This document shows, in pieces, positions 1 through 64,000 of a stretch of 64,000 nt of DNA. The notes under the pieces were generated by a model, which saw only the letters and a program-made list of their open reading frames with translations, was not told where the DNA came from and did not search any database. The translations under genes and the position numbers were made by a program. The stretch is from Pezicula radicicola (lineage: Eukaryota > Ascomycota > Leotiomycetes > Helotiales > Dermateaceae), in assembly GCA_003008705.1 (NCBI GenBank), contig PDUO01000008.1, positions 434,001-498,000 on the forward strand, read 5' to 3'. Numbering within the stretch: the first letter of the stretch is position 1; every line of letters starts with the position of its first letter.

Positions 1-532
1 CAACTCACCTCCACATTCGCCATCAATACTATTGGACGCCTCCTCCTCGCAAAACATTTCTCGCCCTCCCTCCCTAGAAAATCCCTGGATATCACTACCG
101 AAACACCAGAAGAATTGAAAGAATGCCTCCCACCACACGCCGTCTGGCTCAACATGTCCGCACGTGTAGGTTCGACATCCGACAACTCGCTTGGAGGCTA
201 GTATTCGTACCGTGCTTCGAAAGCAGGTATCAACTCATTGACAAAGACATTTGATCTATTTTAAAAACGAAACATGGGATTAAAGTAATGGCTATTTCGT
301 ATCATCATGGGACAGTGAAGACAGGTTTGAGTAAGGAGTTTGGGGTAGTGTTAAGGAGGAGAAGTTGTTTAGTCCCGAATTTGCGGTTGAGAAGATGGTG
401 GGTGTTGTGAATAATGTAGGTTTGGAAGGAAGAGGTAGGTGTTGGGATTGGAAAGGGGAGGAGATTTTGCTTAGGGCTGGTGTGCGGGTTTTGGCGTTTG
501 GAATGGGTGTGTGGAAGGTGTATAGTAACTAG
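1..532 (+). pseudogene. Short-chain dehydrogenase/reductase, broken and 5'-truncated
   Basis: The window opens inside an SDR of the fungal C-factor-like type. Visible landmarks are the INTIGRLLLAKHF helix, a MSARVGS strand carrying the catalytic Ser region, the YxxxK motif as YSYRASKAG, the HHGTVKTGLSKEF loop (usually HPGTVKTGLS) and a C-terminal GRCWDWKGEE block. The reading frame is broken three times. A TAG at 199-201 stands where relatives have Trp just before the active-site Tyr (TGG to TAG, a G-to-A transition). A one-base loss in a T-run near 259-262 creates a TAA and shifts frame. A second one-base T loss occurs in the GAGTTTGGGG stretch near 340. The last frame ends at 530-532. The nonsense change cannot be explained by homopolymer miscalls, so I call a pseudogene, although the two T-run losses alone could be assembly errors. 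Confidence 0.8.
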
Positions 533-704
533 GTATGGTAACTGGACCTTAAAAGAAGCACGGAACCGGAATCCAAATATCGATTATTCTTAAAGATGGT
601 CTTTACAAGTAGAGCACTGATCTATTCAGTCCCCACCTTCAGATTCAGCTTCACTTCATCACAGTAGTCACTTAAACATAGTCTAAATTAACAATTCTCC
701 TGTC

Positions 705-823
705 ACATACGACCATAGACTGAGGAGAACTGGGCATCCCGTCCGCTCTGCCATACATAAGCCTCAGATCGGTAGATTAGTAGTTGGGTGGGTGACCACC
801 AGCGAATACCTACTGTTGTATGT
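705..823 (+). rRNA. 5S ribosomal RNA
   Basis: A roughly 119-nt sequence matches the fungal 5S rRNA consensus. It begins ACATACGACCATA, contains GGGCATCCCGTCCGCTC, TTAGTAGTTGGGTGGGTGAC and CACCAGCGAATACC, and ends TGTTGTATGT. Helix I pairs the 5' ACATACGAC with the 3' GTTGTATGT, and CTGAGG pairs with CCTCAG in the second arm, so the fold looks intact. A T5 tract follows, as expected for RNA polymerase III termination. It stands alone among protein genes, which is the usual dispersed arrangement in filamentous ascomycetes. Confidence 0.95.
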
Positions 824-827
824 TTTT
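823..827 (+). terminator. Pol III terminator of the 5S gene
   Basis: A run of five T residues directly follows the 3' helix strand of the 5S rRNA, the standard RNA polymerase III stop signal. Confidence 0.75.
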
Positions 828-1299
828 GGCCTGTTTGCTTTGCTTTCGTTTTGCTTCTGCGGTCTACCCACCGCCTAGACATGTACGTACAGTGAAGTTG
901 TTTCTAGGATGATTTTTTTTGTTCTGAGATACAAGCGCAAATTGTGGGGCTGGCTAATTTTTTTGCAGTGTACTTGAGAAGTCAAGGACAAGAACGATGT
1001 TCATAGAATAAAAAGATAGGTTCATCACTGCTCGACTCTTAACCAAAGGCTCCAATAACAAAAGACAGCCAAACCTCGCTAACAAAATATCTAAATCAAC
1101 AACTTAAGAAAGGGGGAAAATAGCAAAACAAAACGACCAAAAAAAGCCTCATTTTAAGCTTTCACCTTTTCGAGAATAAACCCAGATACACAGCCTCTCT
1201 TATGCAGCTTCCAATAGAAGACTTATTATAGTGAAGGGCATACGAGCTTACAGTTCATCTCGATTGCCCGCGAAACTACCTACTTCGGGACTTTGCACT
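828..1299. other. Gene-free interval
   Basis: I see no gene here. The last part (about 1210-1299) may hold further decayed N-terminal sequence of the HET pseudogene that follows, but I cannot align it. Confidence 0.5.
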
Positions 1300-2933
1300 C
1301 ACTGACGACTATATTCGATACCTTACTCTGAGTTATTGTTGGGCCCTAAGGGCAGAAAGACCTTTCACAAGAATAACTTTCTCAAATCTAAGAAAGGTAA
1401 AAGGGCATCAACATGTCTGACCTCTCTTAAACTTTCTAGGATGCCCTTCACATCACCCGAAAGCTGGGAATTCACTCTATCTAATTGATGCACTTTGTAT
1501 TGTAGAAGGTGAAGATACTGTATCACAGGATGACTGGCTAATGGAGGGTTTACGAATGGGTGGTATTACAGTGGAGCATAGTTAGCCATAGCTGCGGCAA
1601 GTGCAGCCAGTGTACTGTACATGGTAGTATATTGTGGAGAGAACCCGCCTCCAAGATTTCACGGAGTAGAAGTTGAGCTCACCTCTAACATGCCACCCGA
1701 GACATGCATGAAGGTACTTGTCGGTCTTCCTTACCAGCATCAATTTCGCCAGTCAATGGATATGTTGCCAAATCTGGTATTACTAAAATAGGCTACTCCG
1801 AGCTATTACTACAATAGGAAATACCCTACCCCCCCCAGCCTACAGATGTATATATATACTACCTCTAGACCTTACTTTATTCTACAATCGAGTCCATTTC
1901 TACTTTCCAACAGGATAAGCCACTTTACCACAGAGGTTGGAAACTCCAACAGCGCATATTATGACCACCTGTTCTCATCTGTAATCGTGATCAATATATT
2001 TGGGAGTGCCAATGCAATACTCCACGGAAAGCGGAGAAACTATTGGAAAGTATGGGTGCATTGCAACTAAATAATATGCAACCCCTATCATCCAGCTCAA
2101 ATTACAAGCTAGACCGTTTCCAAGATACTTGGTATTACATCGCCACAGACTACTCTGCATTGTCGAAACTACTCTGCACATTCTCTAGGTGTATCTGGCG
2201 ATAAATTTCCAGCGATATCGAGCCTAGTGAGAAGATTCTCTTTATTCTATGATCATATTCGGGGAGTATCTAGCAGGGGTGTGGAATCAACCAAACTCTT
2301 CTCAAAGACTCGTACTGGGCCCATTCCTGTATCTCTCTTGGCAGGAAGGCATCACGTTGTCGTCCTTCTGATTATAGAGCACCTTTATGGTCTTGGGCCT
2401 CTGTCGACGGAAACGTAAGATGGTCGGTTTCTTTTGAACTCTACAATGCTTACTGCGCCGAGATTTTTGATGCTTGTGTTAGTGCCACAGGTAGCGATTT
2501 TTTTTTTTGAAAACGTCTCAGGTGATATCTCAAGCTGCGTGGACGTATGAAGCAGTTCGACAGACTCAAATTAGGAACTGAAGGAACTGAGTCCGAATGG
2601 TTGTATGATAACTTCCTGTTCGATGGCGTCACATATGATGGCCCCGAAACTTTCCAGTTCCATAATGGCAGTCTTGATGCGAGTGTTGAAAAAGGAATCA
2701 CTGGGTATGAGTCTAGAAGGCATCGTACTAGCAAGTCGGAAGTTTGGCTTTTGCAACCAGGATACCGGGTTATCTTGATATTAGGCAAAGATGAAAGAGG
2801 ATTTTCAAGTGAGGTACAGGTGTACCAGAGGCTAGGCCTTCTTAGCAGTAGCTTTTACAGGCCTCTATATCTGAATGGGGAATTGATACTTGAAGAGGTA
2901 ACTCGCTTAGCTCATGTATATTTGCTCACTTGA
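1300..2933 (+). pseudogene. HET (heterokaryon incompatibility) domain protein, heavily degraded
   Basis: Fragments in shifting frames reproduce a HET domain in the right order. They are TLSYCWA (about 1320, usually LSYxWG), DALHITRKLGIH (about 1440), IDALCIVEGED with DDWLMEGLRMGG (about 1490-1565), HRGWKLQQRIL and YIWECQC (1930-2020), RFQDTWYYIATDYSALS (about 2115-2160) and the hallmark YRAPLWSWASVDG (about 2375). A C-terminal piece, YLKLRGRMKQ..., stays open to 2933. Stops interrupt every segment. TAG replaces the expected Gln before DALHITRK, a C-to-T change, and a frameshift near 2530 separates WSWASVDG from the last open frame. HET proteins trigger cell death after fusion of incompatible hyphae. 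This copy cannot encode one. Confidence 0.8.
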
Positions 2934-4205
2934 CGAGCTCATAGATCACTTAAATTGGGTAATTTAATTTTCTGTGTAACTTATTCTTATTTGTCCTAAG
3001 TTTTAAAAGTTAACTCACTTACTTGAGTAGGTACTACGCTTATCTTCTGCAATCCACGTTTCAGCAAGAGATTTATGAAATTAAGTGGTTTATGAACTTG
3101 TCGGCATATAAAAAGCCCTTACAGATCCCGCCTTCTATTGGTTTTTGATTGGAAAAAGGTAAACGATATTTTACTTCATTTTCAATATGTTATTCCATAT
3201 CTCCTGTTTCCGGTTGTCTACCGTTACATTAAACTTTCTTTTCAAAGTTATATTAAAAACAATTTGGAAGAATAAAAGAGCAAAAATTTAAAGAAATTTA
3301 GTATTACTTTAGCATTGATTTTCAAACTTATCTTCTCCCTTGCGTGCCACTCTGAACCATCCCGTTAATAGGTAAGTAGGGAGTAAATAAATGTGGAAAA
3401 TATCAATTTCATAACATGGAAAGTTCCTTACATAAAGTTAATTATACTACGAAGGTACTTCTCACAACCCGTCCTGGTCAAACAGGATTTTGGAACCTTT
3501 ATTTATTAATTACCATAGCCACAGAATTGCTATCGGGTGCTATTTTTAAAGTATTGGTTACAAGCCGAATCGGGCATAGTGAAGATGCCTACCTTGTCCG
3601 TGCCTGTAGATCTCGGAGTGGCGATGAAACAGCCATGTCTACGCAATGACGCAGCGCTATCAAAATGTACGAGAAACCTGCGGCTCTGCAGCTTTCTGCG
3701 CAACTTTTCGTACCTCCTGAATACTGCAGAAGCGGCTACTGTACGGTAAGTTGAGTTTCATGCTTGGGGAGGTTACTCGCATGATTCGCTATGCCATATC
3801 TATTGGTCTTATTGTCTTGCATGCAAAACCACTTCTCCACCTATCTTAACACAACTCAAAGATTTAATAGTAAAAATACTTCCGCCCCGTAATAAAATTA
3901 TTCTCAACCTTCTTTTGTTCTTTTGACGTGATTAAGCGGGAAGCAAGGGACCCAATCACCAGCATTATTACGAGACAATAGCTTACTACAACTGTTAAGT
4001 GAATCGCTTAGGTAGGAAACGGGTGTTTCGCAACTCCTTGCTTTCCGGAACAGGAGAAACTAAAAGTTGATCACTTTATTTTTCAATCCCCCAAAATCAA
4101 CAAAACCCCCACAATCGGATTTCATCTTGTCTGTCACTAGACTTCAGCTTTAGCTTCGATTTTGACTCCGACTTCGACTTCGGTTTTTAGCATAGACGTA
4201 ACGCA
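2934..4205. other. Gene-free interval
   Basis: This is AT-rich DNA between the HET relic and the GT25 gene. Short open frames at 3416-3649 and 3537-3749 show no family resemblance. Its right end presumably carries the promoter of the next gene, including a CT-rich stretch near 4140-4190. Confidence 0.5.
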
Positions 4206-5376
4206 ATGCTGAAATACCAAAATACTATGCAATCGGAACTTCCGGGATATGTTCAACGACGTACTATGAGGCGTAATTCCTACATACATTACCTCCTTTA
4301 CCTTGGGATAATTCTAGCAAGTTACATGTATTGGACTGGGATAATTACATTTTCAGCTCCCTTCAACTCACGTATTTTGAATATCTACTTCTCACAACAA
4401 ACAACAAAACAAAGCCATGGTCAGACTTCTGCTGATATTGGTCCATCTACCATCTCAGACATTCATAATTCGACTCTTGGGTTCCAGAAGGTGTTCGTGG
4501 TTAGCAAGCCAGATAGGAATGTGGAGAGGGATATCATGAATGTTGCAGCTTCACTTACTGGAATTACCTTTGAGATGATAGAGGCTATACCGAAGGAAGA
4601 ATCAGAAGATTCAAATTCACGGCCTTCGAAAATACATGGTATTCGTAAGATACTTGAAGAGGGTCTTGATTCAGCTTTAATACTTGGTAAGTTTCTCAAG
4701 AAGATAGAAAAATAACCAACACTAATACTTTTACCTTGTAGACGATAATTTAGAATGGGATATTTCCCTTAAATCTCAACTCGAAGATTTCGCCTTCGGA
4801 AGTCGTTTTATCTCATCAAATATCCCACATAATCCATACACCCACTCACCATACGGCGATAACTGGGATGTCCTATGGTTAGGACACTGTGGAGCTCAAC
4901 AAGATCCAGACTCCACACTCCGTTTCGTCCTAAAAAATGATCCAACAGTTCCACCGCCAGATGTCTATGAATCATGGTATAAACATGAACCAGATATGAG
5001 TAGATTCGATAATAATACAAGACTTGTATATCGCAATCGACTCGTGGCTTGTCATTACGCTGTAGCTGTTTCGTATAGTGGAGCTCAGAAAATCGTTGCT
5101 ACTATGGCGAGTAAATGGCCGTTTTCGAGGGGGGAGAATAATCATGATGCTGGAATGAGTATTATGTGTGAGAGGGGTGATCTTTTTTGTGTTGCTTCGA
5201 ATCCGTCGATTATGTCTGATTTCGAGGAGGAGGAGGATGCACATCTAAACGGGGTTGCGAGAGGTGTCAAGACTAATCTTTTGAAGTTGGCACGTGGAGA
5301 GGGGGATGATATCAAGGTACCGTGGCAGATACCGACGTTGAGAGATGCCCTGGAAAGAGAGTATCTGTACCACTGA
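4206..5376 (+). CDS. Glycosyltransferase family 25 protein
   Basis: Two exons (4206-4686, 4742-5376) give 371 residues. The intron has donor GTAAGT and acceptor TTGTAG. The splice rebuilds an acidic LILDDNLEW motif, the counterpart of the LEDD metal-binding motif of GT25 enzymes. Other family marks are VFVVSKPDRNVERD at the start of the catalytic domain (near residue 98) and WDVLWLGHCG. A hydrophobic segment at about residues 27-50 predicts a type II Golgi membrane anchor with the catalytic part in the lumen. GT25 members transfer sugars such as galactose, but the acceptor cannot be told from sequence. An alternative Met lies seven codons downstream. The gene stands alone, between the HET relic and a convergent gene. 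Confidence 0.88.
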
Positions 5377-6413
5377 AGACAGCAACGGGTAGTGCCGTCA
5401 TGATATAGCAGCCTCCTTTGAATACACCAGCGTCCCGTGGTGCCGGGATCCAAATGGGATTCTGAGATCATTCCCAATGGGATCTCGAGATATGAGCCCT
5501 CAGAAGAGTCGTCACCGCTTCGGCACAAGCTTCTTCGCCTGGTGGCATCCAAACCAACATGTGTAGCTGTTGCACCTGGGCGAGCACCTGGACTCTGGAC
5601 TCTGAAGGTGCAGAATGAGGATATTCTTCATCATCAGCCACCGACAACGAATCCCTCGTATCCATTGAGTCAGCTGCAAATAGCGTGCAGTCTCATGAAA
5701 GACCTCGGTGTCATATATCTATATCACTAGCATCGACTTCGAAAGCGATGTATCTTGGAAAACAAACCGAAATATCGGTTTGCAGGGTGGAAGAAGGTCG
5801 TTAAGTTTGGTGGAGGCTTGGGAAGTAGAAACTTTAGCCGTGGATTATATTCCATAAATGAGGAGCTGTACAATAACTTGAAATCGACGTCGATGATCCT
5901 TTAATTCTTCCATTCTTTTGACTATCTTTTTGCATGGAGTAAGTTGTGACATCTATATGTTGACTTCAGGTAGTGTAAGCTCAACTAAGTAAAAGGCTTT
6001 AATGTGATAACCTGTAACATAGAATCTAGGTTTTAGAGATTGTACAGTGAAGGTATATGCTGTCAATAGCGAATGATTCTAAGTTCTATTATCAAAACTT
6101 TGAAAGTAAGATAAGGCTTGTATTATTATACAGTTGGCACAAAAAGGAGAAGCAGTTTTACCTTGTGCTATATGTCAACTCTTACTTCTAGTAGCCCGCA
6201 GCTTTCAGATCTTATATAATTTGTACTATTCAATATATGTAATGCTCTGCTATATCTATCTACCTATGTACTTCGTAAAGTGTATATTCATAGTCACCCC
6301 AAAACCAAAACTCCAACCCAATGCAACTCCGCCGCACCATGCGTGTAATCAACTCCAAAACCCCTAGACCACTAATTGTCCTCCCAAGAATTCAAAAAAC
6401 GAATAGCTCCCAT
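5377..6413. other. Intergenic, between convergent genes
   Basis: This stretch holds the 3' flanks of the GT25 gene (+) and the sugar-transporter fusion (-). A 97-codon open frame at 5437-5730 has no recognisable family or domain, and I take it as untranslated or chance. The remainder is AT-rich. Confidence 0.5.
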
Positions 6414-9108
6414 TCACAAAGAAGACTCAGTACCGTTCCCAATAGTAATCTCCCCCAACGCCTCAATCAGCTCCTCAACCTCCTCCTTCTGATCAACATC
6501 ATCCCAACCAAAACTATCAAAATAAACCTTCAGACTTCCCCCCATCTCCTCTTTCGTCCAATTACCTGCCTTTAGCCCCTCAACTCCCCTCCCAAGCACC
6601 TCACTCTGCCTCTCCAACCTCCGATTTTGTCTCTCTACTCCTTCAACATTCCCTCCTTCAAACCGTAATCCACTCCCACAAACAAACTCGTCAACAACAT
6701 CCCCATAAACCTCATCACCTTTCCAACAACCCCCAATCTGGGTCAAAATGCTCCTAAAAGAAACATCCCTCCTCGACCTATCCAAAATCCTGGAAATAGT
6801 ACTAACAGCCCAAGCCTCCTCAGTTCCTCCTTTCCCACCAACCCCTCCAAAAACCTTACTCAAAAAGATAAACTCTTCAAAGAATCGTCGGGGTACATAA
6901 TAAAAGTTATTAAGGCCGATACAATATTCTCCTTCTTTTATATTGTAAGGGAATTCGGTAAGCGAGAGGATGTAAGAGGCTTGGAGGGCTAGGTATTCGG
7001 GGGAGGTTGATGATGGTGGTGTTGTAGTGCAGGTTAGTGGGGAGGGGAGGAGGAGATTTTGTTGGAGGAGCGGTGTAAATGATAGGTCTAGAGGATCGAT
7101 CCAGGAGGTTGAGGAGAGGAAGAAGAGGCCTTCGACGCCCCAGCCTTCGGAGTAGACGGGGGAGTTTAGGAGAAGTTGCATTGTTGAAGCTACTTGTTTG
7201 TAGACGTAGTTGTTATCGTGCCAGGAATCGTGGGTTAGGTTTCCTTTTCCTACGGTGTCTGTTTCTGGGATTTCTGAGTTTTCCTTGGATGGTGTGCTGA
7301 TGTGAAGGGTATGGAAGAAGGGAGCGTATTTTTGAACAAGTTCAGTTTGTAGGGGTGGTGGCGAGGCGTTGTCGATTCGTATGAATGCTAGCGTATTTTT
7401 GAATGGTGATTCCAGGATTGAGTCACTGGGGTCTGTTGATGACGGGGCTGTTTTTGGTTTGAGATCGGGCATCGAGGCTTTGGCTGAGCCGAGAAAGGAG
7501 GCGATTGTTATTGTAAGAAGGGCTCCGAACCCAAGGACTAGTCTTCGATGTTCCTGTTTTCACGTCAGTTTTCTGTGAAATCCACAAATAATGATTCTGG
7601 GAGGGACTTACAGTAACCCAAGTTGACAACTCATCAATGCAATTCTGGCTATAACTACGCGCCCAACCAATCTCCTCTTTCTGTTGTTGCTGTTGTTGTT
7701 CCTTACTCATAGCAGTCTCCATGTACAGCCATGAAGAAATCAACACAACAGCTGCTCCGGGGACGATTAGTGGGTTCATGGGGACCCCGAAGAGAATTGG
7801 TGAGAGGTAGAGCAATATTCCGGTTGAGACTGCCGTCGCTAAACATTTGATGACCGCATCGGCATCTATTATACACTTCATCAGTAAACCACTCCCACGA
7901 ATCTTGAGAAAACAAAAAGCAAGAAAGAAACGGGCAAAGCTCACACTTGAAAACAGCACTAATAGCAATCCCCATGAACACATTACTAACCACCACAAGC
8001 ACCGCTCCGACCTTCCCATAACCCACCCAAAATCCTGGCTCACTCGGATTCAAGAGCCGAGTACATAAATGGATAGCCATATTGAATACGACGCCGCAAA
8101 GGTAAAGCATCATATTTGATGCGTGGAGGGATGCATTTCCGGATTTCAAGAGAGCTTGGTTATAGACTCCTGAGACGGCCGAGAGGAAAACTTGGAAGAG
8201 AAGGACGCCGTAGGTTGTCAGGGGATATGACATTCCAGTTTTGGCGTGGTATTGGGATATTATTAGACCAAATACCTATTCCTGGTTAGTCTCTTCTAGT
8301 CCAAAGTAATTGGGAAATTGAAGAAAGAATGATCTACCTGGAGAACAATAGCCGTCCACTGAACCTTAGTAATTCTCGTTCCCAAAGCACAAATCATAAC
8401 CAGAGCAGTAATAAACGTAACACCAGACCTCGTAAGAGAAATGGTTCCCGGATCAGCAAGTTTATACGCAACGAAGATCTAGAGTTTTCACATCAGTAAC
8501 GGTACTCCCTCTCATCAAAAATAACAATGAATTGAGAGGATCAAGACAAGAAAAGAACTTACCGTGTTATTAATCAACGCATACAACAACGCCAACTGCG
8601 CAAAACCCACCCGTTTCTCAACTCCAATCTCCCTCATCCAAACACCCCAAAACCAACCCTCACTATTCATCTCTCCCTCCTCCCCCGAACTAGGAAGCAT
8701 ACCAGCCCCCTCCTCATCATCCTTCTCATCCTTAGCAACCAACTCCTCCTCCTCGGAAGATAAATCACTCAACTCAACCGAACTCCTCTCAGAAGTAGGT
8801 AAAACCCCAAACCCCTCTTCTCCTCGAATCCCAGCACCTCCAAGACCACTCCTTCTCCTTCTTCTCCTAACCTCTACCCAGAACAGCAAACTCGAGAGTC
8901 CAAATTTGAAGAACTCCGAGATCGTCACACATCCAGAAGCAGAAAATCCATATTGACCCTTCTCATTCTGCGAAGCCTTCATAACAATCCCCAGAGAAAC
9001 CTGCAGGATAACGAATCCCACGGCCGCAAAATACGCAGCATTTTGAGAAGCGAGGAGTGCGAGTCTCTGTCTAAAGCCATCTTTGGGATGGTGTATTGAA
9101 CGACTCAT
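6414..9108 (-). CDS. Nucleotide-sugar transporter fused to a lumenal glycosyltransferase-like domain
   Basis: Five exons (9108-8563, 8478-8338, 8275-7945, 7865-7612, 7553-6414) join in frame to 803 residues. Residues 1 to about 410 form a UDP-galactose/CMP-sialic-acid-type transporter of about ten membrane segments, with LYALINNT, VQWTAIVLQ, SAVSGVYNQALLK, FMGIAISAVFKYADAV and TGILLYLSP. It has an acidic cytosolic loop insert near 90-150 and a poly-Gln tract near 395. The last splice (donor ACT|GTAAGT, acceptor ACAG) then adds EHRRLVLGFGALLTITIASF, one more membrane span, and about 350 mostly soluble residues. The extension has a RIDNASP strand, YVYKQVASTMQLL, YYVPRRFFEEFIFLS and an EEAWAVST helix, a layout that reminds me of eukaryotic GT-A-like proteins. 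That resemblance is inference. It probably imports a sugar donor into the Golgi and may use it there. Two adjacent genes are the alternative, but the splice and the lack of a stop favour a fusion. Confidence 0.78.
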
Positions 9109-10385
9109 CTTTTACGCAGTAGGTGCATTTGACGAAAGTGAAAATGGGATGATGATGAAAAAGATTAAATGAATGGAAAGATACGTTCGTAGAAGGATAG
9201 GTAAGGAAAGGAAAGAAAGACTAAAGATTGAGCATGTTGAATCAGAGATGTCACTCCTTCGTTCTCGGTACGGGAGATACAGGACGGAGGATACACAACT
9301 TTTTGCTGGTGTCGCCAAGTGATCAGACAGTCGATCAAACGTGCATTTCGTCCGATACCTAGAATCGTTTCCATAGCCGCGCCGTACACCAGGCTCATAG
9401 CTGCTATGGAACGTCAAAACCCGCGTTTAGATGCTTGTTCCGGACCTGTGGGCCTTAAGTCGTGCAAACGACTAGGAGTTCTAGGCTCGACCTTCTCGTT
9501 TTTGAGTGTTGTGGACTACCAACCGGTACAGTACCGTAGAGTAGTCTTCAATTTCTAATCGAAATCCGATAGCTTGGGAATGAGATGTGCTATGCTAGGA
9601 TTATGAATTACTTGTGAAATAGTAGCATGTACAAGACAACGAACGGTACAACCCGTTTTCTAGATGGGACAGAATCAGTGGTGTACAAACCAGCTAAGAG
9701 AATAATTTATCAAGAGTTTCTCGTTGGCTTAACGATTCAAGTCACATACAACGCGAGTAGTACCTGAACCAATAATTAATATCACCTTAATACATAGGGC
9801 AACTTTAATATATTTATATGGTCTAGAAAAGGTGTGGAGCTTATCAGTAATCCTTCTACTTCGAGCAGCCTTCGGGACAGTTTTCTACCACTTCTCCGAG
9901 AATATTGACGTTGTTGACTTTCTTGTCTTGTTTGGCTCGAGAGAAATGAAACCTGCTGAAAGTTACACAAACGAAGGATTCTGAGGACCAAGACAAAGAT
10001 GAATTTTAGCCTTGGCACAGAAGCTTCGCAAGGAAAGTTTCGTCTCCACTGCTGTTTGGAGTAGGTTGGCACTCCAAGCAAGCTGAGTATTTCGCATACA
10101 GCTTTTCAGGGCTTTCCAAATATCGTTAGAAAATGGAAATATAGTCCAGCCCAAAATGCAATACGGTATTAAGATAATTGTGCTGTGCTGCTCTTCCCAG
10201 TTGTTACCATATACATTCTAAAACGTATTGTGCCTAGCTATAAGTGTATTAATACAAGACACATACCAAGGTTTATAGGACTGAAAAGAAAAGAAAAGAC
10301 CCATACACCAATTCCATCTACAATTCCACAAGCGCAAAATATAACGATATCATAATGCGTCCATTCGTATTATCTTTCCCACTCC
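9109..10385. other. Intergenic, promoter of the transporter fusion
   Basis: About 1.3 kb separates two minus-strand genes. No family-like open frame is visible. It should contain the 5' UTR and promoter of the transporter fusion and the 3' flank of the tetraspanin. Confidence 0.5.
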
Positions 10386-11217
10386 TTAAAATCCTGCGGT
10401 TCCGTTCTTCTCGTCAATGCCACGATAACGCTCCTTCTCCTTGCGGTCCTTGAGGAGCATTGCTATGGTGAGGATAAGAGCGACATCGATACCTGTAGGG
10501 ATTAGTAAATGCGGAGAATGTGGCTGCAAGGCTTGTACATACCGACGATACCAAAGGCAGCGGTGAAGATCAAGTCCAAGAAGGAGTTCGAGTATGAGCT
10601 GAATGGAGTGACACAGCCAATTTGGGTTGCTGCGATGGCAGCAGTTGGGCAAACACTGTCAACGACGAATGGGGGGGTAGTGCTGTTGAAGTAACCGCAG
10701 CAGACCAGCTGTGGCTTGTTAGTCGAAGAAAACAGGGGATTTTTCAATGTGAGGCCTACGGATTCTTGAAGCAGACTCTGGGTAGCAGCAGGTTGTCGAT
10801 TCCAAATACTGAACAGGTTGTTTCTCGTCTTCAAAGTCTCAAACCAGAGAGTCAACCCCAGGATCATGGTGAACAGAGCGCAGAAGGTTACAAAGTAACC
10901 ATGGAATTTCAACCATCCTCTTGTTGTTGGAATCACCATTGCGGGTAGGGAGACGACGAAACCAACGAATACAAAGACGGCATTGACAATGGAGCCTATG
11001 AGGCGGGTTAGCACTGGTTCTCCCACTTGACCCATTCTCTCAAGTACTGACCCGTCAATGGGCATTCGTCCAACAGCAGATTCCGGGCAATGGTTTTGAG
11101 CTCTGGTGTTCCCTTGATCTCCGCCTGCGTGGTCAAGGCGAAGATGAGCAGCAGTCCACCAGATACGACATACAAAATGTCCATGATAATATACGAGAGC
11201 AAGATATTGTCCCTCAT
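10386..11217 (-). CDS. Tetraspanin (224 residues, Pls1-sized)
   Basis: Four exons (11217-11052, 10995-10760, 10708-10543, 10492-10386) give 224 residues. Four membrane spans are visible: DILYVVSGGLLLIFAL, VFVFVGFVVSLPAMV, FVTFCALFTMILGLTLW and, last, FTAAFGIVGIDVALILT. The large loop between spans 3 and 4 carries the diagnostic Cys-Cys-Gly (VCCGYF) plus further cysteines. The second intron (51 nt, 10759-10709) is in frame and stop-free. Removing it brings SLLQES directly against LVCCGY, as in relatives. The open frame continues upstream to 11301 without an ATG, and ATG 11217 has a good context (A at -3). Length and layout match Pls1, the fungal tetraspanin needed for appressorium penetration, but Tsp3-type proteins cannot be excluded. 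Confidence 0.82.
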
Positions 11218-12892
11218 GATGGCGGTTCCTGTTCGGTTCTGGACGGCACTAGGTAGGCGGTAGACGTTTTTCAATGACGACCGGCGTCTGTGGTATCTCA
11301 AAAAGCCTCTGGGGCGTCGTCGGGGAAAGGAGTGAAGTGTCGAGGAGGCTCAACAAGAGGTGAGAGAGAGAGAAGAGAAAAAGGAGAAGAAAGCGTGCGC
11401 CAAGGAACGGGCAACGAGGGTTAGAAGAGAAAGGTTACAGTCGTGCTTGCTGAACTGACTGCACAGGAAACAAAGTTAAAGACAGACGTAGAGAATCATC
11501 AGACCAGAGACAAAGGCGGAAGAAAGGGAAGGAAACACTTGCATTGTGAAGCTGTGCGTGGGACGTGCGATAGACTCGAAGGTCGTCGCACCCGGAGATT
11601 TGTGGGTAAGGACGACCAGGGAGGACCAGGATCTGTGACGGTCAGTGTTTGGGAGATGCCTCGAAGACAACCTCTGGCGAGACGAGTTTAGAAACTTTGC
11701 TTGCACGGGCCAGAAAATTGCTGAGCCATGATGGTGCCATTGTGCAAAGAGGATATAATTGGCCTCAAGTGGTGTGAGGATGTGAGAATTGGGTGAGGAG
11801 GCATCGTGGCAGAGAGGGTTGGAGGTTTGGGAGGTTTGGGAAGAGGGCGAAGGTACGCGTTGCGCCTGACTTTTGAGGCATACGCAGAGAAACTGAAGGA
11901 CCGAAGTACCAAGAGATGGGGGAGGAGATAAGAAGCCTCGGCCATTGTACACGTCTGCAAAGCGCTTCTGTGACTCTTCTGGTCGAGAGCTGTTGCAGCT
12001 AGACGTGGGATGAGGGATGTGGAATGTGTGAGATGATGTTTGCAAATGATAATGATAATAATGATGTGCAGGTGGTAGCTTTCGTACGATGCTGAAATTC
12101 ATGACCTGGACAGAACCTTACAGTACCATTGTCCCCGAGATTTCAGGGTAGTGCGGCTGAATGGTGAGCATGAGAGGAGTGTCTTGGCTTACGCGGCGAC
12201 TCAGTTGCTCATTCACCAATCACGTGGATTTGGAGAATGAATGGAAAGAGAACAAAAACCGAATTTACGAAGTACAGAACGACCTGGATCATCACTCCAA
12301 TGGAGCTCAAGCTTTTGATGAACGGGGTCTGGATCGCTAGGCACAAGTCCTTGGCCGCTTGACATGACATGCCCAAAGGACCTCCTTATCGCACCGTACA
12401 GTAGTGAACGGAGAGTCGGAGGAGCTAAGTGCTGCACGGCAACCTGCACCTGCTACCTGCTACCTGCACCTGCTCCAAAGATATCGATGTACAGGTACTT
12501 GTACGGTATTTTTCCGTTCCAAAGGCCCATCCAGAAGTACCTCACCTGTACCCCTTGGCCTGACAAAAGACTTTGTCAGCTTGTACTACACACAGTCGCT
12601 TGTCACGGCCCTGTGAGCATCTCCGCACCGCACCCACGAAGCACGAAACAAAGTATTGGCTTATCCTATTATCATATTATCATTATTGATGCTCTCGACT
12701 GGTGTTATTGGCTACTTGCGAAGTAACCTTTAAAGTTTTTGCTGATCCTCGATGTTTGGACTCTCGATCCTTACGAGGCTGTGTTGTACGTAGTGTACTA
12801 CACTACTGTGTAGAAAACCAAAAACACCACCCATGGTGAGATAGATGAGAGACACGCACGTTTGCAGCTCCTGTACGCTTTGCAATTGAGGC

Positions 12893-12927
12893 CATTTCTC
12901 ATTTCCCATTTCCCATTTCCCATTTCC
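12893..12927. repeat. Tandem CCATTTC/CATTTCC heptamer repeat
   Basis: About five near-perfect copies of a seven-base unit (CATTTCC with one CATTTCT variant) lie head to tail in the tetraspanin-MCM1 interval. Confidence 0.7.
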
Positions 12928-13038
12928 TCTTTCCTCATCCCCAGCAATAAGACTCGTACAGTAATGGGATTATGGGAGATCTCGATTGCGATCCTCCCGG
13001 TCTTATCTACCTAGCCCTCCAGCCTTCCTCCCGGAGCA

Positions 13039-13084
13039 TGTCTAGCACACGCCTAGCACGCCTAGCACGCCTAACACGTCTAGC
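13039..13084. repeat. Tandem CCTAGCACG nonamer repeat
   Basis: About five copies of a nine-base unit, CCTAGCACG with variants (TCTAGCACA, CCTAACACG, TCTAGC at the edge), lie in tandem upstream of MCM1. Confidence 0.65.
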
Positions 13085-14681
13085 TTCCCTCATCGGCTCC
13101 GGCACCCGCTTCCCCCACTCGGTTACCTCATATTCGCACTAAAGAGCGACGGCGCGAAGAGAGCCTTGGCCCGTCTTAAGAAGTCGCTCCTCCCCTTCTC
13201 ATTTGGGTAACCACTTGCCCACAAACAGATTTCGCGTTGGTCACCACTCACGCAGTCAAGTTACAGCACGACAAAAGACCCCAACTTTTTGCGGGAATCC
13301 CTGCCCTACCGTACAAAAGTATCCAAGTACAAGGCAAACAAACAAACACTACGACTGACGGAGCCTTACGACGAGTACGACGAACCCGTCATCAGACGAC
13401 AGCTCAGCAAAACCAGCAAAAAAACACACCCAAAAAGCAAAAAAAGGTACGTACATTCGATTTGGTTCTTCTTTCTCCGCCCCCCCCTCGTGCCTCGCGT
13501 TGCCTCGACCACTCAACAACACAACACCAAGCATCCACCCAAAGTCACGACATCCATCACATCATCCAGTACGGAGAACGGGACTCCACAACCACGGTCC
13601 AATTCAACCAACTCTCGAATGTCTTTGGTCACCGGCCCGTATCCAGGAGGCAGCCGAGTATCAGAAACCAAACCAAACGGCAGGAAGTCTTGTCGCAAGT
13701 TCAAGGAGTGTACCGCGACCCCCTCCTCCTCCTCCTCCCACACACGAGCGACTATAGTGCAGTCAGTTCACGCGTCGATGCTCGTCGCGATGCGATGGTG
13801 ACTTTGGATGTTCACGTCCAAAGTACCTACCTAGTATTGAGGTGAACAGAGTTGTTCTAGTCCTTGTACTTATAGTTGCTCCTCCAATGATCGCCGTCTC
13901 GCAATACCATGCAATCGAGTAACATCGACTGCGCAGCGTACCGTGTGTGTGGTGCACTGAGCAGCTGGAGGGCGCATTGCATTCCGCGCACCAACCCCTC
14001 TGTCCTAACTTCATACGAATTTTACCGAGGGAGAAACGGCTGTTCGCATTGCGGCTTTCGCACCTATCTCCCAATCTCCCAGTCTCCCTCCCTGAAAACG
14101 CCGGACGGTGGTTACTGTGTGCTCCCCCTAGCACCCCCTTACAGGCCAGACAGGCGCATTCGTTCCATCGCCACAGGCGCCTCTCAGCACCCTCATTGCG
14201 CCTTCTCCCTCTTGCGCCGTTTCTCTGATCTTAAGGCACCAAACCCGTCTCTCGTCAGCGATTACCCCCCAGCCTCCTCCGCCCTTTTCCTTCTTTCCCT
14301 GCGCATTAATTCGCCTGTGCTTCTCAACCTATTCTCTTTTCAATCATCCCGCACCCGCACCGCAGCGTTCACCTTGCCTGATCAATCAATTAACCCACTG
14401 TTTGTTATTCAGGTTCCTTATTTTCGTTACCTTGTCACCACCTTTTGTCGCCAGGAACACCATCCATCCACCACTCGGTAGCCAGCACCCGTCAATTCAC
14501 TCGCCAACCATCAGAACTCGCTTCATTCCTCGACGCCTTCCTCGATCCAGCACTGCGCGACCAGGTTTCTGCGACAAAGCAGGAACAACAGCCTCTCTCC
14601 ACACTCCACAAGCAGTTAAGGTAATCGGCGCGAAACTCAAAAGAGTCGTTCTCGTGGTACCTCAAAATCAGACACATCACA

Positions 14682-15466
14682 ATGGCCGATATCACCGACC
14701 AACACGACCAAGGCTCTCCATCGGGTCTCGATGACCACAATGGCAATGGCGCCGCCGACCGTGGCATCAAGCGCCAACGTCCTGCGACGGCCGACGACGA
14801 CGATGATGATGATGACAAGCCCGGACGCGAGCGCAGGAAGATTGAGATCAAGTTCATCACAGATAAGTCGCGTCGCCACATAACATTCTCGAAGCGCAAG
14901 GCCGGTATCATGAAGAAGGTTCGTCTCGATCACCTCCAGCGCGTCTTTCATCGCGTCGCGACCCTGGAATCAATTGCTGATGAATCAATCGCAGGCCTAC
15001 GAATTATCTGTCCTTACTGGGACCCAAGTCCTACTCCTCGTCGTCTCCGAAACTGGTCTCGTCTACACATTTACAACTCCAAAGCTTCAACCTCTGGTCA
15101 CTAAGGCAGAGGGAAAGAACTTAATTCAGGTATGGAGAGCCTCGTTCTCTCATAAAAGTATGCGCTAATATATCCCAGGCATGTTTGAACGCGCCAGAGC
15201 CCGCAGGCAATGGTGAGAACGGTGTCGATGACCAGAATGCGATTGATTCTCCAGAAGAACCGACACCACAACACCTACCCCCACAACAGCAGCAGCAGCA
15301 ACGCCCCGGCATCCCACAGCAGAATCCCATGCATAGCCAAAATTACATGCCACTCGAACAACAACAAGCTATTGCCTATCAGAATTATGTTGCACAACAA
15401 CAAAGAACAACAGGTTATCCTATGCCTCCTGGGGGTATCCCACAGCAACATTCGCATCAAGCATAA
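14682..15466 (+). CDS. MCM1: MADS-box transcription factor Mcm1
   Basis: Three exons (14682-14918, 14995-15129, 15179-15466) give 219 residues, the usual size for ascomycete Mcm1. An Asp-rich stretch precedes an SRF-type MADS domain (about residues 47-105) with RRKIEIKFI, RRHITFSKRKAGIMKKAYEL and LLLVVSETGLVYTFTTPKLQ. The C-terminal third is Gln/Pro-rich with a QQQQQQ run, a typical activation region. Intron 1 (donor GTTCGT) splits the MADS box right after IMKK and intron 2 follows LIQ. Mcm1 binds CArG-like boxes with partners such as mating-type proteins and Ste12 to control cell cycle, mating and development. Confidence 0.95.
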
Positions 15467-16080
15467 TTCGGCATGGCGATATAAGAATAGCAGACAACTT
15501 GCTCTTTAGTCTGATACCCGACACATAATACAGCGCTGTAGCGCTCGTGTCTTGCGGGTCTCGATCTCCACCACACTACTACATTCGAGAAGGTGTTATG
15601 GTGTCTGTCATTTTTGGGTTGTGCTTTTTTCGTTTCCACTGCACAGAACGTTCCTCTTTTACAAAAATCTGCGAATAATGGAATAATCTCACGCTACCGT
15701 CAATGAATTGGGATGAAAGGCGGGTAGGGAAGGAAATTTGCGATAAATTGGGTTGACTGATGGAGAGCTAGGGAGGAGGAGGGTGATTATGTGTCAGCTC
15801 GCTCTCTTGGTCGGTCTCATTTTTTCTACTGCTAAGGAAGTTTCTCAGTCTCTCTCTTTGTCATTGTTTGAGTTTTCATGGCTCTCTCTGTACAACTATC
15901 AAGGCTGGTCATGCCTGTAAACGGGCCATCATCAATCAAGAGAAGATCTTGAAGCGATCTAGTTCTGTTCTATGCTCTGAGAGGTGATACATGACAACTG
16001 TATTGAAAGTAGGTATATGTTTATTGTGATGTCGACCCTTTCTTGGAAAGCCCAGAGGAAATGAATGCTGCAATGTTAAA
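15467..16080. other. MCM1 3' flank
   Basis: This is the 3' UTR and flank of MCM1, with pyrimidine-rich and GA-rich tracts. I see no gene. Confidence 0.5.
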
Positions 16081-18280
16081 TGTTTCTAAGCTCTTGTTAT
16101 TTATATATACTTTAAAGACTTAGCTCTGTCTAGGGTTAACATAGCCTTATTAGATATATTTAGTGCCTTAGTGCAGGGTTATTATACTAAAATCTATATA
16201 TAATTAATTAGAAAGTTAAGAGCTATATCAAGCTCTAAGATATTATAACTTTATAACTTATTTCTAATTAGAACCTAGTAGTAATTTCTTAAGAGTTTAA
16301 GACTTCATTTCTTAGTTCTACTACTTTAGCTCTTAGAAGAGAGTTCTTTGCCTTTATTAGAATTTAATTTAATTTAAGCTTCTTATATTTGTTAGTAGGG
16401 TATTACAAGTTATAATGAATAATGTTTCTCTAGCCGAGACAGGAGCTTGCTCTATATTAAACTCTGTAATGTCTAGGTGTTTATTAACTAAGTATTAGTT
16501 AGAAGGGTTCAAGGCATTATTGCTAATACAGCCTTGTATAGAGGAGGGGGATAAAGGTAGTCTAAAGTTTCATGTATTATACAGATTGATTTAGGGAACT
16601 CAGTCAGCCTAATCAAAATGATCTCTTATAAACCAATTGTACAGTATCTAGTTTAGTCTCGATTGTTTCTTTGAATCGAGTATTCTTTTTTAGCAAACCA
16701 TGCAAGAGATAGTAATGCACTTCAAACCATTAATAAATTTCTTAAACTTGTTGATTACCTTGAGCTCTCCTTAAACTTCCTTCTATCACTTGTTAAGATT
16801 TTTAGATTCTGACCTTGAATGGCTTAAAGCTAGAGTTGAGTATAGGGTTGCTAAGTACAAGACATTAATAAATTAGAGCTTGGAGTAGTATCTATGCTTG
16901 ATTTAATTAATGCTACATATTTAGTTAGATAACTTTGTTCAACAGTGAGTGATCTTATATTATCGAGTATAAAAGTATTCACTCTACCTTTAAATATAAA
17001 TCTACTTAATCAAAAATTTTATCACCTTGCAACCAATTTCTATTCTCTGGATTAGATATCTCCCATTAACCCACCTAAAGCTGAAACCCAGATAGTTGTA
17101 CAAGTACAAAGAACTGTTGATATTAAGATTAGTATAGTATAGTACCACTTAGTAAGAGCATAGTAGAATGAAAAATCTCTCACTGTCAGATACCAACATT
17201 TGATACATAAAGAATTCAAGACTAATCACAAGGCATAAAACCATTTAAATTCCTCACTAAATTCCTTCCCAGGGATCACAATATCAAAACTCTTGAATCC
17301 GTTGAAAAAAAGTCACCGAAGACTAATATGCTTAACAAAGCCTTAAGTCTATAACTTTAACTATGCTTAATTGACCATAGAAGACTGTATCAAGACATAT
17401 AGACAAATCACAAAAAGAAAGCATTCTTCAAGTTGATTCTTCGAGAGGAATTTAGCAAGGATATATTAATGCTTTCTTTATCTTAGGCTTAAACCAACAA
17501 GTAACAGCGACTGTTCCTTCTTCTTCTTCCGTCTGCTGGAAGTCTTTCTTTCACATAGGCTCTGTTGATGATAAGTGACGTATATACATTAGGTATAGTT
17601 CAACAATTCAGATTCACGTCATCTAAGCAGATTTACTTGAACCTAGGACATTCATGTTACTATATTGATTCACTGTATAAATGGCATATCCTGTAAACGA
17701 GTATACTAGTATTGATTAATATTGACCTAGTCCACTTGGTGCATAAATGCCAAAAGAAAAAGACATGCTGGAAAAGTTAGTTGGATGGGTAATACACCCT
17801 AAATCTGATTTCGAACCTCTGGTAAATGTATCAAAAAAAAAAGGAAATAGCTTGTTGTTGTAGAGACTAAGTATATGTTTGTCATTTTCAAGTGTTTTGT
17901 TAGTGTTTATGGACTTTTGTAGAATTTTGTAAAGGGACAGTCTGCTATCTAAAAAAAAAGTAGTAGATGGCTTAGAGGACAACCCTCTATAAGACTGTCG
18001 GATGGAACGTGATAATCAGTGTGTTAATCAGTAGGTTGTAGGAGAATTATCATGCTATTTTCCATCAAAACTCTCGGTACCTACGAGGGAGACAGCTTGA
18101 AAGAATTCAAGTAGGCCGAGAAGGTAGCTGTTAAACACTAGTCTCTCAGGCTTTAAGCAATACTACAACTAATCTAAACCCTCCTCCTTGCCTTGCTTAA
18201 CAATACAAAGAGAAAAAGGGGAACAAGTTAGAACACTGTAAAAGTGCCTAGAAGTAGGTAGTTATACAACTTAAAGCACT
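16081..18280. repeat. AT-rich decayed (RIP-like) repeat relic
   Basis: Base composition changes abruptly near 16,080. The next 2.2 kb is strongly AT-rich, full of TA steps (such as the TATTATAACTTTATAACTTA-type stretch near 16,245) and stop codons in all frames, and poor in C and G. This is the footprint of RIP on an old transposon. Weak coding echoes remain near 16,600-17,300, but no transposase or polymerase motif is secure, and no terminal repeats are visible. Composition returns towards normal before 18.4 kb. Confidence 0.55.
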
Positions 18281-18692
18281 GCATTTGTTGCCCATTGCTT
18301 AAGTAGAACAAAGACAAGACAAGACAAACTGAATGAGGTAAGGTACAGTATACTAGCTCGCTCGCGCTCAACTTTCAACTACCCCGTCTACCTCACAAGC
18401 CGCACCTGAGTTTGCTCTGCTCTACGCGTTATAACATATCCAGAAACAAAGGCGATGAATGCACCAATGATGTCCACCAAACAGAAGTCTCCCTTCAACT
18501 CCTGATGCCTAGGCATATACACCAACCACTGCGACAAAAGAAAAGAAAGGCCTCATGGCATTTAAAAGTCTTGCAAACCTGTACGCCTCGCATTATTATC
18601 ATTTCCTTGGCTAATACCCTGCTATACGCCGATTGTGATATCCCAAACCTCGACTCCTAGACTGATGTTTCCTATCTTACAAACTATGTTTA
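18281..18692. other. Gene-free interval
   Basis: The 3' flank of the NIPA gene. An open frame at 18412-18660 has no family signal. Confidence 0.5.
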
Positions 18693-20323
18693 TCATGCAC
18701 TCGAAGGTCCAGCGCCGTCATTGCCATCATTATTACCTCCCTGCTGGTTTTCAGGAGTCCTTGGAGGCTGCTTCCTTTTGTCTTTCTTGAACCATGGCAA
18801 CATCTTCCAAAAGCCACCCGTGGCTTCTTGGGCATCTGTCTGGGTCTTTGAACGCTTCACTGGTCGGGCGTGGAAGCCTGGAAAACCAGAACGTTTCGAA
18901 CTGCGGCGGCGTCTTCGGCCGAAGGTTGTGGCGGCCCGACGGGGAAGTAGGGAGGTAGTTTCGTCTACAGCGGTGTTGGAGTGATCGGAGAAGGGGATGT
19001 TTGTGGAGGCACGGCGAGGAGTGGAAGGTGTGGCTTTTGCGTCGTCGTCTTGGAGCTCACCCCAGATCTCATCGGCTTCTGTTAGGCGGACTGTCTTGCG
19101 GACGCCACGGGTCGCACCGAGGACAGTGTTGAGTTTGGTAGTGGGTGTCATGGGCTCGTTGGCAAGCAGGCGTTGTTGGTCTTTGCCAATGGCTGCTTCT
19201 TCGTCAAGGACAAGTTCGTCCGAATACTCTTCGTTATCTGTGTCTTCAACGTAACCAAGACCCGGGGCCAGAGCACTCTGGGCGACTGCTGGCTGGCTTT
19301 GCTCGTCACTGAGACGCCATGATAGTGCCAGGACTCCTGATAGTAGAATCACTGTCCCAAGAGCAATGAGACATGCGTGGAGTGCTGAGAGTCTGTCCGT
19401 TTGCCTGAAGTATATAAGCCCATCCAAAATGGCGATGATGTTGTATATGCAGAAGACAAGGGGATAAAGAACGCTGGTAGAGATTAGTTTCAAGCCGCGG
19501 TGTAGGTAGTAGAGTTGCGTGAGGGCCAGAGACACCAGGCCGAGAAGGATGGCCCATGATTGCCACCTATTAAACTGATTTTTCCCGTCTACGATGGTCC
19601 TAACCAGAAGCTCAACAGCTGACTTTGCTACCAGCAATGAGTGCGCTGATAGTATTCCACTGATGCCACCATATGCTAATCCTCGAAGCAGTCGTACTCG
19701 CGGATTCGAATTTATGCTTGGGAACCTCGATAAGCACCCAGCTGTTATCACAATACTCACAACAAGAATTGCCTGACATATCATCCAAGCTACAAAAGGT
19801 CCTCGTTGCAGTAGCTGTAAAAGCTGATCCAGACTATGTGCAGGTTCCGGAATTGCCCCAAAAATCGCTATCAACACCGCGCCGCCAGATACCAACAGCG
19901 TTCCTCCTAGAGACCAGCGTGTGAAAGGTTCCCCTAGTATAATCGTGGCGCATATAGAGTTGAAGACCAACCCGGAAGCTTGTAGGGTTGACAAGACTGG
20001 TAATGGGAGTGTTGTTATCTGTATTGTACTCCCAACAAGATTCGAAATAATGAACATGCCCATCCCGAGTTGCCATCTCCTCCTCCTGTACGGCGGTCGT
20101 CTAACATTTTGGGACCCTTCCTTCTCGTCTTCCAATATATGAGATTTCCGTTGTAGGGTAAGGCCCAGACTTTGTACGCTTGTGGATATTAGACCGACTA
20201 ATATGCCAATCTGTCAAACAGGACTATGTCAGTGAGGTTTCACAGGTAGCATTGCGGTCTACGTAGGGAGTTGCTACTGACAGCTACACTTCCTCCTGGC
20301 GACAAATCGCCGAGCTGTCCCAT
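18693..20323 (-). CDS. NIPA-type magnesium transporter (DUF803 family)
   Basis: Two exons (20323-20282, 20210-18693) give 519 residues. The first intron (donor GTCAGT, acceptor GACAG) joins GGSVA to IGILVGLISTSVQSLGLTLQ, the conserved first span and RKSH motif of NIPA proteins. About nine membrane spans follow (for example LQASGLVFNSICATIILGE, ALTQLYYLHRGLKLISTSVL, VFCIYNIIAILDGLIYF). A charged cytosolic tail of about 200 residues carries RRRRRSSKRS and poly-Asn/Gly stretches. NIPA family members carry Mg2+ across the plasma or endosomal membrane. The chosen ATG leaves a very short exon 1. The frame is open about 230 bases further upstream without an ATG, so an extra 5' exon ending near an acceptor-like CTATAG at about 20,530 is possible. 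Confidence 0.85.
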
Positions 20324-20807
20324 TACGCAGAGTCGCAGGTCTTCATCTGGGTTGGTTATGGCGTCAAGAGCAATTGGAACTGTGGATGTACTGTGGCTTG
20401 CAGGGAGAGTGGTTCGAGTCAGTGGTGGAGGTGACCTTGGTGGAGAGACAGTGTCTCGCTTCTGTATCGCAAGTCCGGTCGGAATGTGATTTCGAGATGA
20501 ACTTTGGATTGGGGAATATGGGGTATTCTATAGAACAGAGATCTTTGACATTCTGAGCAGCTGACGTCCTCCTCCTGATCGAGTAGTGCTGGTACGGAGT
20601 TATTTACAATTGAGTTGCCGCTTGATGACGGGAAGGAACGCCCTTTGCCTTTGGATACGATATATCACCTGACTGATTCACATCTTATCGTGACCTTGAG
20701 CTAAAAGTGACGATCCTCAACTACGGACCTTCCAACTCCAAGCTCACAGCTCTACGAATACTTGGCTGCACTCCGTCAGATAGCTTTCGACACATCAATT
20801 GCCCAGC
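20324..20807. promoter_or_regulatory. Divergent promoter region (NIPA / V-ATPase E)
   Basis: About 480 bases separate the start of the NIPA gene on the minus strand from ATG of VMA4 on the plus strand. The left part stays open in the NIPA frame and may be 5' coding or leader sequence. Confidence 0.5.
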
Positions 20808-21693
20808 ATGTCGCAAGCTCACGCTTTGTCGGACGACCAGGTAAGCTTCCAATTGCATTATACAAGCAGCCGTCTTGGATAGCTGTTTGCAGTCTGCTAA
20901 CGACCATGTGTAACCTGGCAGGTGGGTCAGGAGTTGAAGAAGATGACGGGTATGTTTACATGAGGGCCTTCAATACTAGGCTGTACCGTAGGTACTAACA
21001 GACTCTAGCGTTTATCAAGCAGGAAGCTATGGAGAAGGGCCGCGAAATCGAGATCAAGGCCGACGAAGAGTTCGCAATCGAGAAATCCAAGCTCGTCCGC
21101 CAGGAGACCTCAACCCTCGACACACAATATGAAAAGAAGTCCAAGCAAGCGACCATGTCGCAGCAGATCACCCGCTCGACTGTTGCCAACAAGACTCGTC
21201 TAAAGGTCCTGAGTGCCCGACAAGAACTGTTAGATACCATCTTTGAGGAAGCGCAGAAGAAGCTCGGTGAGGCTACGAAGGATGAGGGTAAATACACGGA
21301 AATCTGCAAAAATCTAATTTTGGAGGGTTATTATGCTTTGAGCGAGCCCAAGGTTGAGATCCGGGGTCGTAAGAAGGATTATGGTATCATTAACAAGGCT
21401 ATTGAGGCCGCGTCTAAGGAGTACAAGGAGAAGACCGGCAAGGATATTTCTGCATCTATTGACGAGAAGAATCCGCAACCAGAGGGATGGTGAGCTTGTT
21501 CTTATAGAACTATTTCGAAGCGTTATTTACTGACTGATATAGCTCTGGTGGTCTTTCCATTGTCGGTGGTGGGGGCAAGATTGATATCAACAACACTTTC
21601 GATGAACGTCTGAAGCTTTTACAAGATAACGCACTACCTTCCATAAGAACGACCCTTTTTGGACCCAACGAGAACCGAAAGTTCTACGACTAG
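20808..21693 (+). CDS. VMA4: V-type proton ATPase subunit E
   Basis: Four exons (20808-20840, 20922-20949, 21009-21489, 21543-21693) give 230 residues, the normal length. Two tiny 5' exons encode MSQAHALSDDQ and VGQELKKMT. The body then has the family's KQEAMEKGREIEIKADEEF coiled coil and the C-terminal GCSGGLSIVGGGGKIDINNT and TLFG blocks. Subunit E forms the peripheral stalk of the vacuolar ATPase, linking the catalytic V1 head to the membrane. The third intron (donor GTGAGC) interrupts the Cys codon of GCSGG. Confidence 0.95.
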
Positions 21694-21966
21694 TTCTGGA
21701 GATGTTATGAAGTGAGCATAGTTTGGCAGTTGAGTGGCAGCGCAAATGAGCATCCGTTACGAGACCAGCTGGGAATGGTGTTGTCCGTAAGTTAGGTATA
21801 CCTAGCTTTTGGTACGTTGATGAGAGCTTGTAGAAAGTGTATGATACAATAAAACAATCAGTAAGCTTCCAAAAAGTCTAGCCCGTCCCAGTATTACTAC
21901 ATCTATATGTTTTGTGTCCCCCAACGCCGCGCTAGCATTATGTATTATGTGTGTACTGCACCACTA

Positions 21967-24678
21967 TTATATACCCGACACTTCTTTCCTCCTCAGTAAC
22001 TCTACCAATTGAGGGTCCTCTAGATCATCATCTTCCGTCTTTAAAAGTGCTGGCTTCTTCTTCACCCACTTTGCCATGCCAGCCTTCTCCTCTTCAACAT
22101 CCTCATATCCCTTTCTCAGAGATAGAAGGAAATCTTTCTTTGGTTTGGTCTTTATTGGAATCGGCAAAATTTTCTCAATCCGGTGGTTAACCAGTTCCAT
22201 AGAAGTCTTTGCTTCTATTTTCAGATGAAGTGTCTTTGAAACCGTTGGAGTGATTTTCTGCCATATGGCTTTGATACGGGCGCCGAGGATCTGGATATCC
22301 TTATTATGCTCCTTCACAATCTTCTTATCATCGAGATCAAGTCCCGAATACTGGCCATCGTCAATAGCAATGTCTAGAAGCGATATAAGGGCTGCAAGTT
22401 CGTGGAAATCAGTACTGGCGGTGACTTTGAAATGAGGTTCATTGAGGTAGTTGGTGTATTTGTTAATATCGTTGTTAAGAAACATGTCTTTGTCGCATAA
22501 TGAGATGTTCTCGAAGAAAGAGGCTGCTGCGAATCGTCTTCTGAGATCGCAGGTTTCAGGTGTAGTTGACGGTATGCATTTGGTAATTTGGTAACGGAGA
22601 GCTGCTTCCTGGACACTTGTGAAAAGTGCTCTAGAAACCTCTTGGCACTGTCATCTCGTTAGCTTTGTATTTTCATGGTTGAACCTATCACTTACACATG
22701 ATTCCCAGGAGACTTTAGGCACAGAATCGCACAACGAACTCAATGTCGTATGAACAGAGTAGAGAAGGTCAACATTATTCATAACCGTGTTATCCGCACC
22801 CATTCGCAGAAGCAGACATATCACAGACACTCTCGTCTTTTGGCGTAGGCTGTGTGCAAGTCTGCCAAATATTTCGACAATAGAACGAAGATTTGCCCAG
22901 TCTCGTGCAGGATAGGGATCAGAAACTTCTTTGACGGGTCTGATCTTCTCTGTGAAGCTAGTGTTGACTGCTGTACCTCCCAGCTTTTGAAATAAGGACT
23001 GCACCACTTCCGGTTGTAAAAGTCGGTGGGTCTGTTCCCTTGGACAGTTTTCTAAGACACCACAATATGAGTGTCGAAGAAGATCATTCTCTTCGAAGCA
23101 TAGTTCGTCAAGTAACCACATGAACAACTCATGGGGTAAAGCTCTGCCAAGTCGCACCATATTCTCAGCAAAGCCAGAAGTAAAGGATTGACGTCTGACT
23201 TTGGGATCTTCAAGCTCCCTCTTCCAGTCACTTGTGACAGCATGTACAGGGAATGACAATCCAAGGCGACCATATCTGGCTTTCTCTGCAAGCTCCTTTT
23301 TTTCCTTGCAAGAAATGCAAGTGAATACGATAAGCCGTGCAGCAGCAGCTCTAACCGTTGGTGGCGCATCAATTTTGTCTTCCTGTTCGATGTGACCTAA
23401 ACCATTATGAGATCTTAACTCGTCAAGCATTCTCCTGCGTGAGGTCCTCCTCTGTGGTTTCGGGGCTTCCTCCTGTAGTTCTGCCTGATGCCGAGCGGGA
23501 ATTACGCATTTCCTGTGTTGCCATGTTTTGCAAGTATCACAAGCAATGCTATCAGTATGGTCATCGACCTCGCCGGGATCACCGCAAATGCAGTCAAAAA
23601 TTGGTGACCCTACAGTACTTGAGAAGGGTTGTGCCGGTTCTGATAATCGACTTTCCTGGCGCTGGGCTGGTGAGGTAACCTGAGTCTCGAAAAAGTAAAA
23701 ACTCATTTCTGTGACTGTTCCCGTTGCCCTCCTCAGAACAGCTTTTTGATTTTCTGCTTCTGAGCCCTCAGAGTCACCGACCAACATATCCACCATGTTG
23801 TCGTGATCTACAACCTCATCGTCCCCAACATCATCACTCATAACCGAATCAGCATCCACATCTTGAGCCGGCTCCATCATGGTCTTCAGTCGCTTTGCTT
23901 TTTCCTCAGCAGCGTCATCAAGCTTGGCTTGCTTTATCAGGGACTTCATATCAAAAGCGTACTTTGGTTGCACTGTCAAAGGAGATGAATGAAAATTAAA
24001 CGTTTTCTTTCCTCTGGAAGGCCTTGGAGGTGTCATTGGTGTAGCATTTCTAGGGACAGAACTGGTTTGTCCTTTAGATTTGAAATCAGCCAATATGTCA
24101 GGTAGAGAATCCGAGTCCGACTCGTCGTCTTCATCATCTGAATCTTGGATAACGCGATTGTTACTAATCGCTAACTTCGAGACCAAAACTGGTTCTACAA
24201 CCGTCTTAGGTAGGGAGGAGGTTTGGCTTTGCTGGAGCAAGTGATTATTGGAGATGGAAGATGGACTTGACGTGGCATCATCAGACTCGGAATCCACAGT
24301 AGTGATTGGTGGAGGTGGACTCGAAGATCTATCTGTGTGCAACTCGGGTTGGCTCTGTTGGAACAACGAGCTGCTGGGAAGTGAAGATAAACTTGATGAA
24401 GAGGATTGACGCAGCGTCGGTTCCTGCCGGCTGGTTGTAGGCTTAACGATCGAGGGTGTTGGTTTCCTTGGGGCGGCCATGGGCCTTGCTGACTTTGAAC
24501 GTGTTGAAGTTACAGAAAGTGGTACAACAGTTATGGAATCACCGGGTTCCATAGAAGATGAAGATGTTGACCTCGGGGGGTTCTTGCTACTTTTCTCAGG
24601 TAGCGCTGCGCGCTTTGGCGCCGGAGCCTTGGGAGGAGCCTTCTTGAAGAACTCCATGATGTTCCTGTTTTGAGACAT
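21967..24678 (-). CDS. PHD-finger nuclear protein of unknown role
   Basis: Two exons (24678-22696, 22647-21967) give 887 residues. The N-terminus reads MSQNRNIMEFFKKAP, close to a PCNA-binding (PIP-like) or related short motif though with Asn at the key Gln position. A disordered Ser/Pro-rich region follows, with the acidic VIQDSDDEDDESDSDSLPD. A PHD-type zinc finger sits at about residues 361-457: CIC, CDTC, HRKC and CISC spaced as C4HC3 but with a long insert before the last Cys pair. The C-terminal half is helical and mostly free of low complexity. The 48-nt intron (22695-22648) has donor GTAAGT, branch GCTAAC and acceptor GACAG. I do not recognise the protein. The architecture suggests a chromatin or DNA-repair factor, possibly of the Nse6/SLF2 kind, which is speculation. 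It is convergent with VMA4. Confidence 0.8.
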
Positions 24679-27600
24679 CTTGACGAAGGTGCACGATTTG
24701 GCGCAAATCGCCTACAATACTGTGGAACACTGAGGTGGCTGTTGAGGATGCGCGTCATGAATTGCGACAATTAATGTTGGAGTATCGCAAAAGGCGACGC
24801 GACAGGAATGGTCGCGATACTTCGCGGTCACGTGAAACAAAATGGGTCGGTGGAAAACACTTGAAGTTTGGGGAGAATTGAGATGGAGATGATGAGTGAA
24901 GGAGAAGGGGAAGCAGCGCAGACCTACAAAAGCTTCTTATCATATTAGAAAATACCGCTCAGAGAGCTAAAGCCCACTTCGTGATGTCAGGTTCAAAATG
25001 ATTGGTGTTGCTATGGTTTGATGATGGACGCTGCTAGTACAGCTGTATTGGAGTGAGGTTATAAACCTCTTCTCGCTTATAATCACTCAACGAGCTAAAA
25101 TACGGTGACCGAGAACACCTTTAGGATTAAACGAAGCGCAAGTTGATTTGTTTACACGTTTTACTACTTCGATGCAGTCGATTTTTGTGTTAAATGTATT
25201 CGAATTCAACTAATTCTAGTTTTTAGGGTCTCGAAGTATACTCTTTCAAATTAGAAGGAAAGCGCCTGTTGCAAAGTAGGTAAGAAGGGCCAAGAAGATC
25301 AAAGGGGATCAGCGAGACATGTCCAACGAATTTCATCTGGATATAATAGGTAACAACGGAGGCTACCATTGGAGCAAGTGACTGTTATTGAACTGCGAGT
25401 AGAATCCAGGGGAAATTAAAATAACCGCTGTACCTTCTTAGTCACACTCAAGTACAAAGGTGAATAAGAGTGTCATCCTCGGAAGCTTAGCAAATCACAA
25501 ATGAGCTACTTATGGATTATGTATTTGACTAGAAATTGATGCAATAGCGATTAGGTTTTACCGTATTCGTAAGAAGAGAGGAGTCATTTTAACCTCCTGG
25601 TCGTTCATCAACGCGGAGAGAGCCTAGAAGAATTTAAGCATAAGCTTGTATTATATTAGATGTAGCTTACAATTATTACCAGACTTTAGTAGAACTAAGC
25701 GCAAAGTACATTCGAAAAGATCACGACTGTTGATATTAAATTTAGATTTGCTACCAAAGTCTTAAATGTGGACTAAGGATGGGATTGGAGTTGTTTTGAA
25801 ATTAAGCAATGATATTATTCAACTTAGTAAGTGAATTTGCTACTCATCTCTGGAGCAAGAATGGTAAGTAAAGTCTTCCTTTCTTCAGACTCCAAGGAGA
25901 AAGACGATTTTGGTATAATCCCCCTGCCTAGCCAGCCTTGCTGTAATAACTCCGTTTTCCAGTCAAGTCACCAACCAGCCTACGCGACCTCCACGTCCGC
26001 AATCTACCGTTTCTCTTCATCCAAAATCTACTTAAATTAGTCGACCAAAGCTCCTCTGTCCACCCAAATTCACCTTGTTATGTGACTTGTGTCTTCAACA
26101 CTTCAACAAGAACACGAAGTATCCCGTCGAACCAATACTAGGATCAAGATGGCGACTAGAGCGAGAACCACCAGTAAATGAATGATTAAGAGGAGCTGGA
26201 CGTAATCTGGAATTTTTTCAAATATTGAACCCCATTTATGTTTGGTGATCGCTATTGGGTTTTGACCTAGCGCTGATGGTTGTAGGGTGTTGGAAACCAT
26301 GGTTATTGATGATGGATTCTTGTGATTTAACACAGGGGAGTAGGTTGAAGAAGATTGTCACTTGGTGATAATAGGAAATCATGGAATTATAGAGAATGGT
26401 TAGGCTACCTGTGCAATGACCGACCTCCGGCAAATTGGCTGCCCACATTTGCGCCTGTGTCTATGAGTCTTAATCGTGACGCAAATACTTATTGACATTC
26501 GAGGTTGTATTTATCAACGGCTAGTTATAGACCACTTCCACAGCTTGTAGACAACGGACTTAATTGCAAGCACGTAAATAAGCAACTATGTGTTGTCATT
26601 GACATGGATCTAGGTACTCGTTGAAGTATCGCTGTCCCATGAATGTACATTTCTCGAAAACCTTGAAATGAAAACATAGCGGGTCAAACAAAGCGTCTCA
26701 TACTGCGTGTGACTGTTTGAAGTTGTAGAGAGTTGGCAATTTTAATACCGATGCTGTGGGACATAACTACTATCCATAATGGTAGGCCTCTTACATGTAC
26801 AGCAAGAAACAGTGTTATCGCTTAGTAAGTTATTTGATCTTTAGCTCTAGATGTTGTAGAGCCAGACAAAGGAGACAGAATCGGTCTTAGCAAAGCTATG
26901 GGCACGAGTCTAGCTCTTGCGAGATCCCTTAAATTAACAATACCTTATTCTCTCAGCTGCAGTATTTCGTGGGCGCTGGCGCTTTGATATCCAGTTTGCC
27001 TGAACATTCTGCCTTGCTGAGAAATCCATCGAAATCGGGAGAGTCATTCGTTATATAGATATAACAGTAGTTGCTGAATGAAGCTTACGGCTCACTTGTA
27101 TGACACGAGCTTTCATGCAACACAAGCCCATGCATACTTAATGTCAGACGGAGACGTTGAATGATCGTAGACTGAAGAGAGGAGATTCAACTCCATTGAC
27201 GTTGTTGTCAATGTTTGATTGTGGAGGCTGTTCACCCAAGTTAGTCACCCTCGTCTTTACGTAGCATTTCGTAGAGAGCAGCCCTGAACACATGCGCAAA
27301 GCCAATGGATCATAGAGGCTTAAAAAGTCCATCGGAGCCGAAGTTTTTTTTAAAAGCCTTTCATCTTTCATATCTCCGGAAAGAGTCATTCTACGCCGCT
27401 ACGCATGATCATGTTCATGAATTGATTGGTGATTATTATTGGCCTCGTACTCCGTACCGGCTCTACCGCTTGCAGCTGAGTAAGAACACTTGGTCGTACT
27501 GTTAGCTCAATCTCCCATGGTGCCGAAGGTGATTAGATTAGGTAGGTGCTACTGTACGAAATACTCCGCTGCTGTTACTGTTAAAGTCGGACCCGTCTTT

Positions 27601-29357
27601 GTTTGAACTCTGAAGTCGCTGACAGCTCGTTACCTGTGGCACGGCTCTGAAGAGCATCCATGTTCCGAAGGAGTCAACGGAGGTACACGATCCACACGTG
27701 ATAAGAGAATGGCGCACATGAAAAATAAGACAAAGTCAATGGGGCTTTGTCTTGCCCAGCGCCCCTATCTCATACCCCGATTAAGGTACTGTGGGCCTCT
27801 ATGCTTATCACAATAATAGTAGTAGGGCGGTTCAAATACAGTACAAATGGTTCAGATGATGACGATGTGTCTTGCATATTTGGTGTTCATTAAGATGTTA
27901 ACACCTTGCACAGTTTTGAGACGGGGGGACGGACCGTAGCCATTCATGTAAAACGCGACCAAAATCCAGCGACATCCAGGCTCCACGCCCTCCTTGCGTC
28001 TGACCATGGACTCTCCGTGCGTCATCTTTTTTGCTCTGTTTATGGCTCACGGCTTTGCAAGTTGGAATCACGGTTCCTTTCAGCGCATTTATGAAAGAAG
28101 CTGCAAATGGGGGGTTGGTAATTATTTTATGCACTAATAAATCATACATACTTGGCTCGCCGGGTCTTCCGTACTATTCTCGACACTTGGGAGCTTGGTT
28201 GCTCTTGGTAACAAATTTAACGAAAAGGCTGACGTTCCTTCTGAAATTAAAGCCTCGCAGGAGGGTACGACTTCAGGAAGAACCTTGCCCCTTTCTGCTC
28301 TTACGGCTGACACATCAGATCCAACCCTGCGTTCCTGAGCACTGAGAGCAGACGGCCCTAGGAAAGTAGTTACCACCGTGAGGGCGCAAAGTTTCCTGTG
28401 CCTCCGAATGTTGGCTGTGTGAGAATGCTGGAAGCTCCGAAGGTTCCCGGGGTATTCTTGTAATGAATGATAACAGCGCAACAGAATTCCTCGGATGTAC
28501 GTCTCGGCGATTAGTTCATCTCCAGGCCCCGAAGACCCCTGGCGCGAATCAATTCGCAGCAAGCAAGGTAGAGCTTGTTGTACGCCTAAGGTTTGAAGGG
28601 CGATTCCTAGTTGGTAAGCGTGGACTGTGTTAGACCCTCCACAGCGCGCCGCAGCCCTGAAGGCGGAATAATCAGATCTTAACAGAGTCTCTCTGCTTTT
28701 AGTACGAAACCACAGTACGAAGTGCTGTGCCACCATACTCCTCAATTCCCATCATTGTATAGTACAGTACCTATTCTATGCTACAGCCCCTTCGTACACT
28801 TGCTATCGTCTCTTCTTTCGTTGTGCGCGGGAAATTTCAATCTCGATCATACATCGTTCCGTACTGCACCTCCTTAGTTAGATACCCAACTAGCGCCAAC
28901 TGGTGCTCCGAGCAGCCCGGCTACTTCGACACTGGCAGGCTTACCTACTGCCCGTTCCCCTCGAAATCATTGCATTATTTTAAAGCATCATAGAACACCC
29001 CAACACCGGCCAGACAGCAACAACGCAAGCAATTCGACCCTGGACCGTGTGCTGGTAACTACTGGCAATTCTCTTTTGTTAAAAGCCAGTCAATTTGTGT
29101 GGAGCACCTCCTTCTGTTCATCGACCTTTCTCGGACTTCGGCACCAGGCTCATTCATCTTACTAAGCTAGCTGCGACTTGAACACCTATATTTCTCTCCC
29201 TGTGTAGATACACTTTCGCCTTGGACACGACAACTTACGAGAGCCCCACGAACCGCACAACTGCAATTGATCGCAAATCCGTTGGCGACCGCGAACTCTG
29301 GCGACGACACTTGACTGCCTCCGGGCTTTGCCCGTGTCCAGCAACTCCTAATCAAGA
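24679..29357. other. Long gene-poor interval
   Basis: In 4.7 kb I find no convincing gene apart from one possible small membrane protein (listed separately). The first 2.5 kb is AT-rich. 27.9-28.75 kb is GC-richer and holds a 203-codon open frame on the minus strand (28134-28745) without family signal. The last 300-400 bases should be promoter and leader of the P4-ATPase gene. Confidence 0.5.
26103..26300 (-). CDS. Possible small single-span membrane protein
   Basis: A 65-residue open frame starts at ATG 26300 (MVSNTLQPSALG). It contains one strong hydrophobic helix, VQLLLIIHLLVVLALVAILI, followed by VLVRRDTSCSC. Nothing supports expression, the frame extends upstream without an ATG, and the surroundings are gene-poor, so this may be chance. 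Confidence 0.2.
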   Translation of the reverse strand: MVSNTLQPSALGQNPIAITKHKWGSIFEKIPDYVQLLLIIHLLVVLALVAILILVLVRRDTSCSC

Positions 29358-32300
29358 ATGACGCCTCAGCTACCCAGCGACGGAGAACCTATACCTGCAG
29401 GACCGGGAACGAAACGGCTACGATGGGCGACGCAAAGAGTGAAGGGCAAAAGCGGGAGCAAGAAGCGAATGTCAATACTCGGTCGTCTGCAGCATAAAGG
29501 TTCGCAGAATGAGAAGAAGAGAGAGTCTGGTGGCGGCGAGTCTCTTGCTACGACAGAGCTGGATGGAATCCAAGAGGAACGGGAACCCAGCGAGGATGGA
29601 GGTAATGGAATTTCTAACGACGAAGTCAACGATGACGAGGGCCAGGGCCCCAGAACGCTTTACTTCAATCAACCCCTTCCTCCGAACTCTTTAGACGAGA
29701 ATGGACATCCTAAAGCACAGTTCAGGAGAAACAAAATCAGAACGGCGAAATACACGCCTTTGTCCTTCGTTCCCAAGAATATTTGGTACCAGTTTCAGAA
29801 CCTGGCCAACCTTTATTTCCTATTCTTAATTATTCTTGCTGTAAGTCTAACATTGCTGGTACCATTTCCCTTCAATTTGTTGCTAATTCTCAATCTCAGA
29901 TCTTCAGCATTTTTGGTGCATCGAATCCCGGCCTGAACGCAGTACCTTTGATTGTCATTGTTTTCATAACGGCTGTCAAGGATGCGATCGAAGATTATCG
30001 GAGGACGATTTTGGACATTGAACTGAACAATTCCCCTGTTCACCGTCTTGTAGATTGGGATAACGTCAATGTCAGTACAGACAATGTCTCACTGTGGAGG
30101 AGGATTAAGAAAGCCACGACGAAAATTATAGTGTCTACATTCCAAGCTATCAAGGGGGGTAAAGGCAAGAAGGATGGCAAAACCGACGCAGACCGTGCTC
30201 TCGACGAAGGACGACCTTCCTATGAGACCAGGGCTACTCGACGTGAATCTGCGTACAGCCAAAGGACGTCCTTTGCATCTGCGCGGGAGGATATTCAAAT
30301 GACCCCGGTACCATCCCCACTACCTCGTGCAGACCGGAACGAAAATGGCTTGGAAATACCCCACGAGCATGATCGCCCCTCGACTGCTTTCTCGTACGAA
30401 GCCGGGGAGCATGCACCCATCACGAGGAGCTTTGGGAGTCTGATTAACCCCAACAAGCAAGGGTCAGGAAAGGCAAGATTCCACCAAGACTGTTGGAAAA
30501 ACGTTCAAGTGGGTGATTTCGTCCGGATATACAACGACGACCAGCTCCCCTCAGATATCATCGTTCTGTCCACTTCTGATCCCGATGGTGCCTGCTATGT
30601 TGAAACTAAGAATTTGGATGGTGAGACGAACTTAAAGGTTCGGCATTCCCTACGCAGTGGTAGGGGAATCAAGCACGCTCGTGATTGTGAGCGGACAGAA
30701 TTTACCATAGAAAGCGAACCACCTCAGCCAAATCTTTACCAATACAGTGGTGTTGCGCGATGGACTCAACACAACCCAAAAGACCCAAAGGGCCGCGGCG
30801 AAGAAATGGCAGAGCCTATTTCTATCAACAACATACTCCTTCGAGGAACTAACTTGAGAAATACAGAATGGGTTCTTGGGGTTGTCCTTTTCACTGGCCC
30901 GGACACGAAAATCATGATGAATTCCGGAATCACACCTAGTAAACGGTCTCGGATCACGCGTGAACTAAACTGGATTGTCATCTACAACTTCATCCTTCTC
31001 CTCATAATGTGCTTGTGCTCTGGACTTGTCGAAGGCATTATTTGGGGGCAGGGCAAGGAGTCCTTGGACTTCTTTGAATTTGGTTCCATTGGCGGTACTC
31101 CAGCTCTCAACGGTTTCATTACTTTCTGGGCCGCAGTCATTCTGTTCCAAAACATGGTGCCTATCTCCCTCTACATCTCCCTTGAGATTGTCAAGACGCT
31201 TCAAGCTTTCTTCATCTACAGCGATATCGACATGTACTACGAGAAGATCGATTACCCCTGCACTCCAAAGTCGTGGGCCATTTCAGACGATCTTGGTCAA
31301 ATAGAGTATATCTTCTCAGACAAGACAGGAACGTTGACTCAGAACGTTATGGAGTTTAAGAAGGCTACTATCAATGGTGTTCCCTATGGTGAGGCGTACA
31401 CAGAAGCGCAAGCCGGCATGCAAAAACGACAGGGTATCGATGTTGAGAAGGAGGGCGCCAGGGCTCAACAACAAATCAAAGAAGCGCGTGCGAAAATGCT
31501 TGTTGAAATTCGGAAACTCCACAATAACCCTTACCTTCATGATGACGAACTGACATTCGTTGCTCCGGATTTCGTCACTGACCTTGCTGGAGAAGCAGGT
31601 CAAGAACAAGCAGACGCCAATCATCAGTTTATGCTCGCTCTCGCTCTTTGCCATACCGTCATTTCCGAGACTACACCAGGTGACCCTCCACGGATTGAGT
31701 TCAAGGCACAATCACCTGATGAAGCCGCCTTGGTAGCTACCGCTCGTGATGTTGGATTCACCGTGCTGGGCAACTCTACAGACGGAATACGCCTGAATGT
31801 TTTAGGTGAGGATCGAACATACACCGTCCTCAACACTCTCGAGTTCAACTCTACCAGGAAGCGTATGAGTGCAATCATCAGGATGGCAGACAATAGAATC
31901 ATTCTTTTCTGTAAGGGTGCTGATTCAATCATCTATTCGCGATTAAAACGTGGAGAGCAAGCCGAGCTGCGACGAGCAACTGCCGAACACCTTGAAATGT
32001 TTGCTAGAGAAGGACTACGAACATTGTGTATTGCTCAGAGGGTTCTTGGCGAAGAAGAATATCAAAAATGGAGCAAGGAGCACGAGCTTGCTGCAGCTGC
32101 TGTCGAGGACCGGGAGGATAAATTGGAGGCGGTTTCGGACAAGATTGAGCGAGAACTGACTTTATTGGGTGGCACTGCTATCGAGGATCGTTTACAAGAG
32201 GGAGTACCTGACACGATTGCTCTCCTCGCCGAGGCTGGTATCAAACTCTGGGTCTTAACTGGCGACAAGGTAGAGACGGCCATTAACATTGGATTTTCTT

Positions 32301-34022
32301 GCAACCTTCTCAACAATGATATGGAACTTATTGTCTTCAAGATTGAGGACGACCAGATATCTACAGCCGAGGCCGAACTTGATAAGCACTTATTGGGTTT
32401 CAATATGACTGGATCGGACGCAGAGCTTAAAGCTGCCAAGAAGAATCATGAACCACCAGCGCCAACCCACGCGATAGTTATTGACGGGGACTCGCTCAAA
32501 TTGGTCTTAGATGAGCAGATACGCCAAAAATTCCTCCTTCTGTGCAAACAATGCAAGTCTGTTCTTTGCTGTAGAGTCAGTCCCGCCCAGAAGGCAGCGG
32601 TTGTGTCTATGGTCAAGAATGGATTGGATGTCATGACCTTGTCGATTGGAGATGGAGCAAATGATGTGGCAATGATCCAAGAGGCCGATATTGGCGTAGG
32701 TATTGCTGGTGAAGAAGGAAGACAAGCTGTCATGTCATCCGATTATGCTATCGGTCAATTCCGCTTCCTGCAAAGACTCGTCCTGGTACATGGACGTTGG
32801 TCATACAGGAGGCTTGGAGAGACAATCGCAAATTTCTTCTACAAAAACGTGGTTTGGACCTTTACCATCTTCTGGTATCAAATATTCGCCAATTTCGATA
32901 TGACATACCTTTACGACTACACCTATATCTTGCTCTTCAATTTGGCCTTCACCTCTCTTCCAATCATCTTCATGGGTGTCCTGGACCAGGATGTGAGCGA
33001 CAAGGTATCTCTCGCAGTTCCTCAACTGTACCGACGTGGAATTGAGCGAAAGGAATGGACAGACACCAAGTTCTGGTAGGCATTATCCCAGGACGATAAT
33101 GGCCAATTGCTAACAATATTTTAGGCTCTACATGTCCGATGGACTCTATCAATCGCTGGTATGCTTTTTCTTTGCCTGGTTCTTATTCAGGGAAGGCACT
33201 TTTGTTACTACCACAGGCCAAGACCTAAGCGATCGTGAGCGCTTTGGTGTATACATTGGTCCCGCAGCGGTCATCTGCATCAACCTTTACATTCTTCTCA
33301 ATAGCTACCGATGGGACTGGTTAATGGGCCTCCTTGTTGCCATCAGTGTTCTGCTCATCTTCTTCTGGACCGGCGTATACTCGGCTTTCTCTTCCTCGGA
33401 ATATTTTTACAAGGCTGCTCCCGAATGTTTTGGGCAACCGACCTTTTGGGCAGTCTTGTTTTTATCTGTTATAGCGTCTCTCCTACCCAGAATTTGCATC
33501 AAGGCCGTCCAGAAGGTATATTTCCCTTACGATGTCGATATTGTGCGAGAGCAAGTCCGTCAAGGTAAATTTGCGTACCTTGACACTTTGGAAGACAAGT
33601 ATGCTCTACCCAAATCAAAAAGCTCTTCCCGGACGTCTTCCGAAATCGCAAAGCCGAGTAAGCACACCCATTATCCGAGTGTTGATGAAGATCTTCGACC
33701 AATTTACCCACCTTCAGTCGCACAAACCGCTACCACACACAATCCTCGAAGTCAAAACGGCAGTGATGGAACAGATTTCACTCGGCATCGAGCTTCATTG
33801 GAAGCTCCTACACGACCATCTTACGATAGGGCACGACCGTCATATGACACTCAAACACACAGAACAAGACCATCATTCGATAGAATGCGTGCCTCGATGG
33901 ATCGCATCCGGCCGAGTTACGAGCAGAGTAATGACTTCACTTCAGCCGCCCTCTTGACGAGGATGGAGTCAAGTAACTGTCCTGGACCCCATCAAAGCAA
34001 AAGAAACGACGTTGCTGAGTAA
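29358..34022 (+). CDS. DNF1: P4-type phospholipid-translocating ATPase (Dnf1/Dnf2 class)
   Basis: Three exons (29358-29840, 29900-33075, 33125-34022) give 1518 residues, the usual Dnf1 size. Family marks are NPGLNAVPLIVIVFITAVKD in the first spans, the actuator motif as LDGETNLK, the phosphorylation site DKTGTLTQN with Asp at about residue 635, KGADSIIYSRL, LTGDKVETAINIGFSC and GDGANDVAMIQEA. About ten membrane spans are split four before and six after the cytosolic domains. The NPGLNAVPL and DAIEDYRRTILD sequences favour the plasma-membrane Dnf1/2 group over Drs2. The C-terminal tail has repeated RPSYD/RPSFDR units. The enzyme moves phosphatidylcholine/ethanolamine-type lipids to the cytosolic leaflet, normally with a Cdc50-type partner. 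Introns use GTAAGT and GTAGGC donors. Confidence 0.95.
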
Positions 34023-34995
34023 TGGATGACTTGAATTTGGACGAATAGCAGCTTTTGTACAAAAACTCGTTTCCTTTGTCTGTTGATACACAAGATCTCG
34101 AAGCATGATGATTTGCATGAGCGATCTACGACCTGGTTTTTTTGTTGTTGCATTCCGCACTGGGCGTTCAGGGAGTTTTTAATGGTTGGTTCAAGGCGCA
34201 GAACGGCGGGATCGAAAGATATTCTGATTCAGCCGGTTTACTTTATATTTTTAGAACGTTCCCCTACCACGCACCTGAGGAGACGGACTTAGTGTTTTTA
34301 CGTAGGGATTGTGGGTAGAATTGATCCATCTGGATCCTTCTGTATATATGACTTTGCTCTGAAAACCGTAATTGAACAAAATTCAATACTACTTCTCTTC
34401 GACTAATAAATGACCACTTTTTGTGATACTTCTTGCAGCAATATTATAGCCACTTGTGATGAAAGACAATACTCTGCTAATTCTTCGTTGAAATGAAACC
34501 GTACAATTCCCCAACGCAAGAGAATAATCATTCTACCTACCTATCAACCTGCCTGATAAAACCCTCCAATGAATTGATAGGTAGCCTTGTGGGCGAGGCT
34601 GACAATTGCTACTCGTACCTACCTAGCAGAGTCTGCGCGCGCTCGCGTCATCCCTGACAAGTTCAACCTCACTTTAAAGTGCTAAAGTGCCTACCTATTG
34701 CAACCACCAGACCAAACGCATGACAGTGAATCACATAGGTTGCCGTCCTCTTCCTTTTTCATTTCATCTTCGTCGCTGCACTAGCCTTAGTCTCAATATT
34801 GCCTCTAGGTTTTGACTTGCCACTCCTTCCTTCAACCTTTCCCTCTTTCCAACAACTCCACCGAGTCTTCACAGATCCACTACATAATCCTTTCTGCACT
34901 GCCTGATACCGTGAACTACGAATATCTGATTGCAAACTCTCTCCCTTCCAATCCGTAGTCCAACAATGTGCGCATAGGACACGACGTCTTCAGAC
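34023..34995. other. Intergenic, SEN1 promoter and leader
   Basis: The 3' flank of the P4-ATPase is followed by the SEN1 promoter. It includes a perfect 11-bp inverted repeat (listed) and CT-rich leader sequence at 34.75-34.95 kb. No gene is seen. Confidence 0.5.
34537..34584. repeat. Perfect 11-bp inverted repeat
   Basis: CTACCTATCAA at 34537-34547 is matched by TTGATAGGTAG at 34574-34584 with a 26-base spacer. It could form a hairpin or bind a dimeric protein. Chance is possible. Confidence 0.6.
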
Positions 34996-37900
34996 ATGCA
35001 CGAGATTGAGGATGAGCTTCATGGGCTTCATGGGTACGTTCCTTAATTCTATTCACTCTCTGCATGTGCTAATATATTATCCTACAGGGAACTGAAGAGC
35101 TTTCCGCCCACGGCACATTGGTTCTGTCCCAAACGCACCGATGACGATGACGTCGACTATGACAAGCCAGATGAAGCAGAAGAGGACATAGGCTCCGAGA
35201 CCAAACGTGAACTCATACAAGATGCAAAAAGGCGACACGATGTGGCATACCAATTCACCCTTATCTTCGGATTGGATACTGAGGGGTCAGGACCTATGCT
35301 GCGAACAATGCTGGAGGAATACACACAGCGCCTGAAAGAACTCTTGAGCTGTTGTGATAGGTGTGTTCGCAACTACCATAGAGGCCGAAAGCCGTTCTTG
35401 AAGGCACTTGCGGAGTAAGTTGTACATACATTCAGCCTCTGTGATACAACTGACAGTTGTAGGAATTTCGACGATCATGTTGTCCAGTCACTCGCCGATC
35501 GTATTAACACAAGTGATTTTGCTCGCATAAAGGAAGGTCTCGCCTCAGGAGAATCCATTTTGTCAAAGGTTGAGCCCCATAAGCGCAACCAAAGCCTTCT
35601 TATCAACAATGACCGCGCGGCCCTGTTGGCTTTGTATGAAAGTCTTTGCTGTGTGGATTTTCACAAGGAAGAAAAAAATCTTTCCGGATCATTCAATTAT
35701 GTCTTCACAGAAATCCAGAAGAAAAAGCCGCTGAAGCTAGGCGATATGCTACCGGCAATGACTCAGTTCCTATTCGACGAAGATTCGGTGCGAGTACTGT
35801 TCGCAACTAAAGGTTGGGAGAGGGAAACTAAGCCCATCACACCCGAGGAGTTCGAATGGACCGTTCATGATGCTCTTTCCGGCGCCATTATCGATGTCAA
35901 CAAAGTGTCAGCCTCATATGAGGAAATAGAACGGTTCTGGAGAGGCATACCTCTAATTCTTGGGAGGCTTGAAGAGAATCTAATTAGGCACTCGCTCCGA
36001 GCCATGGAAGTTCAACCCAACCTTTACTTTCTCGCATTGCAGCATCTCACCTGTAATTCTGCGGAGATCCTGAGATTAGTTGTCGAGGCTCTCCAAATGC
36101 TCATTGCCAAATCCTCCAAGGACTTCTGGGCAGCACTGGGCACGATATCCCCTGCCACAGTATCAGAACAAATTTTCGTAAGTCCCGCTTATGAGAAATT
36201 TCTCACAAACTCGCAGGCATCAGAGCAGCCCAATCCTCGAGCTACAGCGCTCTCCTGGATTCCAGGATTCTTGGCGTCACTCCCTGCTGTCCAACAGCAC
36301 GATGCATGCCGCTCTCTACTTCACCATCTTTTTGTGCGTCTCCAAGATGGCAGGTTTCCAGAACAGGCGAGAATGGCATGTTGTCGTTCTGGCCTTATGG
36401 CTCTCTCGTCCACTCTGGATACGTTTGTTCAGAACAACTACAAAATTAACCCATCTACCTCACTGGTTGTCATCAATGATATTCTAGGTCTCGTTGAGAG
36501 AAACATCCGCACAATCGTGTCTTGTGCTGACTTGGAGGCTTCTGATGAGGGCCACCTTGAGCTTAAGAGACAAGGGATGGTGGTTATCCGTGACGCCCTT
36601 GCCTTGGACAGCAAAGCTCTCAGTGCTCAGTATACTGCATTAAGCCAAGATACCGAAATACAGCGCGGTGTTGGTGCACATTCCCAGTCAATATGGCAAG
36701 CAGTTCTTGATGTGTTTCGTCCCGGTAACCTTGACCTGGCCAAGAGCATTTTAGCAGCAACAGCTCCGCTCACTGGTGTTGATGAATTATTCCCGAAAAA
36801 TAAGAAGACGCCAAACATGCCCAAGGATCATGTTCAATACAACAAAGACTTCAAACAGCTCAATGAAAATGTGTCGAGGGTCTTTGAACGCTTAAGCGAT
36901 TTTAAGCCTGACGACCTACACGAAATATACCGAATTCCTCAAACTGCCCGGCCATTATTCGCAGCTCTGATGTCAGCAGATCAATCAGTCTATGAGGCTG
37001 CTGTGGAAGTCATCAAGACTATGACTGAACAGGACAGCAGGAGTGACGCAATGTCCAGACTCTTGGAGGAGGCCTTCGCACCAACGCTCACTTCTCTGAC
37101 CTATGCAGTCGCTCGCATTACCAAACTGCGTACTTTCACACCCATAGTATACGTGATCAAAACTAGTAAAGATGTTTTAGAGGCGCTTTGTGGGTCTACG
37201 GGCGTCTTACGAACCCGTTCTTCCCTCGACACGCACGACCAAAATGCAATCCTGGGTTGGTGGACTACTCAATGGCGTGTACTGGATATGATATTCTCCC
37301 AGACAGAAAACTGGGTTGCCCGCGTAAACAAGTCAACCAAGTTTATGGAGGAATTCTGTCGTGATGATATGGAATATGCAGAGAAGCTCTTTGATGCCTA
37401 CAGCATCATCGCAACAGCCACAGGCGAATCAAGTGTTCCTGAAGACTCCCAACTATCAACCAAACCTGATGCCGCCAAAGCCTCTCGTCGTAAAGTCTTG
37501 CAAGTCGTCTGTCAGAATGTCAATGGGCTGTCCATGATGCTTAGGCTCAGAGACAAGTATCTGGTAAGCGTTATCACGAGTCTCTTGAGCAAGCTTCTGC
37601 GGAATCTTGGAGAATACGACATTGAGATTGACGAATTCGCTCTTAATTATATCAAAAGCGCTTGCTTGCGCGAAAATGAGCGGGATTTTAAGAGAACAAA
37701 TTTGACAAGCCAGCAGAAGGCTGAGCTGCAACGGGCTCTTAGCGATCATCAAGGCGTTGAGATTGTCGAGATCCGCTCTCCAGTCGTGGTTACCGCTGTA
37801 AAGAAACAAGGCACAATCGATGCATGGTCAAAGTCAGCCGAAGGCAAGGTTCATGAACCGACGACATCAATTCCGCTTAGGAAGGATTCCGAGAGGAACT

Positions 37901-40900
37901 TGGCTATCCTTCAACAAATGAAAGCTAGGCAACAACCAAAGCCTACGAACGACTTCCTGAAAAACAGCCGTCAGAAGGCCGCCGAAGAGAAGAAGCAGCG
38001 TGATGCTGCAGCTATTGCAAGGGCCAAAGCACTTCGGGGACCGTCATCTCTGGTTCCTGGAGAGGGCTCAGGACTGAGTGGCCTCGGCGTTCATGGCAAA
38101 GATCATGCTCCAATCCGCAGCGAAATCATGGTCGGTTCGTCAGACGAAGATTCCTCTGACGATAATGAGGATGAGGATGAAACGAACGCGTTGGTGACCA
38201 AGAGGAAGGAAACTTCCAAAATGGTCTCTGAATATGAGGAAAGCCGGAGACGTGCACTTAAAGCACAGCACCAAGGCCCGGTGCGGAAGACCAAGATACA
38301 ACGTTCTGCGAAGGACCTGCGCGCACGAGTAGAGCCTAACATGGATAAACTATATCTCGAAATTCTCAACTGGGATATTTTTCATGAAGGGGACATTCCT
38401 CCAAGCAATAGCGAGTACAGAAAAATCGACAACAAATATCTTGACCTGGATCTCTACAAGAGAACTTTTGGGCCGCTACTAACCTCTGAAGTATGGCGGT
38501 CTCTTGTTACGGCAAAGGACGAGAACAATTTTAAGCCTGTAGAGATCACAATCATGAACCGTCTATCTGTGGACAAGTTTATGGAAGTTAGCACGAAAAT
38601 GCCAGTTGCGGCGAATAAGGACCTTAAATTGAGCGAAAGAGATATCGTCCTCTTTTCGAAGAGCCATGATCCTATGCACGAGCCACAAGCACCACATTGC
38701 CTAGCTCGTGTGGATAGGAGAACCATGAAAAAGGATGTGATCGAGGTTACTTACCGCGTCAGCAGAGATTGTGACCCTAGGTTACTTCAATGTCTGGTAC
38801 CAAATGGCAAGATTCACATCGTCAAGATTGCTGACATGACCACAACACAACGAGAATTTGCAGCTCTAAGCAGTTTGGAATACTATGACTTGTGTAACGA
38901 AGTCCTTGAAGCAAAGCCTTCCCCAATCCAGAAATACGGAGACGAAAAGATAGGATTGATGTCGTCCAAATACAAACTCAATAGAGGTCAGGCTCAGGCT
39001 ATTCTATCCGCCAATGACAATGACGGTTTTACTCTAATTCAAGGGTAGGTAATTAAACACCAGGATTTGAAGAATTTTCTAATTCGTTCTAGACCTCCAG
39101 GATCCGGTAAAACAAAAACAATCATTGCCATGGTCGGCGCTCTGCTCACCCAGACCCTGCAAGCTCAGGGTGGCGAGCAATTCCGAGCAAAACCTCAAGG
39201 CAATGCTCCTGGGGCACCACCAAGTGGCCCTAAGAAAAAGCTTCTCATATGTGCTCCCAGTAATGCTGCAGTGGATGAATTGGTCGTCCGACTGAAAGAG
39301 GGTATTCAACCTATGCACGGACCATTCCAAAAGATCAACGTAATTCGAATCGGCAGAAGTGATGCGATCAATACTAGTGTCAAGGACGTAATGCTTGATG
39401 AGCTTGTGCAAGCAAAGCTCGAAGGCGATAGGAACGACAAGAAAGGGATGCTCACTACTAAAGAGAAGCTTCATCAGGAGGCTGGTCAAATCAAGCAAAA
39501 GCTTGCTGGTCTCAGAGAGCAGCTAGACAAAGCTCGCTCCCAAGGTGACAAGAACACTGAATCCAAGCTTCAACGGGAGCTTGACGGCTTGTATCGCAAT
39601 AGAGCTCACATCAACGCTAAGATCGAAGAGGACAAAGAAAGTGGGAATACCGTATCTCGTGATAACGAAATCAATCGCCGCCGTTTCCAGCAGGAAATTA
39701 TCGATGGGGCCCACGTGCTCTGTGCAACCTTGAGTGGTAGTGGACATGATATGTTCAGAAATCTAAATGTGGAGTTTGAAAGCGTTATCATTGACGAAGC
39801 CGCTCAGTGTATCGAGCTTAGTGCTCTTATACCCCTCAAGTACGGATGTTCCAAGTGTATTCTTGTTGGAGATCCTGAGCAGCTACCTCCAACTGTTCTC
39901 TCCAAGTCGGCGAAGAATTTTGGCTACGAGCAAAGTCTTTTCGTGCGCATGCAACGCAATCACCCAAAGGATATCCATCTACTTGATACTCAGTATCGCA
40001 TGCACCCTGAGATTAGTCAATTCCCCAGCCAGCAGTTCTACAACAGCAGGTTGCTAGATGGCGATGGAATGGCAGAGTTGAGGGCACAACCATATCATGC
40101 GAGCACCATCCTTGGGCCATATCGATTCTTTGATGTTAAGGGAGTTCAGACCAAAGAGGCTCGAGGCCATTCTTTTATAAACGTCCCCGAATTGAACGCT
40201 GCCATGAGTCTCTACGATCGTTTAAAGGCCGACTACCGTACTTACAACTTCAAGGGCAAAATTGGTATTATTGCCACTTACAAGGCCCAGTTGAATGAGC
40301 TCCGCTCCCGCTTTGTTAACCGATATGGAGAGGACATCTTTGATGAGATCGAGTTCAATACCACTGATGCTTTCCAAGGACGTGAGCGGGAAATCATCAT
40401 TTTCTCCTGTGTCAGAGCCACAGCATCCGGAGGTATTGGTTTCTTGTCCGACATCAGACGTATGAACGTCGGCTTGACTCGTGCCAAATCTTCACTTTGG
40501 GTCCTGGGAGACTCAAGGTCACTGCAACAAGGTGAGTTTTGGAATAAGCTTATCGAGGACTCCAAGGCTCGTGACAGATATACGGGAGGTGATGTGCTAG
40601 CTTTGCTCTCGAAGCCAACATCTCGCAACGCACCCGTTCGCCAGCGTCCGCCACCAGCAATCACGAAGAGTGAAAGCAACAGCCCTCTTCCCCAGCCAGT
40701 GCCAGTCGCAAACGCAGGGCAGTCGCCTGTGCCTGACGCTCAATACGTGGCACGCATCAAAACAGAGGCCAAACAAGAAGAAAAGGATGTAGAGATGCTC
40801 GACGCCCCCAGCATGATCAGATCTCGGCAATCATCCATGGGTAGTACAAGTGCCGTTTCTGTTGATTCGAAGTCGGGTGTTAAACGACCAAGAGAGCCAT

Positions 40901-41240
40901 CGATTGGCGACGAAACTATGAAGCCGGTCAAGAAGGTAACCCTCTCCTATGCAAGTTGGTCTCTTTCCTCTCTGTGTTTCGCTTTTGTTTGATTTGATTT
41001 GATTTGTATCAATACCTCCAGTTAATCATAAGTTCAAGCTGACATGTATAGATGCCTCACCTCGTAGACCCGTCGAAAGACAAGCTCTCAAAGAATCAGA
41101 TATCAGCAGTTGGAAGTAGTGCACCATCTGCACCAAAACCAGCACCTCGGCCCCAAGGTCACCCTCCTGGGACAGCACCTCGGAAGAAAAAGGCACCACC
41201 AGATCCATTTATCCAGCGCAAACCTCCCGCGCGACGCTGA
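34996..41240 (+). CDS. SEN1: Sen1-type superfamily 1 RNA/DNA helicase
   Basis: Five exons (34996-35033, 35088-35414, 35463-39044, 39093-40935, 41052-41240) give 1992 residues, typical for Sen1. The N-terminal 1100 residues form the Sen1 helical domain. The helicase core has GPPGSGKTKT (Walker A, created by the splice at 39044/39093), DEAAQ near residue 1550, GDPEQLPPT, TTDAFQGRERE and RMNVGLTRAKSSLWVLG. A charged coiled segment (about 39,420-39,680) sits between motifs I and II, as in Sen1 relatives. The C-terminus is basic and Pro-rich and ends KPPARR. Sen1 unwinds RNA:DNA hybrids, terminates non-coding transcription with Nrd1/Nab3-type factors and protects replication forks. The first exon is only 38 nt, so the start rests on the MHEIEDELHGLHG peptide resembling relatives. 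Confidence 0.93.
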
Positions 41241-43016
41241 AAGGTGTGACTTGGCTCTTCGGACGATTTATCATGGCAGGAGTTCTGGATTGGCACGTTG
41301 GCATTTTCATAATCTTTAGCGAAGGAAGCATACTGTGGTTTTGCCAAACATTGACATAGATTAGAAAGTGCTAACCGACCATGTATGGCATGTAGATAGA
41401 TACATGCCCATGGCGGGTTTTGCAGCTCTTAGACGCATTGCTTCAAACAACGGCGTTTTTGGTCATGGGAGCATGGATCTCAAATCCAGGGCCCTTATCT
41501 TCGAAAGGAGCTGGCACAGACATTATGCTCGCCAATCTACGGATCTGCGCAAGGATACTAACCTGTTCACAAAGGGCACAAGGCAGCCAGCGAAGGGACT
41601 TTTAAATTACCGTGACCTTGATACAAATGAAGTTCCAAATTTGCAAGATTAGAGTAAAAAGGTAGGATTGTGAATTGACAAATTGAGAAGGTTGGGCATG
41701 TTTGGCTGCCAGCCCTTAACTTAAGCTCTTACGGTATCATACATAGTTCGTAGTCCTCGGTACCAGTCCTGTACAGTACAAAGTCGACATCCTGGCGTTG
41801 ATTGCTTGGCGTGCAACTGATAGTGGCGCTCATCCGACTACAAAGTCAAAAGAGTCCAAGAAAAGTCAAAAAACATTCCGTAGCCGTGCACCACCGCAGC
41901 AGCCAACAGAATGAGCCCAGGCGGTCCGGCAGCACACCACACAGCTCACTCTCACTATTTTAGGTGACTTCACCGCGTCGTCTTCCTCACCGTGCTCACC
42001 CACAGCGCTGCATGCCCACTTAGTGCCATCGCATTGCATCGCCATCCTCCACAAGCCATATCTGCAACTATTGGACGAAATTTCTTCAGCAAACTGTATC
42101 CTCCCCCCTCTGGAACTCTGGAAGCCTAATATCATACCCTGTCGTATTCATCCACATCATGTTTCCCCAAACTTTGCTGCAGGGAAGCCTTTCTTGCGAG
42201 GTCTTTTGTCTTTTTCAAGCGCATTCTGTGACCCTCTTGCCAACACTACCCTGCCTAACACGTACTCACGGTGCTCCATACTGAGGAGTAGCGAACTTCT
42301 AGCATTCAGCCACGGAGTTGGAGTCTTTTCGTTGTTGCCATGTTGGATGGCTGGGACCCTCCACTGGCGTCAGCCTTGTCCCGAAGAGACCGAGTAGTCG
42401 CCCATAGGTGTGTATCCCAGCGTTTCAAAGTGCGGGCACTCCCACTGTCGATGGGGAACTGAGCTTCTTTCTTGTTTATCTATCTTGCCCTGCCCTTATT
42501 TCTTCATCTTCTCGTATCTATTCTTTGGAAGCTTTATTCAAATATACGTCGTTAGGACGTCGGTTGATCACGCTGTTCCGCTCGCTTTCCGATTTGTTGC
42601 TTACCTTACCGTCCTTACCGTCCTTACCTTACTTACTCGATATCATAGCGACGGCGACCTTGCAATTCTCTTTTTTCGATAATCTGATTGCTGGGGAAAA
42701 CGGGCCCAACGCAGGATTCAATTAATTAGCCCTTTAGAGAATAATCCAGCGCTTTCCTTATGGAAATAACATTATTCCATGAGCTAAAGTCACCATCGCA
42801 GAAGGCTGCGAGGTAGCCATCCATTTCGGCCGCTCAGTACAGTCACAAAACTACCGCTACATATTATATCTAGTCTGCCGGGTCATTGCAACTGCACTTA
42901 CATTTTTGGCCGTGGTACCCAGGTACGTTAAATTCATGTTTCTAAGCAATTCTGTGCACCTGGTATAAGTACGGCGACTTTCGGATTAGGCTAACCCAGC
43001 ATTTATTTAAGATGTA
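41241..43016. other. Intergenic
   Basis: A 1.8-kb stretch holding the SEN1 3' flank and the promoter and leader of the next gene. Open frames at 41368-41652, 42023-42397 and 42408-42725 have no family signal. 42.4-42.7 kb is pyrimidine-rich, as in a leader. Confidence 0.5.
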
Positions 43017-45476
43017 ATGGCCATCAAATTGCTGACCCCCCGCCGGGTTAATTTGAGGCCTCCGTTTAGGAGAAACTCATCAGCTCCAACGACGGATGGC
43101 GTTGTTCATATCAATGAGGAAGTCTCGGCGGCGTCAAATGAAGCACAGCAGGGCGAGGCAAGATTTTATATGCACGCAGCCTTATCAGCGCCATCACATA
43201 TAGGAGCCGAGAGTGGATGTGATGATGATGGACTTGTCATCACGCAAATTCGATCCCCCCCTCCATGGAATCGATGGAACTCGAAAACCAAGACTCGAAA
43301 TGCGCTCGAGTATTCAACAGGGCCGCAGGTACACAATTCCAAGAGACAAAGCGCTCAAAGACATGGCCTTCCTAGGCAAAGCGCACAAGATATAGAATCA
43401 CGAAAGAGTGATAGGCAGAGTATGAAAGACCTTGCGGATTTCCTTAGAACCAAGGAGCCGCCAAAAGAAAATTTAATGTCTATCCCCGAATCAGACTACG
43501 AGCAAGATCTCCAACGAAAAGAACCGAAGTCACCTTTTAAGCAGCTTTTTAAGCGTCGTCGAAGGACTAAGAGTAGTATTGGCAGTAAGTTACCACTGGC
43601 AGGTTCTAGCAAAAGACTTCATTAATTTACAAACGCCTTAGAAAAGGGACCCATGCTCGTTCAGCTCCCAGACACAGCTGTTGCTTCAAAGACAAGTGCT
43701 GGCAATCGACATATTGCAATTTCAATTCCGATCGAGTACGATTACGTCTCATCTCGAAATGCTCCATACACACCCAAGAGGACTTTATCGAAACGACTCG
43801 AAAAGAGGGAAATCGCCATCTTACGGCCAGTTACGGAGACTGATGAAACAAACTCTGAAGATCCAATTATTGTACGGCATTCATATGCTCACTCTCACCA
43901 CAGTTTGCCGGCTACGGGAACAAACTCAAAAGCCTCTCGGTTACAAAAGGATTTCGTTTCTGAGCCTCCACTTGACCTGTCTCAGCAGAACAACCAATGG
44001 AGTGACCTTCGACATTCTGGAGGAACCGTGTACAGCGAACAAACTCTGGCGACAAGTGCAGGTCATTCCAGAGCACCACGCAATGTCTCAACTCCACAAA
44101 CTACACCCTTAGGCTCCTTTCCAACCACAAAAATTGCGCTTCCACCACGGCCATCAAGCGCAGGAACCTCTCTAAAGAAATCCCATGCGGATAGCACAGC
44201 TCGGCACTCTATAGGCCACGGACAAAAAACTTCAACTCTCTCCGAGAAGTCTGCAATCAACAGCCGTTACTCTACAAACTCCGCTAACTTCCCAATCGAC
44301 CGATCACCACCTCACCCACCTCATCCAGGAAATTCTCAAAAACACAACCAAACCCATATCGGAACCTTCGTGAGGCCTACAAGTGCTCCAGTAGAACGTT
44401 CTATAAACTCGTCTCTCAGGAACCAGAACCGAGATTGTGAAATTGAGGGCGTTAATACGATTGAGATAAGGCAAGAGAGGGTGAAAGCTAGGAAAAAAAG
44501 AGATATGGCAGCAGCGGTCCAAAGACAGAAAGCAAGTCGGCCACCCCTAACAGAAAACAACCCACTTTATCTCCGCCGGAAACACTCCCGGTCAGGCGGC
44601 TCTCTTCGTCGTCAAAGATCAAGACGAAACAACCGCCTGACCCCGGTTCTGGTTGTTGCAGACATAGCACCAAACAACGCCCAACGTCCCTCATATTCTC
44701 AACCCCCCACATCACAGCGAGAATCAGAGCGCCGGCTCCGGCACACCAGAGCTCTAGACACTAGGAGGGCTTCACAAGTAACGGATACACCACCACATTC
44801 TGGCACACCTTCTTTGGTAGATGGCGATTTCTCAGCTGATGATGCTACTGACGACGATTATTTTTCCGTCGAGATGTCACCATTTTCGCCAACACCTAGC
44901 CTAATCAGCAGACCACCACCCTCTTCGCAGTTTCTTAATCGCTCTTCATATCCACTAGCACAACCCTCACGACTAGGCCATTCCGTACACTCTCGCTCAT
45001 CATCCTCTCCAAGCCGTGTCGTGGCTGGTGTTGAGAAATTGACTTCGTTGAACCATAACAAGGTCGCTCGCGAAAGAGAAATGGCCTTAGACTGGAGACT
45101 AGCGAAGATTGAACGGGATAATGAGTTGCTGCTCTGTACATTGAACAATATCTCCAAAAACTTCAATAACCTTAATTCAAATCTAGTGTCACAGGAAGCA
45201 AAAAGCCCATGTTTAAGTAGGAGTAGCACAGGAAGAAAGCAAAGGGAGAAAGGGAAAGAAATCAAGTTTGATAATGATGATGATAATGGAGAGAAGACAG
45301 AACAGAAGGATGGATTGGATGGAATTGGAAATTTGATGCAGGAGTTGCAGATCAGTGCTAGGGTTAGTATGGAGACGAGGAGGGAGAAGGGTGTTCGGAG
45401 TGAGCTGGCTGGTGAGAGAGTTGGGGTGGATGAGAGTGATGAGATTGAGTATGAGATGGATGGTTTGGAGTATTAA
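43017..45476 (+). CDS. Disordered protein with C-terminal coiled coil, function unknown
   Basis: Two exons (43017-43584, 43642-45476) give 800 residues. The intron has donor GTAAGT and acceptor CCTTAG. I do not recognise the protein. Most of it is low-order sequence rich in Ser, Arg, Pro and Thr, with basic clusters such as FKRRRRTKSS and RRQRSRRNNR that could be nuclear signals, and an acidic DFSADDATDDDYF patch. Near residues 660-720 a helical, probably coiled-coil stretch runs through NKVAREREMALDWRLAKIER and LLLCTLNNISKNFNNLNSNL. The tail is very acidic (DNDDDNGEK...DESDEIEYEMDG). The long open frame and clean intron support a real gene. Confidence 0.7.
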
Positions 45477-46644
45477 TTATGTGTATTTTTCTTTTAAGGT
45501 GTGGTGATTAATGATTGACGATAATTATGTGGTAGTTGGATGGTTCTTTTTTCTTTTGTATTTAAGCGGTTTGTTGTTTGGGGAGTAGGAGACTTAAGTG
45601 TGAGATACTTAATGGCTCATATTGGCTAGTTTTATATGTTCGATTTCAATTTAAAACTTATATTTAATGTTCACTTATAGAATGGAGAAGTGAACGCGGG
45701 CAAGTATCCCGTTTGTGACCTGGGATCGATGGATTCTTGAGTCAGCTTTAGACTCATTACATTCATCAACAACACTTTTTTGTAATACTGAACAATGGAA
45801 CTTGAAGCTTCTTGGGCATTCAAATGGAATTGTGACCGGGACAACAGCCAATATCTACAATAGTGGCAAGGTAGTCATTGAAAATAAGCGAGGAGCTGAA
45901 ATGTGAGTCCGGACTACGATTTATTCTTAGTTTTAGGTCTATGAAGTTACATTAAACAAGAACCTTTAAAAAGGATCCCTGTCGCTATAACACATCTAAA
46001 TCTCTGCATGATAAGAGGAGGAAGGAAAATGCGCCTGCTATGGATTTGTACTTGTATTGGTCTGAGTGAATAAATGAAAGTTTAACGAGCTTTCATTTTA
46101 GCGAGGTGGTTTGAATTATTACGGTGCGCTGGAGGAAGGGGTTTGCATGGCTTTGAAAAATTGGAAAAGGTGTTTTGCGCAAAATTTAGCGTGATATGTA
46201 CCTACATAAGCAAAATCGTCCTCAAATTCAGTGATTTGCCCTCTTAACGTGTCCTGGAAGTTGATCATGGATATTTGAGCGGTGATTCCACTACCTCATT
46301 GGTAGGTATTTTGGCCAATCACAAAATTAGCGACACCGAATAGCTGACGACACCATCAAAACAGTGCCTAGAAATCTGATTAAATTTTTTGGGGGGCATT
46401 TTGAATGAAATGTGCGGTGTTTACACTCTGCTTGTATAAGATTGCAACGGACATAATAGATATACTATGCAACGCCAGGAAAGCATCACAGAAGACACTC
46501 AAGCTTTTGCAGCAGATCTCGGAGAGTTTTAGACCACCTATATACTGCTTTCTTGGTTCTTTATATGCAAGTTTCTTTGTCAAGTACTCAAGTTAAGGTG
46601 ACAATATTCCACAGAACGTTTTGGACAGAAATTAGTCATACATT
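45477..46644. other. Intergenic at left border of the isocyanide locus
   Basis: AT-rich interval between the coiled-coil gene and the MFS gene. A short open frame at 45715-45906 has no ATG start and no family signal. Confidence 0.5.
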
Positions 46645-48282
46645 CTACAGGCTTGGTCTTAAAAACCCTCCTACAAAAAGGAGCAAAGATCCTAGGCACA
46701 CAATAACACCTGCAAAGACAGCAGCACCGACATATCCACCGCCGGAGCCAATTATCGCACCAGCAATCGGCGGACCTGCGAGAAGTCCTAAACCATTGAT
46801 AGTAACTGCAAGTCCAAGCCGGGCACCAAACTGTGACATATCCGGTGTGACACTCCCAATTGTTGCTGGTGGCATCGATATGAAGGCGCCTGAAAAGAAC
46901 CCATATATGAGACTGAAAGCTACAAGACCGCCTAGGTTTAAAATGAATGGCCAAATGAATATGAGTATGCCGCCTATCAGAACACATGTTGAATGCACCA
47001 AGGCAGGTCCAATCCTAGTTACGTTCAAGTAATTAGCAATTTTCTTCAATTGCTTCAGAAGTGGCGTAGCCCTTACTTATCTGCAATATAATTTGGAAGT
47101 ACCCTCCCAAAAATTCCTCCAACACTGAGGAAGCTAACCAAGTAAAAGCTCTGCAATCCTTTCAGATCTACACCTGCACTCATCACTCTTGTTTGTATAT
47201 AGTAGTACGGAATATAACAACCCATGAAGCTACACAGCATGCCAAGAACGAGAGCTCGGTATTTACGCTCACCAAGTGCCTTGAACTGGATGAGTGGCGC
47301 CTTCGATTTGGGTGGAAGATCTCGTCGCTGCCGAACCAATACACACGCAACGCTAAGAGTAGCTAGGACCATAAATCCTATGATTCTTAGTGCCCATCGA
47401 AAGCCCACCTCTGCCAAAAGCTTTTCAAATGCAATTGGATATACAATGCCACCAAAACTGGCTCCCGACGTCACAATACCTGTTGCCAAAGCCCTTCGCC
47501 TCACAAAATATGTAGCCGGCACTCCTACAGAAGTTAGGAATGTCAATCCCATTCCAAGGCCACCTAAAATTCCTTGGCTCAAGATAATCTGCCAATATAC
47601 TAGATGCGTCTTCCCAGTAGCCTGATCAGCCTCGATGCTATTGCCGGAGAACGAAGTTGTGATCAATGAGACAAAGATTAGGGCTGAACCAATGATAGCA
47701 AGCGATCGTGCGTAGCCAGCATCCATTGCACGTCCCCATATGACGCCGCTGAAAAGAAGTAGACATGACTGCACGGAACCAATCCAAGAGACTGCTGACT
47801 GAGTACCAATTGCTGGTGGCAGATTATAGTAAGATTGGAAAACTCCCCAAGCGTTTACTAGCCCCCTTAGGAGTTTGATTGTTAGTTTTGAATGCCAGGA
47901 GACCCAGAGAAATCTCTTACCAAGTACTAAACATCAACAGAAAACCCATGGCTACTTGTGACCATGCAACAAGCCCGCCATCTAGAACACTGGCCGGCAC
48001 TGAATCTGGAAGCACAGCCGCGCTGCCTGTCTCATCTGAAAGCTGTAATTTTTCAATTACGGAAACATTTTCCTGTACTGTCATTGCTTCTCTATCGTCG
48101 CCAGCTGCGTTGAGACTTTCAATGGCATTAGACATCGGAACTTTGTGATGGTAGTCTGCAGGCATGTACAGTGAATACTTCAAATGGGAAGTCAAAGATT
48201 GCTCTTTCCCGGAGACTTTCCCCATGGCCATCTCAGTTTTAGATTTCTTATCTATGATCTGGTGTAAAAGGATTTTAGTCAT
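46645..48282 (-). CDS. MFS transporter, monocarboxylate-porter type
   Basis: Three exons (48282-47921, 47865-47077, 47014-46645) give 506 residues. The first span carries the fungal MCT signature, LDGGLVAWSQVAMGFLLMFS, then WGLVNAWGVFQSYY across intron 1 (donor GTAAGA). About twelve spans follow, with GGLGMGLTFLTSVGVPATYF, RRRALATGIVTSGASFGGI and a last-exon GPPIAGAIIGSGGGYVGA. The hydrophilic N-terminal tail is about 75 residues, and ATG 48231 or 48225 could also be the start. The protein probably sits in the plasma or vacuolar membrane and moves a small organic acid or metabolite. It lies downstream of, and on the same strand as, the FAD monooxygenase with a 455-base gap, so export or uptake of the isocyanide-locus product is a fair guess. 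Confidence 0.85.
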
Positions 48283-48737
48283 ACTTATTCTAAGCACGCC
48301 AGAGTTCCGGTTTTTTTTGGTAATCCACGGAGGGGAAACGTGAAAGAAGGAAACATGCCGAACCTCTTCAAATTCTTCCACCTCGGCTCGGATGATCTCT
48401 CGTACGAGGAAGGTGGCACCGAGTCATTGAATCCTTCCACCCGATACCCGATCGGCCGACGGAGTACTACCCGATTTCTAAGCAATTGTTCTGCATGTTT
48501 TGATAATGTCTTAATAGGGTACGTCTTATATATTTCTAGGGATGAAAATTAGTAACGGCTAAGCAACTATAGCCAACTAGGACCCACAGATAGTTCGTCT
48601 CGGCTTCCGTAAGGCGAAACTATTGATGGCTATTTTGATCCTGGTTAACAAATCACTTTTACAAACAGGAAAGTAGTTCGAGTAAAGCAAAGAGGTTGAC
48701 TCAATCTTTTAATTGTACAAATGGCAAATAATTAGTA
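48283..48737. promoter_or_regulatory. MFS transporter promoter region
   Basis: A 455-base gap between two minus-strand genes, holding the monooxygenase 3' flank and the MFS promoter. The MFS frame stays open upstream to 48381 but without ATG. Confidence 0.45.
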
Positions 48738-50568
48738 CTAGCAGTAACCCTTGAAGTACTCCCTAGCATCATTCCCAACAAATCCAATGAATAAGTCCGG
48801 CCTCATGACCACCATCAAGCCATTAGGAAAAGCAAAGTCAGTCACCAATGTAGCCCCCGCAGGAGTGGTAACGGCCGATGCTCCACCCTCTCTTCTGACA
48901 TCCCATACCTCAATCCAAGTATTTGCCCACCGTGGAGTTTCAAATTCTGCTCCATGGTTTTTGAATACAATGAAGGTACCATACTTCACTAACTCATAGA
49001 GTCTCAAGCTAACAGCCCCATTCTTGAGGAAAGTTATGTCTGGAAACCTAGCTCCGGCAACAAACTCACCTGAAGTTCCCTCGACAACCGTGATAGAGTT
49101 GGGAGCGTACTTGATTCCCATACCAGTGATATTTGCTGCATTCTTTTCAACCAACTCGACATACTCTTGAGCGGTTTTTAGTGTACTCCGCACTAACTGG
49201 CCAGCAACATGCACAACAGTTTGAGCTGTGACACGTCTCTCTGTGTCATATGATTTAAGTAATGTGGATGGGGATGGGCCGTCAGAAGATTCCAAGCCAA
49301 TGGCAAATGCTATCCTCCAGACGAGTGCAAAGGCATCCGCGTTGCCAGTGTTGAGTCCTTGGCCGCCGTTGACAGCATGGATATGACTTGCATCTCCTGC
49401 CAAGATGATTCTGTGCAGCGGTGAAACAAAGGTTGCAGCAACTCTTTCTTGCACTAACTCAGTGTTAGCATGTTATGAGGCCTTTGCATATAGCAGAAAA
49501 CTGACCATTGTAAGTACTAAACCATTCTGTTTTGACAAACTCCACAGTGTAGGGTGCCATGTGTCTTCTCACTGATTCTTCAGATCGCTCTTGCGTTACT
49601 TCTCCATCAAGCAAGATGTAGAAACGTGCCATTCCGCGTTCTCTATCCATAAAATTAGAACACATATGTATCAAGGTGTTTACCAGAAATTTTAACTACT
49701 CACCTTGGAATCCAAGATACCCTTGATTGACCGTTCTCCTGAAAACTAATAATTTCATTGCAAACAGGAAAATCGGTCTTAATAAAGGTATCCAAAACAG
49801 CCCAACACATGTTCGGTTTATCACCTTCGAATTCAATGCCGAGCTGCTTTCGAATCGGCGACTGACCGCCATCTGCCGCTATAACATAACGCGACCTGAC
49901 AGTTTGGTCTCCTATGATAGTTTCGACGAAATCTTTCGTTTCGAGGACAGAAAGAACTTCTGTATTGTGCCGCACGTCGACATCAAGATGTTTGAGTAAT
50001 GCCTTTTCGACTTCTGATTGTCCAATCATGAGGAATTCCTTGTATGCTGAGTTCTTGATACTAGTCCACCACCGGTTGTTACGACTTTGAAATTCCCCAT
50101 TGTAGAATACAGAACTGGCTAAAAATGTGTTATTTGGATGAATTTGTTTATATTTAGGAGATGGGAAAGATGTACTGTTGCATTGCAAACCGTTCGGCCG
50201 TAGCTCTTTGAGCACACCGGCTACGTCGAGGACTTGCTGTGTACGTGCATTTAAAGCATCTGCTCGACCGACCTTCAAAGGGCCATCCCTTTTTTCTATT
50301 GTTATAAACGTAAGAAAACTGCCACTAAAATTCAAGGAATAGAATTCATGACTTACCAACGATGCAAACAGAAAGCCCCAGTTGGCGAGCAAGAACAGCT
50401 GCGCATAGTCCAGTTGGTCCAGCTGTTTTTGGTTTTAACTTTCCGTAATTCGCACAGTTAGGCGTACCTACCTCCTACTATTGTAAGATCAAATTCTGGA
50501 GTATTTACAACGGTGCACACTTCTGGTGCCTGGTAATCTCCAGCTAGTGTGGAAGAAGAATCAAGCAT
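48738..50568 (-). CDS. FAD-dependent aromatic monooxygenase (PheA/TfdB-type)
   Basis: Six exons (50568-50472, 50422-50357, 50295-50176, 50118-49704, 49642-49506, 49453-48738) give 516 residues. Class A flavoprotein motifs are all present: the dinucleotide fold VGAGPTGLCAAVLARQLG, formed by the first splice; RADALNARTQQ; the DG motif in YVIAADGGQSPIRKQLG; and the second FAD motif GDASHIHAVNGGQGLNTGNAD. The C-terminus has the family's short thioredoxin-like end with RPDLFIGFVG. The third intron (57 nt, 50175-50119) is in frame and open. Removing it yields GLQCNTSSVFYNGEF, as in relatives. An upstream ATG at 50754 would add 62 residues of leader-like sequence, so I prefer 50568. Likely role: hydroxylation of an aromatic ring or of the isocyanide product made by the divergent gene. 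Confidence 0.85.
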
Positions 50569-51944
50569 GGTGTCTATGATTGAAGGATAATGGTGGTATG
50601 TGATATTTTTTTTTTTTACAATTAAAGCAATATTCAATAAAGGATTCCTGGGAACTTGCAATGCTTCGGTAAAAGTTAAGCGGCGAGAGTGAGAGTCTTT
50701 CAGCAGGACAACTTTCAGACTTTTCGCCAATCTGCAATCTCCGAATTGTGCCATGTTACGATCACGATGATAAGACGATAAAAAATGCTTGATTGAACCT
50801 TAATACTCCTTCCCTCATGTTTCTAGACCCCTCCCACTTGCGGTCCTCGTTTTCGTACCTCCGTATCGACGACAGTCCACATTTGGCAGCTCAAGATGCA
50901 TTATCAGATGCCGCCACTACTTCGGCATATATAACGTGATGCCAAGTCTTTCCAAATTGGAAGCTATCTGGTGCATCGGGTTGTGGCGGGTTTGTGGGGT
51001 TCCGTCGCTTAAATCAGGGGTCTTTTTTGAAATATTCTTGACTGTTTTGCTCCGAGTTCATGATCTGATTATCACAATCATCCAACTGCCTTTTGTAAGA
51101 ATTGATAAGCTTGAAATTTTTTCCACCATAATGCTGAAAAATCACAGAATCCCATGTCAGAGACCTACAGGTTGCTTCAGAAAAAAGACTCGTGAATATA
51201 GTAATACGCCAGCTAGGTATCGGCTTATGAATCACACTTTCTACACACAGGAACTAAAATTATTATACGTGTCCAATGACAGTACTGTTCCCAACACGAG
51301 TAATGATGGATTTAATGTTCTAAGTTTCCTGCAGTACATAAAAGGTTAGTTACCTAAAGTAAAGGAGGAGTTGTGTTCCTACGTGACCATCACTTCTACA
51401 TATAAATCACTCTATAAGTTGTGACGCTGGCAAAACCTACAGAGACTACGTCAAATATCAATATTAACGTTGTATATGTATCATAGCCTATCAAGTACAA
51501 TCCTATCGGAAAATTCCGCATTGCATTTTGTTTAGAGACGAGTAGGTTCTAACTATTGGTAATCCCCGTCTAAGTGGGTATTTTCATAGTGGACGATTTC
51601 ATGAAAGGTGGCAGCAGAAAAAAGAAACGTATTACTTGGCATATTGGAGCCTGGTTGCGTCAGCTATACTCAGCGGTCGAGACAACCAGAAGGAGAAGGT
51701 ACCTGGGTATCTGGAACGACAAGGGCAATAGAACGGTTGAGGTGGAGCTGCAAAGAATTGTGATTAGTAACTAGTATAGTTGCCGCGGATGATTCCGTGT
51801 ATCTATTGCGACTGCTTATGAGCTAACTACAGTTAGAGTTGTATGAGTCGTTGCGGTATAAGAGGAAGTAGGTTCGAGGAGCATTGGGGTAAAGTTAAAC
51901 TCAAGACTCTTCGATCACGAAATACCAACTATCATTACATCAAG
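50569..51944. promoter_or_regulatory. Divergent promoter between FAD monooxygenase and isocyanide synthase
   Basis: A 1.38-kb bidirectional control region. A T12-type tract lies near 50,608-50,620 and a TATA-like ATATAAATC near 51,397. One exact TTTGCTC at 51046-51052 matches the core of the yeast copper-starvation element bound by Mac1. Fungal isocyanide clusters such as A. fumigatus crm respond to copper starvation, but a single seven-base match may be chance. Open frames inside are short and without family signal. Confidence 0.5.
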
Positions 51945-54407
51945 ATGTCGGCTTTAACAAGCTTTGAAGAACAACCTGCAATTACAAGTAGCCCTTGTAA
52001 TCTTTGGAATATTTTGTGCCAGGAAAATACACAAGTCTCTCCAACCGCCTTAAACGAGGGAGTTCGGGACCACGTCAATGTCACGAATAACTTAATCATT
52101 CCATCGAATTCTCAATCCACAGGTTAGTTGTACCAACTCCAATCAAGCCCAATTTTTAACTTTCTACTTTATATATCCTTCTTAGTTGACTTGCTACTTT
52201 AATTTCACTAACTTGGACCTGTGAAGCAGAGGAAGATGTATCAGACCAGGATATCAGCGAGAAAACCAGTGATACCGAGGAGACTCGATCAATTGCGGAT
52301 AGTTTTAGCTCGGTAACCACTAATAATGACGAAGTATCAGTACCAACAATCGAAGAGCTCCTAGTTGCTAGGTCTCATATCCAAAAAGCCGATTGTACGA
52401 TAGACGAAGACGAGACTGCCCTCAAAATCTTTCACATTTTGCAACGATATTCACCAGCTCCGAGAAACCCAACGAAACAACCATTACATCGAAGTCTTAT
52501 TGGAAAATCCATCCGATCGTGTGTTCATCAAAAGAAACCTCTTCACCTTATTTTGCCAGCGTTTCCTTTCAAGTCACCGAACACAATCGACAAAGTTCTT
52601 GGTAGACTGCCGGACATGGGTGAGGAAATCGCCTTGGCTACACTAGATGGCCTCTGTGCGCAAATAAATGAGGTCTATCCTGGTACAACCTTGAGTATTA
52701 TATCTGATGGTCTGGTTTATAATGGTACGTACCAGCAACAAATCATTGAGTCGACACACGCTAATCTTTCCACGTCTAGATATCCTTGGAGTCTCAGATG
52801 AAGATGTCTGGAACTATGGCTCTCCGCTCAGAAGTCTTGCTAAAAGTAGCTGCCGACACATTTCATTTGTTCGTCTCAGCAAACTGGTTTCGGATGAATG
52901 TCCTGAGCCGACTACCCTGGATGAGTATCTCGCTAAAGCTAGTTGGTACAGAGAGGAGATAGTCAACCGACATTTACCAAAGGATTTCGATGTTAATTGG
53001 GAGATAAAACATCAGATGAACTCACTCTTGACCTATCGTGGATATCTGAAATTTCTAAAGACAGATTTAAAACACGATCCTGCGCGGCAAGGTCTTGGAT
53101 CAAATAAAGTAAAGAGGATGAATGAGGCAGTTGCGAAAAGAATGATTACAAGAGGAGCAGTAAGTTCAAAGCTACGATTCCAAGATTACCAATTCTCAAT
53201 CTAAATCTTCACAGGCATTTGCATTAGCAATACAAAATTCATTCCCGACATCCATTCGAATATCTATTCACGAGTCTGAAAGCCAATGCAAACTACCAAT
53301 CGCTCTGTTCTCTGGAGGAGAGTCCTATACGACGCCTTGGCATTGCGCATCCGTCTTAGAGTTAGATGGTTCTTGGAAACATGCTCACAACGAAGTTTTC
53401 GCCGCTGATCCAAGTTATGAATTGATGCATCGAAACGAAAGGCCATCATATTACCGCAAGCGATCTGACCTGTATGACTGGAATGGGTGTACGGTGACGC
53501 CTGTATATCCATGTGGATTACTTATATCACCCCGCGAACCTCACGCAGAATTCTCAATAGACGTCATTGACATGAGAAAAGCACGAAAACTTGCGGAACT
53601 CAATTCTCCGATTATTTTCCGCGGCTTTAAGAACACCACTAATCGAGAGTTGTTTCTTCAAAAAGCACGTGAGATGGGACCTGTGATGCCATGGAAGTTT
53701 GGCGAGGTTCTTGTAGTGAAGGATGCTGGGAGTGAGAGCGCTGGATTGAATAATGTCCTGAGTGCTGAACCAATGCCGATGCACTTTGATGGCATGTTCA
53801 AAACAATAAAGGTAAAAGATGATGTCGGGAATGAACGTTTAGTTCCTCAGCCACCTAAGTAAGTAACCTCCGTTTATATGAGTTACTTGAATTAAGTCAC
53901 CTGCTCGCCTTGGGAAACTTCACTAATATCAGCAGGTTTCAATGGTTTACAGTTGCGACTCCTTCGCCGAAGGACTGCGGCCACACACTCATCGCTTCAT
54001 CCCGGCTTCTGTTCTCCCATTTACCTCAGGAGTATAAATTTGAGACACTGGAAAAGATGACCTGGACGGTCACAACAACAGCTTTCAACAATAGCACAAT
54101 CTCGAATCTCCAACTTGTCATTCCTCATCCTGAACTCGGCACTCCGTGTCTCCGATACCACGAGCCATGGCCTTCGACTAAGACCAGATTCGATCCAACA
54201 CATGTATCGATCGAAGGGTTGGAAGCAGAGGAAAGCACAAAAGTAACTGGAATGATTAATGAGTTGCTTTATGACAGACGCATTTGCTATTATCATGAGT
54301 GGGTTGAAGGGGATCTAGTGCTAAGCGATAACATTAGCATGATGCATACCCGGACTGGTTTTATTCCAGGAGCCCCGAGGGAGTTGTGGCGGATTCATAT
54401 TGATTAG
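51945..54407 (+). CDS. Isocyanide synthase (Dit1/PvcA) - TauD dioxygenase fusion
   Basis: Five exons (51945-52122, 52230-52724, 52780-53159, 53215-53858, 53936-54407) give 722 residues in frame. After a variable acidic leader, residues from about 125 to 440 are a Dit1/PvcA isocyanide synthase domain: AFPFKSPN (170-177), LGRLPDMGEEIAL, and SDGLVYND (218-225, the last Asp formed by a splice) followed by LGVSDEDVW. The rest is a TauD-type Fe(II)/2-oxoglutarate dioxygenase: PIIFRGF, the HFD facial-triad pair at His541/Asp543, the distal His703 in SMMHTRTGF, and the Arg of APRELWRIH for 2-oxoglutarate. By family knowledge the first domain turns an amino acid (often Tyr or Trp) into an isonitrile with ribulose-5-phosphate as carbon donor. 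The second oxidises or desaturates it, as PvcB does after PvcA. An ATG 102 bases upstream is a possible start. Confidence 0.9.
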
Positions 54408-55114
54408 GTGTAAATAAAATGTATAGGACTGCAAGTAGACATTCAAAGTGACCGGAATTCTTCCGTGGAATTCGACATTGTGATTAACTTGACGTCATAA
54501 CTTACTTAATAATTTGTAAACTACCTGATTTCCCAAAGTGTATCTTACTCCCAACTTCAAAGTTGTGTCGTTGTGTCGCTAAAAGGCGTGGTTCTCGCTT
54601 GTCACCCCTTTCTAGTTTTCGCCGTCTCTACTTTTACGCAATCAGGTCACAAGTAGCACACCATATCTGTTATACAAAAACTCTTTCATTCACTCCAGAT
54701 GATATTCTCCTCATTTTTAAAAACAGCAAACTCGTATTCACCATATTTTCCCAAAGTGGTACAGCGCACGTGACCTCGGCAAGACAGTACCCCGTACAAC
54801 TTCAAACGTTACCTACTCTACAAACCACCACCAACCAACACATCAAAGATAACAGGTTCTCTACAACATCATACGGCTAAGAGTCTCGGCAATCGTTTGA
54901 GCGGGCTTCTTTTTTTCCGCCGCTGTACCATTGGGATCGCACTGCCAAGCGCCGATTCAATTGATCCCGTCAAGGACTCAAGGTCTAAAGGACTCAGCCT
55001 CGAAGCGTCATTCATTTACCAAATCGCCGAATTCAGTATCAACGCAAAGCAAAATCCAAGACCCCGATTGCAATCTACAAATTCAAGCTAGTACAAAACC
55101 CACCGTCAACAAAA
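54408..55114. other. Intergenic
   Basis: The 3' flank of the isocyanide synthase, then the promoter and leader of the SRPBCC gene. Short open frames only. Confidence 0.5.
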
Positions 55115-55759
55115 ATGATCTACCCAGAAACATCACCTGACAAGACCGCCGTCACGTCGGCCCTCGTCCAACCAATCGCAGTTCCAACACACGGACCTGG
55201 AGGCTCCTTCACCGTTCTAGCAAAAGTACATATCTCCGGCTCTCCAACCGCAGCTCTAAAAGCAGTTCAAAATACCAATACCTGGCCTACATGGAACACG
55301 TTCTGTCCCTCCTGCAAATTCCCCGCTTCTAAGACTCCACCGCAGGAATCGTCTTCGACATCAGAGAATGGAGGCGAGACTGGAAACTCTGGAGAGGGCT
55401 GGTTGGAGAAAGGTATTATAGCGACGATTACGTATGTTATGAGTCCTGGTGGTTCATCTGGTGAACAAGGGATTGAGATTACGATTCTGGATCATGAGTT
55501 TGTGTCTGAGGAGGGTAAGAAGGGTCATCGTATTGCATGGAAATCAACTGGGAGAGCTCACTGGTCATTGCATTCGGAGCGTGTTATGGAGTTTATTGAT
55601 GATGGAGAGGGTGGTTGTGATTATGTGTGTTGGGAGACTTTTGGAGGTGGCTTAGGTGTTGCGGTTAAGTTGACTGTGGGTGGGAAGTTGAGGGATAGGT
55701 TTGGTGATTATGCTAGGGATTTGAAGGCGTTTGTTGAGGGTGGTTCTGTCATTGCTTGA
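55115..55759 (+). CDS. SRPBCC (START-like) fold protein
   Basis: An intron-free gene of 214 residues. The central part fits the SRPBCC/polyketide-cyclase-like fold: a first strand FTVLAKVHISGSPTAALKAV, the helix with NTNTWPTWNTFCPSCKFP, strands GIEITILDHEF and HRIAWKSTGRAHWSLHSERVMEF, then YVCWETFGGGLGVAVKLTVG and the long C-terminal helix KLRDRFGDYARDLKAFVEG. Members bind small hydrophobic ligands, and some act as cyclases, but no catalytic set can be read here. It lies 708 bases downstream of the isocyanide synthase on the same strand, so it could belong to the locus, or be an unrelated neighbour. Confidence 0.8.
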   Translation: MIYPETSPDKTAVTSALVQPIAVPTHGPGGSFTVLAKVHISGSPTAALKAVQNTNTWPTWNTFCPSCKFPASKTPPQESSSTSENGGETGNSGEGWLEKGIIATITYVMSPGGSSGEQGIEITILDHEFVSEEGKKGHRIAWKSTGRAHWSLHSERVMEFIDDGEGGCDYVCWETFGGGLGVAVKLTVGGKLRDRFGDYARDLKAFVEGGSVIA

Positions 55760-56324
55760 GATATGGCGAGTGAGCGCTTGCACTGGGAGACAGGAATGTT
55801 TAGACGGAGATTATGAAGAATGGTGACGCTCTATGGGAGGGGAGAATTTATGCTGCATGGAATTTGAGCGAATTTTGCTGGCTAGTAATCTGCCAAATGT
55901 TATATATCCAGCTTTTGTTTACAGTTGCCCAAGGTTTATTCTTGAACTGGTGACGTAGAAACTCCAATACTCTTAGGAGCCATGTATTTTTGTCACACAA
56001 AAGACAATATCTACTAGTACCTCTTTATATGTGTGATTGCTCGACTCGCCTTAATTTTAGCCTGTTATAGTACTTAAGGCTTGCCACACTGCTCAAGTTG
56101 ATGATATTTCTGCCTTTAGTTAAAGACACGGCTTGTTACTTTGTCATTGTCAATTGAATATTACTCCTTGTAGAGGAGCTAACTCGCGGTAAGAGTACTT
56201 TGCTATGTAGGGAAAAAATCTTTAGTTGAAATCACTACGGCTCATGATGTTGTATTGAAATATGCATATGTATATTTAAAATATAGATATAGTGTTCATA
56301 GAGACTATTAAGTCTTGGAGTGTG
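55760..56324. other. Intergenic, between convergent genes
   Basis: AT-rich 3' flanks of the SRPBCC gene (+) and the zinc-finger gene (-). No gene is seen. Confidence 0.5.
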
Positions 56325-57117
56325 TCAATACGCGGTATTGATCATGGTTGTACCAATCTCCAAATCAGCCACAAATATATCTGATTTTAGGGCGTCGCCC
56401 ATAATATCAGTATCTGGACTGCTGTGCATACCCGTAGGCATGACGTCCCACGGTGTTAGCAGCGAATCCAGCCAAGTATTCCCACTACCAAACACATCTG
56501 AGCCTAACTGGTATCCCGAGGTAAATGACACGTCCTGCACATAGGAGTTCTCGAGGAAGAACGAGTCGTCAAATGCAGGCGGATAGTTGTTCAAGTGAGG
56601 CGTGGATGTAGTTCCTGGAAGGTCAAATGGTATCTCAACCACATCCGGACTTGATTGATCGAGCCAGTTGTACATAGTGTCTAGCATGGAGAATGTCTCG
56701 GGAAAGAATGAGAGCTCGACTTCAGGTGGAGAAGGCATCGATTCGGACGTAGTCGGAGTAGCTGCTATTTATAAAATTAGAATCAGAGCTCCAAAACCTT
56801 TAGAAGTGGCAGCGCCTACTAGTTCCCCCGTGAATTTTTCGCACATGCTCTTTCATCTTGTCCACTCTACCTGTTGCATATCCACAACCCTGATAGCTAC
56901 ATAGCCGCTTCGGCTCATGGAGAGAGCGCTTGTGACGTGCGAGATCAGAAGGGCGACGAAAGCTCGACGAGCAGCCGGGGATATGACAATGGTACCGTAC
57001 TGGAGATTGGTGCCGCGTGGTACTCTTGAAGGGATGTTCGTACTTGCAGGCGCACTTCGAGCAAGTCCTTTTGAATGATGAGGAATCAGGCGTAGAGGCT
57101 TGGACTTGTTGATCCAT
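56325..57117 (-). CDS. C2H2 zinc-finger transcription factor
   Basis: Two exons (57117-56820, 56764-56325) give 245 residues. The intron has donor GTAGGC and acceptor AAATAG. Two C2H2 fingers sit in tandem, YHCHIPGCSSSFRRPSDLARH and LCSYQGCGYATGRVDKMKEH, preceded by a Cys-rich CSKCACKYEH piece that may be a degenerate third finger. The C-terminal half is acidic with aromatic residues and no basic clusters (for example FDDSFFLENSYVQDVSF, WLDSLLTPWDV), like a transactivation region. An in-frame ATG at 57198 would add 27 residues. The position at the edge of the isocyanide locus, the small size and the DNA-binding plus acidic layout make it the best candidate for a pathway-specific regulator, but nothing in sequence proves that. 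Confidence 0.8.
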
Positions 57118-57722
57118 GACGGCTTTGTTTTGTAGATATGTAGAATAAAGAATGGTTAATGAACGCCTACCTTGACGCCTACCTACCTTTATAGCCATTG
57201 TAGAGCAAGAGCGGTCTCTGACCAGTGTTGAGGTGGTCTATAGCGGTCTTAGTGAGGGAGGTGAAAAGCATAGTGTCCCTCAATGGTCCAAGAACCTCCA
57301 GAGCGGTCTCGTTGCAGCGAATACATGGCTAGATAGTCAAGGTGCTGCTGTAATGCAAAGCTGGAAGTGATGATGACAAGCGGTCCCTTTTGATGCCAGG
57401 CGGTCCTGATGGTTTTGGGGCTGGAGGGGATGGCGGTCTTCGGGACCGCTGTGCATTTAAGCTTTGGTTGGCTGAGAGCGCAGGAACAAGCGAGTTGTGT
57501 ACGTTAGCCTGCCGCTATCTGATATAACTCCCATAGCGCCAGCCTTACCTGCGGACCTGCCTTCCTGCCTTCATATTTTCATCCACACTTATCATTATAG
57601 GGACTAGAATTGCCTTTCTCTATCCAATTGGAAACTTTCCATAATTATGTTCTCGCTGGCCAAGTAGATGATATCCGGTGGAAAGCTCTGCTGAGGCTGT
57701 AAGCCTGTCAGTAGCCTAACTT
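57118..57722. promoter_or_regulatory. Upstream region of the C2H2 factor
   Basis: About 600 bases between the zinc-finger gene and the transposon. It contains several scattered AGCGGTC/GGCGGTC elements (for example near 57205-57245, 57300, 57390 and 57430), a recurring GC motif that could be regulator binding sites. Confidence 0.4.
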
Positions 57723-57781
57723 ACGAGCCTGCCGACATTAGTCTGTGTCCCACAGGCTTCTTCCCCCACCAAAAACACCAC
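57723..57781. repeat. Left terminal inverted repeat of the Tc1/mariner element
   Basis: It begins ACGAGCCTGCCGACATTAG and ends CAAAAACACCAC. It matches the reverse complement of 58910-58968 except for one C/T difference. Confidence 0.9.
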
Positions 57782-58909
57782 CAAAATACCCACCACTCCA
57801 CCCCTCAAAGATCATGAACCAGGCTTCGAAATCCCTACCAAAGATAAAGAAGCTATACACCAATTATATGGCTTTGTAAAGACACCAATTCCAGAGTTAA
57901 TGAGGTATTACCGGCTTGGGTATATAATAATCAATCGCATCCTTTATTACGATGTACCCGAGTGTATACGCCCAAATCGAACTAGTCCAAAACTCCTCTT
58001 AAATGATATTAAAGTCGCCTAAATTATCGAATATTGTATAGGAAGTTAGGAGTATCGAATCCTTGATTATATAGTACTTCATGATCAACTTAAGCTTGAG
58101 TATAGCCCAAAAATACTCGAACGTAGGCTTAAACAATGTAGCTATTTCCGATGTATCGTATACCAGAAGCCCTACCTTATATAAGCTCAAGTAATAAAAC
58201 AATTACTCTGGGGGCTTAAATATATATTCTGGAGGAGAGAGAAAGAGTAGAGGGTAATTCTTTGGTCAGATGAAGTATCATTTCTGGTTAGTGGTTGTAC
58301 AGTAAAGCAGAGGGTTACAAGGGATAAAACAGAGTGATTTTACGACAATTATATATAACACCAATTTCATCGAGGTTATATAATACCTATGAATACTTGG
58401 GGGGCTATTTGATATAGCTATAAGAGTCCATTGATCTTCCTTAATGGATCTGGTAAGAAGGGAGCCTTTATATAAGTCGATTACGAATCATAAGTACTAT
58501 TACTATATATAGTCTCTATTCTCGATGATTTTATAATATATATATATACCCTTCATATAGAGCCTTTGTTTATAGAGGATGGGAACTCTATACATGGCCA
58601 TAAGTTAAAGAGTAATTACTACACCTTATTCCGAACAAAAAATAGGATTATATTACTACCTTATCCTTCTATAAGCCCGGATATGAATCCTATCGAAAAA
58701 TACTAGTGGTATATTAAGTAGGTACTTCATAGGCGAAGGAAATAACCAACAACTAAAGAGGAAATGAGGGTTACTGTAATAGAGGAATGGAATCGAATTC
58801 CACAAGAATAGATAAATAAGTTAATTAATAAGCAAGAATATTGGGTTCATATATTAGTAGAGCGTTCTGGCTGGTCTACTCCTAATTAAATTGAAGTAAT
58901 TGCATTATC

Positions 58910-58968
58910 GTGGTGTTTTTAGTGGGGGAAGAAGCCTGTGGGACACAGACTAATGTCGGCAGGCTCGT
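58910..58968. repeat. Right terminal inverted repeat of the Tc1/mariner element
   Basis: It begins GTGGTGTTTTTAGTGGGGG and ends CTAATGTCGGCAGGCTCGT, the reverse complement of the left repeat over 59 bases with one mismatch. Confidence 0.9.
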
Positions 58969-59153
58969 TAATACACGACAAGAACAGGTTCGCCAAGGGT
59001 CCTTCCAAAAACTAGGTATGTATCCTGCGAAACCATGATGCTTTTGCGCAACAGTTTCTGGCCCACCTCAAGCCCAATTTGACACGAAAATCCAATCTTT
59101 GGAATTTTGGAACCGGGGAGAGCTATTTCAACAATGTTCAAGTCGCAACCACA

Positions 59154-61743
59154 ATGAACACCTACTCCACTGGGGTTGGTATGTGTCCCCTATCACTGAT
59201 TGAATCTCAATTGCTAATTCAGCAGATATGAATAATGGAAACAACCTGTCTATATATACAGAACTCTCAATCTTCAAAAGGGAATCGAACGTAGTCCGGA
59301 GAGAAATCCTGTTCAAAGACCTTAATCAAAAAAGGAACCTTCACTGTCTCGCTCATGATCTTGGTTTGGAGTACGAATATTCCCTGACAACCAGTACCTC
59401 AAGAGTCACTCGGTCTGGCGGTTTGTCAGCACTCGATATCGGCCATGATGGCTCCCAAGTAGGAGCTAGCGTCACACCGGATATTGTTGATGGCTTCCAA
59501 GTCACTGAATTTGGCAACCTTCCGTTTTCTGCTGTCACATCAGAAAACGTGGAGGAACAACAGGCTGCCACTACCGCGACATCTGAAATAGACATGGACT
59601 GGCTCAATTTTCCCCAGAATTCAACCCTGCCTCCCTCATCCTTTTCATCCTCCGCAGATGAGCTTCTATACAACTCTTATATGGGCTAGAACCTATACCA
59701 TTTGATCATGAAAATATGCGTCACAAGCCCAACCCCCCCCTGAATCATCAAAATACGACAACAAACAGCCCAACTCGTAGCATATCGCGGGGACGTGCAA
59801 TTCCAGATACACCAGGTTCCCCACATCCAACCTCAACTTCGTCACGCCCCGCATCGCCTGGTCGTGTTGGACCCATGAGTCCTTATGCCCGTGCTGCAAT
59901 GAAGGCAGTCAAAGATCTTGGAGCATGCTGGAGATGCAAAATTTTGAGAAAACAAGTAAGTATGACGTTTAATGTTGTCGGGTAGCTTTCTTGCAATATA
60001 CTCTTACATCATTTGCCCCTATTTTTTTCTACACAAAGTCAAGTGACAGGCTGTGAGCAAACTACGCCTTTTTATCCTTTTGCTAAGTGGGCGGTAGTTG
60101 ATTTTAGGGAGAGATCTCGGCCATCCTCTCTTGGAAAATACATACTAAAGAAATAATTGATAGTGTGATACAGAAGTTCCATGCACTACGTGCCCCAAGA
60201 CTGGGACTACGACGGTTGAATCTGGTAATTGGAGTGGTATTGGATGCAGGCGTGGCGAACTTCCAAACGAGATGGCTAAGGTCTTGCTATGTCCAAACTC
60301 CGTCCCCTCATATAAATCCATACCGCTCTTTGATGGCAACATTGAGGCTTTGACAGCTGCTAATGAATGCTGGCAAGAAAATTTGAAGAGTCGGCAGGAG
60401 GCAATGGAAAGCAATAATGCGCTAGTTACTAGTCAGAAAACCGACGTTCGATTGTTTCCTCCGAGAATTAGGACTTATGAAGCCTATCGTAGAAGGCCTT
60501 AGGCTAGCTCGCATCACCTAGTCCGAGCAGGAACTTCCAGCTCTTCCCAAGGTTGACCGATGCATCCTGAGTATAATATGAGAACTGTCTGATTGTTCTG
60601 CCTCTGAAGCCGTGGTAGGACAGAAGAATGTCTCGGATCTCGTAGTTGTCTTTCGTGCAGCAGCTCTCTATCAAGCCAAGCATGGAAAAGTACGACATAT
60701 GAACTCATGTCCCCTCACATCGTTGCTGGCTTTTCTTTGAAGGACCAATTAATCGTAAACTCTCTCGATTTCCTACGGGGCAGCTTCGAGGCCATCAAAA
60801 TGAAGGCAGTTGGGAAGTTGAACTCTTCTGCTCACACTGCGGCAAAACTCAGTGTCGAGTCAGCTGTATTTGTACGAAAAGCATTGATAGCGTTGGTGGA
60901 CAACGACGCAACCGCTCAACCACTATGGGCCAGAGAATATCTTCATCTTCCACTTCGACTGTTCATTGCAATTTCTGATAAACATGACCCATTGTCGAAG
61001 TCATCGGATATCGATATCTCATGGGTGGACGAAGACACCACCAGGGCAGACTATGAAACCGCTCGGCTTCTTATCCACCCCGAGAACAACGAGAACCAAG
61101 ATTCAGCAGACTATCTCAAGAAACTCTTTAAAGACAAAGGTAGCTCACTGTACTAGAACGCTGACTTTGAGTTCTTTTCTTCCTCAAGCCCGGCTATGGC
61201 TGTTGACCGTATGAGCGTGGATGGTATCTCCAACCCGCAAATTGGCGGCTTTCCGTGCACCTACCCAGGCTGTACTGCACCACCATTTTAAACCCAGGTA
61301 GGTTGAAATATCACTCTAATGCCTCTGTTAAACATCTCTAGCAAAAACTAATATGAGAGAAGTACCTCTTGAACAGCCATACCGAGATTCACTCGAGCAA
61401 TCGACCACATTACTGTCCAGTCAAAGGTTGTCCTCGATCCGAAGGCGGCAAAGGTTTTAAGCGAAAGAACGAGATGATTCGGCATGGGCTCGTCCATGAT
61501 GCCCTTGGCTATGTTTGTCCTTTCTGCCCAGACCGAGAGCACAAGTATCCACGGCCGGACAATCTTCAACGGTTCGTATTATCTATCGCTGAGCCCTGGC
61601 ATTATCTAACAATGGCTTCCAGGCACGCAAGGGCTCATCACGTAAACAAAGATAAGGACGACCCTCAACTTCGAGAAGTGCTTTCACAAAGGCTAGAAGG
61701 TCCTAGTTGGGATCGACACCGGAGACTAGTGGGGACTAGTTGA
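59154..61743 (+). pseudogene. Fungal zinc-finger transcription factor, broken
   Basis: Exons of one long regulator can be followed to 61743. They include an N-terminal exon from ATG 59154 (MNTYSTGV, then 59226), and a Cys-rich module GACWRCKILRKQ + CDTEVPCTTC ... GIGCRRGE split by an intron at 59956-60163. A helical middle (LPALPKVDRCILSII; ASEAVVGQKNVSDLVVVF; DQLIVNSLDFLRGSFEAIK) and C-terminal C2H2-like fingers (CTYPGC, HYCPVKGC, YVCPFCPDREH) follow. The frame is lost near 59685 (one base missing in GGG) and again near 60494-60500. In-frame stops are TAG 60519-60521, TGA 60579-60581 where Trp is expected, and TAA 61289-61291 where Gln is expected, the last two being C:G to T:A changes. Splice sites are still intact, so loss is recent. 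It lies 186 bases from the transposon. Confidence 0.75.
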
Positions 61744-63198
61744 GCTTCTGTGGTTACTTCTAGTCTCATACCACTAGCCCAAAAAGTCTCGATTTGCAGT
61801 CTTCGTTTGAGTAACTCACTTGATTCGAGTGCGCCATTGCATTACATTAGACTATTTCTTGTCTAATAGAGTATTTATATACTATACCGTCTATTTGAAG
61901 ATCGCAATGCTATTCTATGCTTATACGTTGTTTCTATCTATTTTAGCAGAATATTCCGCCATTATGTTGGCACCTGTGCCAAATTCCCAACTGGCCCAGC
62001 CCTATGAGCAGAAGAACTCAGTTTTGGACAGATTCTCCAATGCTTTTTCTATCTGGTGCAGGGATGGGAACTGGAATTGCATGGTTTTTCAAGCACAGAA
62101 AGCAGTCTACACAGGCGAATTTATTTCTAACGATTATCGACATCGCTTTCTTTGTCCTTAACGCCATTCTCCTCCTGTTGAACTTCCTTTACAGCCCAGA
62201 ATACTCTCGCATCGTAGCTGCAAAGAAACATGATTCAACCAAGTCAGAGGAAAACCTCGAGAATTTTAAGGAAAGAAAGGAAGGAGGAAAAGCGAGTTAG
62301 GAATAGTATAGCATAGGTTTTAGCCAAGCTGACTGAACAACAAGCTCCTAGAAGTACCAACAAGAGCCTTGAAGATCTTCTCGCAGACCTCGAAGCAGCC
62401 GCGACCACTATAACGGAATCAATGTCTGAAAACGAAAACGATCTCAAAAGCGCCCAAGACGCAAAGACCAAAGCAGAAGAAGCAGTGAAGAACACCCGAG
62501 AGGGAAACGAAAGCGCCCAGAACGACAAACCCGAAACTTTGACCCGATTGGGAGCGGCTACCAATTCCCTTGAGAGTAACAAGCTCGCTCTAAGTCTTGT
62601 ATATACATGTAACGAGAACCAAAGAACCAAAGAACCGCGTTCCAAACTTCCAAGTAGAACTTAGAACAAGCTGCAGTAAAGCGGCTTTATGCAGTGGGAT
62701 TATCTTTCGTGTAGACCATCTTACCCCTCTTGGTGAGATCATGCCTTCAACGTGGACCATCCGAGAGGTTACTCAGCTGGATAACGGACCACCAACAAGA
62801 TAGGTAATCCGAAGGAGGTGGTACTTCGTAGAGTAGTTCGGACTCTTAATAGACGATATAGAAGGGGGGGGGGGAGGTCGCGTGTTGTTGAAGGAACAGA
62901 GCCTTTGTATTGCTGCCATTTTTGGTTAATTTTTTACTAGATGTGGTGTTGATCGCTTAAGGAGGCCATTCAAACCCCTGATTACATGCAGACCGGGCGG
63001 GTATTCCAAGCCATAATTACCAAACTTCCTAGTATCGCAGCCTTATGAATGACTCTTACAACTATCTTTTGTACAAGAATCGGGGTATACCCACGGAATC
63101 GTTAGGTTCTTCTACATCGCGAGGTATTTAACGCGCTCTTCTACGTCTGAATTCCAACTCGACTTCTGATTTGCAACAGCTCTGTAGACTCAGCTGCA
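61744..63198. other. Degraded, mostly gene-free interval
   Basis: Two coding echoes occur. 61820-62300 carries hydrophobic stretches in two frames (such as LFLTIIDIAFFVLNAILLLL), and 62265-62664 carries a Lys/Glu-rich coiled-coil-like frame (SLEDLLADLEAAATTITESM and onward) cut by a TAG near 62,326. They may be remains of one or two genes, but I cannot name a family. An 11-G run lies at 62864-62874. Confidence 0.35.
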
Positions 63199-64000
63199 AT
63201 GCCAAAGACTACACGAGGACATAACAGCGCCTCTGCCGGCCTATCCACAATAGAGAATAGTTTACTAGAAGGTGCGTTATACTGAGCCAATATTTCGATG
63301 AAGGGCTGATGTCTAGGAAAACAGCAACGGCTGATAAGCCTTTTAATCCGACCAAGTCCCAACTGTCAAGAGTAGCAGCACAAACGAATGCTTCTAAACA
63401 CGAATACCAGGAAACCGTTGACTTGATTAAGAGCCAACTGCAGCGTGTAGATGGTAAATGGAGGTCTTATTTCAAGACCCTGGTGGTGATAGAACACCTT
63501 CTTCACCTCGGCAATGAGAGATGTGTTGAATGGGCGATGGAAAATCTTGATTCGATTAGGGCATTGGAGCTATTCAAGCATACTGATGAAAAGGCTAAGT
63601 TTAGAGGTAAGGAAGATGACACCCTTAAAATCCTTCGTTCTCCTACCTCATTGGTTGACATGTAAGAACTACAGTACGATATGCAGCAAAGCAGGTCATA
63701 CTTTTACTTTCTGACGAGAAGAGATTACAGAGCGAAAGAGGGGAAGCAAGCTGCTGGCTGTCCAAAATTCCGCAGATGCATTCTTTCGACGCTTTATACA
63801 CGTCGGTCGGTTCAGCCCAACTTGCATCTAACTGGGAACCCAGTGCAACTGAAAAACTGGAAAGAGACACATCAAAACACGAGGGATCTCAATACGAACC
63901 GTTGGCTGTAGAACATCCTCCATTATCTCATACACAGGATAGATTTTCGTCGCCACTGCCAATAAGAGAAGCGCCCGTTGATATTTGCGAAAACAACTCT
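63199..64000 (+). CDS. ENTH-domain (epsin-like) protein, 3' end outside the window
   Basis: Three exons are visible (63199-63271, 63325-63606, 63675-64000), open to the window edge. The joined N-terminus reads as an ENTH domain: ENSLLEATADKPFNPTKSQL, then SKHEYQETVDLIKSQLQ, KWRSYFKTLVVIEHLLHLGN, CVEWAMENLDSIRALELF and, across intron 2 (donor GTAAGG, acceptor CTACAG), RYAAKQVILLLSDEKRLQSE. ENTH proteins bind phosphoinositides and clathrin adaptors to bend membranes in endocytosis or Golgi-endosome traffic. It is unusually diverged: the standard NDPWGPTG and the usual RVxAKELxxL block are altered. It may be an extra accessory copy rather than the housekeeping epsin. If the splice calls are wrong it would be a pseudogene. 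Confidence 0.65.

Follow-up and report, generated by a model that had tools for sequence, protein, structure and literature searches.

Few fungal isocyanide pathways have been solved. In Pseudomonas aeruginosa, the pvcABCD genes of paerucumarin encode an isocyanide synthase (ICS) and an Fe/2-oxoglutarate (Fe/2OG) enzyme, as at the locus described here but as separate proteins, and a flavin monooxygenase follows them; PvcC of this species belongs to a different flavoprotein family from the PF01494-type monooxygenase reported below. According to PMC10153163, isocyanides are copper-binding compounds with roles in competition and metal homeostasis. Fusion of ICS to a TauD-type dioxygenase is already known in fungi (PMC10153163, PMC5974471); ICS-TauD proteins make up 36% of the known fungal isocyanide synthases. 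The xan cluster of Aspergillus fumigatus is among the closest cases, with the ICS-dioxygenase XanB uniting both domains in one polypeptide within a small cluster, like here (PMC5974471, PMC10153163). The clusters of A. fumigatus are described with P450s, isocyanide-hydratase-like proteins and C6 regulators, and no FAD monooxygenase is named in those descriptions (PMC5974471, PMC10153163).

We analysed a 64,000-nucleotide stretch of the Pezicula radicicola genome (hereafter the window), in which an ICS-TauD fusion stands divergent to an FAD-dependent monooxygenase. The fusion by itself is not new; the monooxygenase is the new element, and a PvcA-PvcB-FAD set is undescribed in the titles and abstract openings of the open-licence papers searched. 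We read the locus, with a probability of roughly 0.68, as a small fungal isocyanide pathway of at least two enzymes, which would comprise a synthase, a decarboxylating dioxygenase and a phenol-ring hydroxylase, with probable export by an MFS protein.

Gene content of the locus

The fusion gene (51945..54407, plus strand) encodes 722 aa in five exons (51945-52122, 52230-52724, 52780-53159, 53215-53858 and 53936-54407) separated by GT..AG introns. Its product matches two Pfam domains above their cut-offs, DIT1_PvcA (PF05141, 283.2 bits, residues 154-420) and TauD (PF02668, 95.1 bits, residues 472-719), which is the domain pair expected of a fungal ICS-TauD isocyanide gene cluster of the type in Nickles et al. 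2023. Across the 61-Mb genome, PF05141 matches three exon-wise pieces, all from this one gene. The sole NCBIfam model matched by the synthase at E values up to 1e-5 is L-tyrosine isonitrile synthase, at 116.7 bits against a cut-off of 600, a weak match within a library that may lack a tryptophan model.

A divergent region of 1,376 bp (50569..51944) separates the fusion from the monooxygenase gene (48738..50568, minus strand), whose five exons (50568-50472, 50422-50357, 50295-49704, 49642-49506 and 49453-48738) encode 535 aa with a PF01494 match of 197.3 bits. Behind it, on the same strand, is the three-exon gene of an MFS transporter (46645..48282; PF07690, MFS_1, 97.2 bits), 489 or 506 aa long depending on whether the start is placed at 48231 or 48282. 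Its top NCBIfam models are monocarboxylate-transporter-like and far under their cut-offs (SfMCT, 81.6 bits, cut-off 320), and it is a plausible cluster member. On the other side of the fusion, a single-exon gene (55115..55759, plus strand) encodes an SRPBCC-like protein of 214 aa with a sub-threshold match to Polyketide_cyc2 (22.3 against a cut-off of 27.4 bits). It is followed by a putative C2H2-type regulator gene with one intron (56325..57117, minus strand; the two longest models give 244-245 aa), the first piece of which reaches 19.3 bits for zf-C2H2, below the cut-off of 25.2.

These gene models and Pfam matches agree with the sequence-only reading, which had placed the five genes at these positions, with the fusion divergent to the monooxygenase and the MFS gene behind the latter. 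Its further proposal, that all of them form one cluster, stands in part: the core of synthase-dioxygenase and FAD monooxygenase is supported, also through the bacterial linkage described below, while the SRPBCC and C2H2 genes are putative members by adjacency, their pathway roles being conjectural and their membership unproven. The domains are full-length and their iron and flavin motifs intact, which chance does not account for.

Linkage of the monooxygenase to PvcB and PvcA in bacteria

The nearest NCBIfam model of the fungal monooxygenase is NF005531 (PRK07190), titled just "FAD-binding protein", which it matches at 377.6 bits, the top of 70 families matched and under the curated cut-off of 530; bacterial members from scans of the Bdellovibrionales phylum and the genus Legionella score 779-920 bits. 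Scanning bacterial genomes with a pattern derived from a two-row alignment of the monooxygenase yielded 44 relatives, which are 35-44% identical to the fungal enzyme (median 42%); a scan with the fungal protein as a single sequence gave 18 stretches and no relative.

The gene linkage in these genomes is directly observed. In 41 of the 44 loci the gene immediately upstream of the monooxygenase encodes a PvcB-type dioxygenase, the remaining three being cut at contig ends, and an ICS/PvcA synthase is present in 36. Linked loci span several phyla and occur in Burkholderia, Bdellovibrionales, Legionella, Flavobacteriaceae and Pseudonocardiaceae, among others. In the phylum of the Bdellovibrionales genome G004 (191 genomes), the monooxygenase family occurs in 16 genomes and PvcA is found just upstream in 14 of these; in the genus of Legionella quinlivanii (G008), the same holds for all three carriers. 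Some loci are arranged differently: three from Pectobacterium pair the dioxygenase with the monooxygenase but have no synthase next to them, genome G567 has this pair and no PvcA match in the whole genome, and in Marinomonas and Vibrio penaeicida a synthase lies on the opposite side of the monooxygenase and, where checked (L017), is fused to a dioxygenase. Overall, the bacterial loci resemble the fungal one in their related FAD monooxygenase, but their PvcA and PvcB are mostly separate genes on one strand, in contrast to the fusion and the divergent layout in the fungus. The MFS protein of the fungus has a match in only one of the 44 loci (L023; weak, 41 bits).

The linkage in both kingdoms points to a shared, putative extra step of isocyanide pathways. 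Through the monooxygenase, the fungal cluster is tied to bacterial loci of several phyla, and the linkage offers a testable function for a family that carries only a generic name. It also suggests a mining rule, namely to seek NF005531-type monooxygenases adjoining PvcB-type dioxygenases.

Phylogeny of the monooxygenase and the synthase

In the tree, the fungal monooxygenase stands beside the 44 bacterial rows (support 100/98) and apart from its sampled own paralogs; a smaller tree also places it with the bacterial members (98/94). Its position is that of a sister to the NF005531 group, not nested within it. It matches 126 of the 185 columns conserved in the bacterial group (68%), compared with 37-44% for eight controls, namely four paralogs of the fungus and four enzymes whose plasmid records, checked against a set of 13, have no ICS match. 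Because its bacterial relatives adjoin PvcB and PvcA, and because the tree sets it apart from the sampled paralogs, we consider the fungal monooxygenase very probably a true pathway enzyme.

The same tree could suggest that the fungus acquired synthase, dioxygenase and monooxygenase together from bacteria, since the linked bacterial enzymes, and not the sampled paralogs, are the nearer relatives of its monooxygenase. The fused synthase beside the monooxygenase at L017, of the Marinomonas and Vibrio penaeicida type, would fit such a transfer, as would the grouping of the fungal synthase with the L017 and L018 rows (97/93); however, these branches are long and flagged, and once both rows are dropped the fungal synthase falls outside the group of bacterial PvcA from the three-gene (trio) loci. 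The penalty for constraining it to that group is 22 log units, with p-AU 0.07; the placement is thus disfavoured, not rejected. The synthase and TauD domains are about 29% and 28% identical to the bacterial trio proteins (medians). As the synthase shows no clear grouping with the trio PvcA in the trees, transfer as one unit is not supported, and we regard it as unlikely.

Catalytic residues and predicted chemistry

The fusion was aligned to the solved PvcA, PIsnB and PvcB, with PIsnB residues numbered according to PMC9467999. H541, D543 and H703 occupy the iron-ligand positions His101, Asp103 and His250 of PIsnB, and R718 that of the substrate-carboxylate arginine, so that the iron ligands and the arginine of PIsnB-type enzymes are all intact. 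Dioxygenases forming vinyl isonitriles carry K/R and N/H at two marker positions, and those forming isocyanoacrylates, the product of P. aeruginosa PvcB, carry L and C (PMC9467999). In the fungal enzyme, K547 (PIsnB position 107) and H641 (position 188) both fit the vinyl-isonitrile rule and hence the PIsnB type (PMC9467999). Among 41 bacterial dioxygenases, the first marker is of this type in 37 (R in 37, L in three, M in one) and the second is N in 26, C in 11 and G in four. As the markers vary among these rows, and as two single changes are reported to have left the product the same (PMC9467999), the rule is not absolute.

The top-matching solved relatives of the fungal monooxygenase are VibO, 3-hydroxybenzoate hydroxylase and phenol hydroxylase. 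It shares the FAD_binding_3 fold with phenol 2-monooxygenase, 3-hydroxybenzoate hydroxylase and VibO, but these are longer (639-665 aa against 535 aa) and the best match stretches stop at fungal residues 384-419. D67, R252 and Y260 align with three positions of phenol hydroxylase, which we take to be Asp54, Arg281 and Tyr289 of the Trichosporon enzyme. In the bacterial rows, R and Y are identical in 44 of 44 and D in all 42 that cover its position. The same three residues occur in one of the fungus's own paralogs, L008, so the triad is not special to the linked enzymes.

Taken from these residue comparisons, the predicted chemistry is a decarboxylating dioxygenase reaction to a vinyl isocyanide, followed by hydroxylation of a phenol ring. 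The synthase domain would act on an aromatic amino acid, with tyrosine the likeliest candidate, and turn it into the isocyanide; decarboxylation and introduction of a double bond by the fused Fe/2OG domain would yield an aromatic vinyl (styryl) isocyanide; the phenol ring of this intermediate may then be hydroxylated by the divergent FAD monooxygenase, a catechol being the likeliest outcome; and the MFS protein would probably export the product. We tentatively go further, in a proposal that we hold to be possible though short of even odds: the NF005531-type monooxygenases and their fungal relative may serve aromatic isocyanide biosynthesis in bacteria and fungi as its dedicated third enzyme, making a ring-hydroxylated (catechol) styryl isocyanide. 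Such a molecule would have two metal-binding groups and could perhaps bind copper and iron or inhibit copper enzymes.

A tryptophan-derived product, with formation of an indole vinyl isocyanide by the dioxygenase and oxidation of the indole ring by the FAD enzyme, seems to us distinctly unlikely: members of the synthase family carry tyrosine or tryptophan names, and both L-Trp and L-Tyr are given in PMC7949033, but the best-matching solved relatives of the FAD enzyme speak against this route, as does its retention of the three phenol-hydroxylase positions.

Upstream regions and flanking genes

Exact words of 7 to 10 bases common to all four upstream regions were absent, in a comparison whose power is low with so few regions, and words found in three of the four were about as frequent as in shuffled sequence (three 8-mers against 2.1 expected; exact words, n=4). 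It is very improbable that the monooxygenase and MFS genes form a catabolic or detoxifying pair unrelated to the synthase and stand beside it by chance. A neighbouring position is by itself weak evidence in a fungus, this genome holds at least 64 exon-wise matches to relatives of the FAD enzyme, and the upstream regions share no word beyond chance; but the related bacterial enzymes sit directly behind PvcB, and it is with these, not with its sampled paralogs, that the fungal enzyme groups. The divergent region contains one Mac1-like word and no XanC word, which we do not count as evidence.

A hydratase or P450 within the cluster, as in xan-like clusters (PMC5974471, Fig. 1), is a point of difference from this locus. 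As the sequence-only reading had held, the window yielded no match to a DJ-1/PfpI (isocyanide-hydratase-type) protein, with 14 of 14 candidates scored, and none to a P450, with 92 of 574 scored. Among these scored candidates, the sole P450 listed on the contig lies about 248 kb past the window end, and the sole DJ-1/PfpI match about 324 kb past it.

None of the ORFs examined in the 20-kb right flank is typical of isocyanide clusters, and we do not count them as further members. Three of ten listed ORFs were scanned at L004 and correspond to a protein kinase, an amino-acid permease and a piece of a cytosine-5 DNA methylase; at L005, ORFs judged by eye resemble PurF and an endonuclease III-like protein. 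One ORF inside the window's transposon has no Pfam match. Of six window ORFs scanned outside the five genes, five have no Pfam match and the sixth carries an ENTH domain.

The gene cluster in Pezicula radicicola

The fungal isocyanide cluster is real, probably functional and of a known general kind. Its key feature is the monooxygenase. What is new here is the linkage of its bacterial relatives to isocyanide genes, which none of the open-licence papers listed in our searches was found to describe.

Hand-built gene models recovered the five-gene arrangement proposed by the sequence-only reading. The host genome comprises 61 Mb in 152 contigs (window handle G000:C120:434001-498000), and its genes are interrupted by short GT-AG introns like those of filamentous fungi. 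A fusion of isocyanide synthase (ICS, PF05141) and TauD dioxygenase (window 51945-54407, + strand, five exons) has exactly the predicted length of 722 residues and is the one PF05141 gene found in the whole genome. On the opposite strand, across a divergent region of 1,376 bp, lies an FAD monooxygenase (48738-50568, 535 residues, five exons), followed on its own strand by an MFS gene; two further genes, one SRPBCC-like and one C2H2-type, stand to the right of the synthase. No P450 match (92 of 574 candidates scored) and no DJ-1/PfpI match was found within the window. The position of the MFS gene on the monooxygenase strand and the short gap between them (~0.5 kb) suit a putative export role, and the SRPBCC-like and C2H2 genes are linked to the cluster by adjacency only. 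No exact word of 7 to 10 bases is common to the four upstream regions.

Because a repeated DNA element begins 0.6 kb past the C2H2 gene, the right edge of the cluster plausibly lies there. This element (57723-58968, on the upstream side of that gene), Tc1/mariner-like in our reading, has inverted ends of 65 bases that are 95% complementary, and at least 23 near-full-length copies occur in the genome, this one counted. Past it, two ORFs (59662-59985 and 61357-61743) carry cysteine patterns that appear zinc-finger-like by eye; single-frame pieces of 59662-61743 gave no Pfam match. Elsewhere in the window are an AT-rich stretch (16001-18000, G+C 0.318 vs 0.40-0.51 elsewhere) and a 5S ribosomal RNA gene (705-824).

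In a survey of 3,300 fungal genomes, Nickles et al. (PMC10153163) reported 4,341 ICS genes, with ICS-TauD proteins making up 36.2% of the total when one genome per species is counted. MFS genes occur in ~60% of the fungal ICS clusters, followed by P450s (34.6%), zinc-finger regulators (21.3%) and isocyanide hydratases (21.1%). Both bacterial and fungal ICS-dioxygenase fusions were described by Lim et al. (PMC5974471); the fusion, the MFS gene and the cluster size are therefore ordinary. A text search found the words "FAD" and "monooxygenase" absent from the main text of PMC10153163, whose supplementary cluster tables may hold the combination.

Linkage of the monooxygenase to isocyanide genes in bacteria

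Among 70 NCBIfam matches of the fungal monooxygenase, NF005531/PRK07190 ranks first at 377.6 bits (cut-off 530) and the second reaches 215.9 bits. Relatives occur in 707 of 72,556 plasmid records. The best, from Burkholderia stagnalis (311 bits, 39.8% identity), is followed by 19 others among the matches listed, of 707, that reach at most 157 bits. The synthase-dioxygenase query matched 13 plasmid records, including the same B. stagnalis record, immediately upstream of the monooxygenase. This locus carries no annotation in the record; its PvcA (synthase) ORF scores 315 bits against the L-tyrosine isonitrile synthase model (cut-off 600), its PvcB (dioxygenase) ORF was identified by tblastn, and its monooxygenase ORF scores 877.7 bits against NF005531. 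The ORF directly after the monooxygenase (L014 13205-13684) gave a match to the type VI effector family TecA. A second B. stagnalis replicon (L015 3150-13740) carries on one strand a fused ICS-dioxygenase, a further synthase, an efflux MFS gene, a methyltransferase and a UbiA prenyltransferase.

An alignment of the fungal and B. stagnalis monooxygenases was used to scan genome contigs of bacteria and archaea, and 44 of 189 pattern-matching stretches held a relative; chosen by patterns from two linked enzymes, these loci sample the subfamily and not all FAD enzymes. By tblastn within loci, PvcB lies directly upstream of the monooxygenase in 41/44, and in the remaining three (L051, L054, L057) the monooxygenase starts at the contig end. 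A synthase is present in 36, upstream in 33 (one partial, L058) and downstream in three (L017, L018, L020). No synthase was found in eight loci: the cut L051, L054, L057 and L038, together with L041 and the Pectobacterium loci L025, L027 and L036. The downstream cases, from Marinomonas and Vibrio penaeicida, have the order PvcB, monooxygenase, synthase (L017 9171-13421); in L017, the one checked, a second dioxygenase domain, itself a weak match, forms part of the synthase polypeptide.

The three Pectobacterium loci (L025 9111-11443) keep a PvcB-type dioxygenase and the monooxygenase with no adjoining synthase found, and PvcA lies elsewhere in the two genomes examined (L025, L036). Since the L025 pair adjoins an AMP-binding enzyme and a carrier protein, its gene content suggests that a related pathway begins there with another kind of reaction.

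A second count, by genome, was made without the two-enzyme patterns as its starting point. In the phylum of G004 (Bdellovibrionales), 16 of 191 genomes carry NF005531 over cut-off (at most 7 candidates per genome scored) and 22 carry PF05141; at least four of the carriers (G003, G004, G009, G018) overlap with the 44-locus set. In 14 of the 16, PvcA and the monooxygenase share a strand, with PvcA just upstream. Of the other two, G483 has the genes on separate contigs, and G567 has no PvcA match, with PvcB adjoining the monooxygenase. Seven of the 22 PvcA genomes are without the monooxygenase. All 11 genomes in the genus of Legionella quinlivanii (G008) have PF05141 and three have the monooxygenase, adjacent in 3/3. 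Across 398 genomes in the phylum of Burkholderia ubonensis (G006), PF05141 occurs in four and the monooxygenase in one, G006 itself (E up to 1e-90, 3 candidates scored per listed genome). Together, the locus and genome counts lead us to conclude that the monooxygenase is an optional yet faithful partner of PvcB, and mostly also of PvcA.

Ten synthase loci without an NF005531-type enzyme (L066-L074, PF05141-derived, and L016) include one, L070, with a weaker FAD-enzyme match (25% identity, ~2 kb from PvcA). In the Hymenobacter plasmid locus L016 (5356-10365), a synthase, a TauD dioxygenase and an annotated FAD-dependent oxidoreductase are consecutive. Because the fungal monooxygenase finds no tblastn match there, L016 seems to use another flavoprotein family.

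Phylogeny

In a tree of 53 monooxygenases, with long branches flagged, the fungal enzyme clusters with 44 rows from bacteria (support 100/98), apart from four of its own paralogs and four plasmid-record enzymes without an ICS match. The bacterial rows are B. stagnalis L014 and 43 of the 44 loci, three with the upstream side cut off, and span Pseudomonadota, Bdellovibrionota, Myxococcota, Bacteroidota, Actinomycetota and Cyanobacteriota/Melainabacteria; L059, L011 and L012 were too short to include. A 24-row tree gave the same grouping (98/94), and forcing the fungal enzyme with two own paralogs was marginally rejected (p-AU 0.0475). Of the conserved bacterial columns, the fungal enzyme keeps 126/185 and eight controls 37-44%.

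The fungal synthase does not settle with the PvcA rows of the trio (PvcA, PvcB and monooxygenase) in trees of 38 and 31 rows, and transfer as one unit is therefore not claimed. In the 38-row tree it falls with fused bacterial synthases on long branches, among them L017 and L018, which are labelled non-trio there though each adjoins a monooxygenase. In the 31-row tree, built without some trio rows, L015, L074 and L076, it groups with L017 and L018 (97/93), and a tree constrained to place it with the trio is worse by 22 log units (p-AU 0.07); without these two loci it stands alone. A separate fungal origin of the pairing, if that is what happened, would strengthen the functional link.

Predicted chemistry

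Among alignment columns with 90% or higher conservation across the bacterial trio, the fungus keeps 55/98 in the synthase (32 rows), 43/89 in the dioxygenase (40 rows) and 127/196 in the monooxygenase (42 rows). The iron ligands of PIsnB, a vinyl isonitrile-forming dioxygenase, line up with H541, D543 and H703 of the fungal dioxygenase domain, and its residue binding the substrate carboxylate lines up with R718. K547 and H641, both of the vinyl type, align with the two positions that separate vinyl isonitrile formers from isocyanoacrylate formers (Kim et al., PMC9467999). Among 41 bacterial dioxygenase rows, 37 fit the vinyl type at the first position and 26 at the second. Monooxygenase residues D67, R252 and Y260 align with three phenol hydroxylase positions that we take to be catalytic; judged by their names, solved relatives of the three best-matching kinds have phenols as substrates, and others in the same list act on other aromatic or polyketide substrates.

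From these alignments and the phenol-acting relatives, we predict that the synthase domain would convert tyrosine to tyrosine isocyanide, the dioxygenase domain would form 4-hydroxystyryl isocyanide, and the monooxygenase would yield a ring-hydroxylated product. The probable substrate is tyrosine and not tryptophan, and hydroxylation would presumably occur beside the phenol OH. The sole NCBIfam match of the fungal synthase, the L-tyrosine model (116.7 bits vs 600), is weak and not decisive for the substrate. In bacteria, an ATP-grasp protein encoded behind the monooxygenase (L047 11422-12651, L041 12673-13908), whose ORF group is represented in 7 of 45 clustered bacterial loci, may join the pathway product to another acid or amine.
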